Shown one piece after another: positions 1 to 64,000 of a stretch of 64,000 nt of DNA (the first letter of the stretch is position 1; each line of letters opens with the position of its first letter). Origin of the DNA: Moorella glycerini (GTDB lineage: Bacteria; Bacillota; DSM-521; Neomoorellales; Neomoorellaceae); NCBI RefSeq assembly GCF_009735625.1, contig NZ_CP046244.1:248001-312000 (forward strand). Reading direction: 5' to 3'. Under the pieces are notes generated by a model. It was given only the letters and a program-made list of their open reading frames with translations, made no database searches and had not been told where the DNA came from. The position numbers were made by a program, and so were the translations under genes.

Positions 1-1046
1 ATTTTCGTTTTCACCCGGTCGATGGTCTGCGGCGCCAGGCGGATAAGGATTACTCCTGCCTTGTGTTTGTACATGCTGAACCCCAGAAATTTCAGCTTCC
101 ACGGCCGGTCTACCGCGCTCTTCTGCTCGTTGATCTTGAGCTTCAACCGCTCCTGCAGGAAGTTGCGGATACTGGCCATGACCCTTTCTCCTGCCCGTTT
201 GCTTTTGACGTAGATGTTGCAGTCATCGGCGTAACGGACGAACTTGTGGCCCCTCTTTTCCAGTTCTTTGTCCAGGTCGTCCAGGAGTATGTTGGCCAAT
301 AACGGGCTTAAGGGTCCGCCCTGGGGCGTTCCTTCTGCCGTCTCCATGACCACTCCGTTTACCATGACGCCTGCCTGGAGATAGCGGCGGATAAGGGTAA
401 GTACCCTCTTATCTGCCACTTTCCGGGCCACCCGGGCCATGAGGATGTCGTGGTTTACCCGGTCGAAGTATTTCTCGATGTCCAGGTCCACGGCCCATTC
501 GTATCCTTCTTCTACGTATTGCCGCGCCTTCTTTACCGCATCATGGGCTTTCCTTCCGGGACGGAACCCGTAGCTGGCCTCTGAGAACTGCGGTTCGAAG
601 ATGGGCGTCAATACTTGCAGGAGGGCCTGCTGGATTAGGCGGTCCATTACGGTGGGTATCCCTAACATCCGTTTGCCTCCCCCGGGTTTCGGGATTTCGA
701 CCCGGCGCACGGGCTTCGGTCTGTAGGTTCCCGCGAGCAGTTCTTCCCGGATGCGCGGCCACTCGGCGCGTATTTGGTCCCGCAACCGTTCGGTCGGGAT
801 GCCGTCCACACCGGGCGCGCCTCCGTTCCGCTCTACCCGTTTCAGCGCGGCCAGCATGTTCTCCCTGGCCACCACCTGCTCCATCAGGCCGCTACCTTGG
901 CCTCCGCGAGGTGACGTCCCGCTTTGTGCCGGAGAAGAACTCGGCCCTCCCGCGCTCCCCCGTGGCTTCACCACTTCTTCCCGCGGGCAGGCCCCTTGCG
1001 GGGTTTTCTGCTGTCTCTGTCCTTCTCGCGAACGCACCGGTTTCAC
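1..1046 (-). CDS. ltrA: Group II intron reverse transcriptase/maturase (partial, C-terminus cut off)
   Basis: Intron-encoded protein that reverse-transcribes and helps splice the intron. Visible RT blocks in order: the N-terminal NGGAPGVDGIPTERL (RT0/1), PVRRVEIPKPGGGKR, LGIPTVMDRLIQQALLQ, EASYGFRPGRKAHDAV, DLDIEKYFDRVNHD (first catalytic Asp region), GTPQGGPLSPLLANI and the catalytic YADD in KFVRYADDCNIYV. The frame opens after a TGA near 1083; the first usable starts are GTG at 1046 and ATG at 884. The stretch between them is low-complexity (Ser/Gly/Pro/Gln), so ATG 884, just before MEQVVARENMLAALK, may be the true start. The thumb/X domain and any further C-terminal domain lie outside the window. 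No frameshift is seen in the visible part. Confidence 0.9.
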   Translation of the reverse strand, partial: MKPVRSREGQRQQKTPQGACPREEVVKPRGSAGGPSSSPAQSGTSPRGGQGSGLMEQVVARENMLAALKRVERNGGAPGVDGIPTERLRDQIRAEWPRIREELLAGTYRPKPVRRVEIPKPGGGKRMLGIPTVMDRLIQQALLQVLTPIFEPQFSEASYGFRPGRKAHDAVKKARQYVEEGYEWAVDLDIEKYFDRVNHDILMARVARKVADKRVLTLIRRYLQAGVMVNGVVMETAEGTPQGGPLSPLLANILLDDLDKELEKRGHKFVRYADDCNIYVKSKRAGERVMASIRNFLQERLKLKINEQKSAVDRPWKLKFLGFSMYKHKAGVILIRLAPQTIDRVKTK

Positions 1047-1444
1047 CTCTGACTTGATGTTCGGGCCTTCCCCTGGAGTTCATGACCCCCAGGGTACTAT
1101 GCCCTCTGCTGACTCCTGCCGGTTCAGCCGTACCTTCCGATACGGTTTACCAGCTCTCCCTGGCTTATCCGGCAGGCCTCCCCGGGTAAGAGCGTTAACC
1201 TTCGCCCCGTGCCCGCCCCATATACTCTACCGTCCCTTGGCAGCCTGGGATTTCGCTGTGTTCCGCCAGCTTATCCGAACGGTCTAGCCTCGTATGGGGT
1301 TCTTGTTCATCGGGCCGTGGCTTTGCCTCCGGCTTCCTTCGGATCCCACCTCGCGATGGACACCCTTGCCTTTGGCTAGCAGACTGGTGCTGCCTCGCCT
1401 GCAGTGGACTTTCACCACTAAGTTAACGCCCATGCCGGGCGCAC
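1..1444 (-). mobile_element. Group II intron, class C-like (5' part; 3' end outside window)
   Basis: Read on the minus strand, the element starts with GTGCGCCCGGCATGGGCG, a 5' end of the GUGCG type used by group II introns, then about 400 bases of structured non-coding RNA (domains I-III), then the reverse transcriptase reading frame in domain IV. The 5' boundary lies three bases (CCC) after a perfect 12-bp terminator stem. Insertion just behind intrinsic terminators is the known habit of class C introns, and the encoded protein is of the matching bacterial type. Domains V and VI and the 3' splice site lie beyond the left window edge, so intactness cannot be judged. Confidence 0.85.
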
Positions 1445-1447
1445 GGG

Positions 1448-1480
1448 AAACAGCCCCATAATAAAAATGGGGCTGTTTTT
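1448..1480 (-). terminator. Intrinsic terminator of the ccdA-resA operon, intron target site
   Basis: AAACAGCCCCAT and ATGGGGCTGTTT form a perfect 12-bp stem with a 7-base loop about 75 bases downstream of the resA stop. On the minus strand the 3' arm ends in TTT and then CCC, after which the group II intron begins. The U-tract one would expect has probably been interrupted by the intron. On the plus strand the same stem is followed by five Ts, so it could also act on rightward transcripts. Confidence 0.75.
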
Positions 1481-1553
1481 CTTAGTTTCTACTCATGATG
1501 AAAACTAAGCCACTGCTGCCCATTTTGTTTCGATATTCCAGGTAACAGGCAGG

Positions 1554-2060
1554 TCAAAGAAGATCCTTGACAAGATTATCCAGTTCTCCTGGCCCCAGGG
1601 GCCCCTGTTTGACCCGGCGGATCAGGCCCTGGCGGTCGATGATAAAGGTAGTGGGGATGCCGCCGACTCCGTAGCTCCGCGCTACCCGGCTGTCGTGGTC
1701 CAGGAGTACAAGGTAATTATGCTCCTTATTTCCCAGGAAGGCCCGGATGCCGGCCTCTGTCTCCCGCTGCATGATATTGATGGCCAGGACCTTTACCCCC
1801 CGGTCTGCCAGTCTCCCCGCCGCCGCGTCCAGTTCCTCCATTTCGGCGACACAGTAGGGGCACCAGGTGGCCCAGAAGTTCAATACTACCACCTGGCCCT
1901 TAAGGCTTGCTAGACTGACCTGGCCGCCATCCAGGACTGGCAGGGCAAAGGAGGGGGCCTGGACCTTGTTGCCCTGGCGTCCCGGCAGGATGAAGGAAGC
2001 GGCCAGGACAGCAAACATAATGACAATGATTATGAGGGGCACCTTCCAGTTTTTCGGCAT
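1554..2060 (-). CDS. resA: TlpA/ResA-like thioredoxin-fold protein, membrane anchored
   Basis: Thiol-disulfide oxidoreductase of 168 residues acting outside the membrane, probably on cytochrome c or other secreted thiol proteins. The N-terminus is an uncleaved anchor (residues about 6-27, VPLIIIVIMFAVLAASFIL). The thioredoxin domain follows with the redox motif WATWCPYC at about residue 69-76, the cis-Pro loop GGIPTTFIID, and the AhpC/TSA-type start APSFALPVLDGGQVSL. Start ATG has AGGAGGA 7 bases upstream. It lies 11 bases after ccdA on the same strand, the classic CcdA-ResA pairing in which CcdA passes electrons to ResA. Family assignment is firm; the exact client is inferred. Confidence 0.9.
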   Translation of the reverse strand: MPKNWKVPLIIIVIMFAVLAASFILPGRQGNKVQAPSFALPVLDGGQVSLASLKGQVVVLNFWATWCPYCVAEMEELDAAAGRLADRGVKVLAINIMQRETEAGIRAFLGNKEHNYLVLLDHDSRVARSYGVGGIPTTFIIDRQGLIRRVKQGPLGPGELDNLVKDLL

Positions 2061-2071
2061 GGAAACTCCTC

Positions 2072-2761
2072 CTAGATAAAAGTATTTAGCCGCCCGAAAA
2101 AGACCAGCAACCCCATAATAATAAGTATAATCCCGCTTACCAGGGATATAATGGGTAAATAACGGGAAAACTGGCGTAAAAGGCGTAAAACCGGTCCCAG
2201 GGCCAGGGCGCTGACGATAAAGGGCACTGCCAGTCCCAGGGAGTAAAAGGTGAGGAGCAGCATACCCTTAAAAAGGGTGGCCTGGCTGCCGGCATAAATC
2301 AAAATAGAAGCCAGGACCGGACCGATGCAGGGCGTCCAGCCGGCGGCAAAGGCCATCCCCAGCAGAAAGGAAGGGGCGGTACCGGGAGCCCGGGGCTGCA
2401 GGTGCCACTTTTTTTCTTGACTTAAAAAGGGCAGGCGGACAATTCCGGCCACCTGCAAACCGAAGAATATAATCAGGATTCCCCCGGCACGGTTTAAAAA
2501 AGGACAGTACAGCTGGAGCAGGGAGCCCAGGCCGCCGGCCGAGGCCCCCAGGAGGATAAAGATCAGGGAAAAACCGGCGGTAAAGAGGGCCGCCCGGCCG
2601 GCTAAAAAAGAGCGGTCCAGGTCCTCTGCCTTACCGCTAGCTACAGCCGAACCGCCCAGGTAAGTAAAATAGGCCGGCAATAAAGGTAGAATACAGGGAG
2701 AAAAAAAAGATAGCATCCCGGCGGCGAAGGCCATGGCTATAGACCCGTTTCCCAAGATCAT
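2072..2761 (-). CDS. ccdA: CcdA-type thiol-disulfide transporter (DsbD transmembrane family)
   Basis: Polytopic membrane protein of about 229 residues that carries reducing equivalents from cytoplasmic thioredoxin across the membrane. It shows the family signatures: SFFSPCILPLLPAYFTYLGG in the first helix and AAGWTPCIGPVLASIL in the fourth, each containing one redox Cys next to Pro. Hydrophobic segments fit six helices. A strong promoter (-35 TTGACG, 17 bp, -10 TATAAT) ends only about 14 bases before this ATG, leaving a leader of some 7 bases with AGAGGTGA at its very start. Either the mRNA is nearly leaderless or translation begins at the internal ATG 2734 (MAFAAGML), which also matches the family N-terminus. 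Confidence 0.9.
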   Translation of the reverse strand: MILGNGSIAMAFAAGMLSFFSPCILPLLPAYFTYLGGSAVASGKAEDLDRSFLAGRAALFTAGFSLIFILLGASAGGLGSLLQLYCPFLNRAGGILIIFFGLQVAGIVRLPFLSQEKKWHLQPRAPGTAPSFLLGMAFAAGWTPCIGPVLASILIYAGSQATLFKGMLLLTFYSLGLAVPFIVSALALGPVLRLLRQFSRYLPIISLVSGIILIIMGLLVFFGRLNTFI

Positions 2762-2774
2762 TCACCTCTTTTTG

Positions 2775-2803
2775 ATTATATTATTTTTGCATTACGCCGT
2801 CAA
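2775..2803 (-). promoter_or_regulatory. SigA-type promoter for ccdA-resA
   Basis: TTGACG at 2803-2798, a 17-bp spacer and TATAAT at 2780-2775. The -10 box is unusually close to the ccdA start. Confidence 0.75.
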
Positions 2804-2924
2804 TATAATACTGCCAGGGAAAGGGATGAAGTCGTACGCAAAGCAAATGAGACAAAAATCCTGACAAATGACCCCTTTACTATCTGGAGAATGTCTTTTG
2901 CCTTTGTACCGTCATTAAAACCAA

Positions 2925-2953
2925 TTGGTGGCAATGGCTTCTAATGCTATAAT
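2925..2953 (+). promoter_or_regulatory. SigA-type promoter for the glycosyltransferase
   Basis: TTGGTG at 2925-2930, exactly 17 bp, then TATAAT at 2948-2953. It sits 38 bases before the ATG of the downstream gene, leaving a normal leader with its own GGGGGAG ribosome site. Confidence 0.7.
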
Positions 2954-2991
2954 AGTTGGCGGTGCAATTACCCTGATTGGGGGAGATAAGG

Positions 2992-4413
2992 ATGGATTGG
3001 GAAATAATAAGCCCTGCCCAGGTTTTATATCTAATTGCAGTTGGCTTTTACCTGCTTTTTTTCGCCCTCTTCCTGAGGTACTTCTTCTGGAAGTGGTATT
3101 CCTACCGTAATTACTGGAGCAAGCGGTTAGCCCTCGATAGGGAAAAAGTGGCGGCCCTGGCAGCTAGCAAAAACCTGGAGCTACCTTTTTTTACGATTCT
3201 GGTCCCGGCCCGCAACGAGGCCGACGTTATCGCCAATACCATTGAACACCTGGCCTCTTTAAATTATCCCAATGAGCGTTACGAGATCCTGGTAATTACC
3301 GACGAAAAAGAAGCCCTGGCCAAAGCTTCCGGTGAACACACCGGTCCCACGACCATGGAAGTAGTGGAGGCCAAGATCCGGGAATTTGCCAGTCGCCGGG
3401 ATGTACCGCAGCTGAAACACTGTAGCGTTCCCTATGATTTTGACGGGCGCTTCCGGGGTTCGCGCCGGGGCTACAGTATTCCATCAACTAAAGGCCGGGC
3501 CCTGAACTACGGCCTGGAGTTTGTCGATCCCAGGACCACCATCTGTGGCTTTTACGACGCTGAAAGCCATCCCGAAGCCGATGTCCTGCTCTACATAGCC
3601 TGGTCATGGCTGAACGACCCCCGGGAGCGTATCTGGCAGGGGCCGGTTTTCCAGGTTCGTAATTTCTACCAGCTCGGCGTCATCACTAAAATAGCGGCCA
3701 TTTACCAGGCCATTTCCCATGAGATCTACCTGCCGGTATTGATGAGAAAGTTGCCCTTCGTAGGGGGTACCAACCTTTTCGTAGGGCGGCGCCTGCTGGA
3801 GCGCATTGGCGGTTATGACCACCGCGCCCTGACAGAGGACCTGGAACTGGGGGTAAGGGCCTACCTGGAAACAGGCGTCTGGGCTGAGTATTTCCCCTAT
3901 TTCAGCACCGAACAAACCCCGGCCACCCTGTATGCCTTTTTCCGGCAGAGGCTGCGCTGGGGTAGCGGTCACCTCCAGGTGTGCGATAAATTCCGCTATG
4001 CCTACCAGTATTCCTGGGATAAACGGGGGCCCCTCCTGCACAATCTTTTCTGGAAGGGCCAGGGAGAGTGGCTCCTGTACCAGGGAGCCGTCCTGGTACC
4101 CCTGTCCATCCTTTTCCTGGGACTGAACGGCGGGCTGGATCCCTCCATCCTGCCCCTGGGTTTTCGGACAGTGCTCCATTACCTGGTATTTATTTACTTT
4201 GCCTTTACTTTTTATGCCTATGGCCACTTCAGCCGCCATATGGCGCCGGTTACCTGGTGGCAGCAGTTAGGTGGGGGGCTGCAGCTCCTGGCCCTGCCCT
4301 TCGCCAGTTTCTTCCTGCCGCTACCCTACACAACGGCTTCTATCATGAAGGCTTTGAACCGCCAGCCCCAGACCTGGGTGAAAACACCGCGTACTAAAGA
4401 GGCAACTCGCTAG
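2992..4413 (+). CDS. Membrane-bound family 2 glycosyltransferase
   Basis: About 473 residues. One N-terminal helix (VLYLIAVGFYLLFFALFLRYFF) is followed by a GT-A catalytic domain: PFFTILVPARNEADVIANTI (nucleotide-sugar start), FYDAESHPEADVLL (DXD-like metal site), GGTNLFVGRRLLERIGGYD, TEDLELGVRAY (TED acceptor motif) and RQRLRWGSGHLQ (a QXXRW-like motif, here RQRLRW). Three or four C-terminal helices follow. This is the layout of processive cellulose/hyaluronan-synthase-like enzymes, so it probably makes or modifies a cell-surface polysaccharide or glycolipid. ATG 2992 is preferred over an upstream TTG at 2977 because GGGGGAG ends 7 bases before it. It is monocistronic in appearance; product unknown. 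Confidence 0.85.
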   Translation: MDWEIISPAQVLYLIAVGFYLLFFALFLRYFFWKWYSYRNYWSKRLALDREKVAALAASKNLELPFFTILVPARNEADVIANTIEHLASLNYPNERYEILVITDEKEALAKASGEHTGPTTMEVVEAKIREFASRRDVPQLKHCSVPYDFDGRFRGSRRGYSIPSTKGRALNYGLEFVDPRTTICGFYDAESHPEADVLLYIAWSWLNDPRERIWQGPVFQVRNFYQLGVITKIAAIYQAISHEIYLPVLMRKLPFVGGTNLFVGRRLLERIGGYDHRALTEDLELGVRAYLETGVWAEYFPYFSTEQTPATLYAFFRQRLRWGSGHLQVCDKFRYAYQYSWDKRGPLLHNLFWKGQGEWLLYQGAVLVPLSILFLGLNGGLDPSILPLGFRTVLHYLVFIYFAFTFYAYGHFSRHMAPVTWWQQLGGGLQLLALPFASFFLPLPYTTASIMKALNRQPQTWVKTPRTKEATR

Positions 4414-4476
4414 TATGAAATGGCGGGCGGCGGTGCACAATAGCAATACTTTGGGAATAGACTTGGGGGGATGACT

Positions 4477-4665
4477 TTGAAGGTTAGCGTTGATCAGGAT
4501 CTCTGCATTGCCTGTGGCACCTGCATCGACCTGTGCCCCGGTGTTTTTGACTGGGACGATGAAGGGCTTTCTCACGTTATCGTGGAGGAAGTACCGGAAG
4601 ACGCCGAGGATTGTACCAGAGAATCCATTGAGTCCTGTCCGACCGATGCTATCAAAGAAATTTAA
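4477..4665 (+). CDS. fdx: Ferredoxin with one [4Fe-4S] cluster (Moorella ferredoxin I type)
   Basis: Small cytoplasmic electron carrier, 62 residues. CIACGTC (CxxCxxC) plus the distant CP in ESCPTDAI give the four cluster ligands; two further Cys (CIDLCP and EDC) remain where a second cluster or a disulfide sits in related proteins. The sequence is almost that of the M. thermoacetica ferredoxin I that serves pyruvate:ferredoxin oxidoreductase and acetogenic redox enzymes. TTG 4477 is preferred as start: GGGGGG ends 6 bases before it, and it gives an N-terminus matching the known MKVTVDQD; the in-frame ATG 4471 abuts the GGGGGG directly. Confidence 0.93.
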   Translation: MKVSVDQDLCIACGTCIDLCPGVFDWDDEGLSHVIVEEVPEDAEDCTRESIESCPTDAIKEI

Positions 4666-4723
4666 TCATGACCGGGGATGTACCCAGGCCCGGTTCCCGT
4701 ACTATAGGAAAGTAAAGTATTTA

Positions 4724-4752
4724 AGGGGAGCTATGTTTCAGCTCCCCTCCTT
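4724..4752 (+). terminator. Intrinsic terminator after ferredoxin
   Basis: AGGGGAGCT at 4724-4732 pairs with AGCTCCCCT at 4740-4748 across a 7-base loop, then CCTTTATT. It lies between two converging genes and could serve both. Confidence 0.75.
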
Positions 4753-4754
4753 TA

Positions 4755-5030
4755 TTAATGGACCATATCCTCCTGGCGGCGTCCATCACTCACCATCCTG
4801 GTAATCAGGGCTGCCAGGACCCGCCTTTCATCTTCGCCGGCAACGTCCCATAGCTCTTTAATGACCCGTTGCTCCCGGTTCATAGGGTCAACGTGTGCCG
4901 CCAGCCAGTTGCCCAGGCGAAAAGCTATATTGTTCATGGTTTTTTCCTCAAAACCCAGTTTTCCGCCCAGACTAACCACCATAGAAAGGGAATCCTTCCA
5001 CTGTTCCCATTCTTTTTCCTGATCAGGCAT
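4755..5030 (-). CDS. DUF3243 family protein
   Basis: 91 residues, charged and helical, no membrane segment. The pattern of acidic N-terminus with WEQWKDSL, then NNIAFRLGNWLAAHVDP, REQRVIKELWDVAGEDERR and a closing LAALITRMVSDG matches the small Firmicute DUF3243 family (B. subtilis YmfJ type). Function is unknown in the family. Start ATG is supported by GGAGGTGA 4-5 bases upstream. It stands alone between a terminator and the amidase gene. Confidence 0.75.
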   Translation of the reverse strand: MPDQEKEWEQWKDSLSMVVSLGGKLGFEEKTMNNIAFRLGNWLAAHVDPMNREQRVIKELWDVAGEDERRVLAALITRMVSDGRRQEDMVH

Positions 5031-5143
5031 GCCGTCACCTCCAGGTAAAAATAATTGTTTGCGCTAGTTTATCCCCTTTAAGTCCTGGTTTATGCGGGTA
5101 GCTGGACTTTCCTTATTCTTGACACGGGCTGGTAAAACGAGGG

Positions 5144-6283
5144 TCAATAGACTACCTGGAGGAGCCAGTAGATGGTCCGGTCCTTCCAGCCCATGTCCCA
5201 GGGGACATGGTAACGGTCGGCCGTATGGCTGTCGACCAGGACATAGCCGGCCGAATCCCGGCCTACAACCACCGAGACATGGCTTAAATCGCCCCCTTCT
5301 TCATAACCGATGATGTCACCCGGTTGCAGGGCGTTGACCGCCCCGCAGGGGTAATTAGAAGTGGACCGGGTTACTTCCTGGAAATCACCCCGGGCCAGGC
5401 GTACCGCCAGGCCGCTGTCCAGGAGGTAATAGACCAGGGCGGCTGCCTGGGCCCAGGCCTGGCTGCCCTCGCCGTTATGGTAATTCCACACCCAGTCCCG
5501 GGGTAAAGCGCCGGCGTTTTTGTCGCTTAACACCTGGGAAACAAAATTGGCACAATCGCCGCCCAGGCCGGTGAAGTCCCGGTAAGCCTGGTTATAGCGG
5601 CCGTCCCCGGGACCCAGGCGCACGCCGCTGTAGCGGTCGGCATAGGCCACCGCCGCCTCACGGCGGTATTTACCCTTTACCGGCGGCGGTAGCGCCTTGC
5701 ATACAGCCGTGCCGGGGGCGATTTCTGGTTTCAGGTCGTCGGTTTCAAAGGGGTCCCAGTACCAGTCGCGGTTAATCAGCCAGCGACCGTCCCGCTTGAC
5801 CAGTTCCACCCAGTGGAGGGTACGGAACCCCATCTGGTTAACTGTTTTTTGCGACTCCCCCTGGTGCCGGTAACTGAGGATTAGATGCTGGGATACTGAG
5901 GCCCAGCCCTTTTCCCCTTCGCTACCGCTATCGACAACGGCCAGGTCCAGGTGACTGCCGCTCAGGGTTACCTGGCGTTTTTGCAGCCATTCGCGGACGT
6001 ATTTGATGCGGCCGATCTCATGGTTAAGGGCAAACCGGCCGCTGGTCGTCGTGGCGTCATAAAAAGCCTCCAGCCCATCATAATTACCGTTGACCAGGGC
6101 CCTGGCCCGGGCCGTGAAGATGGTTGTCAGGTGCTCCGTCAACTCCCCGGGGGCGGAGGGCGCCATTACCGGCAAGTCTTGCTGATAAAACAGGAAAAAG
6201 GCCATGCCGGCCAAGAGGATGGCGCCTGGAACTGCCAGCTTCATCCACCGCCGGCGCAAGAATAAAAGCCGGCCCACCTTCAT
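5144..6283 (-). CDS. Secreted amidase-domain protein (Amidase_6 type)
   Basis: About 379 residues. An N-terminal anchor (LAVPGAILLAGMAFFLFY) precedes a roughly 170-residue region of unknown type, then a C-terminal cysteine-amidase-like domain. That domain opens with YRREAAVAYADRYSG, carries the probable nucleophile in GGDCANFVSQVL, and ends with QPGDIIGYEEGGDLSHVSVV, holding the candidate catalytic His. The layout resembles Firmicute Amidase_6 (NlpC/P60-like) proteins thought to act on peptidoglycan. The start is uncertain: TTG 6298, ATG 6283 and GTG 6277 are in frame, and GAGGGGG is best spaced for GTG 6277. The peptide substrate is not known. Confidence 0.8.
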   Translation of the reverse strand: MKVGRLLFLRRRWMKLAVPGAILLAGMAFFLFYQQDLPVMAPSAPGELTEHLTTIFTARARALVNGNYDGLEAFYDATTTSGRFALNHEIGRIKYVREWLQKRQVTLSGSHLDLAVVDSGSEGEKGWASVSQHLILSYRHQGESQKTVNQMGFRTLHWVELVKRDGRWLINRDWYWDPFETDDLKPEIAPGTAVCKALPPPVKGKYRREAAVAYADRYSGVRLGPGDGRYNQAYRDFTGLGGDCANFVSQVLSDKNAGALPRDWVWNYHNGEGSQAWAQAAALVYYLLDSGLAVRLARGDFQEVTRSTSNYPCGAVNALQPGDIIGYEEGGDLSHVSVVVGRDSAGYVLVDSHTADRYHVPWDMGWKDRTIYWLLQVVY

Positions 6284-6336
6284 CCCCCTCGCTATCAACC
6301 TCGTTAATGTATATTCATTAAGGGAAAAAGATAAGA

Positions 6337-6385
6337 CCCCTGCGGGGTGATAGAAGTTTAAATTACACTAAACCTGCATCACCCC
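6337..6385. repeat. Nested inverted repeats upstream of the amidase gene
   Basis: CCCC-tgc-GGGG at 6337-6347 overlaps a longer pair, GGGGTGAT at 6344-6351 with ATCACCCC at 6378-6385. The two stems exclude each other. On the minus strand the short stem is followed by TCTTATCTTTTT, so it may end the tRNA-Leu transcript; otherwise it lies in the amidase leader. Confidence 0.4.
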
Positions 6386-6634
6386 CTACATCCTCCACAT
6401 CATCGCCGCTTTCTCTCCGCTTTTGTTCCTGTTTTCACAATTAAGCATGGCTTAATTATATGGTGGGATTGACTTTGCGTTGCCTTTTCGCCATAAAGTA
6501 ATAAACCTCCTCACTGCTAAAGTATTTTAGTAAGCAGGTTAAAGGAGGTTTACTACCCTTGGCCGTATGCGGTTCGTCAGCCGCGATACGTCCCATTTAA
6601 TTTTAAAGTTTTGGAGCCCTTTTAAATCAAGATT
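6386..6634. other. Non-coding stretch between amidase gene and tRNA-Leu
   Basis: Together with the inverted repeats before it, about 335 bases lie here without a gene. The only clear structure is the long hairpin at 6499-6556. No convincing promoter or open frame was seen. Confidence 0.4.
6499..6556. repeat. Long imperfect hairpin of about 58 bases
   Basis: GTAATAAACCTCC at the left pairs with GGAGGTTTACTAC at the right, and inside it CTGCTAAA pairs with TTTTAGTAAGCAG with small bulges. Nearly the whole segment can fold into one stem. It lies about 80 bases downstream of tRNA-Leu on the minus strand. It lacks a U-tract, so a plain terminator is unlikely; a MITE-like or REP-like element is possible. 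Confidence 0.5.
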
Positions 6635-6719
6635 TGGTGCGGCGAGCGGGAATTGAACCCGCACGGGTGTACCCATACGCCCCTCAAACGTACGCGTCTG
6701 CCAGTTCCGCCATCGCCGC
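6635..6719 (-). tRNA. tRNA-Leu (anticodon GAG)
   Basis: Acceptor GCGGCGA pairs with TCGCCGC, followed by discriminator A and an encoded CCA. The anticodon stem TACGT/GCGTA encloses TTGAGGG, giving GAG. A long variable arm, as in all Leu tRNAs, and a normal GTTCAATTC T-loop are present. Confidence 0.95.
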
Positions 6720-6735
6720 ACATCTGGCATGTTTA

Positions 6736-6765
6736 ATTATAAACCCTGGACGGTCTTCCTGTCAA
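6736..6765 (-). promoter_or_regulatory. SigA-type promoter for tRNA-Leu(GAG)
   Basis: TTGACA at 6765-6760, an 18-bp spacer and TATAAT at 6741-6736, 17 bases ahead of the mature tRNA end. Confidence 0.8.
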
Positions 6766-6792
6766 GGATAAGACCGGCTTGATCACCGTTCT

Positions 6793-7833
6793 CTACTTGA
6801 GTTTTTCCAGCCTGGGGTTGGGGATAATTCCGGGCAGGCGACCGCGCTTGGCCACCGGGCGGCCGTCGACCTCCTTTAAATCCATGGTCATATCAATGGG
6901 GGCCGCTCCGGAAATATAGCTACCCACACCAAAGGCATCGGCTCCGGCTTCAATGAGGGCGCGGATACGCTCCGGTGTCAGGCCGCCGGAGACAAAAATC
7001 CTCACATGGTTAAAGCCGGCGGTATCCAGGCGGTAGCGCACCTCCCGCACCAGCTCCGGGGTAACGCCGCCCCGCTCGCTGGGGGTATCCAGGCGTACCC
7101 CGGCCAGGGCTGGCCCCAGGGCTGCTGCTACCCGCAGGGCTTCTTCCGCTTCGTCCTTAAAGGTATCGACGAGAATGGTCCGCTTAGCATCAGGGGGCAT
7201 AAGGCGATCATAGGCCAGGGCTCCCTCGACGGTATCACCAATAATGAGGAAAATGGCATGGGGTACTGTCCCCTGGGGCTCCTGGCCAGCCAGTTTGGCC
7301 GCCAGGATGCAACTCGCCCCGTCGGCGCCGCCGACAATGGCCGCCCGCTCCATGACCGGTGCCACCGCCGGGTGAACGTGGCGCGCCCCGAAGCAGACAA
7401 AGGGATGTTCGCCGGCCGCTTCCCTGATTTCCCTGGCCGCCGTAGCCCAGCCACTGGAGCTGGCCAGCATCCCCAGGAGGGTAGTCTCAAAGAGGCCAAA
7501 CTCACTGTACGGCCCCTGGATCCGCATGACCACTTCCCTGGGTGAAAAGGCGCTCCCTTCCGGTAGCCCCCAGATGGTAACCTTTTTCTCCTGGAGCAAC
7601 TCCAGGACCTCATTGACGCCGCAGAGGATGCCGGCGCGGCGGGGAAAAATTTCCGCCGTCACAATGGTGTCAACCTTACCCAGTGCCTTGAGAATCTCAT
7701 AAGTACGGACAAAATATATGTCGGTAGTTACCCCGCCGGCTATCTCGTCATGCTGGGCGGAATAGAAGCGCCTGCCAGGTGCTATCTGGAACTGCCGTAC
7801 CTTGGCCAGGGAATCCATGACCTCCGTCGCCAT
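6793..7833 (-). CDS. pncB: Nicotinate phosphoribosyltransferase
   Basis: About 346 residues; converts nicotinate and PRPP to nicotinate mononucleotide in NAD salvage. The family is recognised from the early FQIAPGRRFYSAQHDEI, FPRRAGILCGV, the phosphoribosyl-binding LDTPSERGG and VFVSGGLTPERI-like barrel segments (here VRIFVSGGLTPE) and the closing DAFGVGSYISGA. It belongs to the shorter NAPRTase/QPRTase-like group also seen in archaea, in which nicotinate and quinolinate enzymes look alike. ATG 7833 is preferred over the more upstream start because TCGAGGAGTG lies 8 bases before it. Confidence 0.85.
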   Translation of the reverse strand: MATEVMDSLAKVRQFQIAPGRRFYSAQHDEIAGGVTTDIYFVRTYEILKALGKVDTIVTAEIFPRRAGILCGVNEVLELLQEKKVTIWGLPEGSAFSPREVVMRIQGPYSEFGLFETTLLGMLASSSGWATAAREIREAAGEHPFVCFGARHVHPAVAPVMERAAIVGGADGASCILAAKLAGQEPQGTVPHAIFLIIGDTVEGALAYDRLMPPDAKRTILVDTFKDEAEEALRVAAALGPALAGVRLDTPSERGGVTPELVREVRYRLDTAGFNHVRIFVSGGLTPERIRALIEAGADAFGVGSYISGAAPIDMTMDLKEVDGRPVAKRGRLPGIIPNPRLEKLK

Positions 7834-7912
7834 TAAAATCCACTCCTCGACCTGTAAGTTCATTTTGTCAAAGGTTTCCCTATATTATTCGGCTTCCACG
7901 GCCAAATACCTG

Positions 7913-8467
7913 CTAGCGCACATCGGGATATAAGATACGGTATATCCGGTAGTTCTGGAGCACCTGGCGGGCAAACTCCCGGGTTTCGGGGAAGGGAACC
8001 TGGCTTAAGTTGCGGCTGCTGCCGTCCCAGATGCCCCTCTCCAGCCAGTTATGGACATTACCCCGGCCGCCGTTATAGGCAGCCAGGGCCGGGGTGAGGT
8101 CACCAAATTCTCGCAGGAGCTTAGCCAGGTACCAGCTGCCCAGGCGCAGGTTATATTCCGGGGAAAAGAGCCGCTCAGGATCGTAAGGCAGCCCCAGTTG
8201 CCCGGCCGCCAGCCTGGCTGTTTCCGGCATCAGCTGCATCAACCCCCGGGCACCCTGTGCGGACTGGGCCCGGGGATAAAATTTGCTTTCTACCCGGGTG
8301 AGGGCTGCTACCAGGAGAGGATCCAGCCCTTCCTGGTGGGCATAGTTGACGATAATTTCCCGGTAAGGGAGGGGATAAAGGACCCGCGCCGCCCGGGGCA
8401 GGAGAAAAGAAAGCAGCGCCGCCACTACCAGCAGCAGCCACAGGTAACGGCGCCAGGTTTTTATCAT
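7913..8467 (-). CDS. Lytic transglycosylase (SLT domain), membrane anchored
   Basis: 184 residues; cleaves peptidoglycan glycan strands. A signal anchor (YLWLLLVVAALLSFLL) precedes a compact Slt70-type domain with the catalytic Glu in TRVESKFYP, then GARGLMQLMPETA and LAAYNGGRGNV. The domain fills the rest of the protein, with no LysM or other binding module. It lies 20 bases after coaE, in the leftward run polA-mutM-ytaF-coaE-slt-pncB, an arrangement common in Moorella-like genomes. A role in growth or spore cortex turnover cannot be separated from sequence. Confidence 0.9.
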   Translation of the reverse strand: MIKTWRRYLWLLLVVAALLSFLLPRAARVLYPLPYREIIVNYAHQEGLDPLLVAALTRVESKFYPRAQSAQGARGLMQLMPETARLAAGQLGLPYDPERLFSPEYNLRLGSWYLAKLLREFGDLTPALAAYNGGRGNVHNWLERGIWDGSSRNLSQVPFPETREFARQVLQNYRIYRILYPDVR

Positions 8468-8486
8468 GAAGTACCACTCACTTTTT

Positions 8487-9098
8487 CTATGACAACCTTC
8501 CTGCTCGCTGGAGTTCCTGCCAGGCTGCCAGGACGGCGGCGCGGGTGGCGCTCAAATCGCCACCGGTAGGAATAATCCGGGTGGCGTGGCGCAACCTTTC
8601 CCTTTCGCCCATCTGGGCCCGGAGACGGCTTTCAGCTTCCTGGGGCGAGAGGTTGTCCCGTTCCATCAATCTTTTTAACCGCACCGTTGCCGGTGCGGTT
8701 ACCACCCAGATGGCATCCACCATGTCGTCCATGCCGGCTTCAATTAAGAGAGGTGCCTCAATAACCACCACCGCCTCCGGATCATCCTGGCGTAAAGCCG
8801 TTATTTGCTCCTGGACTTTCTCCCGGATGCGGGGGTGGGTAATGGCGTTTAACAGTTCCCGGGCGGCAGCGTCGCTAAAAACGATCCGGCCCAGAGCTCG
8901 CCTGTTGAGGTAGCCATCAGGCTGTAAAATCCCCCGGCCAAAGGCGGCGACAATGTCCCGGTAGGCAGGCTTGCCGGGAAGCACTACCTCCCTGGCTACC
9001 TGGTCGGTGTCGATGACTATAGCCCCCAGTTCTTTTAAAATCCCGGCCACAGTGCTTTTACCGCTGGCAATACCGCCGGTAAGGCCGATAATAAACAT
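8487..9098 (-). CDS. coaE: Dephospho-CoA kinase
   Basis: Last step of CoA synthesis: phosphorylates the 3'-OH of dephospho-CoA. The P-loop GLTGGIASGKST sits at the N-terminus; further family marks are IDTDQVAREVV, the THPRIREKV segment, VVIEAPLLIEAG and the lid LKRLMERDNLS. About 203 residues. ATG 9098 is chosen over upstream in-frame starts because GGAG lies 8 bases before it and the P-loop then follows within six residues, as usual. It overlaps nothing and is 11 bases after ytaF. Confidence 0.95.
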   Translation of the reverse strand: MFIIGLTGGIASGKSTVAGILKELGAIVIDTDQVAREVVLPGKPAYRDIVAAFGRGILQPDGYLNRRALGRIVFSDAAARELLNAITHPRIREKVQEQITALRQDDPEAVVVIEAPLLIEAGMDDMVDAIWVVTAPATVRLKRLMERDNLSPQEAESRLRAQMGERERLRHATRIIPTGGDLSATRAAVLAAWQELQRAGRLS

Positions 9099-9109
9099 CA
9101 ACATTGCTC

Positions 9110-9733
9110 CTACCATCGCCAGACTCCAATGGCGATTAAAATTAATCCCGGGAGGGCCGCCCCGCGCCAGCCGGCTTTTTCTGGCTGCCAGCGTCGCCCC
9201 AGGACCAGGCCTGCCTGGACCAGGAGCAGCTGGCAGCAGCCAATGAATACAGGGGTCAGGAAGAGGGAAAAACCGGCGGCAGCGGCGCCAAAGCCTATCC
9301 CCAGGGCATCCAGAGCCAGGGCCAGCCCCAGGGTCAGGGCCTCCTGGCTGCTAATACTTCCAGAAAAATCCTGATCAGCCCGGCAGGGTTCCTTTAAAAT
9401 CTGGATTACCAGGCCCAGGCGGGGGAGGCGCAATTTTAGTAAAGTCGCACCTTTCACCCGGGGTTCGTCTTTTTTCAGGTAGGCTTCAAAAATAATGGTC
9501 AGTCCCAGGGTTAATAATATAACAGCCCCCAGGCGCCCGGCAAGGACCGGATTAAATATCCTGGCCACCAGGTGACCGCCGGCCATGGCCAGGACACTGA
9601 CTGCCGTGGATACCAGGGCAATCAGCCCCAGGGAAAGCCAGGGCAGCTTAATCTTCCTCAGGCCATAGGAAAGCCCCACACCCAGGCCATCCAGGCTGGC
9701 GGCCAGGGCTAAAAGTAGCGTTGCCAGTAACAT
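9110..9733 (-). CDS. ytaF: Sporulation membrane protein YtaF (MntP-like fold)
   Basis: 207 residues with six predicted helices in two homologous halves. LALAASLDGLGVGLSYGL in helix 1 and LGLALALDALGIGFGAAA in helix 4 are the paired Asp-containing repeats of the MntP/YtaF group. In B. subtilis ytaF lies in the mutM-ytaF-coaE neighbourhood next to polA, the same order as here, which supports the name. Role in spore formation is known only in outline; a metal-efflux activity by analogy with MntP is an inference. Start ATG with GGGTGGG upstream. Confidence 0.87.
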   Translation of the reverse strand: MLLATLLLALAASLDGLGVGLSYGLRKIKLPWLSLGLIALVSTAVSVLAMAGGHLVARIFNPVLAGRLGAVILLTLGLTIIFEAYLKKDEPRVKGATLLKLRLPRLGLVIQILKEPCRADQDFSGSISSQEALTLGLALALDALGIGFGAAAAGFSLFLTPVFIGCCQLLLVQAGLVLGRRWQPEKAGWRGAALPGLILIAIGVWRW

Positions 9734-9811
9734 GGTAGTTTATCCCACCCTTTGCCCTGTTGTGCTCTATACAGTAATATACGGGAAGAAGGTGGGATAC
9801 GTGCCTGTCAT

Positions 9812-10636
9812 TTAAACCTGGCAACCGGGGCAAAATACGGTGCTGCGGCCGCTTATTTTTACCCGCTCCAGGGTGCGACCACAACGGCGGCAGGGCTGGC
9901 CGGCGCGGCCGTAAACCTGGAGGTAATCCTGGTTTTTCCCCTGCTGGCCGCGGCCATCGACGTAATCCCGGAAAGAGGTGCCGGCATTGGCTATACCCTG
10001 CTCTAGCGCGGCCTGCATGGCCCGGTGCAGGCGCACCAGTTCATCCCCTGTCAGGGAAGCCGCCGGTCTTAAGGGATTAAGCCCCGCCAGGAAGAGCATT
10101 TCATCGGCATAGATGTTACCAATCCCGGCCAGGAGATGCTGGTCCAGCAGAACCTGTTTTACCGGCCGGCGGCGGCCGGCACAGATGGCTGCCAGGGTAG
10201 CAACATCAAAGGCCGGGTCCAATGGTTCCGGCCCCAGTTCTTTCAGCCCGGTGGTTACCGTTACCTCGTCTTCCTGGCCCAGGTAGAGGCGGCCAAAACG
10301 GCGGGTATCCAGCCAGCGCAGGGTGGTACCACCGGCCAGGTGGAAAACCACATGGGTATGGGGCAGCAAGGGGTCGGTCGCCGCCGTCAAGATAAGGCGC
10401 CCGGTCATCCTTAAATGGGCCACCAGGCAATAGCCGGCCGCCAGGTGGAAGAGGAGATATTTCCCCCGGCGGTCGAGGCGGGTTATCCTTTTACCTGCCA
10501 GCAAAGCGCTAAAGGTGGCGGCGTCGGGAACAGCAATAACGCCGGGGTGGTAAACCTCTACCCCGGCAATGGTTTGCCCCTGGAGATGGGGGCTCAGGGT
10601 ACGTTTGATGGTTTCCACTTCAGGCAGTTCCGGCAT
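9812..10636 (-). CDS. mutM: Formamidopyrimidine-DNA glycosylase
   Basis: Base-excision repair enzyme for 8-oxoguanine, 274 residues. The catalytic N-terminal PELPEVETI follows the initiator Met (Pro2 nucleophile, Glu3). The helix-two-turn-helix has GIGNIYADEMLF, and the C-terminal zinc finger is CRRCGRTLERV ... FCPGC with four Cys. The start overlaps the last 17 bases of polA, so both are probably co-translated. Nothing unusual. Confidence 0.97.
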   Translation of the reverse strand: MPELPEVETIKRTLSPHLQGQTIAGVEVYHPGVIAVPDAATFSALLAGKRITRLDRRGKYLLFHLAAGYCLVAHLRMTGRLILTAATDPLLPHTHVVFHLAGGTTLRWLDTRRFGRLYLGQEDEVTVTTGLKELGPEPLDPAFDVATLAAICAGRRRPVKQVLLDQHLLAGIGNIYADEMLFLAGLNPLRPAASLTGDELVRLHRAMQAALEQGIANAGTSFRDYVDGRGQQGKNQDYLQVYGRAGQPCRRCGRTLERVKISGRSTVFCPGCQV

Positions 10637-13298
10637 GTTTTATCGCCCCCTCATAGGGTTCCATATCATACCAGTTGGGGCCGTATTTTAAGTCCACCTG
10701 GAGGGGGACCTGGAGTTCCAGGGTATTCTCCATGTTCTCTTTAACCAGGGCGGCTACTGCCGGCAGGTCTTCCTCCGGGACATCAAAGATCAATTCATCG
10801 TGAACCTGGAGGATCATCCGCGCGGCCGGGTATTGCTCCTCCAGCAGGCGGAAAATCTTCACCATGGCGATTTTAATAATATCAGCCGCGCTGCCCTGGA
10901 TGGGGGTATTCATGGCTGCCCGCTCCCCAAAGCTCCGGGCGGTATGGTTGGAACTAAAGAGATCCGGCAGGTAGCGGCGCCGCCCCAGGAGGGTGGTTAC
11001 ATAGCCATCCTGCCGCGCCCTGGCAACGACCTCTTCCATATAAGCCCTGACACCGGGGTAACGCTGGAAATAACGCTCGATATATGCGTGGGCTTCACTG
11101 CGGCTGATGCCCAGGTCGCGGCTGAGGCCAAAATCGCTGATGCCGTAGACAATGCCGAAATTCACAGCCTTGGCACTGCGCCGCATGAACGGCGTAACTT
11201 CATTTAAGGGGACACCAAAGACCTCGGCTGCCGTCCGGGCATGAATGTCTTCTCCCCGGCGGAAGGCAGCAATCATGCCGGCGTCGCCGGAGATATGGGC
11301 CAGGACCCGGAGCTCGATCTGGGAATAATCGGCCGCCAGGAGGAGGCGGCCGGGAGCATGGGGAACAAAGGCCCGGCGCAGGCGCCGGCCCACTTCCAGG
11401 CGCACCGGGATGTTTTGCAAATTGGGCTCGCTGCTGGACAGGCGGCCGGTAGCCGTCACCGTCTGGTTAAAGGTGGTATGGAGGCTCTTCGTCCGGGGGT
11501 TGACCAGGGGTTTCAGCCCGTCCACATAGGTGGACTTTAACTTGGTAAGCTGGCGGTATTCCACCAGTTTGGCGGCAATGGGGTGCTTCGCGGCCAGCTC
11601 TTCCAGCACGGCAGCGTCGGTGGAAAAACCGGTCTTGGTCCGCTTTACCGGCGGCAGGCCCAGTTTTTCAAAGAGGATGCTCCCCAGTTGCCGGGCCGAG
11701 TTGATATTAAAATTTTCCCCGGCCAGGCGGTGGATTTCTTCCGTCAGGGCGGCAATATTGCCTTCCAGTTCGGCTCCCATCAGGTCCAGGGTTTCCAGGT
11801 CAACAGCCACACCGTAGCTTTCCATCTCGCCTAAAATCCTGGCCAGGGGAAGTTCCACCCGCCGGTAAAGCTCCTCCATGCCGGCTACCTGCAATTTGGC
11901 AATCAGATCCCGGTGCAAGAGCCTGGTAGCCACGGCCCGCCGGGCAGTGGTCAGCAGTAAAGATTCTTCATTCACCAACGCCAGGTCCAGGTGGGCCAGG
12001 CAGAGTTCCGGTAAATCATGGCGGGAAGCGGTGGGATTGAGGAGGTAGCCGGCGACCATGGTGTCGCCGCCCGGGTCGGCAACTCGTGCCCCCGCCTCCT
12101 TCAGCCAGACCAGGGCTGCCTTGGCATCGTGAAAGATGGGCCCTGCCTGCAGCAGGGGTTCCAGGGCTCCGGCCAGGCCGGCGGCAGGCATTCCGGCCGT
12201 ACCCAGGACGGCCACGCCCCCTTCCCAGGCCAGTCCCACGGCTAAAGCCGCGGCGTCTAAATAATTGGCGTTATTCAGAGCCAGCTCGATGGCAACTTCC
12301 TGCTCCCCGGCCAGGCGCCTGGCGAGTGCAGCCAGTTCTTCCAGGCTGCTCAAAGTAAGGGGTGCCGGCAGGTTCAGGGTTTTGACGGTGGCTGCCGGCG
12401 CCACCCCGGCCCCTCCCGCTTGCATGGCTTTTAAGACATCCTTGACCAGGCTGTTGAACTCCAGTTCCTTGTAAAGGGCCAGGACAGCCTCATAGTCCGG
12501 GTTCTCACGGCGGCAGGCTTCCAGATCAAGCTCCGCCGGCACGTCGCAGCGAATGGTAGCCAGCTGCCGGGCCAGGCGGGCCTGGTCGGCATAGGCCGCC
12601 AGGTTGGCCGCCACTTTCCGCCCCCTCACCTCACCGGCGTGGGCCAGGACCCCTTCCAGGTCGCCGTACTGCCGTACCAGCTGCACGGCCGTCTTTTCCC
12701 CTACTCCGGGTACGCCGGGGATGTTGTCGGAGGCATCACCCATGAGGGCCTTGACGTCAATGAGCTGGCCGGGCTCCAGGCCATAAGTTTTTTTAATGGC
12801 CTCCCGGTCCAATAATTCTACCTGCGAAAGGCCGCGCCGCATGAGGAGGACCTTAACCCTGTCATCTACCAGCTGCAGGGCATCCCGGTCACCGGTCAGG
12901 ATTAAAACCTCCAGCCCGGCCTCTTTCCCTTTATGGCTTAAAGTCCCGATGAGATCGTCAGCCTCGTAGCCTTCTAATTCGCAGCTTGCCAGTTTCCAGG
13001 CTGCCAGGAGGCGTTTGGCGAGGGCAAACTGGGGCCTGAGTTCCGGGGCGGTCTCAGGACGCGTCCCTTTATATTCGTTATACAGGTCGTGGCGGAAGGT
13101 AACCTTGCTGTGGTCAAAGGCTACGATTACATAGTCCGGCGCTACCAGGTCAAAGGCCTTTTGCAGCATGGTGGCAAAGCCGTAAACGGCGTTCGTCTGG
13201 ACGCCGGCACTTGTCTGGAGCGGTGGCAGGGCATGAAAGGCACGGTGAATAATGCTGTTGCCGTCCACCAGGAGTAATCTGGCTTTTCTGTCAGGCAT
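10620..13298 (-). CDS. polA: DNA polymerase I with inactive-looking proofreading domain
   Basis: 892 residues. N-terminal 5'-nuclease (LLVDGNSIIHRAFHALP, GYEADDLIGTL, TGDRDALQL, GDASDNIPGVPGVGEKTA). The middle 3'-5' exonuclease region has VAIELALNN where the active enzymes have the DxE of motif I, so proofreading is probably lost, as in Bacillus-type polymerases. The polymerase domain is complete: motif A LAADYSQIELRVLAH, motif B RRSAKAVNFGIVYGIS, motif C LQVHDELIFDVP. First gene of the leftward polA-mutM unit, with its own promoter upstream and AAGGTTG before the ATG. Confidence 0.97.
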   Translation of the reverse strand: MPDRKARLLLVDGNSIIHRAFHALPPLQTSAGVQTNAVYGFATMLQKAFDLVAPDYVIVAFDHSKVTFRHDLYNEYKGTRPETAPELRPQFALAKRLLAAWKLASCELEGYEADDLIGTLSHKGKEAGLEVLILTGDRDALQLVDDRVKVLLMRRGLSQVELLDREAIKKTYGLEPGQLIDVKALMGDASDNIPGVPGVGEKTAVQLVRQYGDLEGVLAHAGEVRGRKVAANLAAYADQARLARQLATIRCDVPAELDLEACRRENPDYEAVLALYKELEFNSLVKDVLKAMQAGGAGVAPAATVKTLNLPAPLTLSSLEELAALARRLAGEQEVAIELALNNANYLDAAALAVGLAWEGGVAVLGTAGMPAAGLAGALEPLLQAGPIFHDAKAALVWLKEAGARVADPGGDTMVAGYLLNPTASRHDLPELCLAHLDLALVNEESLLLTTARRAVATRLLHRDLIAKLQVAGMEELYRRVELPLARILGEMESYGVAVDLETLDLMGAELEGNIAALTEEIHRLAGENFNINSARQLGSILFEKLGLPPVKRTKTGFSTDAAVLEELAAKHPIAAKLVEYRQLTKLKSTYVDGLKPLVNPRTKSLHTTFNQTVTATGRLSSSEPNLQNIPVRLEVGRRLRRAFVPHAPGRLLLAADYSQIELRVLAHISGDAGMIAAFRRGEDIHARTAAEVFGVPLNEVTPFMRRSAKAVNFGIVYGISDFGLSRDLGISRSEAHAYIERYFQRYPGVRAYMEEVVARARQDGYVTTLLGRRRYLPDLFSSNHTARSFGERAAMNTPIQGSAADIIKIAMVKIFRLLEEQYPAARMILQVHDELIFDVPEEDLPAVAALVKENMENTLELQVPLQVDLKYGPNWYDMEPYEGAIKHAGTA

Positions 13299-13330
13299 CA
13301 GTCAACCTTCTTTATTAAAACGTTGCTTTT

Positions 13331-13359
13331 ATTTTATCTTTTTCTTGCCCGGGAAGCAA
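13331..13359 (-). promoter_or_regulatory. Likely SigA-type promoter for polA
   Basis: TTGCTT at 13359-13354, a 17-bp spacer and TAAAAT at 13336-13331, 33 bases before the polA start. Confidence 0.55.
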
Positions 13360-13372
13360 TTATTTTCCCCGC

Positions 13373-13394
13373 CCTGATGGCCTTAACCATCAGG
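13373..13394. repeat. Perfect 8-bp hairpin between polA and the anti-sigma gene
   Basis: CCTGATGG, loop of 6, CCATCAGG. It has no U-tract and sits just behind the promoter-proximal side of polA; it may be an operator or part of the terminator region of the gene arriving from the right. Confidence 0.35.
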
Positions 13395-13411
13395 CTTGCA
13401 GGGATAAACCC

Positions 13412-13448
13412 GGAAAAACAAGCCACCCTTAAGGGGAGGGTGGCTTGC
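13412..13448 (-). terminator. Intrinsic terminator of the sigma/anti-sigma operon
   Basis: On the minus strand AAGCCACCC and GGGTGGCTT pair and are followed by GTTTTTCC. The 5' arm lies inside the last codons of the anti-sigma gene. Confidence 0.75.
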
Positions 13449-14376
13449 CAGGTTTATCAACCGCGCTGGATGGTGTTCCCGGCCGGGTCCCCGGCGTTAC
13501 CGCCGGGGTCAGGTTCGCCTCGGGTACTTCGGGGTTTCTGTATACTTCTTCCGGGACCGTTGCTGGCCGGCCGTTATCATCAATTCCGGTACGGTCTCCG
13601 TTAGCTCCGGGGGGCCTGGTATTATCCGTCCCGGAACCACCGCCATCCTTTCCCGGGGACTGGTCGCCATTCTGGCCTCCAGGCGGGGTAGTTCCCGGTT
13701 CAGTTTGCCCGTCGTTTACAGAGAGGGTTCCGTATACATCCGGGTCCTGTTTCTGTCCCCGGAAATTACTGTTGCCGGGCTGGGTAACTGGACTCCTTTC
13801 CCGGCCATTTAATACTGGTTGGGTCTGGGGAGATTTTACGGGCTGTTGCTCCCGTTTGGGGGCCAACGGAGCGGCCGGCAATGTCACCCTCTCCGGTTCA
13901 TGAGTGATGTTTTGCTGATCTAAAATTTTTATCGCGTAATCCTTATCCGGCACCGGAACCACCGGGGCCTGAAGGGCGTTATTCTGGGACTTTTCTTCCC
14001 GGGTAACTTCAGGCGCCTGCTGGCGGGCCTGGAAGTTATGGGGGAAACCGAAATAATCGGCATAAGCAGTCAGGGCCACTGCTACCATAATAGCTGCCGC
14101 CGCGGCCAGCGAGAGCCAGCTCTTCGGTAAGCGCCAGTACCAGGGCCGACAGGTCGCCTCCAGCCGTGAGCGCAGGCGCTCTTCAAAACCCGCCGGTAAA
14201 TCCAGTTCCTCTTCCGACCAGGCCTGCAGAAGGTTCACCGTCTGGCGCAGGGCCTCCAGTTCTTCCCGGCAAAATGGACACCGGCGCAGGTGGTTCTCCA
14301 GGTCGCGTTGCTGGTTGGCCGGCAAAGCGCCGTCCAGGTACGGCGATAGAAGTTCCCGGTACTGGCTGCAGTTCAC
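13429..14376 (-). CDS. Zinc-finger anti-sigma factor, membrane spanning
   Basis: 315 residues. The N-terminal zf-HC2 domain has CSQYRELLSPYLDGAL and HLRRCPFCREEL, giving the His-x3-Cys-x2-Cys zinc site of ECF anti-sigma factors. A single helix (LSLAAAAAIMVAVALTAYAD, about residues 90-110) leads to an extracytoplasmic region of some 200 residues, rich in Pro, Gly, Asn and Thr and probably unfolded. The GTG start overlaps the stop of the sigma gene (GTGA), so the two are translationally coupled. It should hold the partner sigma factor at the membrane, but that partner is frameshifted here. Confidence 0.85.
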   Translation of the reverse strand: MNCSQYRELLSPYLDGALPANQQRDLENHLRRCPFCREELEALRQTVNLLQAWSEEELDLPAGFEERLRSRLEATCRPWYWRLPKSWLSLAAAAAIMVAVALTAYADYFGFPHNFQARQQAPEVTREEKSQNNALQAPVVPVPDKDYAIKILDQQNITHEPERVTLPAAPLAPKREQQPVKSPQTQPVLNGRERSPVTQPGNSNFRGQKQDPDVYGTLSVNDGQTEPGTTPPGGQNGDQSPGKDGGGSGTDNTRPPGANGDRTGIDDNGRPATVPEEVYRNPEVPEANLTPAVTPGTRPGTPSSAVDKPGKPPSP

Positions 14377-15000
14377 CGCCCCTCACCCCCTTTGCTTATA
14401 TAGACGCTTTGCTTCGCAAAATGTTCCCGTTCCCGTACCAGGTGCTGCCGTAAAAACTGCCGCGCCCGGCTCAAGCGGGATTTTACCGTCCCCACAGAGC
14501 AGCCCAGGGTGGCCGCTATCTCTTCATAGCTAAAGCCCTGCACATCCCGCATGATGATTACCATGCGGTATTCCGGCATGAGAGCCTGGATTAATTTATG
14601 TAAATGGTCCTCCCCTTCCCTGGCCAGGATAATTTCTTCCGGAAGTGACTGCTTCCCCGGCGGCCAGTTCCCAGGGTACCCCCTCTGTTTCCTGCAGGCC
14701 CTCCAGGGAAAGGGTGGGCCGCCGGTTGAGGCGGCGCAGGGCATCGCGACAGACATTGGCAATGATATGCTGCAGCCAGTTTTTAAAGGAACACTGGCCC
14801 CGGAAGCCCGGCAGGTTTTTATAGGCGCGCACCAGGGCCTCCTGGGCGGCATCACCGGCATCCTCGGGATTGCCCAGGAAACGGTACGCAATGGTGTAGA
14901 GCATCTTCTGGTAACGTTCTACCAGGAGGGTAAAGGCCTCCATATCGCCCTCCTGGCTCCGGGCCAGCAATTCCTCATCCGGCACCACGGCTGCCACCAC
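14373..15000 (-). pseudogene. ECF-type RNA polymerase sigma factor, split by a frameshift
   Basis: The first half (from GTG 15000) has a full sigma region 2: EAFTLLVERYQKMLYTIAYR, DAAQEALVRAYKNL, FKNWLQHIIANVCRDALRR. It runs out of frame after the GEAV codons and stops near 14596. The second half continues in the +1 frame from about 14660 with LPEEIILAREGEDHLHK and a complete region 4: YRMVIIMRDVQGFSYEEIA, GCSVGTVKSRLSRARQFL, down to the stop overlapping the anti-sigma start. One extra base, or two missing bases, between about 14640 and 14700 would join the halves. G-runs (GGGGG and GGGG) lie there. Either a sequencing error, a real disruption or, less likely, recoding. Confidence 0.85.
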
Positions 15001-15051
15001 CTTCCAGCTTCTTTCCTATTCGACATCCCTCTTCCTTTATCCTTTTAGGCC

Positions 15052-15080
15052 TTGCAGGAATATGAAGTCTATGTTAAAAT
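15052..15080 (+). promoter_or_regulatory. Promoter for tRNA-Leu(CAA)
   Basis: TTGCAG at 15052-15057, 17 bp, TAAAAT at 15075-15080, 14 bases before the tRNA. Confidence 0.6.
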
Positions 15081-15094
15081 TAAAAAGCAAATAG

Positions 15095-15181
15095 GCCGAA
15101 GTGGTGGAACTGGCAGACGCGCCGGACTCAAAATCCGGTGGCCGCGAGGCCGTGCGGGTTCGACCCCCGCCTTCGGCACCA
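15095..15181 (+). tRNA. tRNA-Leu (anticodon CAA)
   Basis: Acceptor GCCGAAG/CTTCGGC, discriminator A, encoded CCA. Anticodon stem CCGGA/TCCGG encloses CTCAAAA, giving CAA. Long variable arm typical of Leu. Confidence 0.96.
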
Positions 15182-15190
15182 GATTAATAA

Positions 15191-15225
15191 AGCACCTGGA
15201 CTTAAAATAACCAGGTGCTTTTTTG
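15191..15225 (+). terminator. Intrinsic terminator of tRNA-Leu(CAA)
   Basis: AGCACCTGG and CCAGGTGCT form a 9-bp stem around an AT-rich 11-base loop, followed by TTTTTT. Confidence 0.9.
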
Positions 15226-15405
15226 TTAAAGCTTTGCCTCTAACTTACCGGTATGCTGCTCTAGCGAGAAGTTTATCCCGGCAGTCAGTTGTCCAGGCCG
15301 TTTTTCGGCCGTCAACCCCTCCAGGGTAACTTTGCCTGTCGCCTGTCCCCGGTGCTATGCTAATATAGGATTGTTACCTGTCGATTTGCTGGAGGTTTCA
15401 TAAGC

Positions 15406-16413
15406 ATGGCTCTATGCCAGGAAGCTGAGGAGTCTGCCGTTTCCCGGGATCACACCGGAGCCGCCCGCCGGCTGGGTTATGCGGCCGTCCTCCTGGCTGC
15501 TCTCCTTTATGGGGGCAATGTCATAGCCGGCCGGTTGGTGGCCCCCTTGGTGCCGCCCCTGGCCCTGGCGGCTGCCCGGGGTGTGCTGGGCCTCATGGTA
15601 CTGCTACCCTTTGCCTGGCGGGAACCCCATAAACCGCGCCTCCAGGACCTACCCTATATGGCCATGGTGGGTTTTCTCGGTATCAGCGTGGCCTACGGTA
15701 CCTTTGCCTGGTCCATGCAAAACAGCCCGGCCCTTAATGCGGCCATTATCTTCGCCACCTTTCCGGCCGTTACCCTGGTCCTGCTGGCCATAGGCTGGCA
15801 CGTAAAGCCCGGTCGTTACCAGATCGCGGGAATTATAATCGCCTTTACGGGCTTAACCCTGGTATCTACCCAGGGCTCCCTGGACCGCCTGCTGGCTTTA
15901 CGCTTCCAGCCCGTTGACCTGGTCCTCCTGGTCAACGTTACGGCCTGTGCCCTGTCCAATATCCTGGGGCAAAAAATGATGCAGTGCTATTCCCCAACCA
16001 TTACCAGCACCTGCGCCCTCTTCTTTGGTACCCTCTTCCTGCTTCCCGGGGGTCTCTGGGAGGTAGTCCACCAGGGCTGGTACCTGCCCTGGATTGGCTG
16101 GCTGTTACTTATCTATATGGGCTGTATCATAGCTGGCCTGGCAGTGTTACTTAATTTTGAGGCCATCAACCGCCTTGGCTGCGGCCCGGTGGCTATGTTC
16201 AATAACTTAAACCCCCTCTTTGCCATTGCCCTGGCGGCCTGGATTCTCAAGGAAAATCTATCCTGGTATCACGTTGCAGGTATTATTTTAGTCCTGGGCG
16301 GGGTGCTCATCTCCCTCTGGCAACATCACCCGGCAAAGGAAACAGCCCTGTCACCGGAAAATAAAAAGCACCTCCGCCGGGTCTTCCCGCCAGCCGGGCC
16401 ACCTCTCCTTTAA
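15406..16413 (+). CDS. EamA/DMT-family transporter
   Basis: 335 residues with ten predicted helices in two EamA repeats: AAVLLAALLYGGNVIAGRLV opens the first, LVLLVNVTACALSNILGQKM the second. Members export or import small metabolites such as amino acids or sugars; the substrate is not readable here. ATG with GGAGG 10 bases upstream. The stop overlaps the stop of the converging GH57-GT4 gene by 4 bases. C-terminal tail of about 25 residues is basic and hydrophilic, likely cytoplasmic. Confidence 0.88.
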   Translation: MALCQEAEESAVSRDHTGAARRLGYAAVLLAALLYGGNVIAGRLVAPLVPPLALAAARGVLGLMVLLPFAWREPHKPRLQDLPYMAMVGFLGISVAYGTFAWSMQNSPALNAAIIFATFPAVTLVLLAIGWHVKPGRYQIAGIIIAFTGLTLVSTQGSLDRLLALRFQPVDLVLLVNVTACALSNILGQKMMQCYSPTITSTCALFFGTLFLLPGGLWEVVHQGWYLPWIGWLLLIYMGCIIAGLAVLLNFEAINRLGCGPVAMFNNLNPLFAIALAAWILKENLSWYHVAGIILVLGGVLISLWQHHPAKETALSPENKKHLRRVFPPAGPPLL

Positions 16414-19208
16414 CTGGCAACCTGGGAGTGTTCCCGGAGGAGCTCCTGGTATAGGGTTAAGGTCTGCCGGGCTACCGCGGCCCAGGTATAGTCCTGGTCG
16501 ACCCTGGCCCGGGCCCGCCGGCTGAGCTCCCTGGCCCGTTCGGGGTCCTGGAAGATGGTAACCAGGCAGCGCTCCAGGCCTGCAACATCGCCGGGATTAA
16601 AGCACAGGCCCGTTACACCGTCCTCCACAACCTCGGCCAGCCCCCCGGTGCGGGAGACAATTACCGGCACCCCGGCGGCCATGGCTTCCAGGGCCACGAT
16701 ACCAAAGGGTTCGTACAGGCTCGGGAAAACGGCGACCTGGCTGCTAGCCAGGAGCTGGTTGCGGACGGCTTCCGAGACAAAGCCGGTAAACTCCACCTGC
16801 CCGGCCATCCCCAGGCGGGCGGCCAGGGCTTGTAATTCCCCGGCATAGGGACCGGCCCCGGCAATGATTAGCCTGGCCTCAGGGTAAAGATGGCGTAATC
16901 TGGCCATGGCTTCAAGGAGGACCTGGACTCCCTTCTCCACCACCAGGCGGCCGATGAACAGGATATTCTGCCCTGGCCGGGGGTTGGTAACAACTTTGAT
17001 GGGCCTGACGGCGTTGGGAATCACCTTTATTCCGGCCCTGGGCCGGAAAAGGCGCCGGATTTCCCCTTCCATATAGCGGCTGCAGCAGATTACCCGGTCG
17101 GCCCTGGCCACCAGCCCGGCCTCGATCTGGTGGATAGTTTGCTGGATGCGGTTATGCAGTCCTCTGTTGCGGCCGTACTCAGTGGCATGGATGGTAGCTA
17201 CCAGGGGGACACTGCAGGCTTCCTGGAGTTCCCGGGCCGCCGCGGCTACCAGCCAGTCATGGGCGTGAAGGATGAAAGGGGTTCCTGGCAAACTGGCTAT
17301 TAACTCGCGCCCGGCATCAGCCAGGGCCAGGTTGAACTGCAGCACCCAGGACAGGAAATCAATCTCCGCCTCCGGCTGCTGGTAGGTGGACAGGTAGTGG
17401 ATATATACCCCCTCTTTGCTTGTCGTCAACGCCTCCCGGCCGGGCGCCAGGGTGAGGACGTGGACCTTAACTCCCAACCGGGCCAGGGCTTCCGCCAGGT
17501 CGCGGACGTGGATGCCCAGGCCACCGACATGGTGGGGGGGGAACTCCCAGCTCAGCATGAGGATTACCGGCCCTTTCCTGCTTGCCGGGTAATTTACCGG
17601 CAGCCCCCGCCCGCCCGGCCGGTAAAGGCGGAAATCCAGCCGCGGGAAAAGGTTGTCCTTGTCTTCCAGAGCACGTAAAAAATCATCGTCAAGGTTGTTG
17701 TTTTGATATTCCCGGCAGATCTTGAAGAAATTGCCCAGGTGCTCCTCCAGGCGACGGCGGGCATAGGCTACCGTCGTCTGGCTGGTGAGGATAAAGGGCC
17801 AGTCGCTGCTCTGGGCCAGGAGCAACTCCCTGGCAGCCTGGTTTAAGGCCCGTTCCTGGAGAGGAGTAGGATGGGCGCAACCGGCAGCCAGGGTTACCAT
17901 TGTTTTCTCGGCCCGGTGGAGGTGGGGGTAAAGCCAGTCATTGGCCGGATTCAGCCAGACACGGTTGTAACCGCCTTCTCCCCAGCTGGAAAGCCCTAAA
18001 GCCACCTCCTGGCGGGGCGGGTATTGCTCCAGGTAAGCCGCCAGGGTGGTCAACCTGGTCTGGTAATCCGGTCCGGCTGCCAGGCGCAGGACGTCTTCCA
18101 GCCAGGCCGGTCCCTCAAACCACCAGTGGCCGAATAGTTCGGCGTCGTAAGGTGCAACCACTACTGGTTTATCAGGTATAATGCCGGCCCAGCAGGCTAG
18201 CTGCCGGTCCCGGTTGGCCAGAAAATCCCGGGCATGCTCCCGGGCCCGCTCCCTGGCCGCCTGGAAGTCATAAGGCTCCTTGCATTCCGTCTTACCGGTG
18301 ATGCGGTAGTATTTTAAGCCGGTATCACCCCGGATACCTCCGATAAGGTAAGGTTCCAGGTAGCTGAAGTCCAGGTCGTAGCCAATATCGCGGTAGAACT
18401 CCCGGTACAGGGGATCGCCGGGATAGCCCTCCGTCCGGCTCCAGACCTGGTGGGAAGTCTCCCAGTCCCGGCCAAAGACGGCCACGCCACCGGCGACTTT
18501 AACCGGAGCATAAACGGCCGTTCTTACCCGGGGAACGGCATTTAACAACCCATGACTGGCGACAATAAAGTATTTAATCCCTTCAGCCTGCAGGATATTT
18601 TCGATGCCAGGCGTATAGCCGCACTCCGGCAGCCACATCCCTGCCGGCAGGCGGCCGAAGACGTCGGCAAAAAGATCTAAAGCTGCCCGCACCTGGACCC
18701 GCCACGATTCCCTGGTCAGCATCAAGGGCAGGTAACCATGGGTGGCGCAGGTGGTTATAATTTCCAGATAACCCTGCTCCTGCAGTCTTTTTAAGGGTGA
18801 CAGCAGGTCACCCCGGTAAGTTTCATTAAAGGCCCGGGCAATAGCTGTGAGCCGCTGGTGGTAAAAACTGGCCAGGGGATGGAAGACGGGGTCATGCTTT
18901 ATCCGCTCCATTTCCCGGGCGGCTAATCCTTTAAGGTTATCCAGGTAGCGGCCATAACGCTCCTGGAGGCGCGGGTCAATCAACATACTAATTAAAGGAG
19001 GGGACAGGGATAAGGTGAGTTTGAAGTTTACTCCCTCTAGAGCCAACTGTTCCCAGCTCAAAAGGAGGGGCAAGTAAGATTCCGTTAGGGCTTCAAAAAG
19101 CCATTTTTCTTCCAGGCTTATATAGTCCTCCAGGTTACGCACGAAGGGCAGGTGGGCATGGAGCAGGAAGGCCAGGTAACCGGTATGCTTGTTTTCCTGG
19201 TTAGCCAT
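16410..19208 (-). CDS. GH57 glucan branching enzyme fused to GT4 glycogen-synthase-like domain
   Basis: 932 residues, two enzymes in one chain. Residues 1 to about 530 are GH57: HAHLPFVRNLEDY, TCATHGYLPLM, the nucleophile Glu in WLPECGYTPGIE, the acid Asp in VAPYDAELFGHWWFEGP, then a DUF1957-type helical part. Residues about 545-930 are a GT-B glycosyltransferase of family 4: SWEFPPHHVGGLGIHVRDLA, LHAHDWLVAAAARE, FIGRLVVEKGVQVL, and YEPFGIVALEAMAAG with the E-x7-E donor site. Such a chain could extend an alpha-glucan and introduce branches in one step. Start ATG 19208 is chosen for GAGGGGG 8 bases upstream; earlier in-frame codons give a non-conserved extension. DUF4912 lies upstream. Confidence 0.88.
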   Translation of the reverse strand: MANQENKHTGYLAFLLHAHLPFVRNLEDYISLEEKWLFEALTESYLPLLLSWEQLALEGVNFKLTLSLSPPLISMLIDPRLQERYGRYLDNLKGLAAREMERIKHDPVFHPLASFYHQRLTAIARAFNETYRGDLLSPLKRLQEQGYLEIITTCATHGYLPLMLTRESWRVQVRAALDLFADVFGRLPAGMWLPECGYTPGIENILQAEGIKYFIVASHGLLNAVPRVRTAVYAPVKVAGGVAVFGRDWETSHQVWSRTEGYPGDPLYREFYRDIGYDLDFSYLEPYLIGGIRGDTGLKYYRITGKTECKEPYDFQAARERAREHARDFLANRDRQLACWAGIIPDKPVVVAPYDAELFGHWWFEGPAWLEDVLRLAAGPDYQTRLTTLAAYLEQYPPRQEVALGLSSWGEGGYNRVWLNPANDWLYPHLHRAEKTMVTLAAGCAHPTPLQERALNQAARELLLAQSSDWPFILTSQTTVAYARRRLEEHLGNFFKICREYQNNNLDDDFLRALEDKDNLFPRLDFRLYRPGGRGLPVNYPASRKGPVILMLSWEFPPHHVGGLGIHVRDLAEALARLGVKVHVLTLAPGREALTTSKEGVYIHYLSTYQQPEAEIDFLSWVLQFNLALADAGRELIASLPGTPFILHAHDWLVAAAARELQEACSVPLVATIHATEYGRNRGLHNRIQQTIHQIEAGLVARADRVICCSRYMEGEIRRLFRPRAGIKVIPNAVRPIKVVTNPRPGQNILFIGRLVVEKGVQVLLEAMARLRHLYPEARLIIAGAGPYAGELQALAARLGMAGQVEFTGFVSEAVRNQLLASSQVAVFPSLYEPFGIVALEAMAAGVPVIVSRTGGLAEVVEDGVTGLCFNPGDVAGLERCLVTIFQDPERARELSRRARARVDQDYTWAAVARQTLTLYQELLREHSQVAS

Positions 19209-19373
19209 TGGAGAAACCCCCTCAACCATATTCGCTAGGCGCTGCTTTTCAGGCCTGTCTTTCCCTGCAGGCCCCCAAACTTCCGGGCGCGCCGGTACAG
19301 TGAGGAAATAAAGCAAGCTTGAAATACGGGGTCGTGGGGATTATCAGGGAGGCGGACCGCTGGAACGCCTCCT

Positions 19374-19826
19374 TCAGGACCAGCTAAAAATGCTTACAGG
19401 AGGCTCCTTCTCCAGGGGGATTGTCAAGCCCGACTCCAGGGCAACCGCCGGGGGAATGACACTGGTGAAGGATAACTCGTTGCCGCCGGGTTGTGTCCGG
19501 GCTATAGGGGTACGGGCGAGGAGGACAAATTCACCCGCCGGGCTTATGGCGCCGAGCTCGAAGTGGTACTCCATACGGGGATCGAGATTATAAAAATAGC
19601 AGCCACCGGGTTCCAGGGCAGGTAAGGTTAACTCTTGTTCCGGCAGGGGGGCATCACGGCGGCACAGGCGCAAGCTCAACTTCATTTCCGGCTTCACTAT
19701 ACTGAAGAAATCGTGCAGGGTCTGGATTCTTTGCGGGGTAAAATCCCAGTAAACGTAGAGGGTATGCAAGTCCTGGGGTAAACAGACCAGGGCATTTTGA
19801 TGGAAGCCGCTAGCAAATTCAAGCAT
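19374..19826 (-). CDS. DUF4912 domain protein
   Basis: 150 residues, soluble, beta-rich. The start LVCLPQDLHTLYVYWDFTP fits the DUF4912 pattern (a 'LPRDP..lyvYWe'-like motif), and ARTPIARTQPGGNELSF closes the fold. Members sit next to GH57/GT4 glucan enzymes in Firmicutes and look like carbohydrate-binding or early-set Ig-like modules, which is an inference from context. It precedes the GH57-GT4 gene by about 165 bases on the same strand. Confidence 0.7.
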   Translation of the reverse strand: MLEFASGFHQNALVCLPQDLHTLYVYWDFTPQRIQTLHDFFSIVKPEMKLSLRLCRRDAPLPEQELTLPALEPGGCYFYNLDPRMEYHFELGAISPAGEFVLLARTPIARTQPGGNELSFTSVIPPAVALESGLTIPLEKEPPVSIFSWS

Positions 19827-20193
19827 TCCTACTCCCTCTTAATGCATTTTTAATCTTCTTAAATGTAGCTTAATAGTAATTATAACCATTTACTGATTTT
19901 AAAGTACCATATTTTTTGTTTCCCGTCAAACCCCTCTAGGCTTGCTTTTTACTATATTTTGGTCCATAATAAACTCTGCCGGTCCGCTGGTGGCCGTTCA
20001 TCCCTGGCTACTACCTTATACCTCCTTCCCAGCCGGGAAACTCCCGGCCCCGATAAAATCCACCTGGATCTTATGCCGGTCTTCGCTGCCGCAGAACCGG
20101 CCAGGCTAGGAAAACTTTAGCCGCCAGGCAGCAAATTTTACCAGGGTTAGCCAGGGCCTGCCTGATCAAAAACGATACCGGCTATGGCTGGAG
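19827..20193. other. Divergent intergenic region between glucan genes
   Basis: 367 bases without a gene. The left half is very AT-rich and holds a TATAAT (minus strand, about 19885) that could drive the DUF4912 gene, without a good -35. The right half has a 7-bp hairpin GCCGGGA/TCCCGGC at 20032-20048 and a distant pair CAGGCAG/CTGCCTG at 20125-20164, both in the GH13 leader. Confidence 0.4.
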
Positions 20194-21966
20194 GTGAAAC
20201 TACCTTTGCTCCTTCACCGTACGTCCCCGCGTTTTTGCCAGCCCCTGGCGCCCGGTAAGCTTCTCCTGCGCTTAAAAACCCGCCGCCGGGCAAAACAGCA
20301 CTGCCAGGTAGTTTATGAAGACCGGGGCCTGCAAACTGCCCCCATGCATGTCTACGCCCGGACCCCCCATTACCTCTATTACCAGGCAGAAATCGAGCTT
20401 TCCCGGCCCGGGGAGTGCCGTTATTTTTTCCGGTACCAGGTAGAAGGCGAGGAACCAGTATACCTTTTTGCCGGCAGTAACGAGCAGGGTGGCCGTCCTT
20501 TTACTTACCGCTGGACAGCGGCGGATATCTTTACCATCCCGGAATGGATTTACGACGCCGTCTCCTACCAGATATTTCCCGACCGTTTTTACAACGGTAA
20601 CCCGGCCAATGACCCTCCCGGGACCCGGCCCTGGGGTGAAGCCCCCACCAGGGAAAACTTCTTCGGCGGTGACCTGGAGGGTATCCAGGCCAAAATACCT
20701 TATTTAAAGTTTTTAGGCGTCAACGCCCTCTGGCTCAACCCCATCTTTGCCTCCCCTTCCAACCACCGCTATAATACCAGTGACTACCTGGCCGTTGACC
20801 CCGCCCTGGGGGATACGGCTACCTTAAGCCGCCTGGTGGAGTCCCTCCACGCTGCCGGCATGCACCTGATCCTGGACGGGGTCTTTAACCATACGGGGAC
20901 GGAGTTTTTTGCCTTTAAGGATGTGGTCGCCCGTGGCGCCAGTTCCCCCTATAAAGATTGGTATTATTTCTATGATTTTCCTGTCAGGATGGAACCCAGG
21001 CCCAATTATACCTGCTGGTGGGATATTCCCAGCCTGCCCAAACTTAAAGTCAGCAACCCCGAGGTGCGCAATTACCTGCTCCAGGTAGCAACCTACTGGT
21101 TGCGGGAGGCCGGCACTGACGGGTGGCGCCTGGATGTGCCCAACGAGATCGAACCTGCCTTCTGGCGCGAATTCCGGCGGCAGGTTAAAGAAACCAACCC
21201 CCAGGCCTATATTGTGGGTGAAATCTGGCACGACGCCCGCTTCTGGCTCCAGGGCCGCCTTTTTGATGGCGTGATGAATTATCTCTTTCGCGACCTGGTT
21301 CTTGATTACTTCGCCAGGCGGCGTTTCCCCATTTCTACCCTGGACTTCCTCCTGGGCCTGGTCCGCCTGCGCTACCCGGAGGCAGCCAACTTCGCCCTGT
21401 TAAACCTGCTGGGCAGCCACGACACGGCGCGGGTGATTACCACCTTCCAGGAAGGCCTGGCTGGCCTCCCCGGACATTCCGGCAGCTATGCCGAAGCCGT
21501 TACCCACCTGCGGCCAGCTCTAATCCTCCAGCTTACCTATCCCGGCGCCCCCCTGATTTACTACGGCGATGAGTTAGGAATGACCGGCGGCCCGGACCCC
21601 GACTGCCGCCGGACCATGCCCTGGGAACCCCGGGCCTGGGACCAGGACCTGCTAAACTTTTACCGGCGCTTGATTGCCCTGCGGCAGCGGTTGCTGCCTT
21701 TAAGGCGCGGCTATTTCCAGCCCTTGTTTACCGACGACCGGGCCGATGTTTACGCCTATGCCCGGCGGCTGGCCGGGGAAAGGGTGATCGTGATCTTAAA
21801 TGCCGGTGATTTACCTCAGGCCATCACCCTGGCAGCAGGAGAACTGGCAATAGCCGATGGTACGACCTGGCAGGACGGTTTGAGCGGCCGTTACTTTGAA
21901 GTGCAGGGGGGCCAGATCAGCCTCCCCCTGGAAGCCAACTCCGGTGCCATTCTTTACCAGAGTTAA
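20194..21966 (+). CDS. GH13 alpha-glycosidase (neopullulanase/cyclomaltodextrinase type)
   Basis: About 590 residues, the usual length for this group; cytoplasmic, no signal peptide. An N-terminal CBM34-like beta domain (about residues 1-115) precedes the TIM barrel beginning WIYDAVSYQIFPDRFYNG. Catalytic landmarks: DGVFNHTG, nucleophile Asp in DGWRLDVPNE, acid/base Glu in IVGEIW, transition-state Asp in GSHDTAR. It should hydrolyse internal alpha-glucans or maltodextrins, complementing the GH57-GT4 synthesis gene on the opposite strand. GGAGG overlaps the GTG at 20194, so the TTG at 20206 (LLLHR, matching family N-termini) may be the real start. Confidence 0.88.
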   Translation: MKLPLLLHRTSPRFCQPLAPGKLLLRLKTRRRAKQHCQVVYEDRGLQTAPMHVYARTPHYLYYQAEIELSRPGECRYFFRYQVEGEEPVYLFAGSNEQGGRPFTYRWTAADIFTIPEWIYDAVSYQIFPDRFYNGNPANDPPGTRPWGEAPTRENFFGGDLEGIQAKIPYLKFLGVNALWLNPIFASPSNHRYNTSDYLAVDPALGDTATLSRLVESLHAAGMHLILDGVFNHTGTEFFAFKDVVARGASSPYKDWYYFYDFPVRMEPRPNYTCWWDIPSLPKLKVSNPEVRNYLLQVATYWLREAGTDGWRLDVPNEIEPAFWREFRRQVKETNPQAYIVGEIWHDARFWLQGRLFDGVMNYLFRDLVLDYFARRRFPISTLDFLLGLVRLRYPEAANFALLNLLGSHDTARVITTFQEGLAGLPGHSGSYAEAVTHLRPALILQLTYPGAPLIYYGDELGMTGGPDPDCRRTMPWEPRAWDQDLLNFYRRLIALRQRLLPLRRGYFQPLFTDDRADVYAYARRLAGERVIVILNAGDLPQAITLAAGELAIADGTTWQDGLSGRYFEVQGGQISLPLEANSGAILYQS

Positions 21967-22166
21967 AGGATAGACCTGGAAATATAGCTTACCAGCAAAA
22001 ATTTTTTTGCGGAGAGCTGCCATTACCACTCGCATGTGATAAAATAGGGAAGGACTTTTTCCCATCAGCCATGCAAAAGGGCTAACTCCCCGCCGGCGAA
22101 TTATGAAAAGGCTGGGTAGGGAAAAGAAAGCCAGCAAAGGTCGTATTTTGGCAGGAGGGGCCAGGG

Positions 22167-23204
22167 GTGAAAAAAATTGCCGCCGTGCTAACGGCTGTCG
22201 TTTTGCTATTGTCCTTAACTGTTATTTACGGCAAATCTTCTTCCCGCCGCCCGGACCAGGAAGTAAATACTGCCGGCAGCGCTCCGGCAAAAACTGCTGG
22301 CCCTGAAACAACGCCCGTATCCGTAACAAAGGAAGCTGCCACCATAACGCCTGCCCTGGTTGCTACAACCAGCAGCCCCGCCAAGATTATTTACCAGAAT
22401 AAAGTCGTCGTTCTCATTTACCATCATCTTGATTACCAGGAAGTCCCGGGGTTAGTTATCTCCCCGCAACGCTTTCGCCACCACCTGGATCTGCTCCGGG
22501 AACAGGGTTACCGGGCCATCAGCCTGGACCAGTTGCGCGATTTTCTCAATAGTGGCTCCGTGCCTTCTAATGCCGTCCTTATTACCTTTGATGACGGCTA
22601 TGAAAGCGTCTACCAGTATGCCCTGCCCGAACTGCGCGCCAGGCACATGCCGGCTGTGTCCTTTGCCATTGTCGGCTATACTGGACAAAAACTGGGCAAC
22701 CTCCAGCATTATGGCTGGCAGGAAGCCAGGGAAATGGCAGCCGCCGGGTTTATCACCCAGTCCCATACTTACAATTTGCATAACTACGGTCTTCTGGCTA
22801 ACGGCCATCAAGGCCCGCTCCTGACAGGCCCCTTAAAAGATCAAAGCCCGGAAGATTTTATGAACATGGTTTATCAGGACCTGACGCGCTCCCGGGAGGA
22901 AATTGAGGCTCACCTGCAGCAACCGGTCTATGCCCTGGCCCTGCCCTATGGCGCAGCCAGCCACCTGGCCATCCAGGCAGCCGTCCGGGCCGGGTTTAAG
23001 CTTGTTTTTACTACCCAGGCAGGCGCTATTGTCCAGAAAAGCAACCCCCTGGCCCTGCCCCGGATCAATGCCGGTTCGCCGGCCGTATCGGCCAGCGAAC
23101 TTGATATAATGATCCGTAAAGCTGCCGCAGTAGAAACTCCTGCTTTAACAAAGCCACAGGCCCAAACCAGGATAACTGGTAAAAAGGCTAATAAAAGGAT
23201 CTAG
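22167..23204 (+). CDS. Secreted polysaccharide deacetylase
   Basis: 345 residues. A cleavable-looking signal segment (IAAVLTAVVLLLSLTVIYG) and a Ser/Thr/Ala linker precede a NodB-type domain: VVLIYHHLDY, LITFDDGYESVYQ with the metal/catalytic Asp pair, TQSHTYNLHNYG with the two metal His (HTxxxH), and ALALPYGAA. It probably removes acetyl groups from a wall or surface polysaccharide such as peptidoglycan. GTG start with AGGAGG 7 bases upstream. It lies 200 bases after the GH13 gene, ends at a strong terminator and may have its own promoter. Confidence 0.88.
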   Translation: MKKIAAVLTAVVLLLSLTVIYGKSSSRRPDQEVNTAGSAPAKTAGPETTPVSVTKEAATITPALVATTSSPAKIIYQNKVVVLIYHHLDYQEVPGLVISPQRFRHHLDLLREQGYRAISLDQLRDFLNSGSVPSNAVLITFDDGYESVYQYALPELRARHMPAVSFAIVGYTGQKLGNLQHYGWQEAREMAAAGFITQSHTYNLHNYGLLANGHQGPLLTGPLKDQSPEDFMNMVYQDLTRSREEIEAHLQQPVYALALPYGAASHLAIQAAVRAGFKLVFTTQAGAIVQKSNPLALPRINAGSPAVSASELDIMIRKAAAVETPALTKPQAQTRITGKKANKRI

Positions 23205-23242
23205 CGAAGGACCAGCCATCCCCATTTGTTCCTCACTACAAA

Positions 23243-23281
23243 TAATGCCAGTGGCGGGGATTGCCCGCTACTGGCATTTTG
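23243..23281 (+). terminator. Intrinsic terminator after the deacetylase
   Basis: AATGCCAGTGGCGGG pairs with CCCGCTACTGGCATT with one mismatch and is followed by TT. It lies between two converging genes and may end both transcripts. Confidence 0.85.
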
Positions 23282-23291
23282 CGTAACCCGG

Positions 23292-24104
23292 TTAATGGGC
23301 GTGCAGGTGGAAATAGCCCTGGTGGTGGTGCTCATGGAAGGCTGCGTCAATAAGGTTGACCCGCATCAAGAGCTCGCGGTTGACTAGGATTTCCGGGGGC
23401 GAGCCTGCTGCTGCCAGGTGGTGGTCTTCCCCCAGGACGAAAACCCGGTCGGCAATTACCGGGACAATAGCCAGGTCGTGGGTGGCGGTGATGATGGTCT
23501 TGCCGGCCTGGTTTAGTTTAACCAGCATTTCCACCAGCCAGCGCTGGCTGCGGGGGTCCAGGCCGGCCGTCGGTTCGTCGAGGATCAGCACCTCCGGGTT
23601 GCTGGCCAGGACGGCTCCCAGGGCTACCTTTTTCCTTTCCCCGCCGCTCAGTTTATGGGGGGGACGATCGGCCAGGGCTTCCAGTTCCAGCAGGGCCAGG
23701 AGGGAATCCACCCGGGCTTTAACTTCGGCCGCCGGTAATTCCAGCTGCAGGGGGCCAAAGGCCAGCTCTTCCCTGACGCTGGCGTTAAAGAGCTGGGCCT
23801 CGGAATTCTGGAAGACAAACCCCACCCGGCGACGGAAGGCCAGAAAGAAATCTTCATCCTCAAAACAGGCCTCGGTCAGTTCCTGGTCCTCAAATTTCAC
23901 CGTTCCCTGCCGGGGGAAAATCAGGCCGTCCAGGAGCCGCTGGAGGGTGGACTTGCCCGAGCCGTTGGCGCCCAGGAGAACCACTTTTTCCCCGGCGTTA
24001 ATGGTTAAGCTGATCCCTTCCAACGCGGGCCGGCCGTCGTCATAAGCGTAGCTGACATTATGCAGAGTATAGAGGGCTTTAGCCACCAAGGTAATAATCG
24101 CCAC
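23292..24104 (-). CDS. cbiO: Energy-coupling-factor ABC ATPase for cobalt/nickel uptake
   Basis: 270 residues. Walker A GANGSGKST, Q-loop VGFVFQNSEAQLF, signature LSGGERKKVALG, Walker B VLILDEPTAGLD and switch His ATHDLA are all present. A His-rich tail (HEHHHQGYFHLHAH) is a likely metal-binding end, typical of CbiO/NikO. The start overlaps the end of cbiQ by 26 bases; GTG 24104 or an internal TTG/GTG a few codons on are possible. Last gene of the cbiMQO unit. Confidence 0.92.
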   Translation of the reverse strand: MAIITLVAKALYTLHNVSYAYDDGRPALEGISLTINAGEKVVLLGANGSGKSTLQRLLDGLIFPRQGTVKFEDQELTEACFEDEDFFLAFRRRVGFVFQNSEAQLFNASVREELAFGPLQLELPAAEVKARVDSLLALLELEALADRPPHKLSGGERKKVALGAVLASNPEVLILDEPTAGLDPRSQRWLVEMLVKLNQAGKTIITATHDLAIVPVIADRVFVLGEDHHLAAAGSPPEILVNRELLMRVNLIDAAFHEHHHQGYFHLHAH

Positions 24105-25023
24105 CTAAAAGGATTAATCCCGCCAGGATGATCCCGGCGAAGCGCCAGTAGTCCCCCGGAGCCAGGCTGAAATCTTCCAGGCAACGTCCTTCCCCGCGAT
24201 AGCCCCGGGCCACCATGGCCTGGTAGACTTCTTCGCTTAAAGCATATGCCCTGGTCAGGAGGTTTCCCATGGCCCCGGCCAGGAAATGGCGGTTCATTTT
24301 TATATCTGACTTGCCCACCAGGCGACTCTGGCGGGCTGTAAACATCTCTTCTGTGGTTTTGAGCAGCAGGAAGATATAACGATAGGTCATGCTAAAAATC
24401 AGGACAAAAATCCTGGGTACCCGTAAAACCCGCAGGGCCCTGAGCAGGGCCGCCCAGCGGGTGGTCATGGTCACCAGGAAAGCCAGGGAGACAGTCACTC
24501 CCACCCGGAGGATGAGGAGCCCGGCCCCGGCCAGGCCCTGGCGGGTAATGGCCAGATCCGCCGGCAGTTGCCAGGGCCCCAGGTTTACAGGCCCTCCCAG
24601 GTGCAACAGGACCACCAGGGGCTCGCCCGGGCGCACCCAGTTAAAGAGGGAGGGAAAAACCATTATCCCCGTAAACAGGGGCACAAAGAGCCAGACGCGC
24701 TTTAGATATGGGCCTAAAGGTATCCGTGAAAGGTAAGCCAGGAGAATTACCCCCCCGTATATGCTAACCAGGGTAAAGGGGTGGCGGGCCAGGCCGGCCA
24801 CCACGGCCAGCCACAGCAAGCCCACAAGCTTTAACCTGGGATCCAGGCCCTGGAGCCAGCCCCGGCGGGCGGCCAGTTCCTCGGCAAAAAGGACCTCCTG
24901 GCCAAAGTGGGCCAGGTCCTGTAGGGTCTTCTCGCCAAAACCCGGCCGCCGTTTGCTGCCCCCGATGCGGACGGGTGCATAGTTGTTTTGCCTTAACCAG
25001 GATGGTAAATTTTCAGCGGGCAT
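24079..25023 (-). CDS. cbiQ: Cobalt/nickel ECF transporter T component
   Basis: 314 residues. A soluble N-terminal stretch of about 60 residues ends in LQGLDPRLKLVGLLWLAVV, the family opening; helices follow, and the coupling helices carry AMVARGYRGEG, the conserved Ala-Arg-Gly motif that contacts the ATPase. Transmits ATP hydrolysis to the substrate-binding CbiM. It overlaps cbiM by 11 bases and cbiO by 26, so the three are co-translated. Confidence 0.92.
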   Translation of the reverse strand: MPAENLPSWLRQNNYAPVRIGGSKRRPGFGEKTLQDLAHFGQEVLFAEELAARRGWLQGLDPRLKLVGLLWLAVVAGLARHPFTLVSIYGGVILLAYLSRIPLGPYLKRVWLFVPLFTGIMVFPSLFNWVRPGEPLVVLLHLGGPVNLGPWQLPADLAITRQGLAGAGLLILRVGVTVSLAFLVTMTTRWAALLRALRVLRVPRIFVLIFSMTYRYIFLLLKTTEEMFTARQSRLVGKSDIKMNRHFLAGAMGNLLTRAYALSEEVYQAMVARGYRGEGRCLEDFSLAPGDYWRFAGIILAGLILLGGDYYLGG

Positions 25024-26065
25024 GGTAGTTGGCTTCCGGTTTTTCTTTCCGGGTCGTTAATTTGTGGACTACCAGGAAAATGGCTATAATTATCCCCAGT
25101 CCCACCAGGGCCGACAGGATATAACCCAGGGCCTCGGCCCCAAAGCTGCCCGCCAGCCCAGGGACGGTATAATCCGGGAAGAGGGCATGGGACCAGCTGG
25201 CGGCCAGTTTAACCATCCCGGCCGGGACAAAGCCCAGCATCTGCTGTAACTCTTCCGGTGCCCATTCGCCCCAGGCCGTACCACTAGCCAGGATACCCAG
25301 CGGTGATAGCAGGATCAGGATACCGAGCCCTATAGCCAGTCCCTTGAGCCCCGGGCCGCCGGCCCCGGCCGCAGCTGCCGTCCTGGCCTCCGGGTAAAGC
25401 TGGAGTAAGCCGGGGTTAGCCCGTTCAAGGTAGCGGACCACCAGGCCGGTAACTATCCCCTCGGCCGGGCCGGCCACCAGGAGATGGGCCAGGGCCATGG
25501 CCGGGACGGCCAGGGCGAGGGGGTAGGGACTGTAAAGGGGTACCCCGCTGGCTGTATGGAAAAGGACCGGCTGGAGGCCGAATTCTACCGCTGCCGCCAG
25601 GGCGGCCAGGTTGATCCCTGTAAAACCGGCTATTGTAGCCGCCAGGACCCGGCGGCCGGGGGACACCGGCGACCTGCCGGTCAAGAGTTGATAGACATAA
25701 AAACTTGCGAAGGGCTGGATAAAAGCGATGTTAAAGGCGTTGGCGCCAAAGGCCAGGATACCGCCGTCGCCAAAGAAGAGGGCCTGGATGGCCAGGGCAA
25801 TGGAAAGGCCAATGGCAGCTGCCCAGGGGCCGAGGAGGATGGCGAGGAGTGCACCACCGGTGGCGTGGGCCGTGGTGCCGTCGGGGATGGGTATGTTGTA
25901 CATCATAATGGTAAAGGAAAAGGCGGCGCCAATGGCCAGGAGGGGCACCTGCCTGGCCTTCAAGGTGGCCCGGACCTTCCGGGCTGCCGCGCCCCAGACA
26001 GGCAGCATAGCTGCCCCAAAAACGGCACAGGTCTGGGGACTCAGGTAACCGTCGGGAATATGCAT
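25013..26065 (-). CDS. cbiM: CbiM/NikM metal-binding membrane protein with fused PDGLE-type domain
   Basis: 350 residues. The mature-like N-terminus MHIPDGYLSPQTC is the metal-site motif of CbiM/NikM, where the free amino group, His2 and later His bind Co or Ni (IPDGTTAHATGGALLA). About seven helices form the S component; a further roughly 100 residues (LGILILLSPLGILASGTAWG to the end, with two helices) resemble the CbiN/PDGLE partner, so no separate cbiN is needed. Cobalt versus nickel cannot be decided; both are needed by an acetogen (corrinoid proteins; CODH). RBS AAGGAGG 9 bases upstream. Confidence 0.9.
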   Translation of the reverse strand: MHIPDGYLSPQTCAVFGAAMLPVWGAAARKVRATLKARQVPLLAIGAAFSFTIMMYNIPIPDGTTAHATGGALLAILLGPWAAAIGLSIALAIQALFFGDGGILAFGANAFNIAFIQPFASFYVYQLLTGRSPVSPGRRVLAATIAGFTGINLAALAAAVEFGLQPVLFHTASGVPLYSPYPLALAVPAMALAHLLVAGPAEGIVTGLVVRYLERANPGLLQLYPEARTAAAAGAGGPGLKGLAIGLGILILLSPLGILASGTAWGEWAPEELQQMLGFVPAGMVKLAASWSHALFPDYTVPGLAGSFGAEALGYILSALVGLGIIIAIFLVVHKLTTRKEKPEANYHAR

Positions 26066-26091
26066 GCTATCAGACCTCCTTGCTATTCCCC

Positions 26092-26188
26092 ATGGCCAAA
26101 GAAAAAGGCCATAAGACTACTACCCTGCCTCCAGGCAGGCCAGCAGACCTCCATGGCCCACGCTTACAAAAACAACCTTGCTGAGCTA
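26092..26188 (-). promoter_or_regulatory. Attenuator-like structured leader of cbiMQO
   Basis: The leader contains GGCCAT (26158-26153), a nested hairpin CCTGCC-TGGA-GGCAGG, ATGGCC (26112-26107) with TTTTT directly after it, and a second GGCCAT (26097-26092) just before the ribosome site. Pairing of the first two copies makes a terminator; pairing of the last two would disrupt it. No B12-box of a cobalamin riboswitch was recognised. The ligand, if any, is unknown. Confidence 0.5.
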
Positions 26189-26217
26189 ATTATACAGGCT
26201 TGAGATCCCGAAAGCAA
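26189..26217 (-). promoter_or_regulatory. Promoter for cbiMQO
   Basis: TTGCTT at 26217-26212, a 17-bp spacer and TATAAT at 26194-26189, placing the start about 120 bases before cbiM. Confidence 0.65.
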
Positions 26218-26263
26218 GCAGAAATTGGCCTCAAAAAAGCAACCATCCTACTTTTTTGCAGGG

Positions 26264-26713
26264 TCAATCCCCCCCCTGCCAGCCGTGGCGCCGGCAGCGG
26301 CCCCGTCCCGGGCCGGAAGCCGGGCTGGAGATTTCTGCACTGCCGCAGCGGGGGCAGGTTCCTGTTCCCTCCGTTTCTGGTTCCCATTCATGGCCACATT
26401 CCTCACAGCGGGCCTTCGGCCCGGCCAGGCGGTAAACCCCGCCCTCCACCCGGATAGCCTTACCATTAATCAGGGCATCGGCGATCTTACCCCGGGCTGC
26501 GTTGAGGATACGGAAAAAAGTCGGCCGCGAGACCCTCATCCTGGCGGCGCAGTCTTCCTGCTCCAGGCCTTCTATATCCTTCAGGCGAATGGCTTCCAGT
26601 TCTTCCACTGCCAGGACAACTTCTTCCAGCTGGCGTAAAGGTACTGCTGCCGGCTTAAAATAAGTGATCCCGGGCATAAATTCTACCCGCCGGCACTTGG
26701 GTGGCCTCGGCAT
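26264..26713 (-). CDS. DUF134 HTH regulator with C-terminal zinc ribbon
   Basis: 149 residues. The DUF134 start [10 protein letters not shown] is followed by [17 protein letters not shown] and a helix-turn-helix of sigma-70 region 4 kind: [19 protein letters not shown], then [19 protein letters not shown]. Residues about 108-130 add a zinc ribbon (CEECGHEW ... CPRCGS) not present in the short family members. The C-terminal tail is Gly/Arg/His-rich. Lying just upstream of cbiM on the same strand, with its own promoter, it may sense metal or regulate the importer; this is context only. Confidence 0.8.
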
Positions 26714-26748
26714 GGTGGTCCCCCACTTTCTAACTTTATCTTTACCCT

Positions 26749-26777
26749 ATCATAACCTTTATGTGGTCTTATGTCAA
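26749..26777 (-). promoter_or_regulatory. SigA-type promoter for the DUF134 gene
   Basis: TTGACA at 26777-26772, exactly 17 bp, TATGAT at 26754-26749, 36 bases before the start codon. Confidence 0.75.
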
Positions 26778-26811
26778 CAAAAAGACAAAAATGCCTAATT
26801 CCTACAGGGTT

Positions 26812-28629
26812 TTATTTTAGCCGGCGCAGGTAGATTTCATTCTCAACTATACCGGCTATCGTAGTTATATACAACCATTCTCCTTCCTGCCACCAGGTCA
26901 GGTAACGGCCGGTCACGCGATAACGGTGACTGCCAGTGTAGACGGCCACCGTCAGGTCGGCCAGGCCGGCCTTATTTTTGAGCTTTATTACCCAGCCGGC
27001 GGGACCCCGGTTAAAGGTAGCTTGCGCCTGCTCATGGCGGTTTAAAAAGGAGGCAAAGCGGCTCATGGGCCAGACCAGCAGGCGCCCTTCCTCCTGGTCC
27101 CTGGCCGCCCGGTTAGCCAGGTAGGCCAGGGCCGCCAGGGCGTACTCCTTTTTACTGGCATGGGTATAAATCAAGCGGATGGCGTGTTCCTCCTCGATAA
27201 AATTGAGGAGGTCATCGAACCAGCCTTTAACCTCTACCAGGGGTACGCCGGCAGCCATTAATTCCTCCAGGGCGGCATACTTCTGGTAAGGGGTGATGGG
27301 GAAAGACCATAAGCTGCCGCTAACCTGGCGGCCGTAAAAAATGCTGCGGGTAGGGCTGGAGCCAGTATCCCCGGGGCTGTAGTAAGCCAGCACGCCTCGT
27401 TGTTGTAACCACTCATTGACAAAGGCAGGATGGTTGCCTACGGGAGCGCTGTATTCCAGCACCGGCTGGCCGGTAATTGCGGCCAGGGTATCGCAATTCA
27501 AGGCCAGGTAGCGCCAGACCTCCTGGCGCGGCAGTTTTTCCAGGTTGGCCGCAAAATAATTATGGATCCAGCCGCCATGGGAACCGATGGCTCCGTATCT
27601 CTGCATCAGTTCCACCCAGGGCCGCCCTTTAAAGGGCGAGGCGGCATCAAAGCCGTAGCCATCCCCTGGCCGGTATGTATCCGGGCCGGCAGTGATGTGA
27701 ATGGAATACTGGAGGTCGGGCCGGAAGATACCCCGCTGGATCATGGCCCGCAAAGGGCCGATATGGGCATTGCTGTCCAGGTGAAAGTTGACTACCAGCC
27801 CGCCTTTACCCCGGGGCGTATTGACCAGGCGGGGGAGGTGGGCATATTTGATTAAAAAGGTCCGGACAATAGAACGTAAGGCGAGGTCGTCGGACATTTG
27901 CTTGTAATACCCCAGGGGTATGTTAACAAAAACCACGCTCCCCCCCGAGGGATAAGATTTTTCGGTAATAACCGGGTTTAAGCCTGCCTGGCTGTCAAAG
28001 GCTATCAGCCGGGCGTCCAGAAGCCTCGCCCGGACATGCCGGTAGCGCAGCCGCCCGTAACCATAGCTGCTGACGGCATTGTCCCGGTCCAGCTTACCGG
28101 GTGTGATCCCCCAGGATGCCGCTACCTGGGGCGTAGAAAACTGCCAGTAACCGCTATCGTAGGTTTGCTGGTCCCCACCCGGTGCCGGGCCGTAATTTAC
28201 CCCGGCCAGGCCTGCCAGGACCGGCTCGGGTAGCCTCTCCCCGCCAGCCCCGCTGGTCCCGGGGTCATAGACCAGTAAAACCTTACCGCCTGAGTGGACA
28301 TAGTCGGTTAATACCCGGGGTACCGGCGACGGCAAAACCTGGTTTAACCCTTCCGGCAAAATCAGGGCCGGGTAGCGTGCTACCAGTTCCCGGGGTGACA
28401 GGTTGAGGTCCCCGGGGCCAACTTCCGCCCAGGGGAAACCTTCTTCCCTTAAGACCGCTCCATAGGCCGCCAGGGTGCCCTGATCTGCCCCTGGCGTTGC
28501 AATTAAGAGCCCTGCCCGTACCTGGTTGGTTGCCTGGGTTGGTTGCAGCCAGCCGGTACTCGCCACTAGGAGCAAGATTAAAAACGCTATTAAGCCTAAA
28601 AAATAATACCGGAATTTAATTTTTACCAT
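26812..28629 (-). CDS. Secreted or membrane-anchored protein with deacetylase-like C-terminus (unnamed)
   Basis: 605 residues; I do not recognise a named family with certainty. A signal anchor (YYFLGLIAFLILLLVASTGW) is followed by an N-terminal alpha/beta part (AGLLIATPGADQG, YPALILPEGLNQVLP, DYVHSGGKVLLVYDPG) reminiscent of glutamine-amidotransferase-like/ThuA folds. The second half has NFHLDSNAHIG, YSIHITAGPDTYRPGDGYGFD and GAIGSHGGWIHNYFA, which recall the metal-site motifs of NodB-type polysaccharide deacetylases. It may process a surface polysaccharide. ATG 28629 is preferred: it puts the anchor at the N-terminus, whereas the longer frame adds 48 atypical residues. Confidence 0.6.
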   Translation of the reverse strand: MVKIKFRYYFLGLIAFLILLLVASTGWLQPTQATNQVRAGLLIATPGADQGTLAAYGAVLREEGFPWAEVGPGDLNLSPRELVARYPALILPEGLNQVLPSPVPRVLTDYVHSGGKVLLVYDPGTSGAGGERLPEPVLAGLAGVNYGPAPGGDQQTYDSGYWQFSTPQVAASWGITPGKLDRDNAVSSYGYGRLRYRHVRARLLDARLIAFDSQAGLNPVITEKSYPSGGSVVFVNIPLGYYKQMSDDLALRSIVRTFLIKYAHLPRLVNTPRGKGGLVVNFHLDSNAHIGPLRAMIQRGIFRPDLQYSIHITAGPDTYRPGDGYGFDAASPFKGRPWVELMQRYGAIGSHGGWIHNYFAANLEKLPRQEVWRYLALNCDTLAAITGQPVLEYSAPVGNHPAFVNEWLQQRGVLAYYSPGDTGSSPTRSIFYGRQVSGSLWSFPITPYQKYAALEELMAAGVPLVEVKGWFDDLLNFIEEEHAIRLIYTHASKKEYALAALAYLANRAARDQEEGRLLVWPMSRFASFLNRHEQAQATFNRGPAGWVIKLKNKAGLADLTVAVYTGSHRYRVTGRYLTWWQEGEWLYITTIAGIVENEIYLRRLK

Positions 28630-28874
28630 CCTGCCTTTACCCCTGCCAGAAAGAATAACCACAAACCATAGCCTATTATTCGCCTGAAGAGGTAGGAATC
28701 CTTCCAGACTTAAATCTCGACAGGGCTTAACACCCTTCCTGCCCGAACTGGTCCCGGCAACAAATAGCGGCAACTTTTTTCCCTGCAGCAGGAAAAATGG
28801 TATTTCAAGGCGAATCTTTCCAGGAAGATGGATTTACTGCCGAAAATTTTTCCTGCCCGGAAAGGAGTAGCCAC

Positions 28875-29606
28875 ATGGCGCAGGATTGTATCACCTTCAA
28901 AGGGACCCGTGGCGGCCTGCTGATTTTATTAGATGCCAGCCGGGATTTTAATGAACTGCGGGCTAACCTCGCCGCTAAATTTGCCGCGGCCCGGGGCTTC
29001 TTCCAGGGCGCTTCCTTTGCCCTGGTACCAACCTCCCCTTTAAGCAGCCGGGAAACAGCCGAACTGGAAGCTATTTGCCGGGAGCACGGCCTGGTCCCGG
29101 GGACCAATATACCTTTGCCGGATCGCTACCGGCCCCAGAAAAACCCGGGAAAACTCGCCCCTGCCACTATGGTAGCAGGCGCTAACTGTTACTCTACCTC
29201 TGCTGTTCCACCTGCCGGCTTGCCTGTAGCGCCTGCCCCTGCAGCAGCCGGTACTGCCGAACTAGCTACCCTGCTGGAAGAAGGCAATCTCCGTAACGGC
29301 CAGGAACTGGCTTACAGCGGCCATGTGGTGCTGGTGGGCAACGTTCACCAGGGTGCCACCATTAAAGCCACTGGCAACATCCTGGTCATGGGTACGCTGC
29401 TGGGCAGTGCCCACGCCGGCGTCTCAGGTGACAGGGCAGCAGTTATTGTTGCCTATCGCCTGGTCCCGGCGCAGCTCAGTATCGCCGGCGTAATCGCCCG
29501 CTCCCCCGAGCAAAAAACAAGGCGGGTCTACCCGGAGATAGCCCGCCTTGCCGGCGATAAAATTATCGTCGAACCATATTTAAGCCGTAAACCCCCCTGC
29601 AACTGA
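28875..29606 (+). CDS. minC: Septum site-determining protein MinC
   Basis: 244 residues; inhibitor of FtsZ ring assembly. The N-terminal domain has ITFKGTRGGLLILLDASRDF; after a flexible Ala/Pro linker, the C-terminal beta-helix has LRNGQELAYSGHVVLVGNVH and GATIKATGNILVMGTLLGSAHAG, the MinD-binding face. ATG 28875 is chosen because AAAGGAG lies 7 bases upstream; the longer frame adds 26 unrelated residues. MinD and MinE/DivIVA are not next to it, so this is a stand-alone minC. Confidence 0.9.
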   Translation: MAQDCITFKGTRGGLLILLDASRDFNELRANLAAKFAAARGFFQGASFALVPTSPLSSRETAELEAICREHGLVPGTNIPLPDRYRPQKNPGKLAPATMVAGANCYSTSAVPPAGLPVAPAPAAAGTAELATLLEEGNLRNGQELAYSGHVVLVGNVHQGATIKATGNILVMGTLLGSAHAGVSGDRAAVIVAYRLVPAQLSIAGVIARSPEQKTRRVYPEIARLAGDKIIVEPYLSRKPPCN

Positions 29607-29608
29607 AC

Positions 29609-30385
29609 TTATTTGTCTTCCAGGTCTTCCGGTTGCATGGTATAGGCCGGCACCATTGTTGGCGTGTAGTTGTTAAAGGGCGCCACCGGGTAGAGCTGGC
29701 CGTGACCCATGAGCAGGCTCTCCATATTTTCGACTATGGTTTCCAGCAAAATGTAAGGCACTGCGAAAACCAGCTCATCCTTCTGGGTCCCCCCGAAGGT
29801 ACGGTCGCCGGCGCAGGGAAAGCCAATGATGGGCTTTTGTTCTTTCAGGGCAAAGCCAATGGAAGAACAGAGGGCCGCTTCGGCTACCGTATCAGCCTTG
29901 ACCGGTTCCCCTGTTTCATGGAGGCAGCAGTGGACCAGGCGCATAACTTGCGCCGGGTTGGCGTAAATGACCACCACATCGGGGTCTTCTTTGGTAAAGC
30001 CTTCTACAGGGGCTACAAAAATACCGTCATAAACTTTACCGGCATCCCCCACCTTGTAGGTATTGGCCATAAAGCGCCGGCCGGCTTCGACATCGGCTAC
30101 ATAGCGGCCCAGGGGGGCTTTACCGCTGGTGAAGCGCTCCGGGGTCTTGATGAGGCCGGTGCAGGCGGCGCCAATGGCGCAGACCATGAGGTCCGGGGTA
30201 CCGGCACTGGCCCGGCCCTGGTAGCGGGCCGCTGATACCTGCTGGCAGATGTTGATTTTCCAGTTGTACGGCCGCCGGGGTAGATCCTTCCTGTCTTTAT
30301 AGAGCTTTACCCCTACGATGCCCGTATCCAGGCGCAGGACTTCAGTTAACCTTCTGGCCATGGTGGTTTTGTCTAAATCTGCCAT
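29609..30385 (-). CDS. DUF169 family protein
   Basis: 258 residues, soluble. GVKLYKDRKDLPRRP near the N-terminus, NICQQVSAARYQGRA, DLMVCAIGAACTG, and the repeated Cys-containing LVHCCLHETGEP and FPCAGDRTFGGTQKDELVF are typical of DUF169, found in many anaerobes and methanogens. Function unknown; the conserved Cys suggest metal or thiol chemistry, which is speculation. It lies 20 bases after the carboxyltransferase gene on the same strand, with AAAGGAGG before its ATG, so the two are probably one transcript. Confidence 0.8.
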   Translation of the reverse strand: MADLDKTTMARRLTEVLRLDTGIVGVKLYKDRKDLPRRPYNWKINICQQVSAARYQGRASAGTPDLMVCAIGAACTGLIKTPERFTSGKAPLGRYVADVEAGRRFMANTYKVGDAGKVYDGIFVAPVEGFTKEDPDVVVIYANPAQVMRLVHCCLHETGEPVKADTVAEAALCSSIGFALKEQKPIIGFPCAGDRTFGGTQKDELVFAVPYILLETIVENMESLLMGHGQLYPVAPFNNYTPTMVPAYTMQPEDLEDK

Positions 30386-30405
30386 GGTTTCTCCTCCTTT
30401 AAATT

Positions 30406-31800
30406 TTATGCCGGGTAATATGCTTCCCTGGCCGCATCTACCAGTTCGTAATCCACCCGGGTACGGGCGGCCAGGCGCTCGGCCAGGAATTGTTTGGCTA
30501 CTGCCGGGAAAAGGGCGTAGGAGAGGACGTCTTCTTCCTTCTCCATGTAGGGCGCTACTTCCTGCCGGGCTGCCGGCAACTGGGGTTCCAGCAGGTCGGC
30601 GGGGCGGCAGGTAATTGGTTCTTCGTCACCAATGATTTTACGGCGGATCTCTTCATTGACCGGCACCGGGGGCTGGCCATAGAGGCCGCGCAGGTAATCC
30701 TTGACTTCCCTGGTGACCATCTTGTAGCGCTCCCCGGCCAGGACATTCAATACTGCCTGGGCGCCAACCATCTGGCTGGAGGGGGTGACCAGGGGCGGGT
30801 AGCCGAGGTCGGCCCTGACCCGCGGCACTTCGGCCAGCACTTCCGGCAGGCGGTCCAGGGCGTTCTGCTGGGCCAGCTGGGACATAAAGTTGGAAAGCAT
30901 CCCGCCCGGGATCTGGTAACGCAGCACATTGGCGTCAACGGTACCGTCGCCCACGTCAAATTCCCGGTACTTCTTGCGAACCTGGCGGAAATATACGGCT
31001 ATTTCGGCCAGTTTATCCAGGTCGAGGCCGGTATCCCAGGGAGTCCCGGCCAAGGCGGCCACCATGGTCTCGGTTGCCGGCTGGGAAGTGCCCAGGGCCA
31101 GGGGGGACATGGCCGTATCCAGGACATCGGCGCCGGCTTCAACGGCCTTCAGGTAAGTCATAGCCGCCATGCCGCTGGTATAGTGGCAGTGAAGCTGGAG
31201 GGGCAGGTTTACTTCAGCCTTAATTTTTTGCACCAGCCGGTAGGCATCTGCCGGGGTGAGGAGGCCGGCCATATCCTTGATACATAAAGAATCGGCACCC
31301 AGGTCGGCCAGGTTCCGGGCCAGGCGTAAATAATAGGCATCGTCATAAACAGGCCCCAGGGTGTAGCAGATGGTGGCCTGGACATGACCGCCCTCTTCCT
31401 TCGCCACCTTCATGGCCAGAGCCATATTGCGGATATCATTCAGGGCATCGAAGATGCGTAAGATAGCGATGCCGTTTTTTATGCTCATTTTCACAAACTC
31501 GGCAACAACGTCATCGGCATAATGGCGATAACCCAGGAGGTTTTGCCCCCGGAGAAGCATCTGCAGCCTGGTACGGGGCATGGCCTGGCGTAAAGCCTGC
31601 AGGCGTTCCCACGGGTCTTCATTTAAAAAACGCATGCAAGCATCAAAAGTGGCACCCCCCCATACCTCCAGGGAATGAAACCCGATAGCATCCATCTGGG
31701 CCGCAATGGGGAGCATGTCCTCAGTTTTGAGCCGGGTGGCCAGCAACGACTGGTGGCCGTCTCGCAGGGTTGTATCGGTTATACTTACTTTTTGCGGCAT
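30406..31800 (-). CDS. Carboxyltransferase subunit (oxaloacetate decarboxylase alpha / pyruvate carboxylase B type)
   Basis: 464 residues. TIM barrel of the DRE-metallolyase kind: TDTTLRDGHQSLLATR, LEVWGGATFDACMRFL, SLCIKDMAGLLTPADA with the carboxylated-Lys region, and LQLHCHYTSGMA with the metal His pair; then the conserved carboxylase domain DVGDGTVDANVLRYQIPGGM. No biotin-carrier domain (no AMKM) is attached, so a separate carrier and biotin carboxylase, or a sodium-pump complex, must lie elsewhere. Situated between pyruvate kinase and DUF169, it fits pyruvate-oxaloacetate interconversion. RBS CGGAGGA before ATG. Confidence 0.9.
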   Translation of the reverse strand: MPQKVSITDTTLRDGHQSLLATRLKTEDMLPIAAQMDAIGFHSLEVWGGATFDACMRFLNEDPWERLQALRQAMPRTRLQMLLRGQNLLGYRHYADDVVAEFVKMSIKNGIAILRIFDALNDIRNMALAMKVAKEEGGHVQATICYTLGPVYDDAYYLRLARNLADLGADSLCIKDMAGLLTPADAYRLVQKIKAEVNLPLQLHCHYTSGMAAMTYLKAVEAGADVLDTAMSPLALGTSQPATETMVAALAGTPWDTGLDLDKLAEIAVYFRQVRKKYREFDVGDGTVDANVLRYQIPGGMLSNFMSQLAQQNALDRLPEVLAEVPRVRADLGYPPLVTPSSQMVGAQAVLNVLAGERYKMVTREVKDYLRGLYGQPPVPVNEEIRRKIIGDEEPITCRPADLLEPQLPAARQEVAPYMEKEEDVLSYALFPAVAKQFLAERLAARTRVDYELVDAAREAYYPA

Positions 31801-31876
31801 AATTCAATCCTCCGCGTAAATCTTCCATACAAAATTCTTCCTGGCAGGGGCATCCCTCCGCTAACCCGGAAAACAC

Positions 31877-33625
31877 CTATAACACCCGCGTCTGGCCGCG
31901 GTAGACCAGGCCCCGGACAACGTCGACAGTCACAATCATACCGTCGGCCAGCTTTTGGGTTGCGCCTTCAGCTCCCACTACTACGGGGATTCCCAGGCTG
32001 AAGCCATTGACGGCCGCATGGGAACTCAAGCCCCCGGCCTCGGTAATAATGGCCGCTGCCCTTTCCATAGCCGGCAAGAAATCGGGGCCAGTTTCTGCCG
32101 TAACCAGGATATCGCCCTTTTGGACCCTGGCTATGGCCTCGGCTGCCGTCTTCACCAGGCGCACCGGGCCACTGGTCACCTCCCTGCCGATACCCCGGCC
32201 CCGCACCAGCACCTCGCCCACGATATGTACCTTGAGCAGGTTGGTCGTGCCGGGCACCCCGGCAGGTACACCGGCGGTGATGACTACCAGGTCGCCCTGT
32301 TTTACCCGCCCTGAGAGAATGGCTGCCGCTACGGCCGCGTTGACCATTTCATCGGTACCGCTGGTAGGCTCGACTAGCAGGGGTTCGACACCCCAGACCA
32401 GGCAGAGCTGGTTCAGCACCCTTTCATTGGGGCTGGTGGCCAGGATGGGGGCCTGGGGCCGGTATTTGGCCACCCGCCGGGCCGTGGACCCGGAAGCTGT
32501 CGGCGTAATGATGGCCGCCGCGCCAAGCTCATAGGCGATGGTACAGCTGGCATGGCTGATGGCATCGGTAGCCGTCCGTTCGGCGGCCAGGCCTTTTTTC
32601 AGCAACAGGTCGCCGTAGGGCAGCTCCCTTTCCGCCCGCCGGGCAATGCGGGCCATGGTGGCCACTGCCTCTACCGGGTAACGGCCCATGGCCGTTTCCC
32701 CGGAAAGCATGATGGCATCGGTACCGTCAAAAATAGCATTGGCCACATCGCTGGCCTCGGCCCTGGTCGGCCGCGGGTTATGGATCATGGACTCCAGCAT
32801 CTGGGTGGCCGTGATTACCGGCTTGCCGGCCCGGTTACAGGCCTCAATAATCTTCTTCTGGACCAGGGGTACTTCTTCCACCGGGATTTCTACCCCCAGG
32901 TCACCCCGGGCCACCATGATCCCGTCGGCCACCTGGAGTATTTCCTCCAGGTTGTTGACGCCGGCCTGGTTTTCGATCTTGGCAATAATCGCCACCCTGG
33001 CGCCGCGTTTCTCCAACTCTTTACGCGCCGCCAGGACATCAGCAGCCGTGCGGACAAAGGAAAGGGCGATAAAATCTATCCCCTGCTCAAGGCCAAATTC
33101 CAGGTCTTTAATGTCCTGTTCCGTCAGGGCCGGCAGGCTAATCTCGGCTCCGGGAATGTTAACACCTTTATGGCTGGAAATAACATCGCCGTGGCGGACC
33201 CGGCAGCGAATCTCGGTGCTGGTTGTATCCAGGACTTCCAGCTCAATTAAACCATCGTCTAATAAAATCGTCTGGCCGGGCCGGACATCACCGGGCAGGC
33301 CGGCAAAGCTTACCGGCAGGCGGTGAGCATCGCCGGTAATAGGTTCCGTAGTCAGGATGACTTCGTCCCCATCCTTTAGGGTTACCTCGCCCCGGATCTC
33401 CCCCAGGCGGATTTCCGGGCCTTTATTGTCCAGCATCAGGGCCACCCTGACACCCAGTTCCGCCGCTGCCTGGCGGACGGCAGCCATCCGCGCCCCGTGT
33501 TCGGCATGGCTACCGTGGGAAAAATTGAAACGGGCTACATTCATGCCCGCCCGGATCATCTCTTTGATAATATCAACCCGGGAACTCGCCGGACCCAGGG
33601 TACAGACAATTTTGGTGTGGCGCAT
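31877..33625 (-). CDS. pyk: Pyruvate kinase with C-terminal PEP-utilising domain
   Basis: 582 residues. The barrel begins MRHTKIVCTLGPASS and has VALMLDNKGPEIR, IIAKIENQAGVNNL and MVARGDLGVEIPVEEV. The C-terminal roughly 110 residues are the swivelling PEP-utiliser module with the phospho-His motif GGLSSHAAVNGFSLGIPVV, as in Bacillus-type pyruvate kinases; the module is not needed for catalysis. ATG 33625 follows AAGGGGGG by 6 bases and matches the family start; the upstream frame adds six residues. It follows pfkA by 20 bases, a glycolytic pair. Confidence 0.97.
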   Translation of the reverse strand: MRHTKIVCTLGPASSRVDIIKEMIRAGMNVARFNFSHGSHAEHGARMAAVRQAAAELGVRVALMLDNKGPEIRLGEIRGEVTLKDGDEVILTTEPITGDAHRLPVSFAGLPGDVRPGQTILLDDGLIELEVLDTTSTEIRCRVRHGDVISSHKGVNIPGAEISLPALTEQDIKDLEFGLEQGIDFIALSFVRTAADVLAARKELEKRGARVAIIAKIENQAGVNNLEEILQVADGIMVARGDLGVEIPVEEVPLVQKKIIEACNRAGKPVITATQMLESMIHNPRPTRAEASDVANAIFDGTDAIMLSGETAMGRYPVEAVATMARIARRAERELPYGDLLLKKGLAAERTATDAISHASCTIAYELGAAAIITPTASGSTARRVAKYRPQAPILATSPNERVLNQLCLVWGVEPLLVEPTSGTDEMVNAAVAAAILSGRVKQGDLVVITAGVPAGVPGTTNLLKVHIVGEVLVRGRGIGREVTSGPVRLVKTAAEAIARVQKGDILVTAETGPDFLPAMERAAAIITEAGGLSSHAAVNGFSLGIPVVVGAEGATQKLADGMIVTVDVVRGLVYRGQTRVL

Positions 33626-33645
33626 AGTTGCCCCCCTTGCCATTT

Positions 33646-34641
<996 letters not shown>

Positions 34642-34651
34642 TCAGCCCATA

Positions 34652-34721
34652 TTTCACTTTAGTGGAAATAATTAGTGTGCGTTATTGCTGTATAAACTTT
34701 ACTCTGGCGGTATAGCTATAC
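34652..34721. promoter_or_regulatory. Palindromes upstream of pfkA
   Basis: TTTCACTTTAGTGGAAA at 34652-34668 is near-palindromic, and GTATAGCTATAC at 34710-34721 is a perfect 12-bp palindrome. Both lie within 120 bases of the pfkA start and are possible operators for a glycolytic regulator. No convincing promoter could be aligned with them. Confidence 0.4.
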
Positions 34722-34789
34722 TAAAATGTGTCTTTTTACCATTGCATGCTTGCACCTAGCATTTATCTTTCCTTTGGCTTTTTTTAAAA

Positions 34790-36028
34790 CTAGGCAACAG
34801 AAGGCTTTTCTTCTAGAGTTACTGTGTAACCTTGGGCTTCTATTTGCTTTACTAACCGCCTTATTCGGCGTTCTCGTTCTTCTTTGGTATAGTAGTTTGG
34901 TCCTGGATCCTGGTAATGGGCTTTATCTTTTAGGAGATGGTAGATAATTTTTATCAGACTATGGGCGATGGCTAGCAGGGCTTTTTTCTTGCCTAGTCGT
35001 GGCGCTAATCGACGATATTTCGCGGAGAGATAGCTGTCTTTTGTTCGTATTGCGGCCCAGGAACATTGGACTAATATTGCTCTTAAGTGTTGATTTCCTT
35101 TACGGGTTTTCCCACTCTTTCGTTTACCGGCACTTTCGTTGTTACCGGGACAGACCCCTGCCCATGAGGCTAAATGGTCAGCATCAGGAAAGGGGGTCAT
35201 GTCGACGCCTATTTCGGCAATTATATCCTGGGCTGCTTCTTTTTTTATGCCGTTTACTTCAGCTAGTCTCCCCGCTTCTTCGAAAAAAGGCTCCATCCTT
35301 TTTTCGATTTCGGCATTTAGTTCTTCGATTTGTTGCTCTAAAAACTCCAGGTGCTCTAGTTGTTGTTTCAACAATAGCCGGGTATGTTCTTCTATTTTCC
35401 CCTCCAGGGCTTTTTCTAGTTCTGGTATCTTCTTGCGTAATTTCCCCCTGGCCATTTGCGCTAGTTCTTTTGGATCTTCGTTCCCGTTAAGCATCGCTTT
35501 TAGTATCTCTCGCCCTGATACGCCCATGATATCTGTGGCTACTGAACTTAATTTGATATTGCTGTTTTCTAGCTGCTTTTGGACCCTTTGCACCTCGCGG
35601 CTGTGTTCTGCTACCAAAGCCGCCCTATACCTGGTTAACTCCCTTAATTCCCTTATTTCTTTCGGCGGGATAAAGCTTCCTGCTAGCAGGCCATGCCTTA
35701 AAAGTTCGGCTAGCCACACCGCGTCTTTGCAGTCGGTTTTCTTCCCCTTTAAGGCTTTAAAGTGTTCGGGGTTGATCAATATTAATTCTGGTATTTGGCC
35801 TTCTAAAATGTTGTATATCGGTTTCCAATATACTCCGGTGCTTTCCATGGCTACGGCAGTAACTCCGTTTTCTAAAAGCCATCCCCGTAACCCTTCTAAG
35901 TCTTCGGTCATGGTGCCAAAGGTTCTTATTTCTTGTTTTAGTTGTTTTTCTCCTGGCGTGATCAGACACGCCACTACCTTTTTCTTGTGGACATCTAGCC
36001 CACAGCAGCGTTCATACACTACTTCCAT
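34790..36028 (-). CDS. IS110-family transposase
   Basis: 412 residues, apparently intact. The N-terminal DEDD RuvC-like domain has CCGLDVHKKKVVACLI and VAMESTGVYWKPIYNIL, with NPEHFKALKGKKTDCKDAVW; a long coiled coil (about residues 170-245, rich in Glu/Lys/Leu) leads to the transposase-20 domain with IIAEIGVDMTPFPDADHLASWAGVCPG and the catalytic-Ser region GNNESAGKRKSGKTRKGNQ. Base composition is more A+T rich than its neighbours. The ATG lacks a strong ribosome site. Confidence 0.93.
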   Translation of the reverse strand: MEVVYERCCGLDVHKKKVVACLITPGEKQLKQEIRTFGTMTEDLEGLRGWLLENGVTAVAMESTGVYWKPIYNILEGQIPELILINPEHFKALKGKKTDCKDAVWLAELLRHGLLAGSFIPPKEIRELRELTRYRAALVAEHSREVQRVQKQLENSNIKLSSVATDIMGVSGREILKAMLNGNEDPKELAQMARGKLRKKIPELEKALEGKIEEHTRLLLKQQLEHLEFLEQQIEELNAEIEKRMEPFFEEAGRLAEVNGIKKEAAQDIIAEIGVDMTPFPDADHLASWAGVCPGNNESAGKRKSGKTRKGNQHLRAILVQCSWAAIRTKDSYLSAKYRRLAPRLGKKKALLAIAHSLIKIIYHLLKDKAHYQDPGPNYYTKEERERRIRRLVKQIEAQGYTVTLEEKPSVA

Positions 36029-36060
36029 TTCGTGGTTTCTTGCTTTCCCCTCTTTCTTTT

Positions 36061-36300
36061 TTATTTTTTATTTAACTACTGCCAAGAGACACCTCCATGG
36101 TCTAAGAATCTCCTCCACGTGCTCAGCCTTCCAAGGCGGGTACTTTACCTTGTTGAGGCCTGCTTTACAGTTCGTGGTTCCTAAAGGTGTCTGGATCAGA
36201 CTCCTCCTCGGGCTCCTTGTCCGGCACCAGAGCGAAATCGATCCTTTTCATGGCAGTGTTTTAACTTATACTATCACCTATTTCATGTGTCGTGGAGGGG
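36061..36300 (-). ncRNA. Candidate IS110 bridge RNA region
   Basis: The non-coding end upstream of the transposase is where IS110-group elements encode the bridge RNA that pairs with target and donor. On the minus strand several local stems are visible: GTCTG-ATC-CAGAC, GCCTT-GG-AAGGC, and the pair CCATGGAGGTG with distant CACC. A possible -10 (GTATAA) lies near 36268. Exact ends and loops were not determined. Confidence 0.5.
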
Positions 36301-36372
36301 GCGCCAGCCCCCATGGGGGGCTCCTCTAAAAAATTGCATGGTTTTAGCGGGGTATGTCTCCCCGTCCTTTCT

Positions 36373-36573
36373 TTATCGTGCCAGGGCCGTATTTAATATT
36401 TCATTGGCTTCTTCAGCTTCCGATTCGGGGACCAGGAGTTCGTACCCCGCCAGGTCCTCCATCTGGCAGGAGCCAATGGGCCGCAAGTTTACCATGATAC
36501 CCTCCTGGGTCAAAACCTCTTTCAGGCGCAAGGCCTGTTTACGGTTGGCCGCAATGTAGATCACCGTCCACAT
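36373..36573 (-). CDS. DUF2007-type small signal-transducing protein
   Basis: 66 residues, ferredoxin-like fold expected. WTVIYIAANRKQALRLKEVL and LLVPESEAEEANEIL match the DUF2007 pattern of a beta-strand, a helix sensing a ligand and a closing strand-helix. Function unknown. ATG 36573 is chosen because GGGGGAG ends 8 bases upstream; a GTG at 36582 would overlap the mtrB stop. It follows mtrB by 5 bases. Confidence 0.7.
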   Translation of the reverse strand: MWTVIYIAANRKQALRLKEVLTQEGIMVNLRPIGSCQMEDLAGYELLVPESEAEEANEILNTALAR

Positions 36574-36578
36574 GCCGC

Positions 36579-36812
36579 TCACTCCCCCGCTTCTAAACTC
36601 CCGTATTTGGTGAGCACCAGAGCCCGGCCGCGGATTTTCATGGCAGAGGTATGCTCGGTAAACTGGGCAATCATGATTTCTCCTTTATCTAGTTTTTCGG
36701 AGTGATGGAACTTGGTATCTTTACCACGCGTCAAGCCAATGATGGTTACCCCGTTCTCCAGGGCTTTAATGGCAATAAAATCGGCAGCGGTCACATTGTC
36801 CCTGCCCTCCAT
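36579..36812 (-). CDS. mtrB: TRAP, tryptophan RNA-binding attenuation protein
   Basis: 77 residues; forms an 11-mer ring that, when loaded with tryptophan, binds (G/U)AG repeats in trp leaders and shuts them off. [34 protein letters not shown] and [19 protein letters not shown] are almost the B. subtilis protein; the RNA-contacting Lys in TKF and the K-x-R in MKIRG are kept. ATG 36812 has GGAGG 6 bases upstream. Its target trp genes are not in this window, and no TRAP leader was found here. Confidence 0.93.
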
Positions 36813-36843
36813 TGACAACCTCCACCTCCTCGTAAATGGATGT

Positions 36844-37335
36844 CTAATCTTTCTCCAAAAAACCGTATCGCTGTAATAAAGCCCGTTCGACTTCCTCCGG
36901 CACCAGGCCGCGGATGCACCCTCCCAGGGAGGCTGCCTGGCGGATAATGCTTGAACTTATGAAGGAGTACTCGGTAGCCGTCATTAAAAATACAGTCTCC
37001 AGGTCGCCGGCCAGTTTTTTATTCATGATGGACATCTGGAATTCATATTCAAAATCGGAAACAGCCCTTAGGCCCCTGACGATGGCCACGGCGCCTTCCC
37101 GGTGGGCAAAATCAACCAGGAGCCCGGAGAAGGCCTTGACCGTGACCATGGGCCAATCTCTGGTTACAGCTTTTACTAACTTTACCCTTTCCTCCAGGGA
37201 AAACAGGGTTTCTTTATAATTATCAGCAGCAACTCCTACAATTACCCGGTCAAAGATGCCGATGGCCCGCCGGATGATATCCAGGTGCCCGTTGGTGATA
37301 GGATCAAAGGTACCTGGATATACAGCCACCCTCAA
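36844..37335 (-). CDS. coaD: Phosphopantetheine adenylyltransferase
   Basis: 163 residues; converts 4'-phosphopantetheine and ATP to dephospho-CoA. [20 protein letters not shown] carries the HxGH-type motif (NGHLD), and [18 protein letters not shown] the second ATP motif (ISSS). TTG start with GGGGGTGAT 5 bases upstream. It is the first gene of a small leftward unit with mtrB and DUF2007. coaE lies at 9 kb. Confidence 0.96.
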
Positions 37336-37416
37336 TGGCTATCACCCCCTTGCCTCCTTAATTTAAGCTAATTCCACTCCTCTATTGATATTCCTGCTAA
37401 GGAGACTTTAAATTAT

Positions 37417-40400
37417 CTATTTTTCCGGTACTAATTTAACTTTATCTTGCCCACCTAAAAGGCGGGCCAAACTTGCCAGCAGGGCCGGCACCGGTTCAAC
37501 CCACAGCCGGCGGTGCAGCACCAGGGTCCGCCCCTCGCTGCTCAAGTGCAGGTACACCGGGCAATCACCGGGAAAAGCCGTCAAAATATCCTGCAGGGCT
37601 TCCCTCTGCTCTTTCCCCGTCAACTTCAGGTACAGGCGCCGGCCAGAGCTGCGCTCCCCCGCCTTCCCGGTGCCGGCAAGGGCAGGCGGCACCGCCCCTG
37701 TCTCCTGGCCGGAGGCCCTCTCCCGGTTCACTGCCCCGGCCAGCAACGTCTCGACCGGAAGACCACCGGCTGGTGTTCCTGCCTCGCCGGGACCTGCCTT
37801 TACTGGCTTAACCTGGTCGGCCAGGACCTGGACCCCTTCCTCCTGTTTATCGGTATGACCATAAATAATAACCACCTGGTCGGGGGCGAGCCAGGCGCGG
37901 CCCTGGCTGTAGATACGGGGGAAAAGGACGACTTCCACCTGGCCGCTGAAATCCTCCAGGGTGAGGACGGCCATGGGCTCACCCTTGCGGGTGACCAGGC
38001 GGCGCCAACCGCTTACCACGCCGCCAAGGATAACCTGGCTGCCGTCGGGTATTTCGGAGAGATCAGCCAGGGCATGGGTAACGACCTGCTTCAAGGCTTC
38101 TGTATAGGGCTCCAGGGGATGACCGCTTAAGTAGAAGCCCAGCAGTTCCTTTTCCATGGCCAGGATGTCGGCCCGGGAAAAATCGGCCAGATGCGGCAGG
38201 GGCGGCTCGTTAACTTCTTCCGGTACCATGTCCAGTAAAGATATCTGGCCGCTGCGGCGGTCCTCCTGGCGCCGGGCGGCCAGCTCAAAACATTCATCCA
38301 GGATGGCCAGGAGCTGCCGCCGGTTGGGATGCAGGGAGTTAAAGGCGCCGCAGCGGATGAGACTCTCCACCACCCTTTTGTTGGCCAGCCTCGCGTCCAC
38401 CCGGCGGCAGAAGTCCAGGAGGGAAGTGAAGGACCCCCCGGCCTCCCGGGCGGCAATGATGGCTTCCACGGCGGCACGGCCGACGTTTTTAACCGCCGCC
38501 AGGCCGAAGCGGATGTGCCCGCCGGCGATGGTGAAATCCACACCAGATTCGTTGACATCAGGTGGCAGGACCCTGATCCCCAGACGTTGACATTCGGCGA
38601 GATAAGGCCCCATTTTGTCCAGGTGTTCGGCCACACTGGACAGCAGGGCTCCCATCAGTTCCGCCGGGTAATGGGCCTTGAGATAGGCCGTCTGGTAGGC
38701 TACCAGGGCATAGGCCGCCGAGTGGCTGGCATTGAAACCGTACCCGGCAAAGTATTCCATAAGTTCAAAGATTTTAAGGGCAATATCCTGCGGCAGGCCT
38801 TTTTTGACGGCCCCGGCCAGAAAACGCTCCCGCTGGGCCGCCAGGACCTCCGGCTTCTTTTTGCCCATGGCCCGGCGTAAGAGGTCAGCCTGGCCCAGGG
38901 TAAAGCCGGCCAGCTCGCTGGCAATACGCATGACCTGCTCCTGGTAAAGGATGACGCCGTAGGTATCCTTGAGGATGGGCTCCAGGGAGGGGTGGAGGTA
39001 AGTAATTGGCGTTACGCCGCGCTTGCGCTCTATAAAGTCCTCCACCATGCCGCTACCCAACGGGCCGGGCCGGTACAGGGCCACCAGGGCGATAATGTCC
39101 TCAAAGCGTTCCGGTTTTAATTCCTTTAAAATGGCCCGCATGCCGCTGCTTTCCAGCTGGAAGATGCCGCTGGTTTCTCCGCTGGCCAGGAGCCGGTAGG
39201 TAGGCCGGTCATCCAGGGGCAGGTTTTCCAGTTCCAGGTCGCGGCCGTAGTTCAAGCGGATAGCCCGGCGGGCCTGGTCGATCACCGTCAGGGTGCGGAG
39301 GCCCAGGAGGTCCATTTTTAAGAGGCCCAGTTCTTCCACCACCTGCATGGGAAACTGGGTGGTCACGGCCTCACCGGTTTTTTGCAGGGGTAGGTAGTAA
39401 GTTAAGGGTTCCTGGGTAATCACAATCCCGGCCGCATGGGTAGAGGCATGGCGGGGCATACCTTCCAGAGCCCGGGCCGTATCCAGGAGTTCCCGCACCG
39501 CCGCGCTGCTTTCATAGCTTTCCTTTAACTCCGGCGTGTTGACCAGGGCCCGGTCCAGGGTAATGCCCAGCTCCAGGGGGACCAACCTGGCAATCCGGTC
39601 GACTTCGCTCAAGGGCATTCCTAAAACCCGGCCTACATCCCTGACGGCAGCCCGGGCGGCCATGGTGCCAAAGGTAATAATCTGGGCCACGTGCTCTCTG
39701 CCGTATTTTTCCAGAACATACTGGATAACCTCGTCCCGGCGCTCAAAGCAAAAGTCAATATCGATATCAGGCATACTGACCCGCTCCGGGTTGAGAAAGC
39801 GCTCAAAGAGAAGGTTATAGCGCAAAGGGTCTATGGCGGTGATCCCCAGGCAGTAGGCCACCAGGCTGCCGGCAGCCGAACCCCTGCCCGGCCCTACCGG
39901 GATACCTTTCCGGCGGGCAAAATTGACCATATCCCAGACAATCAGGAAATATCCCGGATAGCCCATTTGTTCAATAATGCCCAGTTCATAGTCGAGGCGC
40001 TGCCGCGCCGTGCCGTCATCCCGGGGGTAACGCCTGCTGAAACCCTCATAGCAGAGGCGGCGCAGGTAACTGGCAGTATCCTCCCCCGCCGGTAGCCGGT
40101 AGGCCGGCAGGTGCAGCTGACCAAAGGTGAAGTCAAAGTTACAGCGTTCGGCAATGGTCAGGGTATTGGTTAAAGCAGCCGGCACTTCGGTAAAAAGGGT
40201 CGCCATTTCTCCCGGGCTTTTTAAATAAAACTGGGCGTTGGGAAAGCGGAGGCGGTTGGGATCGTTAAGGGTTTTACCCGTCTGGATACAGAGGAGGACA
40301 TCATGGACGCGGGCCTGGTCCTGGGAGACGTAATGGACGTCGTTGGTGGCCACCAGGGGTAAACTTAACCTCTGCCCCAGTTCAATGAGGCGGCGGTTTA

Positions 40401-40956
40401 TCTTGCGCTGTTCCGCCAGGCCCTGGTCCTGGAGTTCCAGGTAGAAATTCTCCCGGCCAAAGACCTCCCTGAGCCAGGCAGCCGCTTCATATGCCTTTTC
40501 CTCCTGGTCCTTTAAAAGCCGGTCCGGCACCTCGCCGGCCAGGCAGGCGCTTAAAGCAATGAGGCCCTGGCTGTGGCGGGCCAGGAGTTCCCGGTCCACC
40601 CGGGGTTTATAATAAAAGCCCTCCAGGTAAGCGGCCGAAACCAGGGCTGCCAGATTCCGGTAACCAGTAGCGTCGGCAGCCAGGAGGACCAGGTGGTACT
40701 GGTAATCGTCCCGGTGGGGCTCCCGGTCATGACGGGAACGGGGAGCCACGTAAACCTCGCAGCCAATAATAGGCTTGATCCCTTCTTCCCGGGCTGCTTT
40801 ATAGAAGTCCACGGCCCCATACATGACACCATGGTCCGTCAGAGCCAGGGCGGGCATGCCCATCTCCCTGGCGGCCCGGACCAGGTCATTAATGCGGCCG
40901 GCCCCGTCCAGGAGGCTGTATTCACTGTGGACATGGAGGTGGACAAAGGAATTCAT
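37417..40956 (-). CDS. dnaE: DNA polymerase III alpha subunit
   Basis: 1179 residues, replicative C-family polymerase of the DnaE1 type. N-terminal PHP domain VHLHVHSEYSLLDGAGRI; palm with PVGPGRGSAAGSLVAYCLG and the catalytic MPDIDIDFCFERRDEV; helix-hairpin-helix/tau-binding parts; OB-fold VILGGVVSGWRRLVTRKGEP near residue 980. A Gly/Pro/Ala-rich insert follows around residues 1070-1110. The ATG has no clear Shine-Dalgarno, yet the PHP motif starts at residue 5, so the start is right. Neighbour of ytrH/ytrI as in B. subtilis. Confidence 0.97.
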   Translation of the reverse strand: MNSFVHLHVHSEYSLLDGAGRINDLVRAAREMGMPALALTDHGVMYGAVDFYKAAREEGIKPIIGCEVYVAPRSRHDREPHRDDYQYHLVLLAADATGYRNLAALVSAAYLEGFYYKPRVDRELLARHSQGLIALSACLAGEVPDRLLKDQEEKAYEAAAWLREVFGRENFYLELQDQGLAEQRKINRRLIELGQRLSLPLVATNDVHYVSQDQARVHDVLLCIQTGKTLNDPNRLRFPNAQFYLKSPGEMATLFTEVPAALTNTLTIAERCNFDFTFGQLHLPAYRLPAGEDTASYLRRLCYEGFSRRYPRDDGTARQRLDYELGIIEQMGYPGYFLIVWDMVNFARRKGIPVGPGRGSAAGSLVAYCLGITAIDPLRYNLLFERFLNPERVSMPDIDIDFCFERRDEVIQYVLEKYGREHVAQIITFGTMAARAAVRDVGRVLGMPLSEVDRIARLVPLELGITLDRALVNTPELKESYESSAAVRELLDTARALEGMPRHASTHAAGIVITQEPLTYYLPLQKTGEAVTTQFPMQVVEELGLLKMDLLGLRTLTVIDQARRAIRLNYGRDLELENLPLDDRPTYRLLASGETSGIFQLESSGMRAILKELKPERFEDIIALVALYRPGPLGSGMVEDFIERKRGVTPITYLHPSLEPILKDTYGVILYQEQVMRIASELAGFTLGQADLLRRAMGKKKPEVLAAQRERFLAGAVKKGLPQDIALKIFELMEYFAGYGFNASHSAAYALVAYQTAYLKAHYPAELMGALLSSVAEHLDKMGPYLAECQRLGIRVLPPDVNESGVDFTIAGGHIRFGLAAVKNVGRAAVEAIIAAREAGGSFTSLLDFCRRVDARLANKRVVESLIRCGAFNSLHPNRRQLLAILDECFELAARRQEDRRSGQISLLDMVPEEVNEPPLPHLADFSRADILAMEKELLGFYLSGHPLEPYTEALKQVVTHALADLSEIPDGSQVILGGVVSGWRRLVTRKGEPMAVLTLEDFSGQVEVVLFPRIYSQGRAWLAPDQVVIIYGHTDKQEEGVQVLADQVKPVKAGPGEAGTPAGGLPVETLLAGAVNRERASGQETGAVPPALAGTGKAGERSSGRRLYLKLTGKEQREALQDILTAFPGDCPVYLHLSSEGRTLVLHRRLWVEPVPALLASLARLLGGQDKVKLVPEK

Positions 40957-41109
40957 GGAGAGTAATTTCTACATCCGGGGCCAGATTCCTCTTGCTTTTG
41001 GCCGGCATAGGCCATCCCGGGCAGCCGTATATAAATAAATAGGGGAAACATTTATGGTGGTCCCTTGTATAGTCTAACGCCTTCTCCAGTGAATCATAAA
41101 AAATTAGGG

Positions 41110-41145
41110 CTGGCTTTTGTTTGGAGCGAGCGTAAACAAAGCCAG
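41110..41145 (+). repeat. Stem-loop in the ytrH leader
   Basis: CTGGCTTTTGTTT and AAACAAAGCCAG pair with one mismatch around an 11-base loop, ending just before CGGAGG of ytrH. No U-tract follows, so it is not a plain terminator; it may stabilise or gate the sporulation message. Confidence 0.45.
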
Positions 41146-41168
41146 GCAAAACCGGAGGTATAATCCCG

Positions 41169-41492
41169 GTGGATGGTTTTTTCCCCAAGCTGCTGCTCAT
41201 CTTTTTTACCGCCCTGGGGGTAGTCCTGGGAGCGGCAGTAGTCGGCTCCCTGGCGGCCGTCATTGTGGGACAGCCGCCTTTAAGGACCATGACCCGCCTG
41301 GCCCTGGAAATAAAGATCTGGGCCATTGCCGCCGCCATGGGCGGTACCTTCAGTGCCATCGAACTCCTGGGCCAGGGTTTCCTGGAAGGCCAGTTCCGCG
41401 TCCTGGCCCAACAGCTATTATTTATCATTGTAGCCTTTATCGGCGCCCAGGTGGGTTACTGGCTCATCCAAAACCTGGCTGGAGGTAAGTAA
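41169..41492 (+). CDS. ytrH: Sporulation membrane protein YtrH
   Basis: 107 residues with three predicted helices: LLLIFFTALGVVLGAAVVGS, IWAIAAAMGGTFSAIELLG, LLFIIVAFIGAQVGYWLI. Matches the YtrH family, needed for efficient sporulation in B. subtilis and encoded with ytrI beside dnaE. GTG start, CGGAGG 11 bases upstream. Its TAA overlaps the ATG of ytrI (TAATG). Confidence 0.88.
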   Translation: MDGFFPKLLLIFFTALGVVLGAAVVGSLAAVIVGQPPLRTMTRLALEIKIWAIAAAMGGTFSAIELLGQGFLEGQFRVLAQQLLFIIVAFIGAQVGYWLIQNLAGGK

Positions 41493-42007
41493 TGCGCTAC
41501 CTGGCCTTCTTTATCCTGGGTTTTCTCCTGGGCGCCAGCCTGACCAACCTCCTCCTGGCCCGCCAGCAGGAGCAACTCCACCTGGCCCGGGCGGAACTGG
41601 AACAGCGCCTGGCGGCAGCCAGGGAAGAACTGGCCCAAATAAAAGAAAACCTGGATCGGGAAAGCCGCCAGGTAATTGTGGCCATCGAGCCGGTGATTAC
41701 TTTTAGCGGCGACAGGCCTCCGGCAGTGGAAGGCCGGGCCGTCACCCAGGCCCTTACCCGGGAAATCCAGGACATCCTGGCCCCCCTGAAGGGCCAGGAA
41801 GTGCGCCGTTTAAACCCGGCCCTCGTCCCCGCTATGATTGACGGCCGTACCGTCAAGGCAAACGGCCGCCAGTTCAAACTAAAAGTTACCCTGCTCCTGA
41901 TCAGCGATAAGGTAATTGTCCACGTCCAGGCTCAGGGCCTGCCAGCTTCTTCTTCGTCCTCAGCCGTATCCCTGATGGCCGGTTGCCCCGCCACCGTAGC
42001 CATATAG
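41492..42007 (+). CDS. ytrI: YtrI-like sporulation protein
   Basis: 171 residues. One N-terminal helix (LAFFILGFLLGASLTNLLLA), then a coiled coil (EQLHLARAELEQRLAAAREELAQ region, residues about 25-58), then a domain of about 100 residues. Position directly behind ytrH and the helix plus coiled-coil layout identify it as the YtrI partner; sequence similarity to the Bacillus protein looks low. The last 76 bases overlap, on the other strand, the 3' end of the SASP-like gene. Confidence 0.65.
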   Translation: MRYLAFFILGFLLGASLTNLLLARQQEQLHLARAELEQRLAAAREELAQIKENLDRESRQVIVAIEPVITFSGDRPPAVEGRAVTQALTREIQDILAPLKGQEVRRLNPALVPAMIDGRTVKANGRQFKLKVTLLLISDKVIVHVQAQGLPASSSSSAVSLMAGCPATVAI

Positions 42008-42171
42008 CCGGAGCCAATCTTCCTCTTCGCCAGCAACCCGCCAATTTTGCCGCTTTCCGCCGAACTCAGAGACCCCCAGCCGCCCTGCTCTATTTTGGCC
42101 AGCAAGCCCAGCTCGGCAGCCACTTCCAGTTTTAAAGCCAGGACTTCCGGATCTTCGTTCTTTTTACCCAC
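41932..42171 (-). CDS. Alpha/beta-type small acid-soluble spore protein-like
   Basis: 79 residues. The SASP core is visible: LKLEVAAELGLLAKI, where the germination protease would cut within LEVA, and GGWGSLSSAESGKIGGLLAK, which corresponds to the second DNA-binding segment. The C-terminus is acidic (AEDEEEAGRP) and longer than usual. Such proteins coat spore DNA and protect it from UV. It converges with and overlaps ytrI by 76 bases. Divergent enough that function should be confirmed. Confidence 0.75.
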   Translation of the reverse strand: MGKKNEDPEVLALKLEVAAELGLLAKIEQGGWGSLSSAESGKIGGLLAKRKIGSGYMATVAGQPAIRDTAEDEEEAGRP

Positions 42172-42196
42172 CAGGCATCACCTGCATCCGGCCGGA

Positions 42197-43369
42197 TCAC
42201 CTTCCCTTTTGCTGCTGCTCCTGCCCGCCCCTTCTCCTCTCGGCTATAGCTTTCCCCTTCACAGGCTTGCGAGCCGGGGCAGGGGCCAGGCGCTTTACAG
42301 GCCCTGGCCGTAAAGCCGGCAGGGCTTCCCTTAAAGCGTAATAGGCCAGCGCCCCCAGCAGCAAGAGGCCAGCGTAACCAACCAGGGGGAAAAGGGTGGC
42401 CACCAGGCGGGAAAAGCCGAATTGCGAGGCTACCAGGGCCACGGTGCTGGCCCCGATTGCCAGCCAACGAAAGCTATTCCTTTCTCCCGGCCGCACCATG
42501 CGGGCGGTGAAGCCATAGAGGCTGCTGACGGCGGTAGTATAAATCTCCGCCAGCAAGACGACGCTGTAAAAGGTACGTAAGAGAGGGGTGAAACTGCCGG
42601 CTATATGCAGCATGGGTACTTCCAGGGCCGTTACTGCCGGGGCGGTAGTTATCAGCGCCAGGGTAATGGCCATGGCCCCCAACCCCAGGCCCAGGCCGCC
42701 CAGGGCCGCCCCTGGCAGGAGATGCTCCGGCCGGCCCAGGGCTCCCAGGGGGGCCAGCACGGCGATGGCCAGGACCAGGTTATAGGAGGCATACAACAGG
42801 GCCGCCAGGGGCCAGGAGGGCACGGCCGCCCGGGTCATGTCACTCCAGGAAAGGTTAGCTATGAAGGCAGGCAGATTTCTAGTTACCGTTACTAAGCTTA
42901 TCCCCATGACAGAGGTTATTAAGACCGGGGCTACCAGGCTAATGGAGCCAATTACCCTGTTGATGCCTGCCAGCACAGTAATCAAGGTGATAATCACCAG
43001 CAGGCTGCTGCCCCAAAAACCGGGCAGGTGGAATTCCTGGCTGAAAATGGCCCCGGCACCGGCAGCCATGACGGCCAGGGCGCCAAAAAGGAAGAAGGTC
43101 GTAATAATATCTACCGCCCGGCCTATCCAGGGGCCGCCAGCCCGGTGCATTACTGCCAGGTGGGATTCGGCTGCCAGCTGATGTCCCAGGCGCAGGACGG
43201 TGTAGCCAAAAAAGATAAACAGGGCCGTGGCCAGGATAAGGCCGAAGATACCCCACAGGCCAAAGTAGCCAAAAAACTGCAACACCTCCTGGCCGGAGGC
43301 AAAACCGGCCCCTACGACGGTGCCGATATAGGCAGCGGCGATCTGCCCGGTCGCATACTGTTTAGCCAT
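42197..43369 (-). CDS. YkvI-type membrane transporter
   Basis: 390 residues, about ten helices. AAAYIGTVVGAGFASGQEVLQ at the N-terminus resembles the sodium-coupled LeuT-like opening, and the overall pattern fits the YkvI family. Substrate unknown. A basic, Pro/Lys/Arg-rich tail follows the last helix (about residues 350-390). The ribosome site is weak. It is divergent from the LysR gene, which may regulate it. Confidence 0.75.
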   Translation of the reverse strand: MAKQYATGQIAAAYIGTVVGAGFASGQEVLQFFGYFGLWGIFGLILATALFIFFGYTVLRLGHQLAAESHLAVMHRAGGPWIGRAVDIITTFFLFGALAVMAAGAGAIFSQEFHLPGFWGSSLLVIITLITVLAGINRVIGSISLVAPVLITSVMGISLVTVTRNLPAFIANLSWSDMTRAAVPSWPLAALLYASYNLVLAIAVLAPLGALGRPEHLLPGAALGGLGLGLGAMAITLALITTAPAVTALEVPMLHIAGSFTPLLRTFYSVVLLAEIYTTAVSSLYGFTARMVRPGERNSFRWLAIGASTVALVASQFGFSRLVATLFPLVGYAGLLLLGALAYYALREALPALRPGPVKRLAPAPARKPVKGKAIAERRRGGQEQQQKGR

Positions 43370-43546
43370 GGTAAGTTTATTATGCCTTAACCGGGCCGCG
43401 AATAAACTGGTAAAAGGATAACTCCCACGAAATTATCGTCCTCCTTGCGCCAATACGACTATGGTTATTGTGGCTTTAAATAAGAACCCTCTGAAAGTAT
43501 AGACCTGGGGCTAAAAAGCTGTTATAGTTTTTCTTGGTGATGCCTC

Positions 43547-44443
43547 TTGCTCGATACCCAGTTACTCGTTTTCAAGGCTGTAGCCGAACAAAAGAGTTTT
43601 TCCCGGGCCGCCCGGGTATTGCACCTGACCCAGCCCGCCATCAGCCTGCACATCCAGTCCCTGGAAGAATATTTTGGTACCCGCCTCCTGGACCGCAACA
43701 ACCGCCAGGTTACCCTCACCGAGGCAGGCCGGGTCCTCTATAATTACGCCCTGGAACTGAGCAAACTATATGACGAAGCCAAAAAAGCCCTGGCCGAGGT
43801 CAGCGGGAAAGTGAAAGGACACCTGGTTGTGGGAGCTACCCTCACCATTGGTGAGTATTTTTTACCTCATATTACCGGACAATTTAAACAGCAATACCCC
43901 GAGGTAGAAATAACCTTACAAATTGCCAATACCCAGGAAATCATGCGCCGGGTTTTAGCTGGTGAACTGGATTTAAGCGTCATTGAAGGCCAGGTTGAGC
44001 ACCCCAACTTAATCCAGGAAGATCTCTTCCAGGACGAACTGGTGCTCATCGTTCCCCCGGGACACCCCTGGGGTAGCCGCGGGGAAATCCAGCCAGGAGA
44101 ATTGAAGGAGGAACCCCTTATCCTGCGGGAAGAGGGATCCGGCACCAGGCAGGTAGTCGAAGCAGGTTTAAGGCAAGCGGGATTAGAACCCTCTAGCCTT
44201 AAAGTAATAATGGAATTGGGCAGTACCCAGGCCATTAAAGAAGCTGTGGAAGCCGGGCTGGGGATAGCCATTATCTCCCGGCTGGCAATAAAAAAAGAGA
44301 GCAGGCATAACCTGCTCCGGGAAGTAAGATTACAGGGGGCTGATTTCCGGCGTACCTTCCATGTCGCCTATCACCGTCATAAATTTCGCAGCGCCGCAGC
44401 TGAGGCCTTCCTTGAGCTTTTGCGCTCCAGCCGTCCTTTTTAA
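43547..44443 (+). CDS. LysR-family regulator (CysL-like)
   Basis: 298 residues. N-terminal winged HTH: LLVFKAVAEQKSFSRAARVL, HLTQPAISLHIQSLEEYFG; C-terminal two-lobe effector domain with VVGATLTIGEYFLPHI and EEPLILREEGSGTRQVVEAG. The RefGTRQ motif is typical of CysL/CysB-like regulators of sulfur metabolism. TTG start with GGTGAT ahead of it. It converges on the YeiH exporter gene (4-base overlap), a common LysR-YeiH pairing, and diverges from the YkvI gene. Confidence 0.88.
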   Translation: MLDTQLLVFKAVAEQKSFSRAARVLHLTQPAISLHIQSLEEYFGTRLLDRNNRQVTLTEAGRVLYNYALELSKLYDEAKKALAEVSGKVKGHLVVGATLTIGEYFLPHITGQFKQQYPEVEITLQIANTQEIMRRVLAGELDLSVIEGQVEHPNLIQEDLFQDELVLIVPPGHPWGSRGEIQPGELKEEPLILREEGSGTRQVVEAGLRQAGLEPSSLKVIMELGSTQAIKEAVEAGLGIAIISRLAIKKESRHNLLREVRLQGADFRRTFHVAYHRHKFRSAAAEAFLELLRSSRPF

Positions 44444-45465
44444 CTTATCAAGCTGGCAATAACCAGGAAAAGAGTTAAACTAAGTACAACTGAACCCACC
44501 AGGCCGGTTACCAGGCCCCTGGTGCCAACCCTTTTAATCATCTCCAGGCTGACGTTGAGACCCAGGCCGGCCATGGCCATGGTAAGGAGAAAAACGCCGC
44601 CCTGGATCAGGGTCGCTGTCAGGGAAACCGGCAGAATGGCCATGGTATTGAGTCCACTCAAGGCCAGGAAACCAAAAATAAACCATGGTACCTGTAGCTG
44701 GCGCCAGTTCCAACCGGCGCCTGTTTTATTCCGGGGAGCAAAAATTATACCCAGCAATAGAGCTACCGGCACCAGGAGGGCCACTCGTCCTAGCTTTACC
44801 AGGATAGCAATATCCGTACTGGCGCTGCCGCCGGCCTGGGCTGCCGCAATGACGTGGGCCAGTTCATGGAGACTGCTACCAGAAAATAAACCGTACTGAT
44901 AAGGGGTTAAATTAATTACCGGATAGAGAAGAGTATAAATTATCGTAAACAGTGTACCAAGCAAGGCGATAATAGCCACCGCCACGGCAGTTTCATCATC
45001 CCGGGACCTGACTACCGGGGCAACGGCAGCAATGGCTGCCGCCCCACAAATACCGGTCCCGGCAGCTATGAGGGTGGCTAATTTTTTATTGAGCCCCACC
45101 TTCTGCCCCAGGAAAGTAATAACGACCATAGCCAGGAAAATGGCAAGGGCATCAAGGATAATCACCCTGGGACCGGCAGCAATAATTTTAGGTATATCCA
45201 GGCGCAGTCCCATGAGGATAATACCGTAACGGAGAATTTTTTTGCTGGCGTAATTTATACCCACCTCGGCCGTTGCCGGGACGGCCATCAAAGAACGCCA
45301 GGCAATACCTAAAAGAATGGCCAGCACCATGCTGCCCATGATGTTTAAAATGGGCAGGGTGGCCAGTTGCCTGGCTACCAGGGCCAGCATTATAGTCAGG
45401 CCCACCCCCTGGATAAGCCCCAGGCCCTGACTGCCTTCTGTGGCTGCAAGGCTTTTGGTAGACAT
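44440..45465 (-). CDS. YeiH-family putative sulfate exporter
   Basis: 341 residues, about ten helices. Family marks: ILRYGIILMGLRLDIPKI, AAGTGICGAAAIAAVAPVV, and GSSLHELAHVIAAAQAGG. Members are UPF0324/YeiH proteins, often beside a CysL-like LysR gene as here, and are linked to sulfate or taurine-derived sulfur handling. ATG 45465 is chosen because GGGGAGG lies 7 bases upstream; the upstream frame adds 29 atypical residues. Confidence 0.85.
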   Translation of the reverse strand: MSTKSLAATEGSQGLGLIQGVGLTIMLALVARQLATLPILNIMGSMVLAILLGIAWRSLMAVPATAEVGINYASKKILRYGIILMGLRLDIPKIIAAGPRVIILDALAIFLAMVVITFLGQKVGLNKKLATLIAAGTGICGAAAIAAVAPVVRSRDDETAVAVAIIALLGTLFTIIYTLLYPVINLTPYQYGLFSGSSLHELAHVIAAAQAGGSASTDIAILVKLGRVALLVPVALLLGIIFAPRNKTGAGWNWRQLQVPWFIFGFLALSGLNTMAILPVSLTATLIQGGVFLLTMAMAGLGLNVSLEMIKRVGTRGLVTGLVGSVVLSLTLFLVIASLIS

Positions 45466-45603
45466 GCTCTTCCTCCCCTTCTGGTCAATTTTAAATCCAG
45501 GATAGCATGGGGGAGGGTATGGTGTAAAATACATAAAACTTATCACGGTCATTAGCCGGCTTTAATATTAACCTTTTACCCCGGTATTTTTTTGATGAAA
45601 AGG

Positions 45604-45632
45604 TTGACAGGAATGGGCACAATATATATAAT
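45604..45632 (+). promoter_or_regulatory. Perfect SigA promoter for the rubrerythrin-like gene
   Basis: TTGACA at 45604-45609, exactly 17 bp, TATAAT at 45627-45632: both boxes match consensus in full, so strong expression is expected. Confidence 0.9.
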
Positions 45633-45686
45633 GAAACCGTAAACATTAACAGTAACCATTACTATTATTGGAGGAGGAAGTTGGCA

Positions 45687-46109
45687 ATGGCAGAACTGGT
45701 CAATGACGTCAAACTGGGTGTAACCAGGGGCACGGTAGTCGAGGATGCCGTCGAGGCTAATTTCAAAGGGGAAACCATGGAGGTTGGCCTGTATCTCGCC
45801 ATGGCCCGCCAGGCCCTGCGGGAAGGTTACCCCGAGGTGGCCCTGACCCTGGAGAAAATCGCCTGGGAAGAAGCCGAGCACGCCGCCCACTTTGCCGAAC
45901 TGAACGGCAAAATTAGCGCCAGCACCAAGGAAAACCTGGAAAAGATGCTGGCCGGCGAGCTGGGGGCCAACAAAGGTAAACGCGAGGCTGCTGTCAAGGC
46001 CAAGGAAAACAACATCGACCATGCCCATGACTTCTTTGACGAGTCCTCCCGGGACGAAGGCCGCCACGCCCGGGCCCTGGAAGGCCTGCTTAACCGCTAC
46101 TTCAAGTAA
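45687..46109 (+). CDS. Rubrerythrin-type ferritin-like protein without rubredoxin domain
   Basis: 140 residues. Four-helix bundle with diiron motifs EEAEHAAHF and [11 protein letters not shown] (both ExxH-like) plus Glu in [13 protein letters not shown]. It lacks the C-terminal rubredoxin CxxC module of classic rubrerythrin, so it belongs to the short peroxidase-like form in anaerobes. Probable role: peroxide removal. ATG 45687 with GGAGGAGG 9 bases upstream. Own promoter and terminator, so monocistronic. Confidence 0.9.
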
Positions 46110-46168
46110 AATCCCCTTAAACTATCATGCCAGCAGGCTTATATCCTATAAACGGCGTACACACTTGC

Positions 46169-46196
46169 AGCCGGGGAATGCTACCCCGGCTTTTTT
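46169..46196 (+). terminator. Intrinsic terminator of the rubrerythrin-like gene
   Basis: AGCCGGGG, 6-7 base loop, CCCCGGCT, then TTTTT. Confidence 0.9.
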
Positions 46197-46220
46197 GCCT
46201 GGATTGGCAGTCCGGTGCTT

Positions 46221-47315
46221 TCAGGAAGACCCGGCGGGAGGAAAACGTATGATGGCAATAAGATAGAGAATCGCTGGTATAATTAGTAAGAAAGCAAAGC
46301 CCAGGGGTTGGAGAAAGAAAAAAAAGCTTTTCACTTCCAGGTTGCTCCCTGGATACCGGGCCAGGAAATAGACCACTGGCAACTGGTAAAAGGCCAGCAG
46401 GCGATAAGCTTTTAAATTGCACAGGCGCCCGGCCAGGTAAGCGCTGGCCCAGAGGAGGGCCGCGACCGTAGGAAACACCAGGATAATCCACAGGGAGATA
46501 AAAACCAGGCTAATGCGTTCAATAAAGGTACCGGCAAACTCGGCCAGCTGGGTAACGCTTAAACCCGGAATTAAAGAATGCTTCAGGAGCTCTATTCCCA
46601 ATACTCCCTGGCAGGTAGTCAGGACAGTGATTACGACGACCATTACCACCAGATAACCCCGGCTGGCAGCCTGCCAGGCTTCCCACGGCTGCTGCAAAAA
46701 GGGAACCAGGATTAAAAACAGGCTCATTTCTTCGGCATTGCTAATACGCCAGAAGGCCAGGCGCAGGACCGGCCAGGGCCCCCTGGGTAAGATCGGTAAG
46801 AAATTATCAAAGCGCAAATGGGGCAGGACCAGTAAAAAAAGCATCATAATCAGGGGTAAAGTAACAATGATAATAATAATCGAGGCCCGGGCTAGAGGTT
46901 CCAGCCCCCGGCTGGCCAGGTAGGCCGCCACAATAAGTAAAGATAAAAGGATTACTTCGGCCGGCGTGCGCGCCAGCAGGGAATTTTTGATTACATCAGT
47001 AGTAACCCGCGTAACGTGGGCCGTCAAAGCGAGCCAGTAAAAAAGTAAACCTGAACTCAGGGGCCAGGCCAGCCAGCGGCCGACAATTTGCCGGCTGAAG
47101 CCGTAAAAATCCTGCCGGGGGAACTTCATGGCCAGGCGGGTAAGAATGTAGATTGCTCCCAGGCTGAAAAAAGTCTCCAGGGGTGAAACCAGCCACATGT
47201 CCACCCCCACCTGATCGGCTATATCCCTGGCGCCGATTAAGGTCCCAACTTCGATCATGGCGGCTACAGTTAAAAAGAAGGCTTCACTGGTACCGATTCT
47301 TTCTTGTGGTAGCAT
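46221..47315 (-). CDS. gerAB: Spore germination permease, GerAB type
   Basis: 364 residues, ten predicted helices of the amino-acid-polyamine transporter fold. GTSEAFFLTVAAMIEVGTL opens it; TCQGVLGIELLKHSLIPGLS and WIILVFPTVAALLWASAYLA lie in the C-terminal half. It is the nutrient-binding B subunit of a GerA receptor. Its ATG follows the gerAC stop directly (TAAATG). Last gene of gerAA-gerAC-gerAB; the order with C before B is found in several clostridia. Confidence 0.9.
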   Translation of the reverse strand: MLPQERIGTSEAFFLTVAAMIEVGTLIGARDIADQVGVDMWLVSPLETFFSLGAIYILTRLAMKFPRQDFYGFSRQIVGRWLAWPLSSGLLFYWLALTAHVTRVTTDVIKNSLLARTPAEVILLSLLIVAAYLASRGLEPLARASIIIIIVTLPLIMMLFLLVLPHLRFDNFLPILPRGPWPVLRLAFWRISNAEEMSLFLILVPFLQQPWEAWQAASRGYLVVMVVVITVLTTCQGVLGIELLKHSLIPGLSVTQLAEFAGTFIERISLVFISLWIILVFPTVAALLWASAYLAGRLCNLKAYRLLAFYQLPVVYFLARYPGSNLEVKSFFFFLQPLGFAFLLIIPAILYLIAIIRFPPAGSS

Positions 47316-48503
47316 TTAGCTCACCATACCTGTACGCCTGATGTTTACCTTTACCTGTACCGTAACCGGCAGGCTGGCATATATTTGCCGCCACTGCCCT
47401 TTCATTGCTTCCCACTGGCGCGGCCTAACTTTTTCCACCTTGCGGCCAAAGCCCAGCACATCAGCCTGGTACTGTTGCTGTAACTTGCCCAGTACCTGCC
47501 TGATACGCTCTTCCATTAATCTGGCCGCCCTGTTTTCCACTTGCTGCAGGTCGGCAGCCGCCAACAACTTGGGATTGCCCATTTTTTCGGCTATTTTGCC
47601 TTCAACCTTTATTTTTATAGTAAAACTTAATTTATCTTCTTCCATTAGAGGCTTTACTTCCGCCTGGAGCTTACCAAATTCTACACTTAAAGTTTGCTGT
47701 AACTCTGGTACCGGTACTACCAGGATGTCGCAACCTTTAGTTTCCCCGGTGATCCAGAGGGCGGCCTGGGTTTCTGCGGGAGTAAGCCACCCCGCCAGCC
47801 GGCCTTCACGAATTACACCCGCCCCGCTAACTTCTAATTCTTGCCGGGGCCCCATCTTAACCCTGGCCAGTAAAATATCCCGGCCGGCGTCCAGGGCGGC
47901 CAGCACTTCAGCTAGAGAATGCTTGACGAAGCGGGAAGTCTTTATGACTTGCTGCGCCTGTTCGTGTAAAAACAGGCTGACACTCCGGGCAAATTTAGGC
48001 CGGGCTTCCATTATACCCCCGGCAGGCCCCTCGGCCAGAAGAACCTCAATAGCCAGATAGCTTTCCCGGTTGCGGGCCCACCAATCTAACACCGACTGTA
48101 AATCACCCCGGCGGGCCAGTTCTTCGCCCATGAGCAGTATTTTTTGGTGGCCAAAGAAAAGGGTCCGTTCCGAACGGGTAGCTGCCTTATTTATGGCCTC
48201 GGCAAAGGTAGTCCCCGTCAAAGTTAAACGCCAGGTTGGCATGGTATTCTCGTCTTGCCCTTCGCCACCGCCACCGCCACCACCGCCCCCACCCCTGGTT
48301 ACCATGCGGCGCAGGACCGGCATTTCCAGGGTAATTTTCCATAGTTCTGTCACCGCCAAATCACCACCGGCAGCAGTCAGGTCAACTGCTGCTCCCAGCA
48401 CCAGGGCCCGGCGCTCCAGGTCTTTATTATCCCAGCAACCAGCGGTAATTATTGTTAACAATAATAGAAATAGACCGGCCCGGTACAGGCTCCCCCGGTT
48501 CAT
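47316..48503 (-). CDS. gerAC: Spore germination lipoprotein, GerAC type
   Basis: 395 residues. Lipobox TAGC follows a short signal helix (LFLLLLTIITAGCWD), so Cys22 or so should be lipidated. The GerAC domains follow: LERRALVLGAAVDL, FGHQKILLMGEELARRG, and a C-terminal region with VEGKIAEKMGNPKLLAA. A run of ten Gly around residues 74-84, encoded by GGN repeats, interrupts the first domain and is unusual. ATG overlaps the gerAA stop (ATGA). Confidence 0.9.
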   Translation of the reverse strand: MNRGSLYRAGLFLLLLTIITAGCWDNKDLERRALVLGAAVDLTAAGGDLAVTELWKITLEMPVLRRMVTRGGGGGGGGGGEGQDENTMPTWRLTLTGTTFAEAINKAATRSERTLFFGHQKILLMGEELARRGDLQSVLDWWARNRESYLAIEVLLAEGPAGGIMEARPKFARSVSLFLHEQAQQVIKTSRFVKHSLAEVLAALDAGRDILLARVKMGPRQELEVSGAGVIREGRLAGWLTPAETQAALWITGETKGCDILVVPVPELQQTLSVEFGKLQAEVKPLMEEDKLSFTIKIKVEGKIAEKMGNPKLLAAADLQQVENRAARLMEERIRQVLGKLQQQYQADVLGFGRKVEKVRPRQWEAMKGQWRQIYASLPVTVQVKVNIRRTGMVS

Positions 48504-50074
48504 GTCTTTTTCTTCCCCCTACCCATACGCCTGGCTTCCAGGGGCCTGAGATAAGCGGGGCGCAGGCGCTCCCTGAAAAGGGCGGCCCGGTAAATACTAT
48601 CTTTAAGATCCGCGGCTGTCCAGGGTGCCCAGGGCTTAAGATAAGGTACACCGAAGCTTTTTAAAGAAACCATGTGGGTAAGGATTAACATTAACCCTAA
48701 AATAACGCCATAGAGGCCCAAAACAGCCGCCATGATCATTAAAAAGAAACGCAAGATCCGTAAGGAGATGGCGGCATCATAACTGGGAAGGACAAATCCG
48801 GCTATAGCTGTCAGTGCCACAACAATTACCATGGCCGAGCTGACAATACCTGCCTGGACAGCCGCTTGCCCCAAAATAAGCGCCCCCACCACCCCCAGGG
48901 TTTCCCCCAGAGGACCTGGCAGGCGGATACCCGCTTCCCGCAACAGCTCCAGGACACTTTCCATGATAAAGGCTTCGATAATAGTTGGAAAAGGGAGGCC
49001 TTCGCGCCCGGCGCCGATGGAAATGGCCAGGGAGGTAGGGATCATTTCCGGTGTAAAGGAAACCATGGCAATGTAGAAGCATGGTAACAGCAGGGCCAGG
49101 AAAGAGCCGGCAAAACGCAAGGTGCGAATCAGGACGGCAATAAACCAGCGGTGGTAGTGGTCTTCCGGGCTGTGCATTAAGGAATTGAAAGTCGCAGGTA
49201 CAATTAAGGCAAAAGGCGTATTATCGGTCAGAATAACTACCCGCCCTTCCAGGAGGGCGGCGGCAGCTTCATCGGGCCTTTCGGTATTTTGCACCTGGGC
49301 AAAGGGCGAATACCATTTATCCTCGATAAACTGCTCGATATAGCCGCTTTCCAGGATACCATCGATATCGATTTTGTTGAGGCGTTGCTCCACTTCAGTG
49401 ATCAACCCGGGGTTAGCTACGCCATCAATGTACATTAAGGCAACTGTCGTCTGGCTGCGCCGGCCTAAAAAATAAGTCTTTAATTTAAGCTGGGGGTCCC
49501 GCAGGCGGCGCCGCAAGAGGGCCGTATTGGTCCGCAGGCAATCAGAAAAGCCCTCCCGGGAACCCCTGATTAAGGCTTCGGTAGGCGGCTCTTCCACCCC
49601 CCGGTGTTCCCACCCACAAACCTCAATAGCCAGGGCCCGGTTGACACCATCAAGTAAAAATAAGGCAAAGCCGCTCAGGATACAGCGGGCCGCTTCCCGG
49701 AAATCAATTATTTCCCGGACATTTGCTACAGTTAAAAGGGAGTCCCTGACCTGGCGGTAGAGTTCATAAAGTGCCCCCGTCAATATCGGCATCGCCTGGG
49801 GCGCTTCCAGGAGGATTGATTTCATAATCTGGTCATTGACTATATCATTGGCTACCAGCCCGTCGACATAAACAACAGCCGCCTGATGCCCCATAGCCCC
49901 GCCAATTTTCATCTGCCTGAAGACAACATCCTGGCAATCGGTAAAAATGGCTCGTAAAGTTTCTAGATTAACCGCCAGACTAAATTGCAACGGCAATGCT
50001 GCCGCTTGCCCTTCATCGACCAGGGGAACGGCCTTTTTCCTGTGTCCCAGGTAACGCCAGGATTTATTAGCCAT
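48500..50074 (-). CDS. gerAA: Spore germination protein, GerAA type
   Basis: 524 residues. A soluble N-terminal half of two subdomains (QVRDSLLTVANVREIIDF, TTVALMYIDGVANPGLITEV) and a membrane half with five helices (RFAGSFLALLLPCFYIAM, LVVALTAIAGFVLPSYDAA region). Acts with B and C in the inner spore membrane as nutrient-gated channel. AAAGGAG precedes the ATG. First gene of the operon; a forespore (SigG) promoter is expected but I could not identify one. Confidence 0.92.
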   Translation of the reverse strand: MANKSWRYLGHRKKAVPLVDEGQAAALPLQFSLAVNLETLRAIFTDCQDVVFRQMKIGGAMGHQAAVVYVDGLVANDIVNDQIMKSILLEAPQAMPILTGALYELYRQVRDSLLTVANVREIIDFREAARCILSGFALFLLDGVNRALAIEVCGWEHRGVEEPPTEALIRGSREGFSDCLRTNTALLRRRLRDPQLKLKTYFLGRRSQTTVALMYIDGVANPGLITEVEQRLNKIDIDGILESGYIEQFIEDKWYSPFAQVQNTERPDEAAAALLEGRVVILTDNTPFALIVPATFNSLMHSPEDHYHRWFIAVLIRTLRFAGSFLALLLPCFYIAMVSFTPEMIPTSLAISIGAGREGLPFPTIIEAFIMESVLELLREAGIRLPGPLGETLGVVGALILGQAAVQAGIVSSAMVIVVALTAIAGFVLPSYDAAISLRILRFFLMIMAAVLGLYGVILGLMLILTHMVSLKSFGVPYLKPWAPWTAADLKDSIYRAALFRERLRPAYLRPLEARRMGRGKKKT

Positions 50075-50172
50075 CAGGATTTCTTCTCCTTTAAATGCTA
50101 TCTTTATCTTGCCTGGAAAAACAGTAAAATATAACCTGGAAAGTCAGCGGTACCTGGTTTAGAAAAGCTGCA

Positions 50173-50201
50173 TTGACTTTACCCGGTTTTTGGGTTATAA
50201 T
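50173..50201 (+). promoter_or_regulatory. SigA-type promoter for tRNA-Pro
   Basis: TTGACT at 50173-50178, 17 bp, TATAAT at 50196-50201, 12 bases before the tRNA. Confidence 0.8.
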
Positions 50202-50213
50202 GAGTCTTGCTGC

Positions 50214-50292
50214 CGGGATGTAGCTCAGCTTGGCTTAGAGCGCACGGTTCGGGACCGTGAGGTCGCTGGTTCGAATCCAGTCATCCCGACCA
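50214..50292 (+). tRNA. tRNA-Pro (anticodon CGG)
   Basis: Acceptor CGGGATG/CATCCCG, discriminator A, encoded CCA. Anticodon stem CACGG/CCGTG encloses TTCGGGA, giving CGG. T-loop GTTCGAATC is normal. Confidence 0.96.
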
Positions 50293-50307
50293 TTGTTTTC
50301 GAAAGAT

Positions 50308-50341
50308 AAAAGGCCTATCTCAGGTAGAGATGGGCCTTTTT
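50308..50341 (+). terminator. Intrinsic terminator of tRNA-Pro
   Basis: AAAGGCCTATCTC pairs with GAGATGGGCCTTT (one mismatch), followed by TT. Confidence 0.85.
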
Positions 50342-50411
50342 GATTTAGGTCATCACCATTTGTGGCGGCCAACATAAGATATATTGAAACCAGTCAAGGA
50401 GGGGAAGTTAC

Positions 50412-50492
50412 ATGGGCGGCCTAACCCTAGACAGACGTTTTGCTTTCATCCTTTTCCTGATCCTCATCTTGCTGTTCTTCGGTGACAATTAA
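50412..50492 (+). CDS. 26-residue membrane miniprotein (YjcZ-like)
   Basis: MGGLTLDRRFAFILFLILIL continues for six residues and ends in FFGDN. GGAGGGG lies about 8 bases before the ATG, and a clean terminator follows. The short MGG start plus one hydrophobic helix recalls YjcZ-family sporulation miniproteins of Firmicutes, though the usual Gly/Tyr-rich and Cys end is missing. Confidence 0.6.
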   Translation: MGGLTLDRRFAFILFLILILLFFGDN

Positions 50493-50515
50493 AAGAAATA
50501 GTCAAGTTTAATCCG

Positions 50516-50541
50516 GGGCCAGGTCAACCTGGCCCTTTTTT
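50516..50541 (+). terminator. Intrinsic terminator of the miniprotein gene
   Basis: GGGCCAGG-tcaa-CCTGGCCC followed by TTTTTT. It touches the converging trmL stop. Confidence 0.9.
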
Positions 50542-51004
50542 ATACCAGCCCGGGGAAAGCAAGCTGGCGCAGGGCTTCGTAAAGGACCAGGGCGACGGTA
50601 TTAGCTAGATTTAGCGAACGAAGCCCCGGGCGCATGGGGATGCGCAATACCCTCTCCCCTGCCGGCTCCAGGATGGAGGCAGGCAGGCCGCGGGTTTCAG
50701 GGCCAAAGACGAGAAAGTCTCCCGGACGATAATTGACATCCGTATAATGGTGATGGCCCTTAGTCGAAAGGTAGTAACAGGTGGCATGGGGGTAGGTTTC
50801 CAGGAAAGACTGCCAGTTGTTATGTTCATGGATCGTTACTTCCTCCCAGTAATCCAGGCCGGCCCGCTTGAGGTGCTTTTCATCCAGGCTAAAACCCAGG
50901 GGATGAATTAAATGCAAGACCGTCCCCGTAGCCGCGCAGGTACGGGCAATATTACCGGTATTCTGGGGGATCTCCGGCTGGTAGAGGACAACGTGCAGTG
51001 ACAA
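50540..51004 (-). CDS. trmL: tRNA (cytidine/uridine-34-2'-O)-methyltransferase
   Basis: About 154 residues, SPOUT family. LYQPEIPQNTGNIARTC at the start, LVFGPETRGLPASIL and IPMRPGLRSLNLANTVALVLYEALRQ forming the trefoil-knot SAM site. It modifies the wobble base of Leu tRNAs, two of which are in this window. TTG 51004 matches the family N-terminus, with AAAGGAG about 12 bases upstream; the longer frame runs into the tandem repeat and is unlikely. Confidence 0.92.
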   Translation of the reverse strand: MSLHVVLYQPEIPQNTGNIARTCAATGTVLHLIHPLGFSLDEKHLKRAGLDYWEEVTIHEHNNWQSFLETYPHATCYYLSTKGHHHYTDVNYRPGDFLVFGPETRGLPASILEPAGERVLRIPMRPGLRSLNLANTVALVLYEALRQLAFPGLV

Positions 51005-51020
51005 GGCAATTTCTTGCTCC

Positions 51021-51094
51021 TTTGAAAATGATCTTTTATCGCAAGCCTTCCCTCTCATTTGAAAATGATCTTTTATCGCAAGCCTTCCCTCTCA
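51021..51094. repeat. Tandem 37-bp duplication upstream of trmL
   Basis: Two exact, adjacent copies of a 37-bp unit that begins TTTGAAAATGATC and ends CCCTCTCA, at 51021-51057 and 51058-51094. TCATTTTCA directly after the second copy is the inverted complement of TGAAAATGA in the unit, so an extra hairpin is possible. The duplication includes the trmL ribosome-site neighbourhood. Confidence 0.95.
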
Positions 51095-51145
51095 TTTTCA
51101 TGCTTCACCGGCGGTATCTAGCCCGCGTTGAAGGGTTCTTCCAGA

Positions 51146-51427
51146 CTAAAGTAACTCCGTATGATAATCCACCAGTTCGATCTCACCTTCAGCCTCCAAA
51201 AAGCCCATGACCGCGGCCAGGACCTGGTCGGCATGGCTGCCGGCGGTGCTGACGCAAGCAATGCCCACCTCGGCCTCCTGGTGGCTGTCGTGGCGCCCTA
51301 CTTCGGCGGCGGCGACGTTAAAGCGGTTGTGCAACCGCGCCAGGACACTCTTCAGCACCCGCCGCTTATCCTTCAGGCTCCTTGCCCCGGCAATACGCAG
51401 GGTTGCTGTACTTACCCCTATTACCAT
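51146..51427 (-). CDS. DUF503 family protein (YlxP-like)
   Basis: 93 residues. STATLRIAGARSLKDKRRVL, ARLHNRFNVAAAEVG and VMGFLEAEGEIELVDYHTE match DUF503, a small alpha-beta protein widespread in Firmicutes, often next to rbfA. Here it follows the aconitase promoter region on the opposite strand instead. Function unknown. GGGGAGGAAC precedes the ATG. Confidence 0.85.
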   Translation of the reverse strand: MVIGVSTATLRIAGARSLKDKRRVLKSVLARLHNRFNVAAAEVGRHDSHQEAEVGIACVSTAGSHADQVLAAVMGFLEAEGEIELVDYHTELL

Positions 51428-51586
51428 TCCCCTAGTTCCTCCCCATGAATTAGCTCATTTCTGCCAGGGTTATTTTTATGTTCCCTCCTACCGGTAACGG
51501 GTTCACATTTCGGCCCACTTTTGTTATATTTATTATATCTGACCTCTCACTTCCCACTTCATATTTATGGAGAGGAGGAAACTATC

Positions 51587-53512
51587 TTGGGCCAGAATTT
51601 AGCCCAGAAAATAATCAGCCAGCACCTGGTAGCCGGCAAGATGGTGCCGGGGGAGGAAGTTGCCATCCGCATCGACCAGACCCTGACCCAGGACGCCACC
51701 GGCACCATGGCCTACCTGCAGCTGGAAGCCATGGGCATCCCCCGGGTGCGGACCAAACTTTCCGTCAGCTATGTCGACCATAATACCCTCCAGACCGGCT
51801 TTGAAAACGCCGATGACCACCTTTTCCTGCAGAGCATAGCCGCTAAATACGGCATCATCTTTTCCCGTCCCGGTAACGGCATCTGCCACCAGGTTCACCT
51901 GGAGCGCTTTGCCGTCCCGGGGACAACTCTCCTGGGTGCTGACAGCCATACCCCCACCGCCGGGGGGGTGGGCGCCCTGGCTATAGGCGCCGGCGGCCTG
52001 GAGGTCGCCGTGGCCATGGCCGGCGGTCCCTTCTATTTTAACATGCCGGCCGTCGTCCGTGTCAATTTACACGGCCGTTTATCCCCCTGGGTCAGTGCCA
52101 AGGATATTATCCTGGAGGTTTTACGCCGCCTGACGGTAAAAGGCGGGGTGGGTAAAATCATCGAATACGGCGGGGATGGTGTTGCCACCCTTTCCGTACC
52201 GGAACGAGCCACTATTACCAATATGGGTGCCGAACTGGGCGCCACCACCTCTATCTTTCCCAGCGATGAGGTTACCAGGGCCTTCCTGGCCGCCCAGGGA
52301 CGGGCTGCCGGCTGGGTAGAATTACTGCCGGATCCCGATGCTACTTATGAGCAGGTCATTGATATTGACCTGGGAAGCCTGGAACCACTGGTGGCCAGGC
52401 CCCACATGCCGGATAACGTGGCCACCGTCCGGGAAGCAGGACCCATTAAAGTCAACCAGGTGGCCATCGGTAGCTGTACCAATTCTTCTTATACCGATCT
52501 CATGCGCGTAGCGGCCATCCTCAAGGGCCGGCGCGTCCACCCGGACGTCAGCCTGGTTATTGCCCCCGGCTCCCGTCAGGTCTTCCGTATGCTGGCGGCG
52601 AACGGTGCCCTGGCCGACCTGATCACGGCAGGTGCCCGCATCCTGGAGTGTGCCTGCGGCCCCTGCATTGGTATGGGACAGGCCCCGCCTTCAGGTGGTG
52701 TCTCGGTGCGTACCTTCAACCGCAACTTCCAGGGCCGCAGCGGTACTGCTGACGCTTTAGTTTACCTGGCCAGCCCGGAGGTTGCTGCCGCCACGGCCAT
52801 CAACGGATACTTAAGCGACCCCAGGGAACTGGATGACCCCATCAATATAACTTTACCGGCAAGCTTCCCCGTAGACGACGGCATGTTCATCTTCCCGCCG
52901 GAGGACGGTTCCCGGGTGGAGATCCGGCGCGGGCCCAACATCAAACCGCTGCCGTTACCCCAGCCGCCGGACCCGGTGATTGCAGCGCCGGTAATCTTAA
53001 AGACGGGTGATAATATTACCACTGACCATATTTCACCGGCCGGGGCCAAATACCTGCCCCTGCGTTCCAACATCCCGGCCCTGGCCGAGCACGCCTTCGA
53101 GGGAGTGGACCCGACCTTTGCCCGGCGGGCCAGGGAAGCCGGCCAGGGAATAATTGTCGGCGGGCAAAACTACGGCCAGGGCTCCAGCCGCGAGCATGCC
53201 GCCCTCTGCCCCATGTACCTGGGCATCAAGGCCGTCATCGCCAAATCCTTCGCCCGTATCCACCGCAGTAATCTGGTGAACTTCGGCATCCTGCCGCTAA
53301 CCTTTACCGACCCGGCCGATTACGACCGCATTGCAGCCGGTGATAACCTGAACATTGATTTGCACGCCGGCCTGGGGCAGGATGAAATCGCAGTTACCAA
53401 CGTTACCAGGGGCTTTACCTTTAAAGTGCGCCACGGTCTTTCCCCCCGCCAGCAGGCCGTCATCCTGGCCGGAGGACTATTAAATTACACCAGGCAACAG
53501 GCAACGAAGTAA
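51587..53512 (+). CDS. Aconitase-family hydratase (paralogue 1)
   Basis: 641 residues, large and swivel domains in one chain. Iron-sulfur Cys are in AIGSCTNSSYTDLM and ECACGPCIGMG; the first large-domain motif is LGADSHTPTAGGVGALAIG; the C-terminal swivel has GQNYGQGSSREHAALCP. The length suits the bacterial mitochondrial-like aconitase or homoaconitase, shorter than AcnA. It probably makes isocitrate from citrate. TTG 51587 has GAGGAGG 8 bases upstream; the longer frame is not conserved. It ends 31 bases before a converging ferredoxin-type gene. Confidence 0.85.
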   Translation: MGQNLAQKIISQHLVAGKMVPGEEVAIRIDQTLTQDATGTMAYLQLEAMGIPRVRTKLSVSYVDHNTLQTGFENADDHLFLQSIAAKYGIIFSRPGNGICHQVHLERFAVPGTTLLGADSHTPTAGGVGALAIGAGGLEVAVAMAGGPFYFNMPAVVRVNLHGRLSPWVSAKDIILEVLRRLTVKGGVGKIIEYGGDGVATLSVPERATITNMGAELGATTSIFPSDEVTRAFLAAQGRAAGWVELLPDPDATYEQVIDIDLGSLEPLVARPHMPDNVATVREAGPIKVNQVAIGSCTNSSYTDLMRVAAILKGRRVHPDVSLVIAPGSRQVFRMLAANGALADLITAGARILECACGPCIGMGQAPPSGGVSVRTFNRNFQGRSGTADALVYLASPEVAAATAINGYLSDPRELDDPINITLPASFPVDDGMFIFPPEDGSRVEIRRGPNIKPLPLPQPPDPVIAAPVILKTGDNITTDHISPAGAKYLPLRSNIPALAEHAFEGVDPTFARRAREAGQGIIVGGQNYGQGSSREHAALCPMYLGIKAVIAKSFARIHRSNLVNFGILPLTFTDPADYDRIAAGDNLNIDLHAGLGQDEIAVTNVTRGFTFKVRHGLSPRQQAVILAGGLLNYTRQQATK

Positions 53513-53542
53513 ATACCCCGGGCAACTTATTCACTAAAAGCT

Positions 53543-53917
53543 TTACCCGTGGATCAGTACCGGCAGGCAGCGGGTACAAACCCAGGTGCTTTCGCCGTGG
53601 TGGCGGGCCAAGAGAAGGACGGCCCTGGTTTCATCAGCGCCGCAACGCAGGCAGCGGGGAGATGCGCCTTGAGCCCTTTTGGCCTCCAGGTTCTTTTCCG
53701 CGGCCACCGGGTCAAAGGCCGGTGCCTCCCGCTCCTCGATGGTCAGGGCGCCGGTAGGACAGACATTCAGGCAGACCCCGGCGCCGTCGCACAGCTCCTC
53801 CCGCAGGACCTTGGCCTTACCGTTGACAATCTCAATGGCCCCCTCGACGCAGGGCGATACGCACAGGCCGCAGCCGGTGCATTTCTCTTCGTCTATGCGG
53901 ACAATCTTGCGTTTCAT
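53543..53917 (-). CDS. 4Fe-4S ferredoxin-type protein with zinc-finger-like tail
   Basis: 124 residues. Two clusters' worth of Cys: EEKCTGCGLCVSPCVEGAI and CDGAGVCLNVCPTGALTI. A C-terminal extension of about 60 residues has CLRCGADETRAV and WVCTRCLPVL, two CxxC pairs that look like a zinc ribbon. Second cluster motif has an altered spacing (C-DGAGV-C), so one cluster may be atypical. ATG 53917 is favoured by AGGTGATC upstream. Partner unknown. Confidence 0.82.
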   Translation of the reverse strand: MKRKIVRIDEEKCTGCGLCVSPCVEGAIEIVNGKAKVLREELCDGAGVCLNVCPTGALTIEEREAPAFDPVAAEKNLEAKRAQGASPRCLRCGADETRAVLLLARHHGESTWVCTRCLPVLIHG

Positions 53918-53994
53918 AAGATCACCTTCTTGGGAGACATAGATTTTTATCAAGCTGCTTTGCTTACCTTTATTTTATCTCCTTTGCGCAAAGC

Positions 53995-54645
53995 TCATTG
54001 TGATGCCTTACCCCGGCCATTGTGATCCTCATCACTACAGTAACTACTAACCACACACTCCCGGCACCCGGGGTGCCTGGCCCTGCAGACCGCCCGGCCG
54101 TGGTAGATCAGCAGGTGGTGGGCTTCACCGCGGCTGCCCGGCGGCAGGACGGCCATCAGCTGCTTTTCCGTCTCCCGGACATTACCGGCACAGGCCAGGC
54201 CCAGGCGGTTGGCCACCCGGAAGACATGGGTGTCGACAGCGATGACATCCCGGCCATAGGCGTTGCTCAGGACCACATTGGCCACTTTGCGGCCTACGCC
54301 GGGAAGATCCAGGAGTTCCTCCAGGTTGTCCGGTACCCGGCCACCATATTTTTCCACCAAGTTCCGGCAGGCAGCCACCAGGTGGGCGGCTTTCATCCGG
54401 TACAGGCCCAGGCTTTTAATACAGGCGGCAACCTCTTCCGGGTCTGCCGCCGCTAAGGCTGCCGGCGTGGGATAACGCCGGAAAAGCTCGACTGTTACCT
54501 TGTTAACCTGATCGTCGGTGGTCTGGGCCGAGAGGATGGCCGCCACCAGGAGTTCAAAGGCATTGCTGTACTTGAGGCGCGACCGCGCCCCCGGGTAAGC
54601 AACCCGCAAGGATTGCAGGATGGCTTCTATCCTGTCCCTCTGCAT
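53995..54645 (-). CDS. nth: Endonuclease III
   Basis: 216 residues; removes oxidised pyrimidines and nicks the abasic site. HhH motif LPGVGRKVANVVLSNAYGRD with catalytic Lys in GRKVAN, VDTHVFRVANRLGL with the catalytic Asp, and the C-terminal 4Fe-4S loop C-x6-C-x2-C-x5-C in VCRARHPGCRECVVSSYC. ATG 54645 with GGGAG 9 bases upstream is preferred. Confidence 0.95.
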   Translation of the reverse strand: MQRDRIEAILQSLRVAYPGARSRLKYSNAFELLVAAILSAQTTDDQVNKVTVELFRRYPTPAALAAADPEEVAACIKSLGLYRMKAAHLVAACRNLVEKYGGRVPDNLEELLDLPGVGRKVANVVLSNAYGRDVIAVDTHVFRVANRLGLACAGNVRETEKQLMAVLPPGSRGEAHHLLIYHGRAVCRARHPGCRECVVSSYCSDEDHNGRGKASQ

Positions 54646-54679
54646 AACTTCCATCTCCCGGACAAAAAATAAAAACACT

Positions 54680-54725
54680 CCGTCTTTGCTTATATCGAAG
54701 CCCGCACGGCGGCAAACAAAGACGG
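54680..54725. repeat. Inverted repeat between nth and the thiamine-binding-like gene
   Basis: CCGTCTTTG at 54680-54688 and CAAAGACGG at 54717-54725 are perfect complements. On the minus strand the stem is followed by AGTGTTTTTATTTTTT, so it could stop leftward transcripts before nth or act on the divergent gene. Confidence 0.5.
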
Positions 54726-54758
54726 CGTCTTTAAGACATAGCGACAGGAGGTATCTCT

Positions 54759-55001
54759 ATGCTCAGCGCCGAGGTCAGCCTTTATCCCCAGAAGACGACC
54801 CGGGCCAGCGAGATTATCAACGACTCTATCCAATCCCTGGCCCGGCAGGGCGTTAGCTACAATGTAGGCCCCATCAGCACCGAAATCCACGGTACGGAAG
54901 AACAGGTCTGGACCGGTATCCGCTCCCTTTTCGACCGGGCCAGTTCAGCCGGCGAAGTCAGCATGGTCGTTACCCTTTCCAATGCGGCCCGTAAAGGTTG
55001 A
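54759..55001 (+). CDS. MTH1187/YkoF-type thiamine-binding-like protein
   Basis: 80 residues, ferredoxin-like fold. AEVSLYPQKTTRASEIINDS, VSYNVGPISTEIHGTEEQVW and VVTLSNAARKG fit the MTH1187 (DUF77) family, some members of which bind thiamine-related molecules. AGGAGG precedes the ATG by 7 bases. No TPP riboswitch was recognised upstream. Confidence 0.78.
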   Translation: MLSAEVSLYPQKTTRASEIINDSIQSLARQGVSYNVGPISTEIHGTEEQVWTGIRSLFDRASSAGEVSMVVTLSNAARKG

Positions 55002-55016
55002 AAGGTTTCCGGAATC

Positions 55017-55052
55017 AAAAAGCCGGTGTATATCATATACAGCCGGCTTTTT
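55017..55052 (+). terminator. Intrinsic terminator, probably bidirectional
   Basis: AAAGCCGG-TGTATA and TATACA-GCCGGCTTT pair (one bulge) and are followed by TTT. It lies between the thiamine-binding-like gene and pckA, converging. Confidence 0.8.
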
Positions 55053-55074
55053 TATATTCTTAGCAGGAGCATTT

Positions 55075-56655
55075 CTACTTACTGACAGGTCCGGCCGCCA
55101 GAATACCCGCCGGGACGTCCCTGAATTTGGCAAAGTTCTCCCTGAAGAGGCCAGCCAGCCTGCGGGCCATGGCATCATATCTTTCCGGTTCCGCCCAGGT
55201 ATTACGGGGATTGAGAATTTCCGCCGGGACCCCGGGGCAGGCTTCAGGTACCAGAAAGCCGAAAACAGGGTCGGAGGTAAATTCCACCTCATCCAGTTCA
55301 CCGTTTAAAGCCGCCCGGACCATGGCCCGGGTATAGGGCAGGCTCATGCGCCGGCCGGTGCCGTAAGGTCCCCCGGTCCAGCCGGTATTGACCAGGTAAA
55401 CGCTGGCGTTGTGCCTGGCTATCCTTTCCCCAAGGAGGTTGGCGTAAACCATGGGCGACCGGGGCAGGAAGGGGGCCCCGAAACAGGTGGAGAAGGTGGC
55501 CTGGGGCTCGGTAATCCCCCGCTCGGTGCCGGCCAGCTTGCTGGTATAACCGGACAGGAAATGGTACATGGCCTGTTCCCGGGTGAGTTTGGCTATGGGC
55601 GGCATAACGCCAAAGGCGTCAGCGGTGAGGAAAACTACCGTGCGGGGATGGCCGCCCACCCCCGGAATGACGGCGTTGGGGATGAAATCTACCGGGTAGG
55701 CGGCGCGGGTGTTTTCCGTCAGGGCATCGCTGTCGTAGTCAATGGCCCGGCAATCGGGGTCTACCATCACATTCTCCAGGACGCTGCCGAAACGGATGGC
55801 GTTCCAGATCTGGGGTTCGTGCTCGGCGGAAAGCTTGATACACTTGGCATAGCAACCGCCTTCAAAGTTAAAAATGCCCTTGTCCGACCAGCCGTGCTCG
55901 TCGTCGCCAATAAGGAAGCGTTCCGGATCGGCCGACAGGGTGGTCTTGCCGGTGCCGGAAAGGCCGAAGAACAGGGCCGTATCGCCTGCCGGGCCTATAT
56001 TGGCGGAACAGTGCATGGGACAAACGCCTTGTTCGGGTAACAAGTAGTTCATGACGGTAAAGATGGATTTTTTCATCTCGCCGGCATAGGAGGTACCGCC
56101 GATGATTATCACACGGCGGTCAAAATTGAGGATAACAAAGGCCTCGGAGCGGGTGCCGTCATGTTCCGGGATGGCCTTAAAGCCCGGGGCACAGATAACG
56201 GTAAACTGGGGTTCATGCCCGGTGAGTTCATCCGCCGCCGGCCGGATAAAAAGCTGGCGAACGAACAAGTTCTGCCAGGCATACTGGTTGACGATCCTGA
56301 TGGGCATGCGGTAGGCGGGATCGGCCCCGACAAAACCGTCAAAAACAAAGAGATCCCTTCCCTGGAGGTAGGCCGTCAGGCGGCTGTAGAGGCGTTCAAA
56401 GGTTGCCTCGCTCACAGGCTGGTTAACGGTACCCCAGCTGATGCTGTCGTGGACAGCGGGAGTGTCCACGATAAACCTGTCGTTAGGGGAACGGCCGGTA
56501 TACTTGCCGGTATTAACGCTTAAAGCCCCATTGGGAGCCAGGAGGCCTTCTCCCCGGGCCAGGGCTATTTCAACCAGCCGGGCCACCGGCAGGTTACGGT
56601 AAACAGTACCGGGATTAATGAGACCCAAGCGCTCTAAACCATAAGTATTACCCAT
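55075..56655 (-). CDS. pckA: PEP carboxykinase (ATP type)
   Basis: 526 residues; interconverts oxaloacetate and [14 protein letters not shown] at the substrate site, kinase-1a [14 protein letters not shown], kinase-2 [12 protein letters not shown], and [15 protein letters not shown]. Length and motifs are of the ATP-dependent enzyme. ATG 56655 is chosen because GAAGGAAGGGAGA precedes it; the longer frame adds 35 residues. Two strong palindromes lie within 110 bases upstream. Confidence 0.97.
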
Positions 56656-56722
56656 AAGCTCTCCCTTCCTTCTCCCTCTATATGAACCCTGAATCCGTGA
56701 TAACAGCAAACTATCATGCTCA

Positions 56723-56761
56723 CATTTACAGTAAATGGTGTTAGTAGTTATATTTAACACC
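56723..56761. promoter_or_regulatory. Two palindromes upstream of pckA
   Basis: CATTTACAGTAAATG (56723-56737) is a perfect 15-base palindrome, and GGTGTTA/TAACACC (56737-56743, 56755-56761) a perfect 7-bp pair touching it. Their spacing suggests a repressor operator for a carbon-flux regulator. No matching promoter boxes were fixed with certainty. Confidence 0.5.
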
Positions 56762-56807
56762 TATCGTAACATTAAATTGGGTCAAAAGTGCATTATAGGG
56801 ATAATGA

Positions 56808-57640
56808 CTATGGTTCCCTATCTATGGCCTCCTTTATATGGGAATAGTAAAGTAGACCTCCTGTAATAAAGAGGCTTGGGCCTGCTTCAATAACTAACTG
56901 CAGCCAAAAGTTCTGTATTAAGCTAACGCCACATACAGGTGCCGGAAAGCTGGATACCAGGGGCTGTGCTGGCCAAACCGTAATTTGACCTGCCGGGCAT
57001 GTTGAACTAGAGACGTCGGTGACCTTATACACCAGGCGGACAGGGGTGTCAGAGCCCTCAATTTTCACCAACTGGTGCCCTCTATAGACGGTTTTTCCCT
57101 CCCGCTCTACGGTGGCGGAACCATTTTCCTTAACAATGGCCAGCCAGGCTTCTGGCGTTTCCTTACGCAGGTTACGCTTAATGATAAAATCGGCTTTAAT
57201 TTCCGGGTCCAAACAGACCTGAAGATTATCCTGGCTGTCATTGCCGCCATCCATTCGTACTAAAAGTGGTAGTGAAGTAATGGTACGAGCATAAGTAATA
57301 GCCTGGCGCAGGAACTCAGGCGTCCCTTTTTGGTAATGCTGTTTCCTGGCCCCTAGTTCGGTATTAGCACAGTAGCCTTCCCTGCCGAGGTAGGCGAAGA
57401 TAGGTGCATGACCGTCATGGCCCTTATATGTCCTGGAAACACCCTCTTTCTTGGAATTCGAGTTATCAAAGGGAGAAACATCAATATCCAGGGGGGACAT
57501 ATTGACGCTTTTGCTCCCCGGAACCCAGGGTAATAGGAATCACCGGTGCCTGGAGTTTCTTAAGGAACCTGGTCGCTTCCTCCATGATAATTTCTTTGTA
57601 GGGGTAACTAAGACGAGGTCCTTACCACCCATACTAGAGG
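56808..57640 (-). pseudogene. IS1380-type transposase remnant
   Basis: The DDE domain is recognisable: PLDIDVSPFDNSNSKKEGVS, TYKGHDGHAPIFAYLG, PLLVRMDGGNDSQDNLQV, DFIIKRNLRKETPEAWLA. The upstream part MEEATRFLKKLQAPVIPI reads in another frame and ends in QYVP, joining the domain only if one C of the six-C run at 57491-57496 (plus-strand G run) is removed. Upstream of that the frame is broken again. C-terminally the family pattern fades after about residue 160. A dead element. Confidence 0.8.
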
Positions 57641-57759
57641 TGAGCCTTTAGTATTTCCTCCGACCTTATCAAGCAACTGCTAAAGACTTACCATAAGCCG
57701 ACACCTTACCTCGGGCAAGGGGTATCTGCTATAGATGCGCCGACACCTACATGTTTTGT
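57641..57759. other. Spacer between transposase remnant and aconitase paralogue 2
   Basis: Contains AGGTGTCGGC twice on the minus strand, about 46 bases apart, possibly insertion-sequence debris. No open frame of interest. Confidence 0.35.
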
Positions 57760-59694
57760 TTAATTGTTACTACCTACGTAGCGTAAAAGACCTCCGCTTA
57801 AAATAAGTTCTACTTCCCGCTGCGACAAATCGTGGACTACAGGGATTTTCAGCCCTTTACTTTTATCCTCCAACACCAGGCTTTTTTCCTCTAGCAACTT
57901 GTTCCTTAACCTTTCAAGAGTAAAAACTGCGCCCAAACTAATACAAGCATAATCCTCCGGCTCGGCCAAAATTAAAGGCAGGACGCCATAATTGATCAAG
58001 TTCTGGCGGTAAATGCGGGCAAAGGATTTGGCAACCACAACTTTTAGCCCTAAATATAAAGGCGCTAAAACGGCATGCTCCCTGCTCGAGCCCTGGCCAA
58101 AATTCTCCCCCCCTACCACCATCCAGGGCCGGTTATGTTCTTTGACGCGGCCCACAAAGCCGCTATCCAGGCGGCTGAAAGTATACTCGGCCATGGCCGG
58201 GATGTTGGAACGCAGGGAGAGCAATCTCGCCCCACCGGGGATAATATCATCCGTGCTTACATTATCGCCCGCTTTAAGCATAACTGTTAGTTCGAGCTTA
58301 TCCGGCAGGGGGTCGGTCTGAGGCACGGGCTTAATGTTGGGACCACGGACAATCTCTACCTTCTCTCCTTCGGGCGGCGGCGTTACAATAAGGTTGTCGT
58401 CCACGGGATAGATCTTGCTGATTTTAAGCTCCGGCATATCTCCCAGTTCCCGGGGGTCGGTAATCCTGCCCCTCAGGGCGGTCGCTGCCGCCACCGCAGG
58501 ACTGGCGATATAAACAAGAGCATCTTCCGTGCCGCTGCGCCCCCGGTAATTGCGGTTGACCGTCCGTACCGACACACTGCCAGAAGCCGGTGACTGGCCG
58601 ATTCCATTGCAGGGACCACAGCCCACCTCTAAAATGCGGGCTCCGGACTCTATAAGGGTATCTAAAATACCATTGGCTATCATCATGCGCAGGATCCGCC
58701 TGGTACCTGGTGCGATGACAAGGCTAACGTGGGGCGGGATAACTTTACCCTTAAGTATCTCGGCCGCAATAGCCATATCTTCCAAGGAAGAGTTGGTACA
58801 GCTACCTATAACCACCTGCTGCACCGGCATTCCCGCAATTTCGTTCACTTTAACAACATTATCGGGACTGTGGGGTTGGGCGATTAACGGTTCCAGTTCA
58901 TCCAGGTTGATAACAATTTCCTCGTCGTAATCGGCCCCCACATCTGCTTCCAGGGGCTGCCAGTCCTCTTCCCGTCCTACACTTTGGAAAAATTCCCGCG
59001 TCCTCTCGTCGCTAGGAAAGAGTGAACTAGTGGCCCCGAGCTCCGCACCCATATTGCAGATAGTGGCCCTTTCATATACCGAAAGGGTAGCTACCCCTGG
59101 TCCAGTATATTCAAAAATACACCCCACACCGCCTTTGACCGTCAGGCGACGCAAAAGTTCTAAAATAACGTCCTTGGCTGCAACCCAGGGCCGAAGCCTG
59201 CCCCTTAATTCAACTCTTACAACCCTGGGCATGCGCAAGAAATAGGGCGCACCGGCTAGGGCCACGGCCACATCCAGGCCACCGGCCCCTATGCCCAGCA
59301 TGCCCGCCCCACCGGCTGTAGGCGTGTGACTATCAGACCCCAGCAAGAACCCGCCGGGGCGAACAAAACGCTCAAGGTGGATTTGGTGGCAGATGCCGTT
59401 GCCAGCCCTGGAAAGGTGGACTCCGAATTTGGCCGCCACCGAGGCTAAATAGCGGTGGTCATCGGCATTTTCATAACCAACCTGTAATAAGTTATGGTCT
59501 ATATAGCTAACTCCCAGATCAACCTTAATACGATTAAGGCCTGTAGTTTCGAATTGAAGATAAACCATCGTCCCGGTGGCATCCTGGGTTAAAACCTGAT
59601 CGGGCTTGATGGCAATTTCGCTCCCGGGTTCCAGGGAACCCTCCACCAGGTGGGCGGCTAAAATCTTTTGAGTCAGGTTCATCGATTGAGGCAT
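57760..59694 (-). CDS. Aconitase-family hydratase (paralogue 2)
   Basis: 644 residues, same two-domain layout as the copy at 51.6 kb and clearly related to it: LTQDATGTMVYLQFE, SDSHTPTAGGAGMLGIGAGG, VIGSCTNSSLEDMA, EVGCGPCNGIGQSP, swivel GENFGQGSSREHAVLAP. It lies 54 bases after a D-2-hydroxyacid dehydrogenase on the same strand and may act on a different hydroxy-carboxylate than citrate. The ribosome site is weak (GAGTGAT). Codon use looks more A+T rich than the first copy. Confidence 0.85.
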   Translation of the reverse strand: MPQSMNLTQKILAAHLVEGSLEPGSEIAIKPDQVLTQDATGTMVYLQFETTGLNRIKVDLGVSYIDHNLLQVGYENADDHRYLASVAAKFGVHLSRAGNGICHQIHLERFVRPGGFLLGSDSHTPTAGGAGMLGIGAGGLDVAVALAGAPYFLRMPRVVRVELRGRLRPWVAAKDVILELLRRLTVKGGVGCIFEYTGPGVATLSVYERATICNMGAELGATSSLFPSDERTREFFQSVGREEDWQPLEADVGADYDEEIVINLDELEPLIAQPHSPDNVVKVNEIAGMPVQQVVIGSCTNSSLEDMAIAAEILKGKVIPPHVSLVIAPGTRRILRMMIANGILDTLIESGARILEVGCGPCNGIGQSPASGSVSVRTVNRNYRGRSGTEDALVYIASPAVAAATALRGRITDPRELGDMPELKISKIYPVDDNLIVTPPPEGEKVEIVRGPNIKPVPQTDPLPDKLELTVMLKAGDNVSTDDIIPGGARLLSLRSNIPAMAEYTFSRLDSGFVGRVKEHNRPWMVVGGENFGQGSSREHAVLAPLYLGLKVVVAKSFARIYRQNLINYGVLPLILAEPEDYACISLGAVFTLERLRNKLLEEKSLVLEDKSKGLKIPVVHDLSQREVELILSGGLLRYVGSNN

Positions 59695-59748
59695 AAAATC
59701 ACTCGCTTTCCTATCTGGTAGTTTGGGTTACTTTTAGCAAGCTTATAG

Positions 59749-60702
59749 TTACGTGAGCATGTACAGGGGTTTCTCTCCCCTGGCGACACGGTCTACATTT
59801 TCGCGCACGACCCTGGCTGTAGCTTCCAAAACCTCTCTGGTAGTTGCCCCAATATGAGGCGTGAGAATTACATTTGGTTGTGTGAATATACAGTCATTTG
59901 GGTCAGCCGGTTCTTCCCAGGCCGCATCGGTGGCAAAACCACCCAGTCGGCCAGATTGTAGGGCATGCAACAAGGCTTCGCGGTCAATCAGGGGTCCCCG
60001 GGAAAGATTTATTAAATAGGCCCCCGGTCGCATGGCTGCCAGCTCTCTGGGCCCAATCAGCCCCACGGTTTTTTCATTTAACGGTAACGTTAAAACGACA
60101 TAATCTGACTGAGCTAACAAATCAATAAGGTATTCTGGAGTTTGGACAAGCTCTATGCCCAGGGCTCTGGCCAGTCCCGGTGTTGGATTCTCCGTCACCG
60201 CCAGTACTCTCATACCCAATCCTTTGACCCTCAAGGCAAGTGCTGTCCCTATTCGCCCGAGGCCTACCACGCCTAAGGTCTTACCAGCCACCTCGGTTCC
60301 CACGGGTTCACCCAGGCGTTTTTCTTCAACCATTTGGGCTGCCAGGCGCGCCCTTCTGGCCAGGGCAAAAATTAAATAGATACCCAGTTCTGCCACCGCC
60401 ACAGTGTTCAAGCCCGGTACATTGGCCACGGGAACGCCAAACTCCTGGGCAATACTCAAGTCAACCACATCCGCGGCCACCCCAAAATGCTGAATAAGCT
60501 GGAGACGACGCGCCTTTTCGAATATTTCTCGGTTCACAAAATTAAGGGGAAAACCCATACTACTAGTTACCAGGATTTCCAGCGACTCCACCTCGCCCAG
60601 CAACTGCTCCTTGTTCTGGATAACCACCAGGTGGTGTTCAGCCAATTCTTTCTCTAATACCTGAATCGTGTTGGGCGATTTAGAAAGGAGGCCTATATGC
60701 AA
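59749..60702 (-). CDS. D-2-hydroxyacid dehydrogenase (3-phosphoglycerate-dehydrogenase-like)
   Basis: About 317 residues, NAD-dependent. The nucleotide site is VVGLGRIGTALALRVKGLG; catalytic residues are Arg in INLSRGPLIDREALL, Glu near TDAAWEEPADP and His in ILTPHIGATTREVLE. No ACT domain, so not a full serine-pathway SerA. TTG 60702 has GGGAGGG 7 bases upstream. The stop of the permease remnant (TAG) is one base before this start, so the two were or are translationally coupled. Confidence 0.87.
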   Translation of the reverse strand: MHIGLLSKSPNTIQVLEKELAEHHLVVIQNKEQLLGEVESLEILVTSSMGFPLNFVNREIFEKARRLQLIQHFGVAADVVDLSIAQEFGVPVANVPGLNTVAVAELGIYLIFALARRARLAAQMVEEKRLGEPVGTEVAGKTLGVVGLGRIGTALALRVKGLGMRVLAVTENPTPGLARALGIELVQTPEYLIDLLAQSDYVVLTLPLNEKTVGLIGPRELAAMRPGAYLINLSRGPLIDREALLHALQSGRLGGFATDAAWEEPADPNDCIFTQPNVILTPHIGATTREVLEATARVVRENVDRVARGEKPLYMLT

Positions 60703-60703
60703 G

Positions 60704-60844
60704 CTAATCCCTCCCGTATCCAAGTAATTCTGTAAAAAGTCCCTGATGGATCAGGGTTAAAGCAGCCACCAACAGTAGACCTCTTTTCAAGAGGCTGACC
60801 CGGCCTAATAGCCAGCCTTGCCGCGCTCGGTAGAACTGGTGAGA
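60704..60844 (-). pseudogene. C-terminal remnant of a TRAP permease
   Basis: The frame reads SHQFYRARQGWLLGRVSLLK then RGLLLVAALTLIHQGLFTEL and ends LGYGRD-stop. It matches the C-terminus of the intact fused permease next door (QGWLLTRLTPVERVLLLAAA, LLLIKPGLLTDLMGYG) over about 40 residues, including position of helices. A TAA lies just before it and no start codon is evident. It seems to be the tail of a lost second permease. Confidence 0.75.
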
Positions 60845-60889
60845 TTAACGGTGTCTGTCGCCACCCCAAACTGTTGGACCGGCAAAAGA

Positions 60890-60919
60890 TCTCTACCAGG
60901 TAGATAATTTTTTTGTCAA
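60890..60919 (-). promoter_or_regulatory. Possible promoter for the dehydrogenase-aconitase genes
   Basis: TTGACA at 60919-60914, an 18-bp A+T-rich spacer, TAGAGA at 60895-60890. The -10 is poor, but the -35 is perfect and no other candidate was seen. Confidence 0.4.
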
Positions 60920-60950
60920 CAAATTTTAAAAAGAAACCCTATGCTGCTAT

Positions 60951-61082
60951 TTACCAAAACTTGAGCCCTCGCAGCCTCCACCTCAAACCGGCCTTATCGT
61001 GAACAATAACATAGGAATAGCCCGCTAGTTCTCTCTTCAACGCAATAATCGTATCTTTCCGCCTCGTAGAAACTATAATCAC
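60951..61082 (-). CDS. Small ORF between TRAP permease and dehydrogenase (unrecognised)
   Basis: 43 residues from a GTG with GGAGGAC about 10 bases upstream: VIIVSTRRKDTIIALKRELA, then GYSYVIVHDKAG and a basic Trp-rich end LRWRLRGLKFW. No family recognised. The frame is open up to the permease stop, so it could also be vestigial. Codon pattern (alternating hydrophobic and charged residues) looks protein-like. Confidence 0.35.
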   Translation of the reverse strand: MIIVSTRRKDTIIALKRELAGYSYVIVHDKAGLRWRLRGLKFW

Positions 61083-61112
61083 ACGTATCGCAAAGTCCTC
61101 CAAGTTTTGAAG

Positions 61113-63104
61113 CTATGATTTCGCTAACTCTCTGTCTAAAGCTTCAAGAGCTTTCCGTCTGCTGGCAACCTTTTGAATGGCAAATATGACGGCGAATATC
61201 CCGTAACCCATAAGATCTGTCAACAATCCTGGCTTAATTAAGAGCAAAGCAGCAGCTAACAGTAATACCCGTTCCACAGGAGTAAGCCTTGTGAGTAGCC
61301 AGCCCTGCACCGCTGCCGCCAGAGCTGTGGTTCCAAGTAAGGCCGATAGAACAGCCAAACCTATTGCAGCCGGACCCCCCTGAAACAGTAGTTCCCGTCC
61401 AAAAACAAACATATAAGGGACGATGAAACCAGCCAGACCGATTCTTACTGCTGTCCAGCCCACGGCCCACATAGGCGCCTCGGCAATGGCGGCAGCAGCG
61501 TAGGCAGCAATGGCAACTGGCGGCGTGATGGTAGCCAGACAGGCAAAATAGAAGATGAACATATGCGCCGCGAGTTCTGGGATTCCCATTTGCGTCAGAA
61601 CAGGAGGAATTACAGCAGCTGCGGTGGCGTAAGCAGCTACAGTAGGTAGGCCCATTCCCAGAATGATAGTAATGATCATACTCAAGAATAGTGCCAACCA
61701 CAAGTTACCACCTGCAAAGCCAAGAATTATCGAAGTTGCTTTCAATCCTAAACCAGTGAGAGAAAGTATGCCGATGACGATCCCCGCTCCGGCGCAGGTG
61801 GCTGCTATATCCATTGTACCCCTAGCAGCAGTAGCCATGACATCAAGGATGCCCTTCAACCCAAAAATTCGTTCCCGTTTTAACCAACTGCTACCTAGGG
61901 TTATGAGAATGGCCCATAAAGCGGCGCGAGTGGGCGAGGATTCCATCACTACTAAAACGAAGATTAAACCCAGTAGAGGCAGAAGCAGATACCCCTCACC
62001 AGCGATTAAACGGCGGAGGTTCGGCAGTTTATCCCGGGACAACCCTTGTATTCCCATCTTGGCGGCCTCAAAATCCACCATCCAATAGAGGCTAACATAA
62101 TACAAAATAGCCGGGATGGCGGCCGCAATAGCTATTTGGTAGTAGGGAATACCTACTACCTCCGACATGAGGAAGGCGGCCGCGCCCATTACCGGGGGCA
62201 TTAACTGTCCGCCCGTGGAAGCCACGGCTTCAATGGCTCCTGCTACAGCGGCGCGAAATCCCGCCCGTTTCATGGGGGGAATGGTCAAATAACCATCAAC
62301 TATCACGTTAGCAACGGCACTGCCCGAAATCGTACCAAAAAGGGCACTAGAAATTATTGGTACCTTCGCGATACCACCCCGGCTGCGCCCCGTAACAGCC
62401 AACGCCAGTTTGATAAACAACTCTCCTGCCCCGGAGCGCTGGAGAAAGGTACCGAAAAGGATGAAGATGAAAACATACTGCGCCGAAACACCCAAGGGAA
62501 TAGTATATATGCCCACCGGGCTGAATAAAAAGCTTATAATCCTGTTAAAGGAATAGCCGCGATGCCATAGCATCCCTGGAAGTTGCGGTCCGACCAGGGC
62601 ATATACTATAAAAAATAGTGCTATAATGGGTAAAGCGTAACCGGAAGTGCGCCGCATCATCTCCATGACCACGATTACCGCCAGTAACCCGAACAGCATA
62701 TCCGCCGGCGTTGCCAGGGCACCACCCGCCCGATACATAAGAGCTCTGAAATCCAGTATTACATATATTATTGTAGCGACAGATGCTACTATAAGCAGAC
62801 CATCGACCACTGAAGGTCGATCTTTGGGCGACCGGGTGTTAGCCGGTATTAACAGGAAAACTAGTATAGAAGCAAAAACCAAGTGGCCGCCCCTAAAAAG
62901 CCAAGGATCAATAGAGGTCACATATAGTACATAAAGATGGAAGAGCGTCATCAGTACTCCTACTATATAGGCAAACGTTCCCACCTTTCCCCTTAGGGTC
63001 CGTAAGCGAACGACCCTAGCTTCTCCTTCAAGATTCAAGAGCGTATCCTGGTCCTCAGTTGTTACTCCACTACCTTTTATAGCCAGATCTTCACTTTTTT
63101 CCAT
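61113..63104 (-). CDS. TRAP transporter fused permease (DctQ-DctM, TAXI-associated)
   Basis: 663 residues. An N-terminal four-helix DctQ-like part is fused to the 12-helix DctM-like part: SAQYVFIFILFGTFLQRSGA, GGIAKVPIISSALFGTISGS (TRAP signature), MKRAGFRAAVAGAIEAVAST, GGQLMPPVMGAAAFLMSEVV, GMGLPTVAAYATAAAVIPP. This is the fused form that works with TAXI-type binding proteins and is driven by a cation gradient. RBS GGGAGGA. The binding-protein gene lies 226 bases upstream. Confidence 0.92.
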   Translation of the reverse strand: MEKSEDLAIKGSGVTTEDQDTLLNLEGEARVVRLRTLRGKVGTFAYIVGVLMTLFHLYVLYVTSIDPWLFRGGHLVFASILVFLLIPANTRSPKDRPSVVDGLLIVASVATIIYVILDFRALMYRAGGALATPADMLFGLLAVIVVMEMMRRTSGYALPIIALFFIVYALVGPQLPGMLWHRGYSFNRIISFLFSPVGIYTIPLGVSAQYVFIFILFGTFLQRSGAGELFIKLALAVTGRSRGGIAKVPIISSALFGTISGSAVANVIVDGYLTIPPMKRAGFRAAVAGAIEAVASTGGQLMPPVMGAAAFLMSEVVGIPYYQIAIAAAIPAILYYVSLYWMVDFEAAKMGIQGLSRDKLPNLRRLIAGEGYLLLPLLGLIFVLVVMESSPTRAALWAILITLGSSWLKRERIFGLKGILDVMATAARGTMDIAATCAGAGIVIGILSLTGLGLKATSIILGFAGGNLWLALFLSMIITIILGMGLPTVAAYATAAAVIPPVLTQMGIPELAAHMFIFYFACLATITPPVAIAAYAAAAIAEAPMWAVGWTAVRIGLAGFIVPYMFVFGRELLFQGGPAAIGLAVLSALLGTTALAAAVQGWLLTRLTPVERVLLLAAALLLIKPGLLTDLMGYGIFAVIFAIQKVASRRKALEALDRELAKS

Positions 63105-63330
63105 AAATATCCTCCCTTAAACAGCATAATGACCGTTACTCTTAATCTCTACTTTTTTTGCCATGCCCGTGGGCCTTCCCCTCAGGCTAAATGAAAATCC
63201 TAACACCTCCGAGACCGGGTTGCCGACCCACCGCGCCAACCAAAAGGCACGCAAGCTAAACCTTGAAAGGCGGACAACCCGGCCCCCAGACTTGCTAAAT
63301 ACTTTGGTTACCTTCAGACCAGATATTTCT

Positions 63331-64000
63331 TTATTTCTTCATTTCCGGAGGAATAGCCCCATCAGGGAGTTGTATCCCCTTTTCCTTAAAATACCTCACC
63401 GCTCCGGGATGAAGGGGGAAGGTAGCATACTTAGCATTTTCCGGTAAAGCGTCAACCGCAGCTTTATAGCTGGCAACCAGGTCCTTGTTGTTTTCGGAAG
63501 CAGCTTTGACCACCGCGTAGATAAAGTCCTCAGGTAGATCTTTATGGGTACCCACAAAGGTCCACACCACCAACGTCGTAACGGGTTCTGTCTGACCTTT
63601 GTACGTATTGGCCGGGATAGTCCCTACAGCCAGCGGGTTCTTGGCAGCAAACTCCTCAGCGTCCTTCTTATTAACCCCGATGATGGCTATATTCCGGGTG
63701 ATAGCCATCTCCTGTGCCGCCGGAGCAGGTACCCCGCTCCAGGCCCCGACCGCGTCAATTTGCCCATTGACTAGTAGCTCATTGGCGTCGGAAAAGTTAG
63801 CCATATTAGTAACCCTCTTAGGCTTGATATTGAAGTAATTGAATAATTTCATCCCGTAATCATTGAGAAAACTCCCAGGCCCGGACATATCTACTGCACG
63901 ACCATTCAGATCACGAAAATCCTTAATCTCTTTATCGGCAAAGGCCCACCAGTGCAGATACTGGGGAAACATGGGGAAGACAGCCCTGAGGTCGCTGTAT
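63331..64000 (-). CDS. TAXI-family TRAP binding protein (partial, N-terminus cut off)
   Basis: At least 223 residues visible; the frame is open to the window edge (LRAVFPMFPQYLHWWAFAD continues from there). Features: VDMSGPGSFLNDYGMKLF, INLUDING the conserved glycine-rich ligand loop, VNGQIDAVGAWSGVPAPA, AVGTIPANTYKGQTEPVTTL and the closing YFKEKGIQLPDGAIPPEMKK. TAXI proteins capture organic acids or amino acids for the fused permease encoded next. Substrate unknown. Confidence 0.88.
   Translation of the reverse strand, partial: YSDLRAVFPMFPQYLHWWAFADKEIKDFRDLNGRAVDMSGPGSFLNDYGMKLFNYFNIKPKRVTNMANFSDANELLVNGQIDAVGAWSGVPAPAAQEMAITRNIAIIGVNKKDAEEFAAKNPLAVGTIPANTYKGQTEPVTTLVVWTFVGTHKDLPEDFIYAVVKAASENNKDLVASYKAAVDALPENAKYATFPLHPGAVRYFKEKGIQLPDGAIPPEMKK

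Follow-up and report, generated by a model that had tools for sequence, protein, structure and literature searches.

The window analysed here, a stretch of 64,000 nucleotides from the 3.56 Mb genome of Moorella glycerini, carries on its minus strand the genes cbiM, cbiQ and cbiO, which encode a cbiM/nikM-type ECF S component with a PDGLE domain (25013..26065; PF01891, PF13190, NF005598), an ECF T component (24079..25023; TIGR02454, PF02361) and an ECF ATPase (23292..24104; PF00005; models for ECF ATPases and for cbiO also rank among the top matches but stay under their cut-offs). Upstream of these genes lies a leader of about 120 nt after TATAAT (leader and intrinsic terminator at about 26182-26102), preceded by a promoter-like site read from the sequence, TTGCTT-17-TATAAT (26189..26217, minus strand; TTGCTT 26217-26212, TATAAT 26194-26189). 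A sequence-only reading of this DNA had given the leader its own SigA promoter. The -10 hexamer of the site is perfect, but the -35 hexamer matches at only three of six positions and the site is absent from the list produced by a consensus scan. Comparable promoter-like sites are present in the leaders of other members of the genus. The gene directly upstream of the leader (26264-26713, minus strand) encodes a DUF134 domain and, behind it, a short zinc-ribbon stretch resembling HypA. This DUF134 gene was set aside as a candidate regulator because the other loci have different neighbours.

The three six-base elements picked out by the sequence-only reading, GGCCAU (26158-26153), AUGGCC (26112-26107) and GGCCAU (26097-26092), are present on the minus strand, as is the nested CCUGCC/GGCAGG hairpin. 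The first two belong to a terminator stem-loop (26107..26159, minus strand; model match 51.3 bits), whose 5' arm runs GGGCCAUG.. from 26159 and whose 3' arm ends in AUGGCC at 26112-26107, followed by the U-run UUUUU (26102..26106). The terminator that had been claimed is a strong one, as the leader up to the U-run folds at -38.3 kcal/mol with a z-score of -3.3 against shuffles (0/200). Nested within it is the inner hairpin CCUGCC-UGGA-GGCAGG (26124..26139, minus strand), a second hairpin of the C-NGRA-G type. The alternative stem that had been proposed, in which elements 2 and 3 would pair and reach the ribosome site of cbiM, did not hold up: the pairing leaves AAGGAGG (26081-26075, minus strand) untouched, and in an alignment of five leaders element 3 changes to GGCCGG or GGCCAC in relatives without a compensating change. 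The role of the third element (26092..26097) is uncertain, and it is restricted to the cbiM leaders of this genus. The conserved alternative is rather a local hairpin, unnamed in that reading, formed by element 1 with the GGUC right behind it (GGCC-AUGGA-GGUC, 26146..26158, minus strand), which would be the antiterminator and the presumed binding site.

A short hairpin of the form NNCC-ANGRA-GGNN is common to the leaders of related cbiM/nikM genes, and comparison of these leaders reveals an RNA family in which a hairpin CC-A(U/C)G(G/A)A-GG competes with a terminator, with covariation in both structures. As the 5' arm of the terminator consists of the 5' strand and loop of the hairpin, only one of the two structures can form at a time. 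A MAFFT alignment of 17 leaders, built without fitting to structure, shows 93.4% pairing in the terminator stem, including a loop position that switches from U-A (9) to C-G (7), and 90.6% pairing, with two-sided changes, in the hairpin stem. Among 66 distinct covariance-model elements, in an alignment fitted to the terminator model, the terminator is 97.3% paired and the hairpin 93.9%, again with two-sided changes, and each of the stem pairs adjacent to the loop is C-G with at most one exception among the 66. Covariation, whose absence among relatives the sequence-only reading had named as its own refutation, was found for elements 1 and 2. The computed energy places the terminator about 11 kcal/mol ahead of the alternative, so that off is the default state and read-through needs stabilisation of the small hairpin or an effect during transcription. 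The leader combines an intrinsic terminator with a mutually exclusive conserved structure and is a candidate intrinsic-terminator attenuator.

The leader and its relatives have no match in Rfam at gathering score, and a permissive scan of the leader returned nothing near. The absence of a cobalamin-riboswitch box is confirmed, as RF00174 is unmatched in the window and also, with permissive settings, in a 281-base stretch; two cobalamin matches among the related loci are separate RNAs (in L010 and L015) outside the leader element. A NiCo-type riboswitch variant, which had also been suggested, is rejected: at gathering score the covariance model RF02683 finds no sequence or structure match in the window, in this genome or in ten other genomes of the genus. 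NiCo riboswitches do occur in other genera of the phylum, and the known ones are four-stem aptamers mostly linked to efflux genes; the likeness to the leader studied here is one of nickel/cobalt homeostasis. The other options of that reading, a protein-bound attenuator or a new element, fit better, and a metal-linked attenuator outside the known riboswitch classes is supported.

The small hairpin is often present in several copies. Of 108 distinct elements, 74 carry a further C-(A)NGRA-G hairpin, located in the terminator loop or no more than 120 nt upstream, far above the shuffle expectation of about 1.5 upstream and 0.2 inside, as would be expected of a protein-binding site. Inner copies are found in 29 of the 108 elements (0.17 in shuffles), and the inner hairpin of the window counts as one of these further copies. 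In far-upstream sequence, pentaloop copies with stems of at least four pairs occur in 0/60 cases. The loop is ANGGA in 63 and ANGAA in 47 of 121 rows. Number and spacing of the further copies vary among elements and a conserved junction is absent. A short and simple hairpin repeated at variable spacing would point to a protein-binding site more readily than to an aptamer.

With model R2 at E<=0.001, 106 of 398 genomes of the phylum, from 44 families, carry the element, against an E-value expectation of about 0.4 genomes. Among the first downstream genes in 107 cases are those for CbiM (21), DUF3842 (8), an ECF S component (8), a CobN-type chelatase (7), family-5 binding proteins (6, five of them matched by NikA models), corrinoid-associated methyltransferases (6), FmdE (5), ZnuA (5) and CooT (4). 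The CbiM share is inflated, since cbiM/nikM leaders served to train the first model and some loci had been collected for their cbiM gene; the other downstream genes emerged from the genome searches. In two genomes LarC and then nikM follow the element. That the element precedes many genes of nickel/cobalt uptake, chelation and corrinoid metabolism in Clostridia-type bacteria, and that these constitute a regulon, is well supported. The genome of M. glycerini has three leaders of this type, located before cbiM in the window, before a ZnuA-like metal ABC transporter (G000:C1:3396258-3396311) and before DUF3842-cooT. The last of these (L125 1014-1202, minus strand, and upstream), GGCCACGAGGAGGUC, was recognised by eye as a variant whose loop is longer, and similar variants are found in L081 and L097.

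Across the 398 genomes, PF10133, the profile of CooT, has a match in 118, of which 117 lie above its cut-off and were used in the association table. CooT is present in 88 of the 106 genomes with the motif and in 29 of the 292 others (odds ratio 44, p 4e-44, by a test without a tree model). The association also holds when only genomes carrying CODH as well as CbiM are compared (odds ratio 51, without a tree model), and when collapsed to families the table reads 34, 10, 8 and about 89, the last value assuming 141 families (p about 3e-16, without a tree model). General nickel metabolism as the cause of this link was rejected, as CODH and CbiM are weaker predictors of the element than CooT and CODH adds no effect within CooT genomes. 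DUF3842 was likewise rejected as the main factor because its specificity is below that of CooT. Under laxer filters, a weak element turns up next to cooT in several of the 29 CooT-bearing genomes for which none had been listed. Within the 300 nt that precede cooT, 80 CooT loci together have 23 hairpins on the coding strand and none on the opposite strand, and many of these cooT leaders follow the order promoter, hairpins, terminator. A leader on cooT itself fits autogenous control, which is common for regulators, but it would also be seen in an ordinary regulon member, and CooT may track the element merely through shared regulon membership.

The CooT of this genome is a clear member of its family by profile (PF10133, 91.9 bits, cut-off 27) and by fold (model pLDDT 93; best structural match 6fan, Z 12.3, rmsd 1.2 over 62 residues), and it is 97-98% identical to CooT of Moorella mulderi and M. 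stamsii. As to RNA binding, the structure comparison gave no pointer: only CooT structures stand out, and the weak matches, which include ATP-synthase epsilon and RimM, are uninformative. CooT is reported to form a dimer with a single nickel bound at 9 nM, and nickel is reported to rescue Rhodospirillum rubrum that has lost CooT (PMC6006190). It has been described as a nickel-binding CODH accessory protein of unclear function (PMC6006190; PMC10230548). RNA binding by CooT (PF10133; structures 6fan, 5n76) is undescribed in the papers examined, and a search of a limited collection of papers turned up neither an account of this RNA nor one that links CooT to RNA.

The element, its two exclusive covarying structures, its repeated hairpins, its regulon and its tracking by CooT are well supported. 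Protein binding, CooT as the protein, and the direction of the metal effect and the metal behind it are inferences. We tentatively read the leader as an attenuator responding to nickel/cobalt, where a protein, CooT being the foremost candidate, would hold the small hairpins and block termination when metal is scarce. The transcript alone would fold into the terminator, leaving cbiMQO off. Under scarcity of nickel (or cobalt), a trans-acting protein would bind the short C-(A)NGRA-G hairpins; with the first hairpin held, the 5' strand of the terminator would be occupied and the polymerase would read through to the uptake genes. The likeliest candidate is CooT, a small dimeric nickel binder whose own gene has the same leader, and metal binding to CooT would release the RNA. 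Possibly, CooT-family proteins in general could be antiterminators that respond to nickel, bind RNA through a C-(A)NGRA-G hairpin code and control a whole nickel/cobalt regulon, including their own gene, in many families of one phylum.

The same attenuator could be served by a different RNA-binding protein, with CooT a mere target of the nickel/cobalt regulon, which we consider somewhat unlikely. Eighteen motif genomes lack CooT by profile, some of them having strong elements, and in 16 of these that were searched again no PF10133 match above the cut-off appeared even at E<=10. Their downstream regulon genes are convincing: the element precedes an ECF S component in eight of the 16 and in others LarC-nikM, nickel-type (NikA) ABC transporters, FmdE or corrinoid genes. 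Conversely, Desulfobacterota have CooT without the element, the hairpin being near cooT in 1 of 10 of their loci and in 39 of 70 other CooT loci. DUF3842 adjoins cooT and is present in most motif genomes, though in many non-motif genomes too, and among the proteins tested none tracks the element as CooT does, CODH and CbiM being weaker and DUF3842 less specific.

A protein-free riboswitch, with nickel, cobalt or a corrinoid bound directly by the tandem hairpins, perhaps through a loop-loop contact as in guanidine-II, is improbable. The strongly conserved ANGRA loops, the frequent tandem arrangement and the 18 genomes that have the element without CooT would suit it, but conservation is confined to a single tiny hairpin, whose further copies vary in number and spacing without a conserved junction, and the tracking by CooT would then rest on regulon membership alone. 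Guanidine-II (mini-ykkC) RNAs likewise consist of small hairpins in tandem with short conserved loops, yet no Rfam match to this class was obtained, the loop is ANGRA here and ACGR there, and one hairpin here overlaps the terminator strand. That the leader is an ordinary constitutive terminator or a chance repeat is very hard to believe. Terminators are common, but here the loop sequence is conserved, both of the mutually exclusive structures covary, the downstream genes form a coherent set and the element occurs far more often than expected by E-value.

The proposed attenuator resembles protein-dependent antitermination, with an RNA family and a candidate sensor that we would rate as new. In the LicT/SacY (RAT) and ANTAR (EutV, NasR, AmiR) systems, a protein stabilises short hairpins that overlap a terminator, which leads to read-through, and the same arrangement is proposed here. 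The element nevertheless lacks the bulged stem of RAT sites, and in place of two ANTAR-type hexaloop hairpins with A1 and G4 its conserved loop is an ANGRA pentaloop closed by C-G. The signal is apparently nickel/cobalt and the candidate protein comes from another family. CsrA/RsmE, a dimeric binder with repeated sites, offers a further likeness, as roughly half of the loops read ANGGA and sit in hairpins closed by C-G. Most of the remaining loops read ANGAA, which lacks the GGA core; moreover, it is the terminator and not the ribosome site that the element overlaps, and the regulon is one of nickel/cobalt.

If this mechanism is true, acetogens, sulfate reducers and syntrophs, which rely on CODH/ACS, hydrogenases and other nickel enzymes, would possess an RNA-level nickel/cobalt regulon that is absent from Rfam. 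It would give CooT, whose role has been described as unclear (PMC6006190), a candidate function open to direct testing, and would mark genes without an assignment (DUF3842, an ECF S component and corrinoid-associated methyltransferases) as metal-linked.

Several minor observations accompany the survey. An ECF S component with the stretch LLPMHIPVLLAGF is found behind the element in CooT-less genomes (L147, L149, L152, L155, L156, L157, L080 and L129) and is perhaps metal-linked. CpaM-type corrinoid-associated SAM-dependent methyltransferases recur behind the element or beside its genes (L075, L079, L150, L151 and L152). In a single genome (G020; L092 427-486, plus strand), the element precedes a nuoABC-like operon, an unusual target. 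Elsewhere in the window, at 1064-1360 on the minus strand, there are matches to Group II intron domains (RF02001, RF01998).
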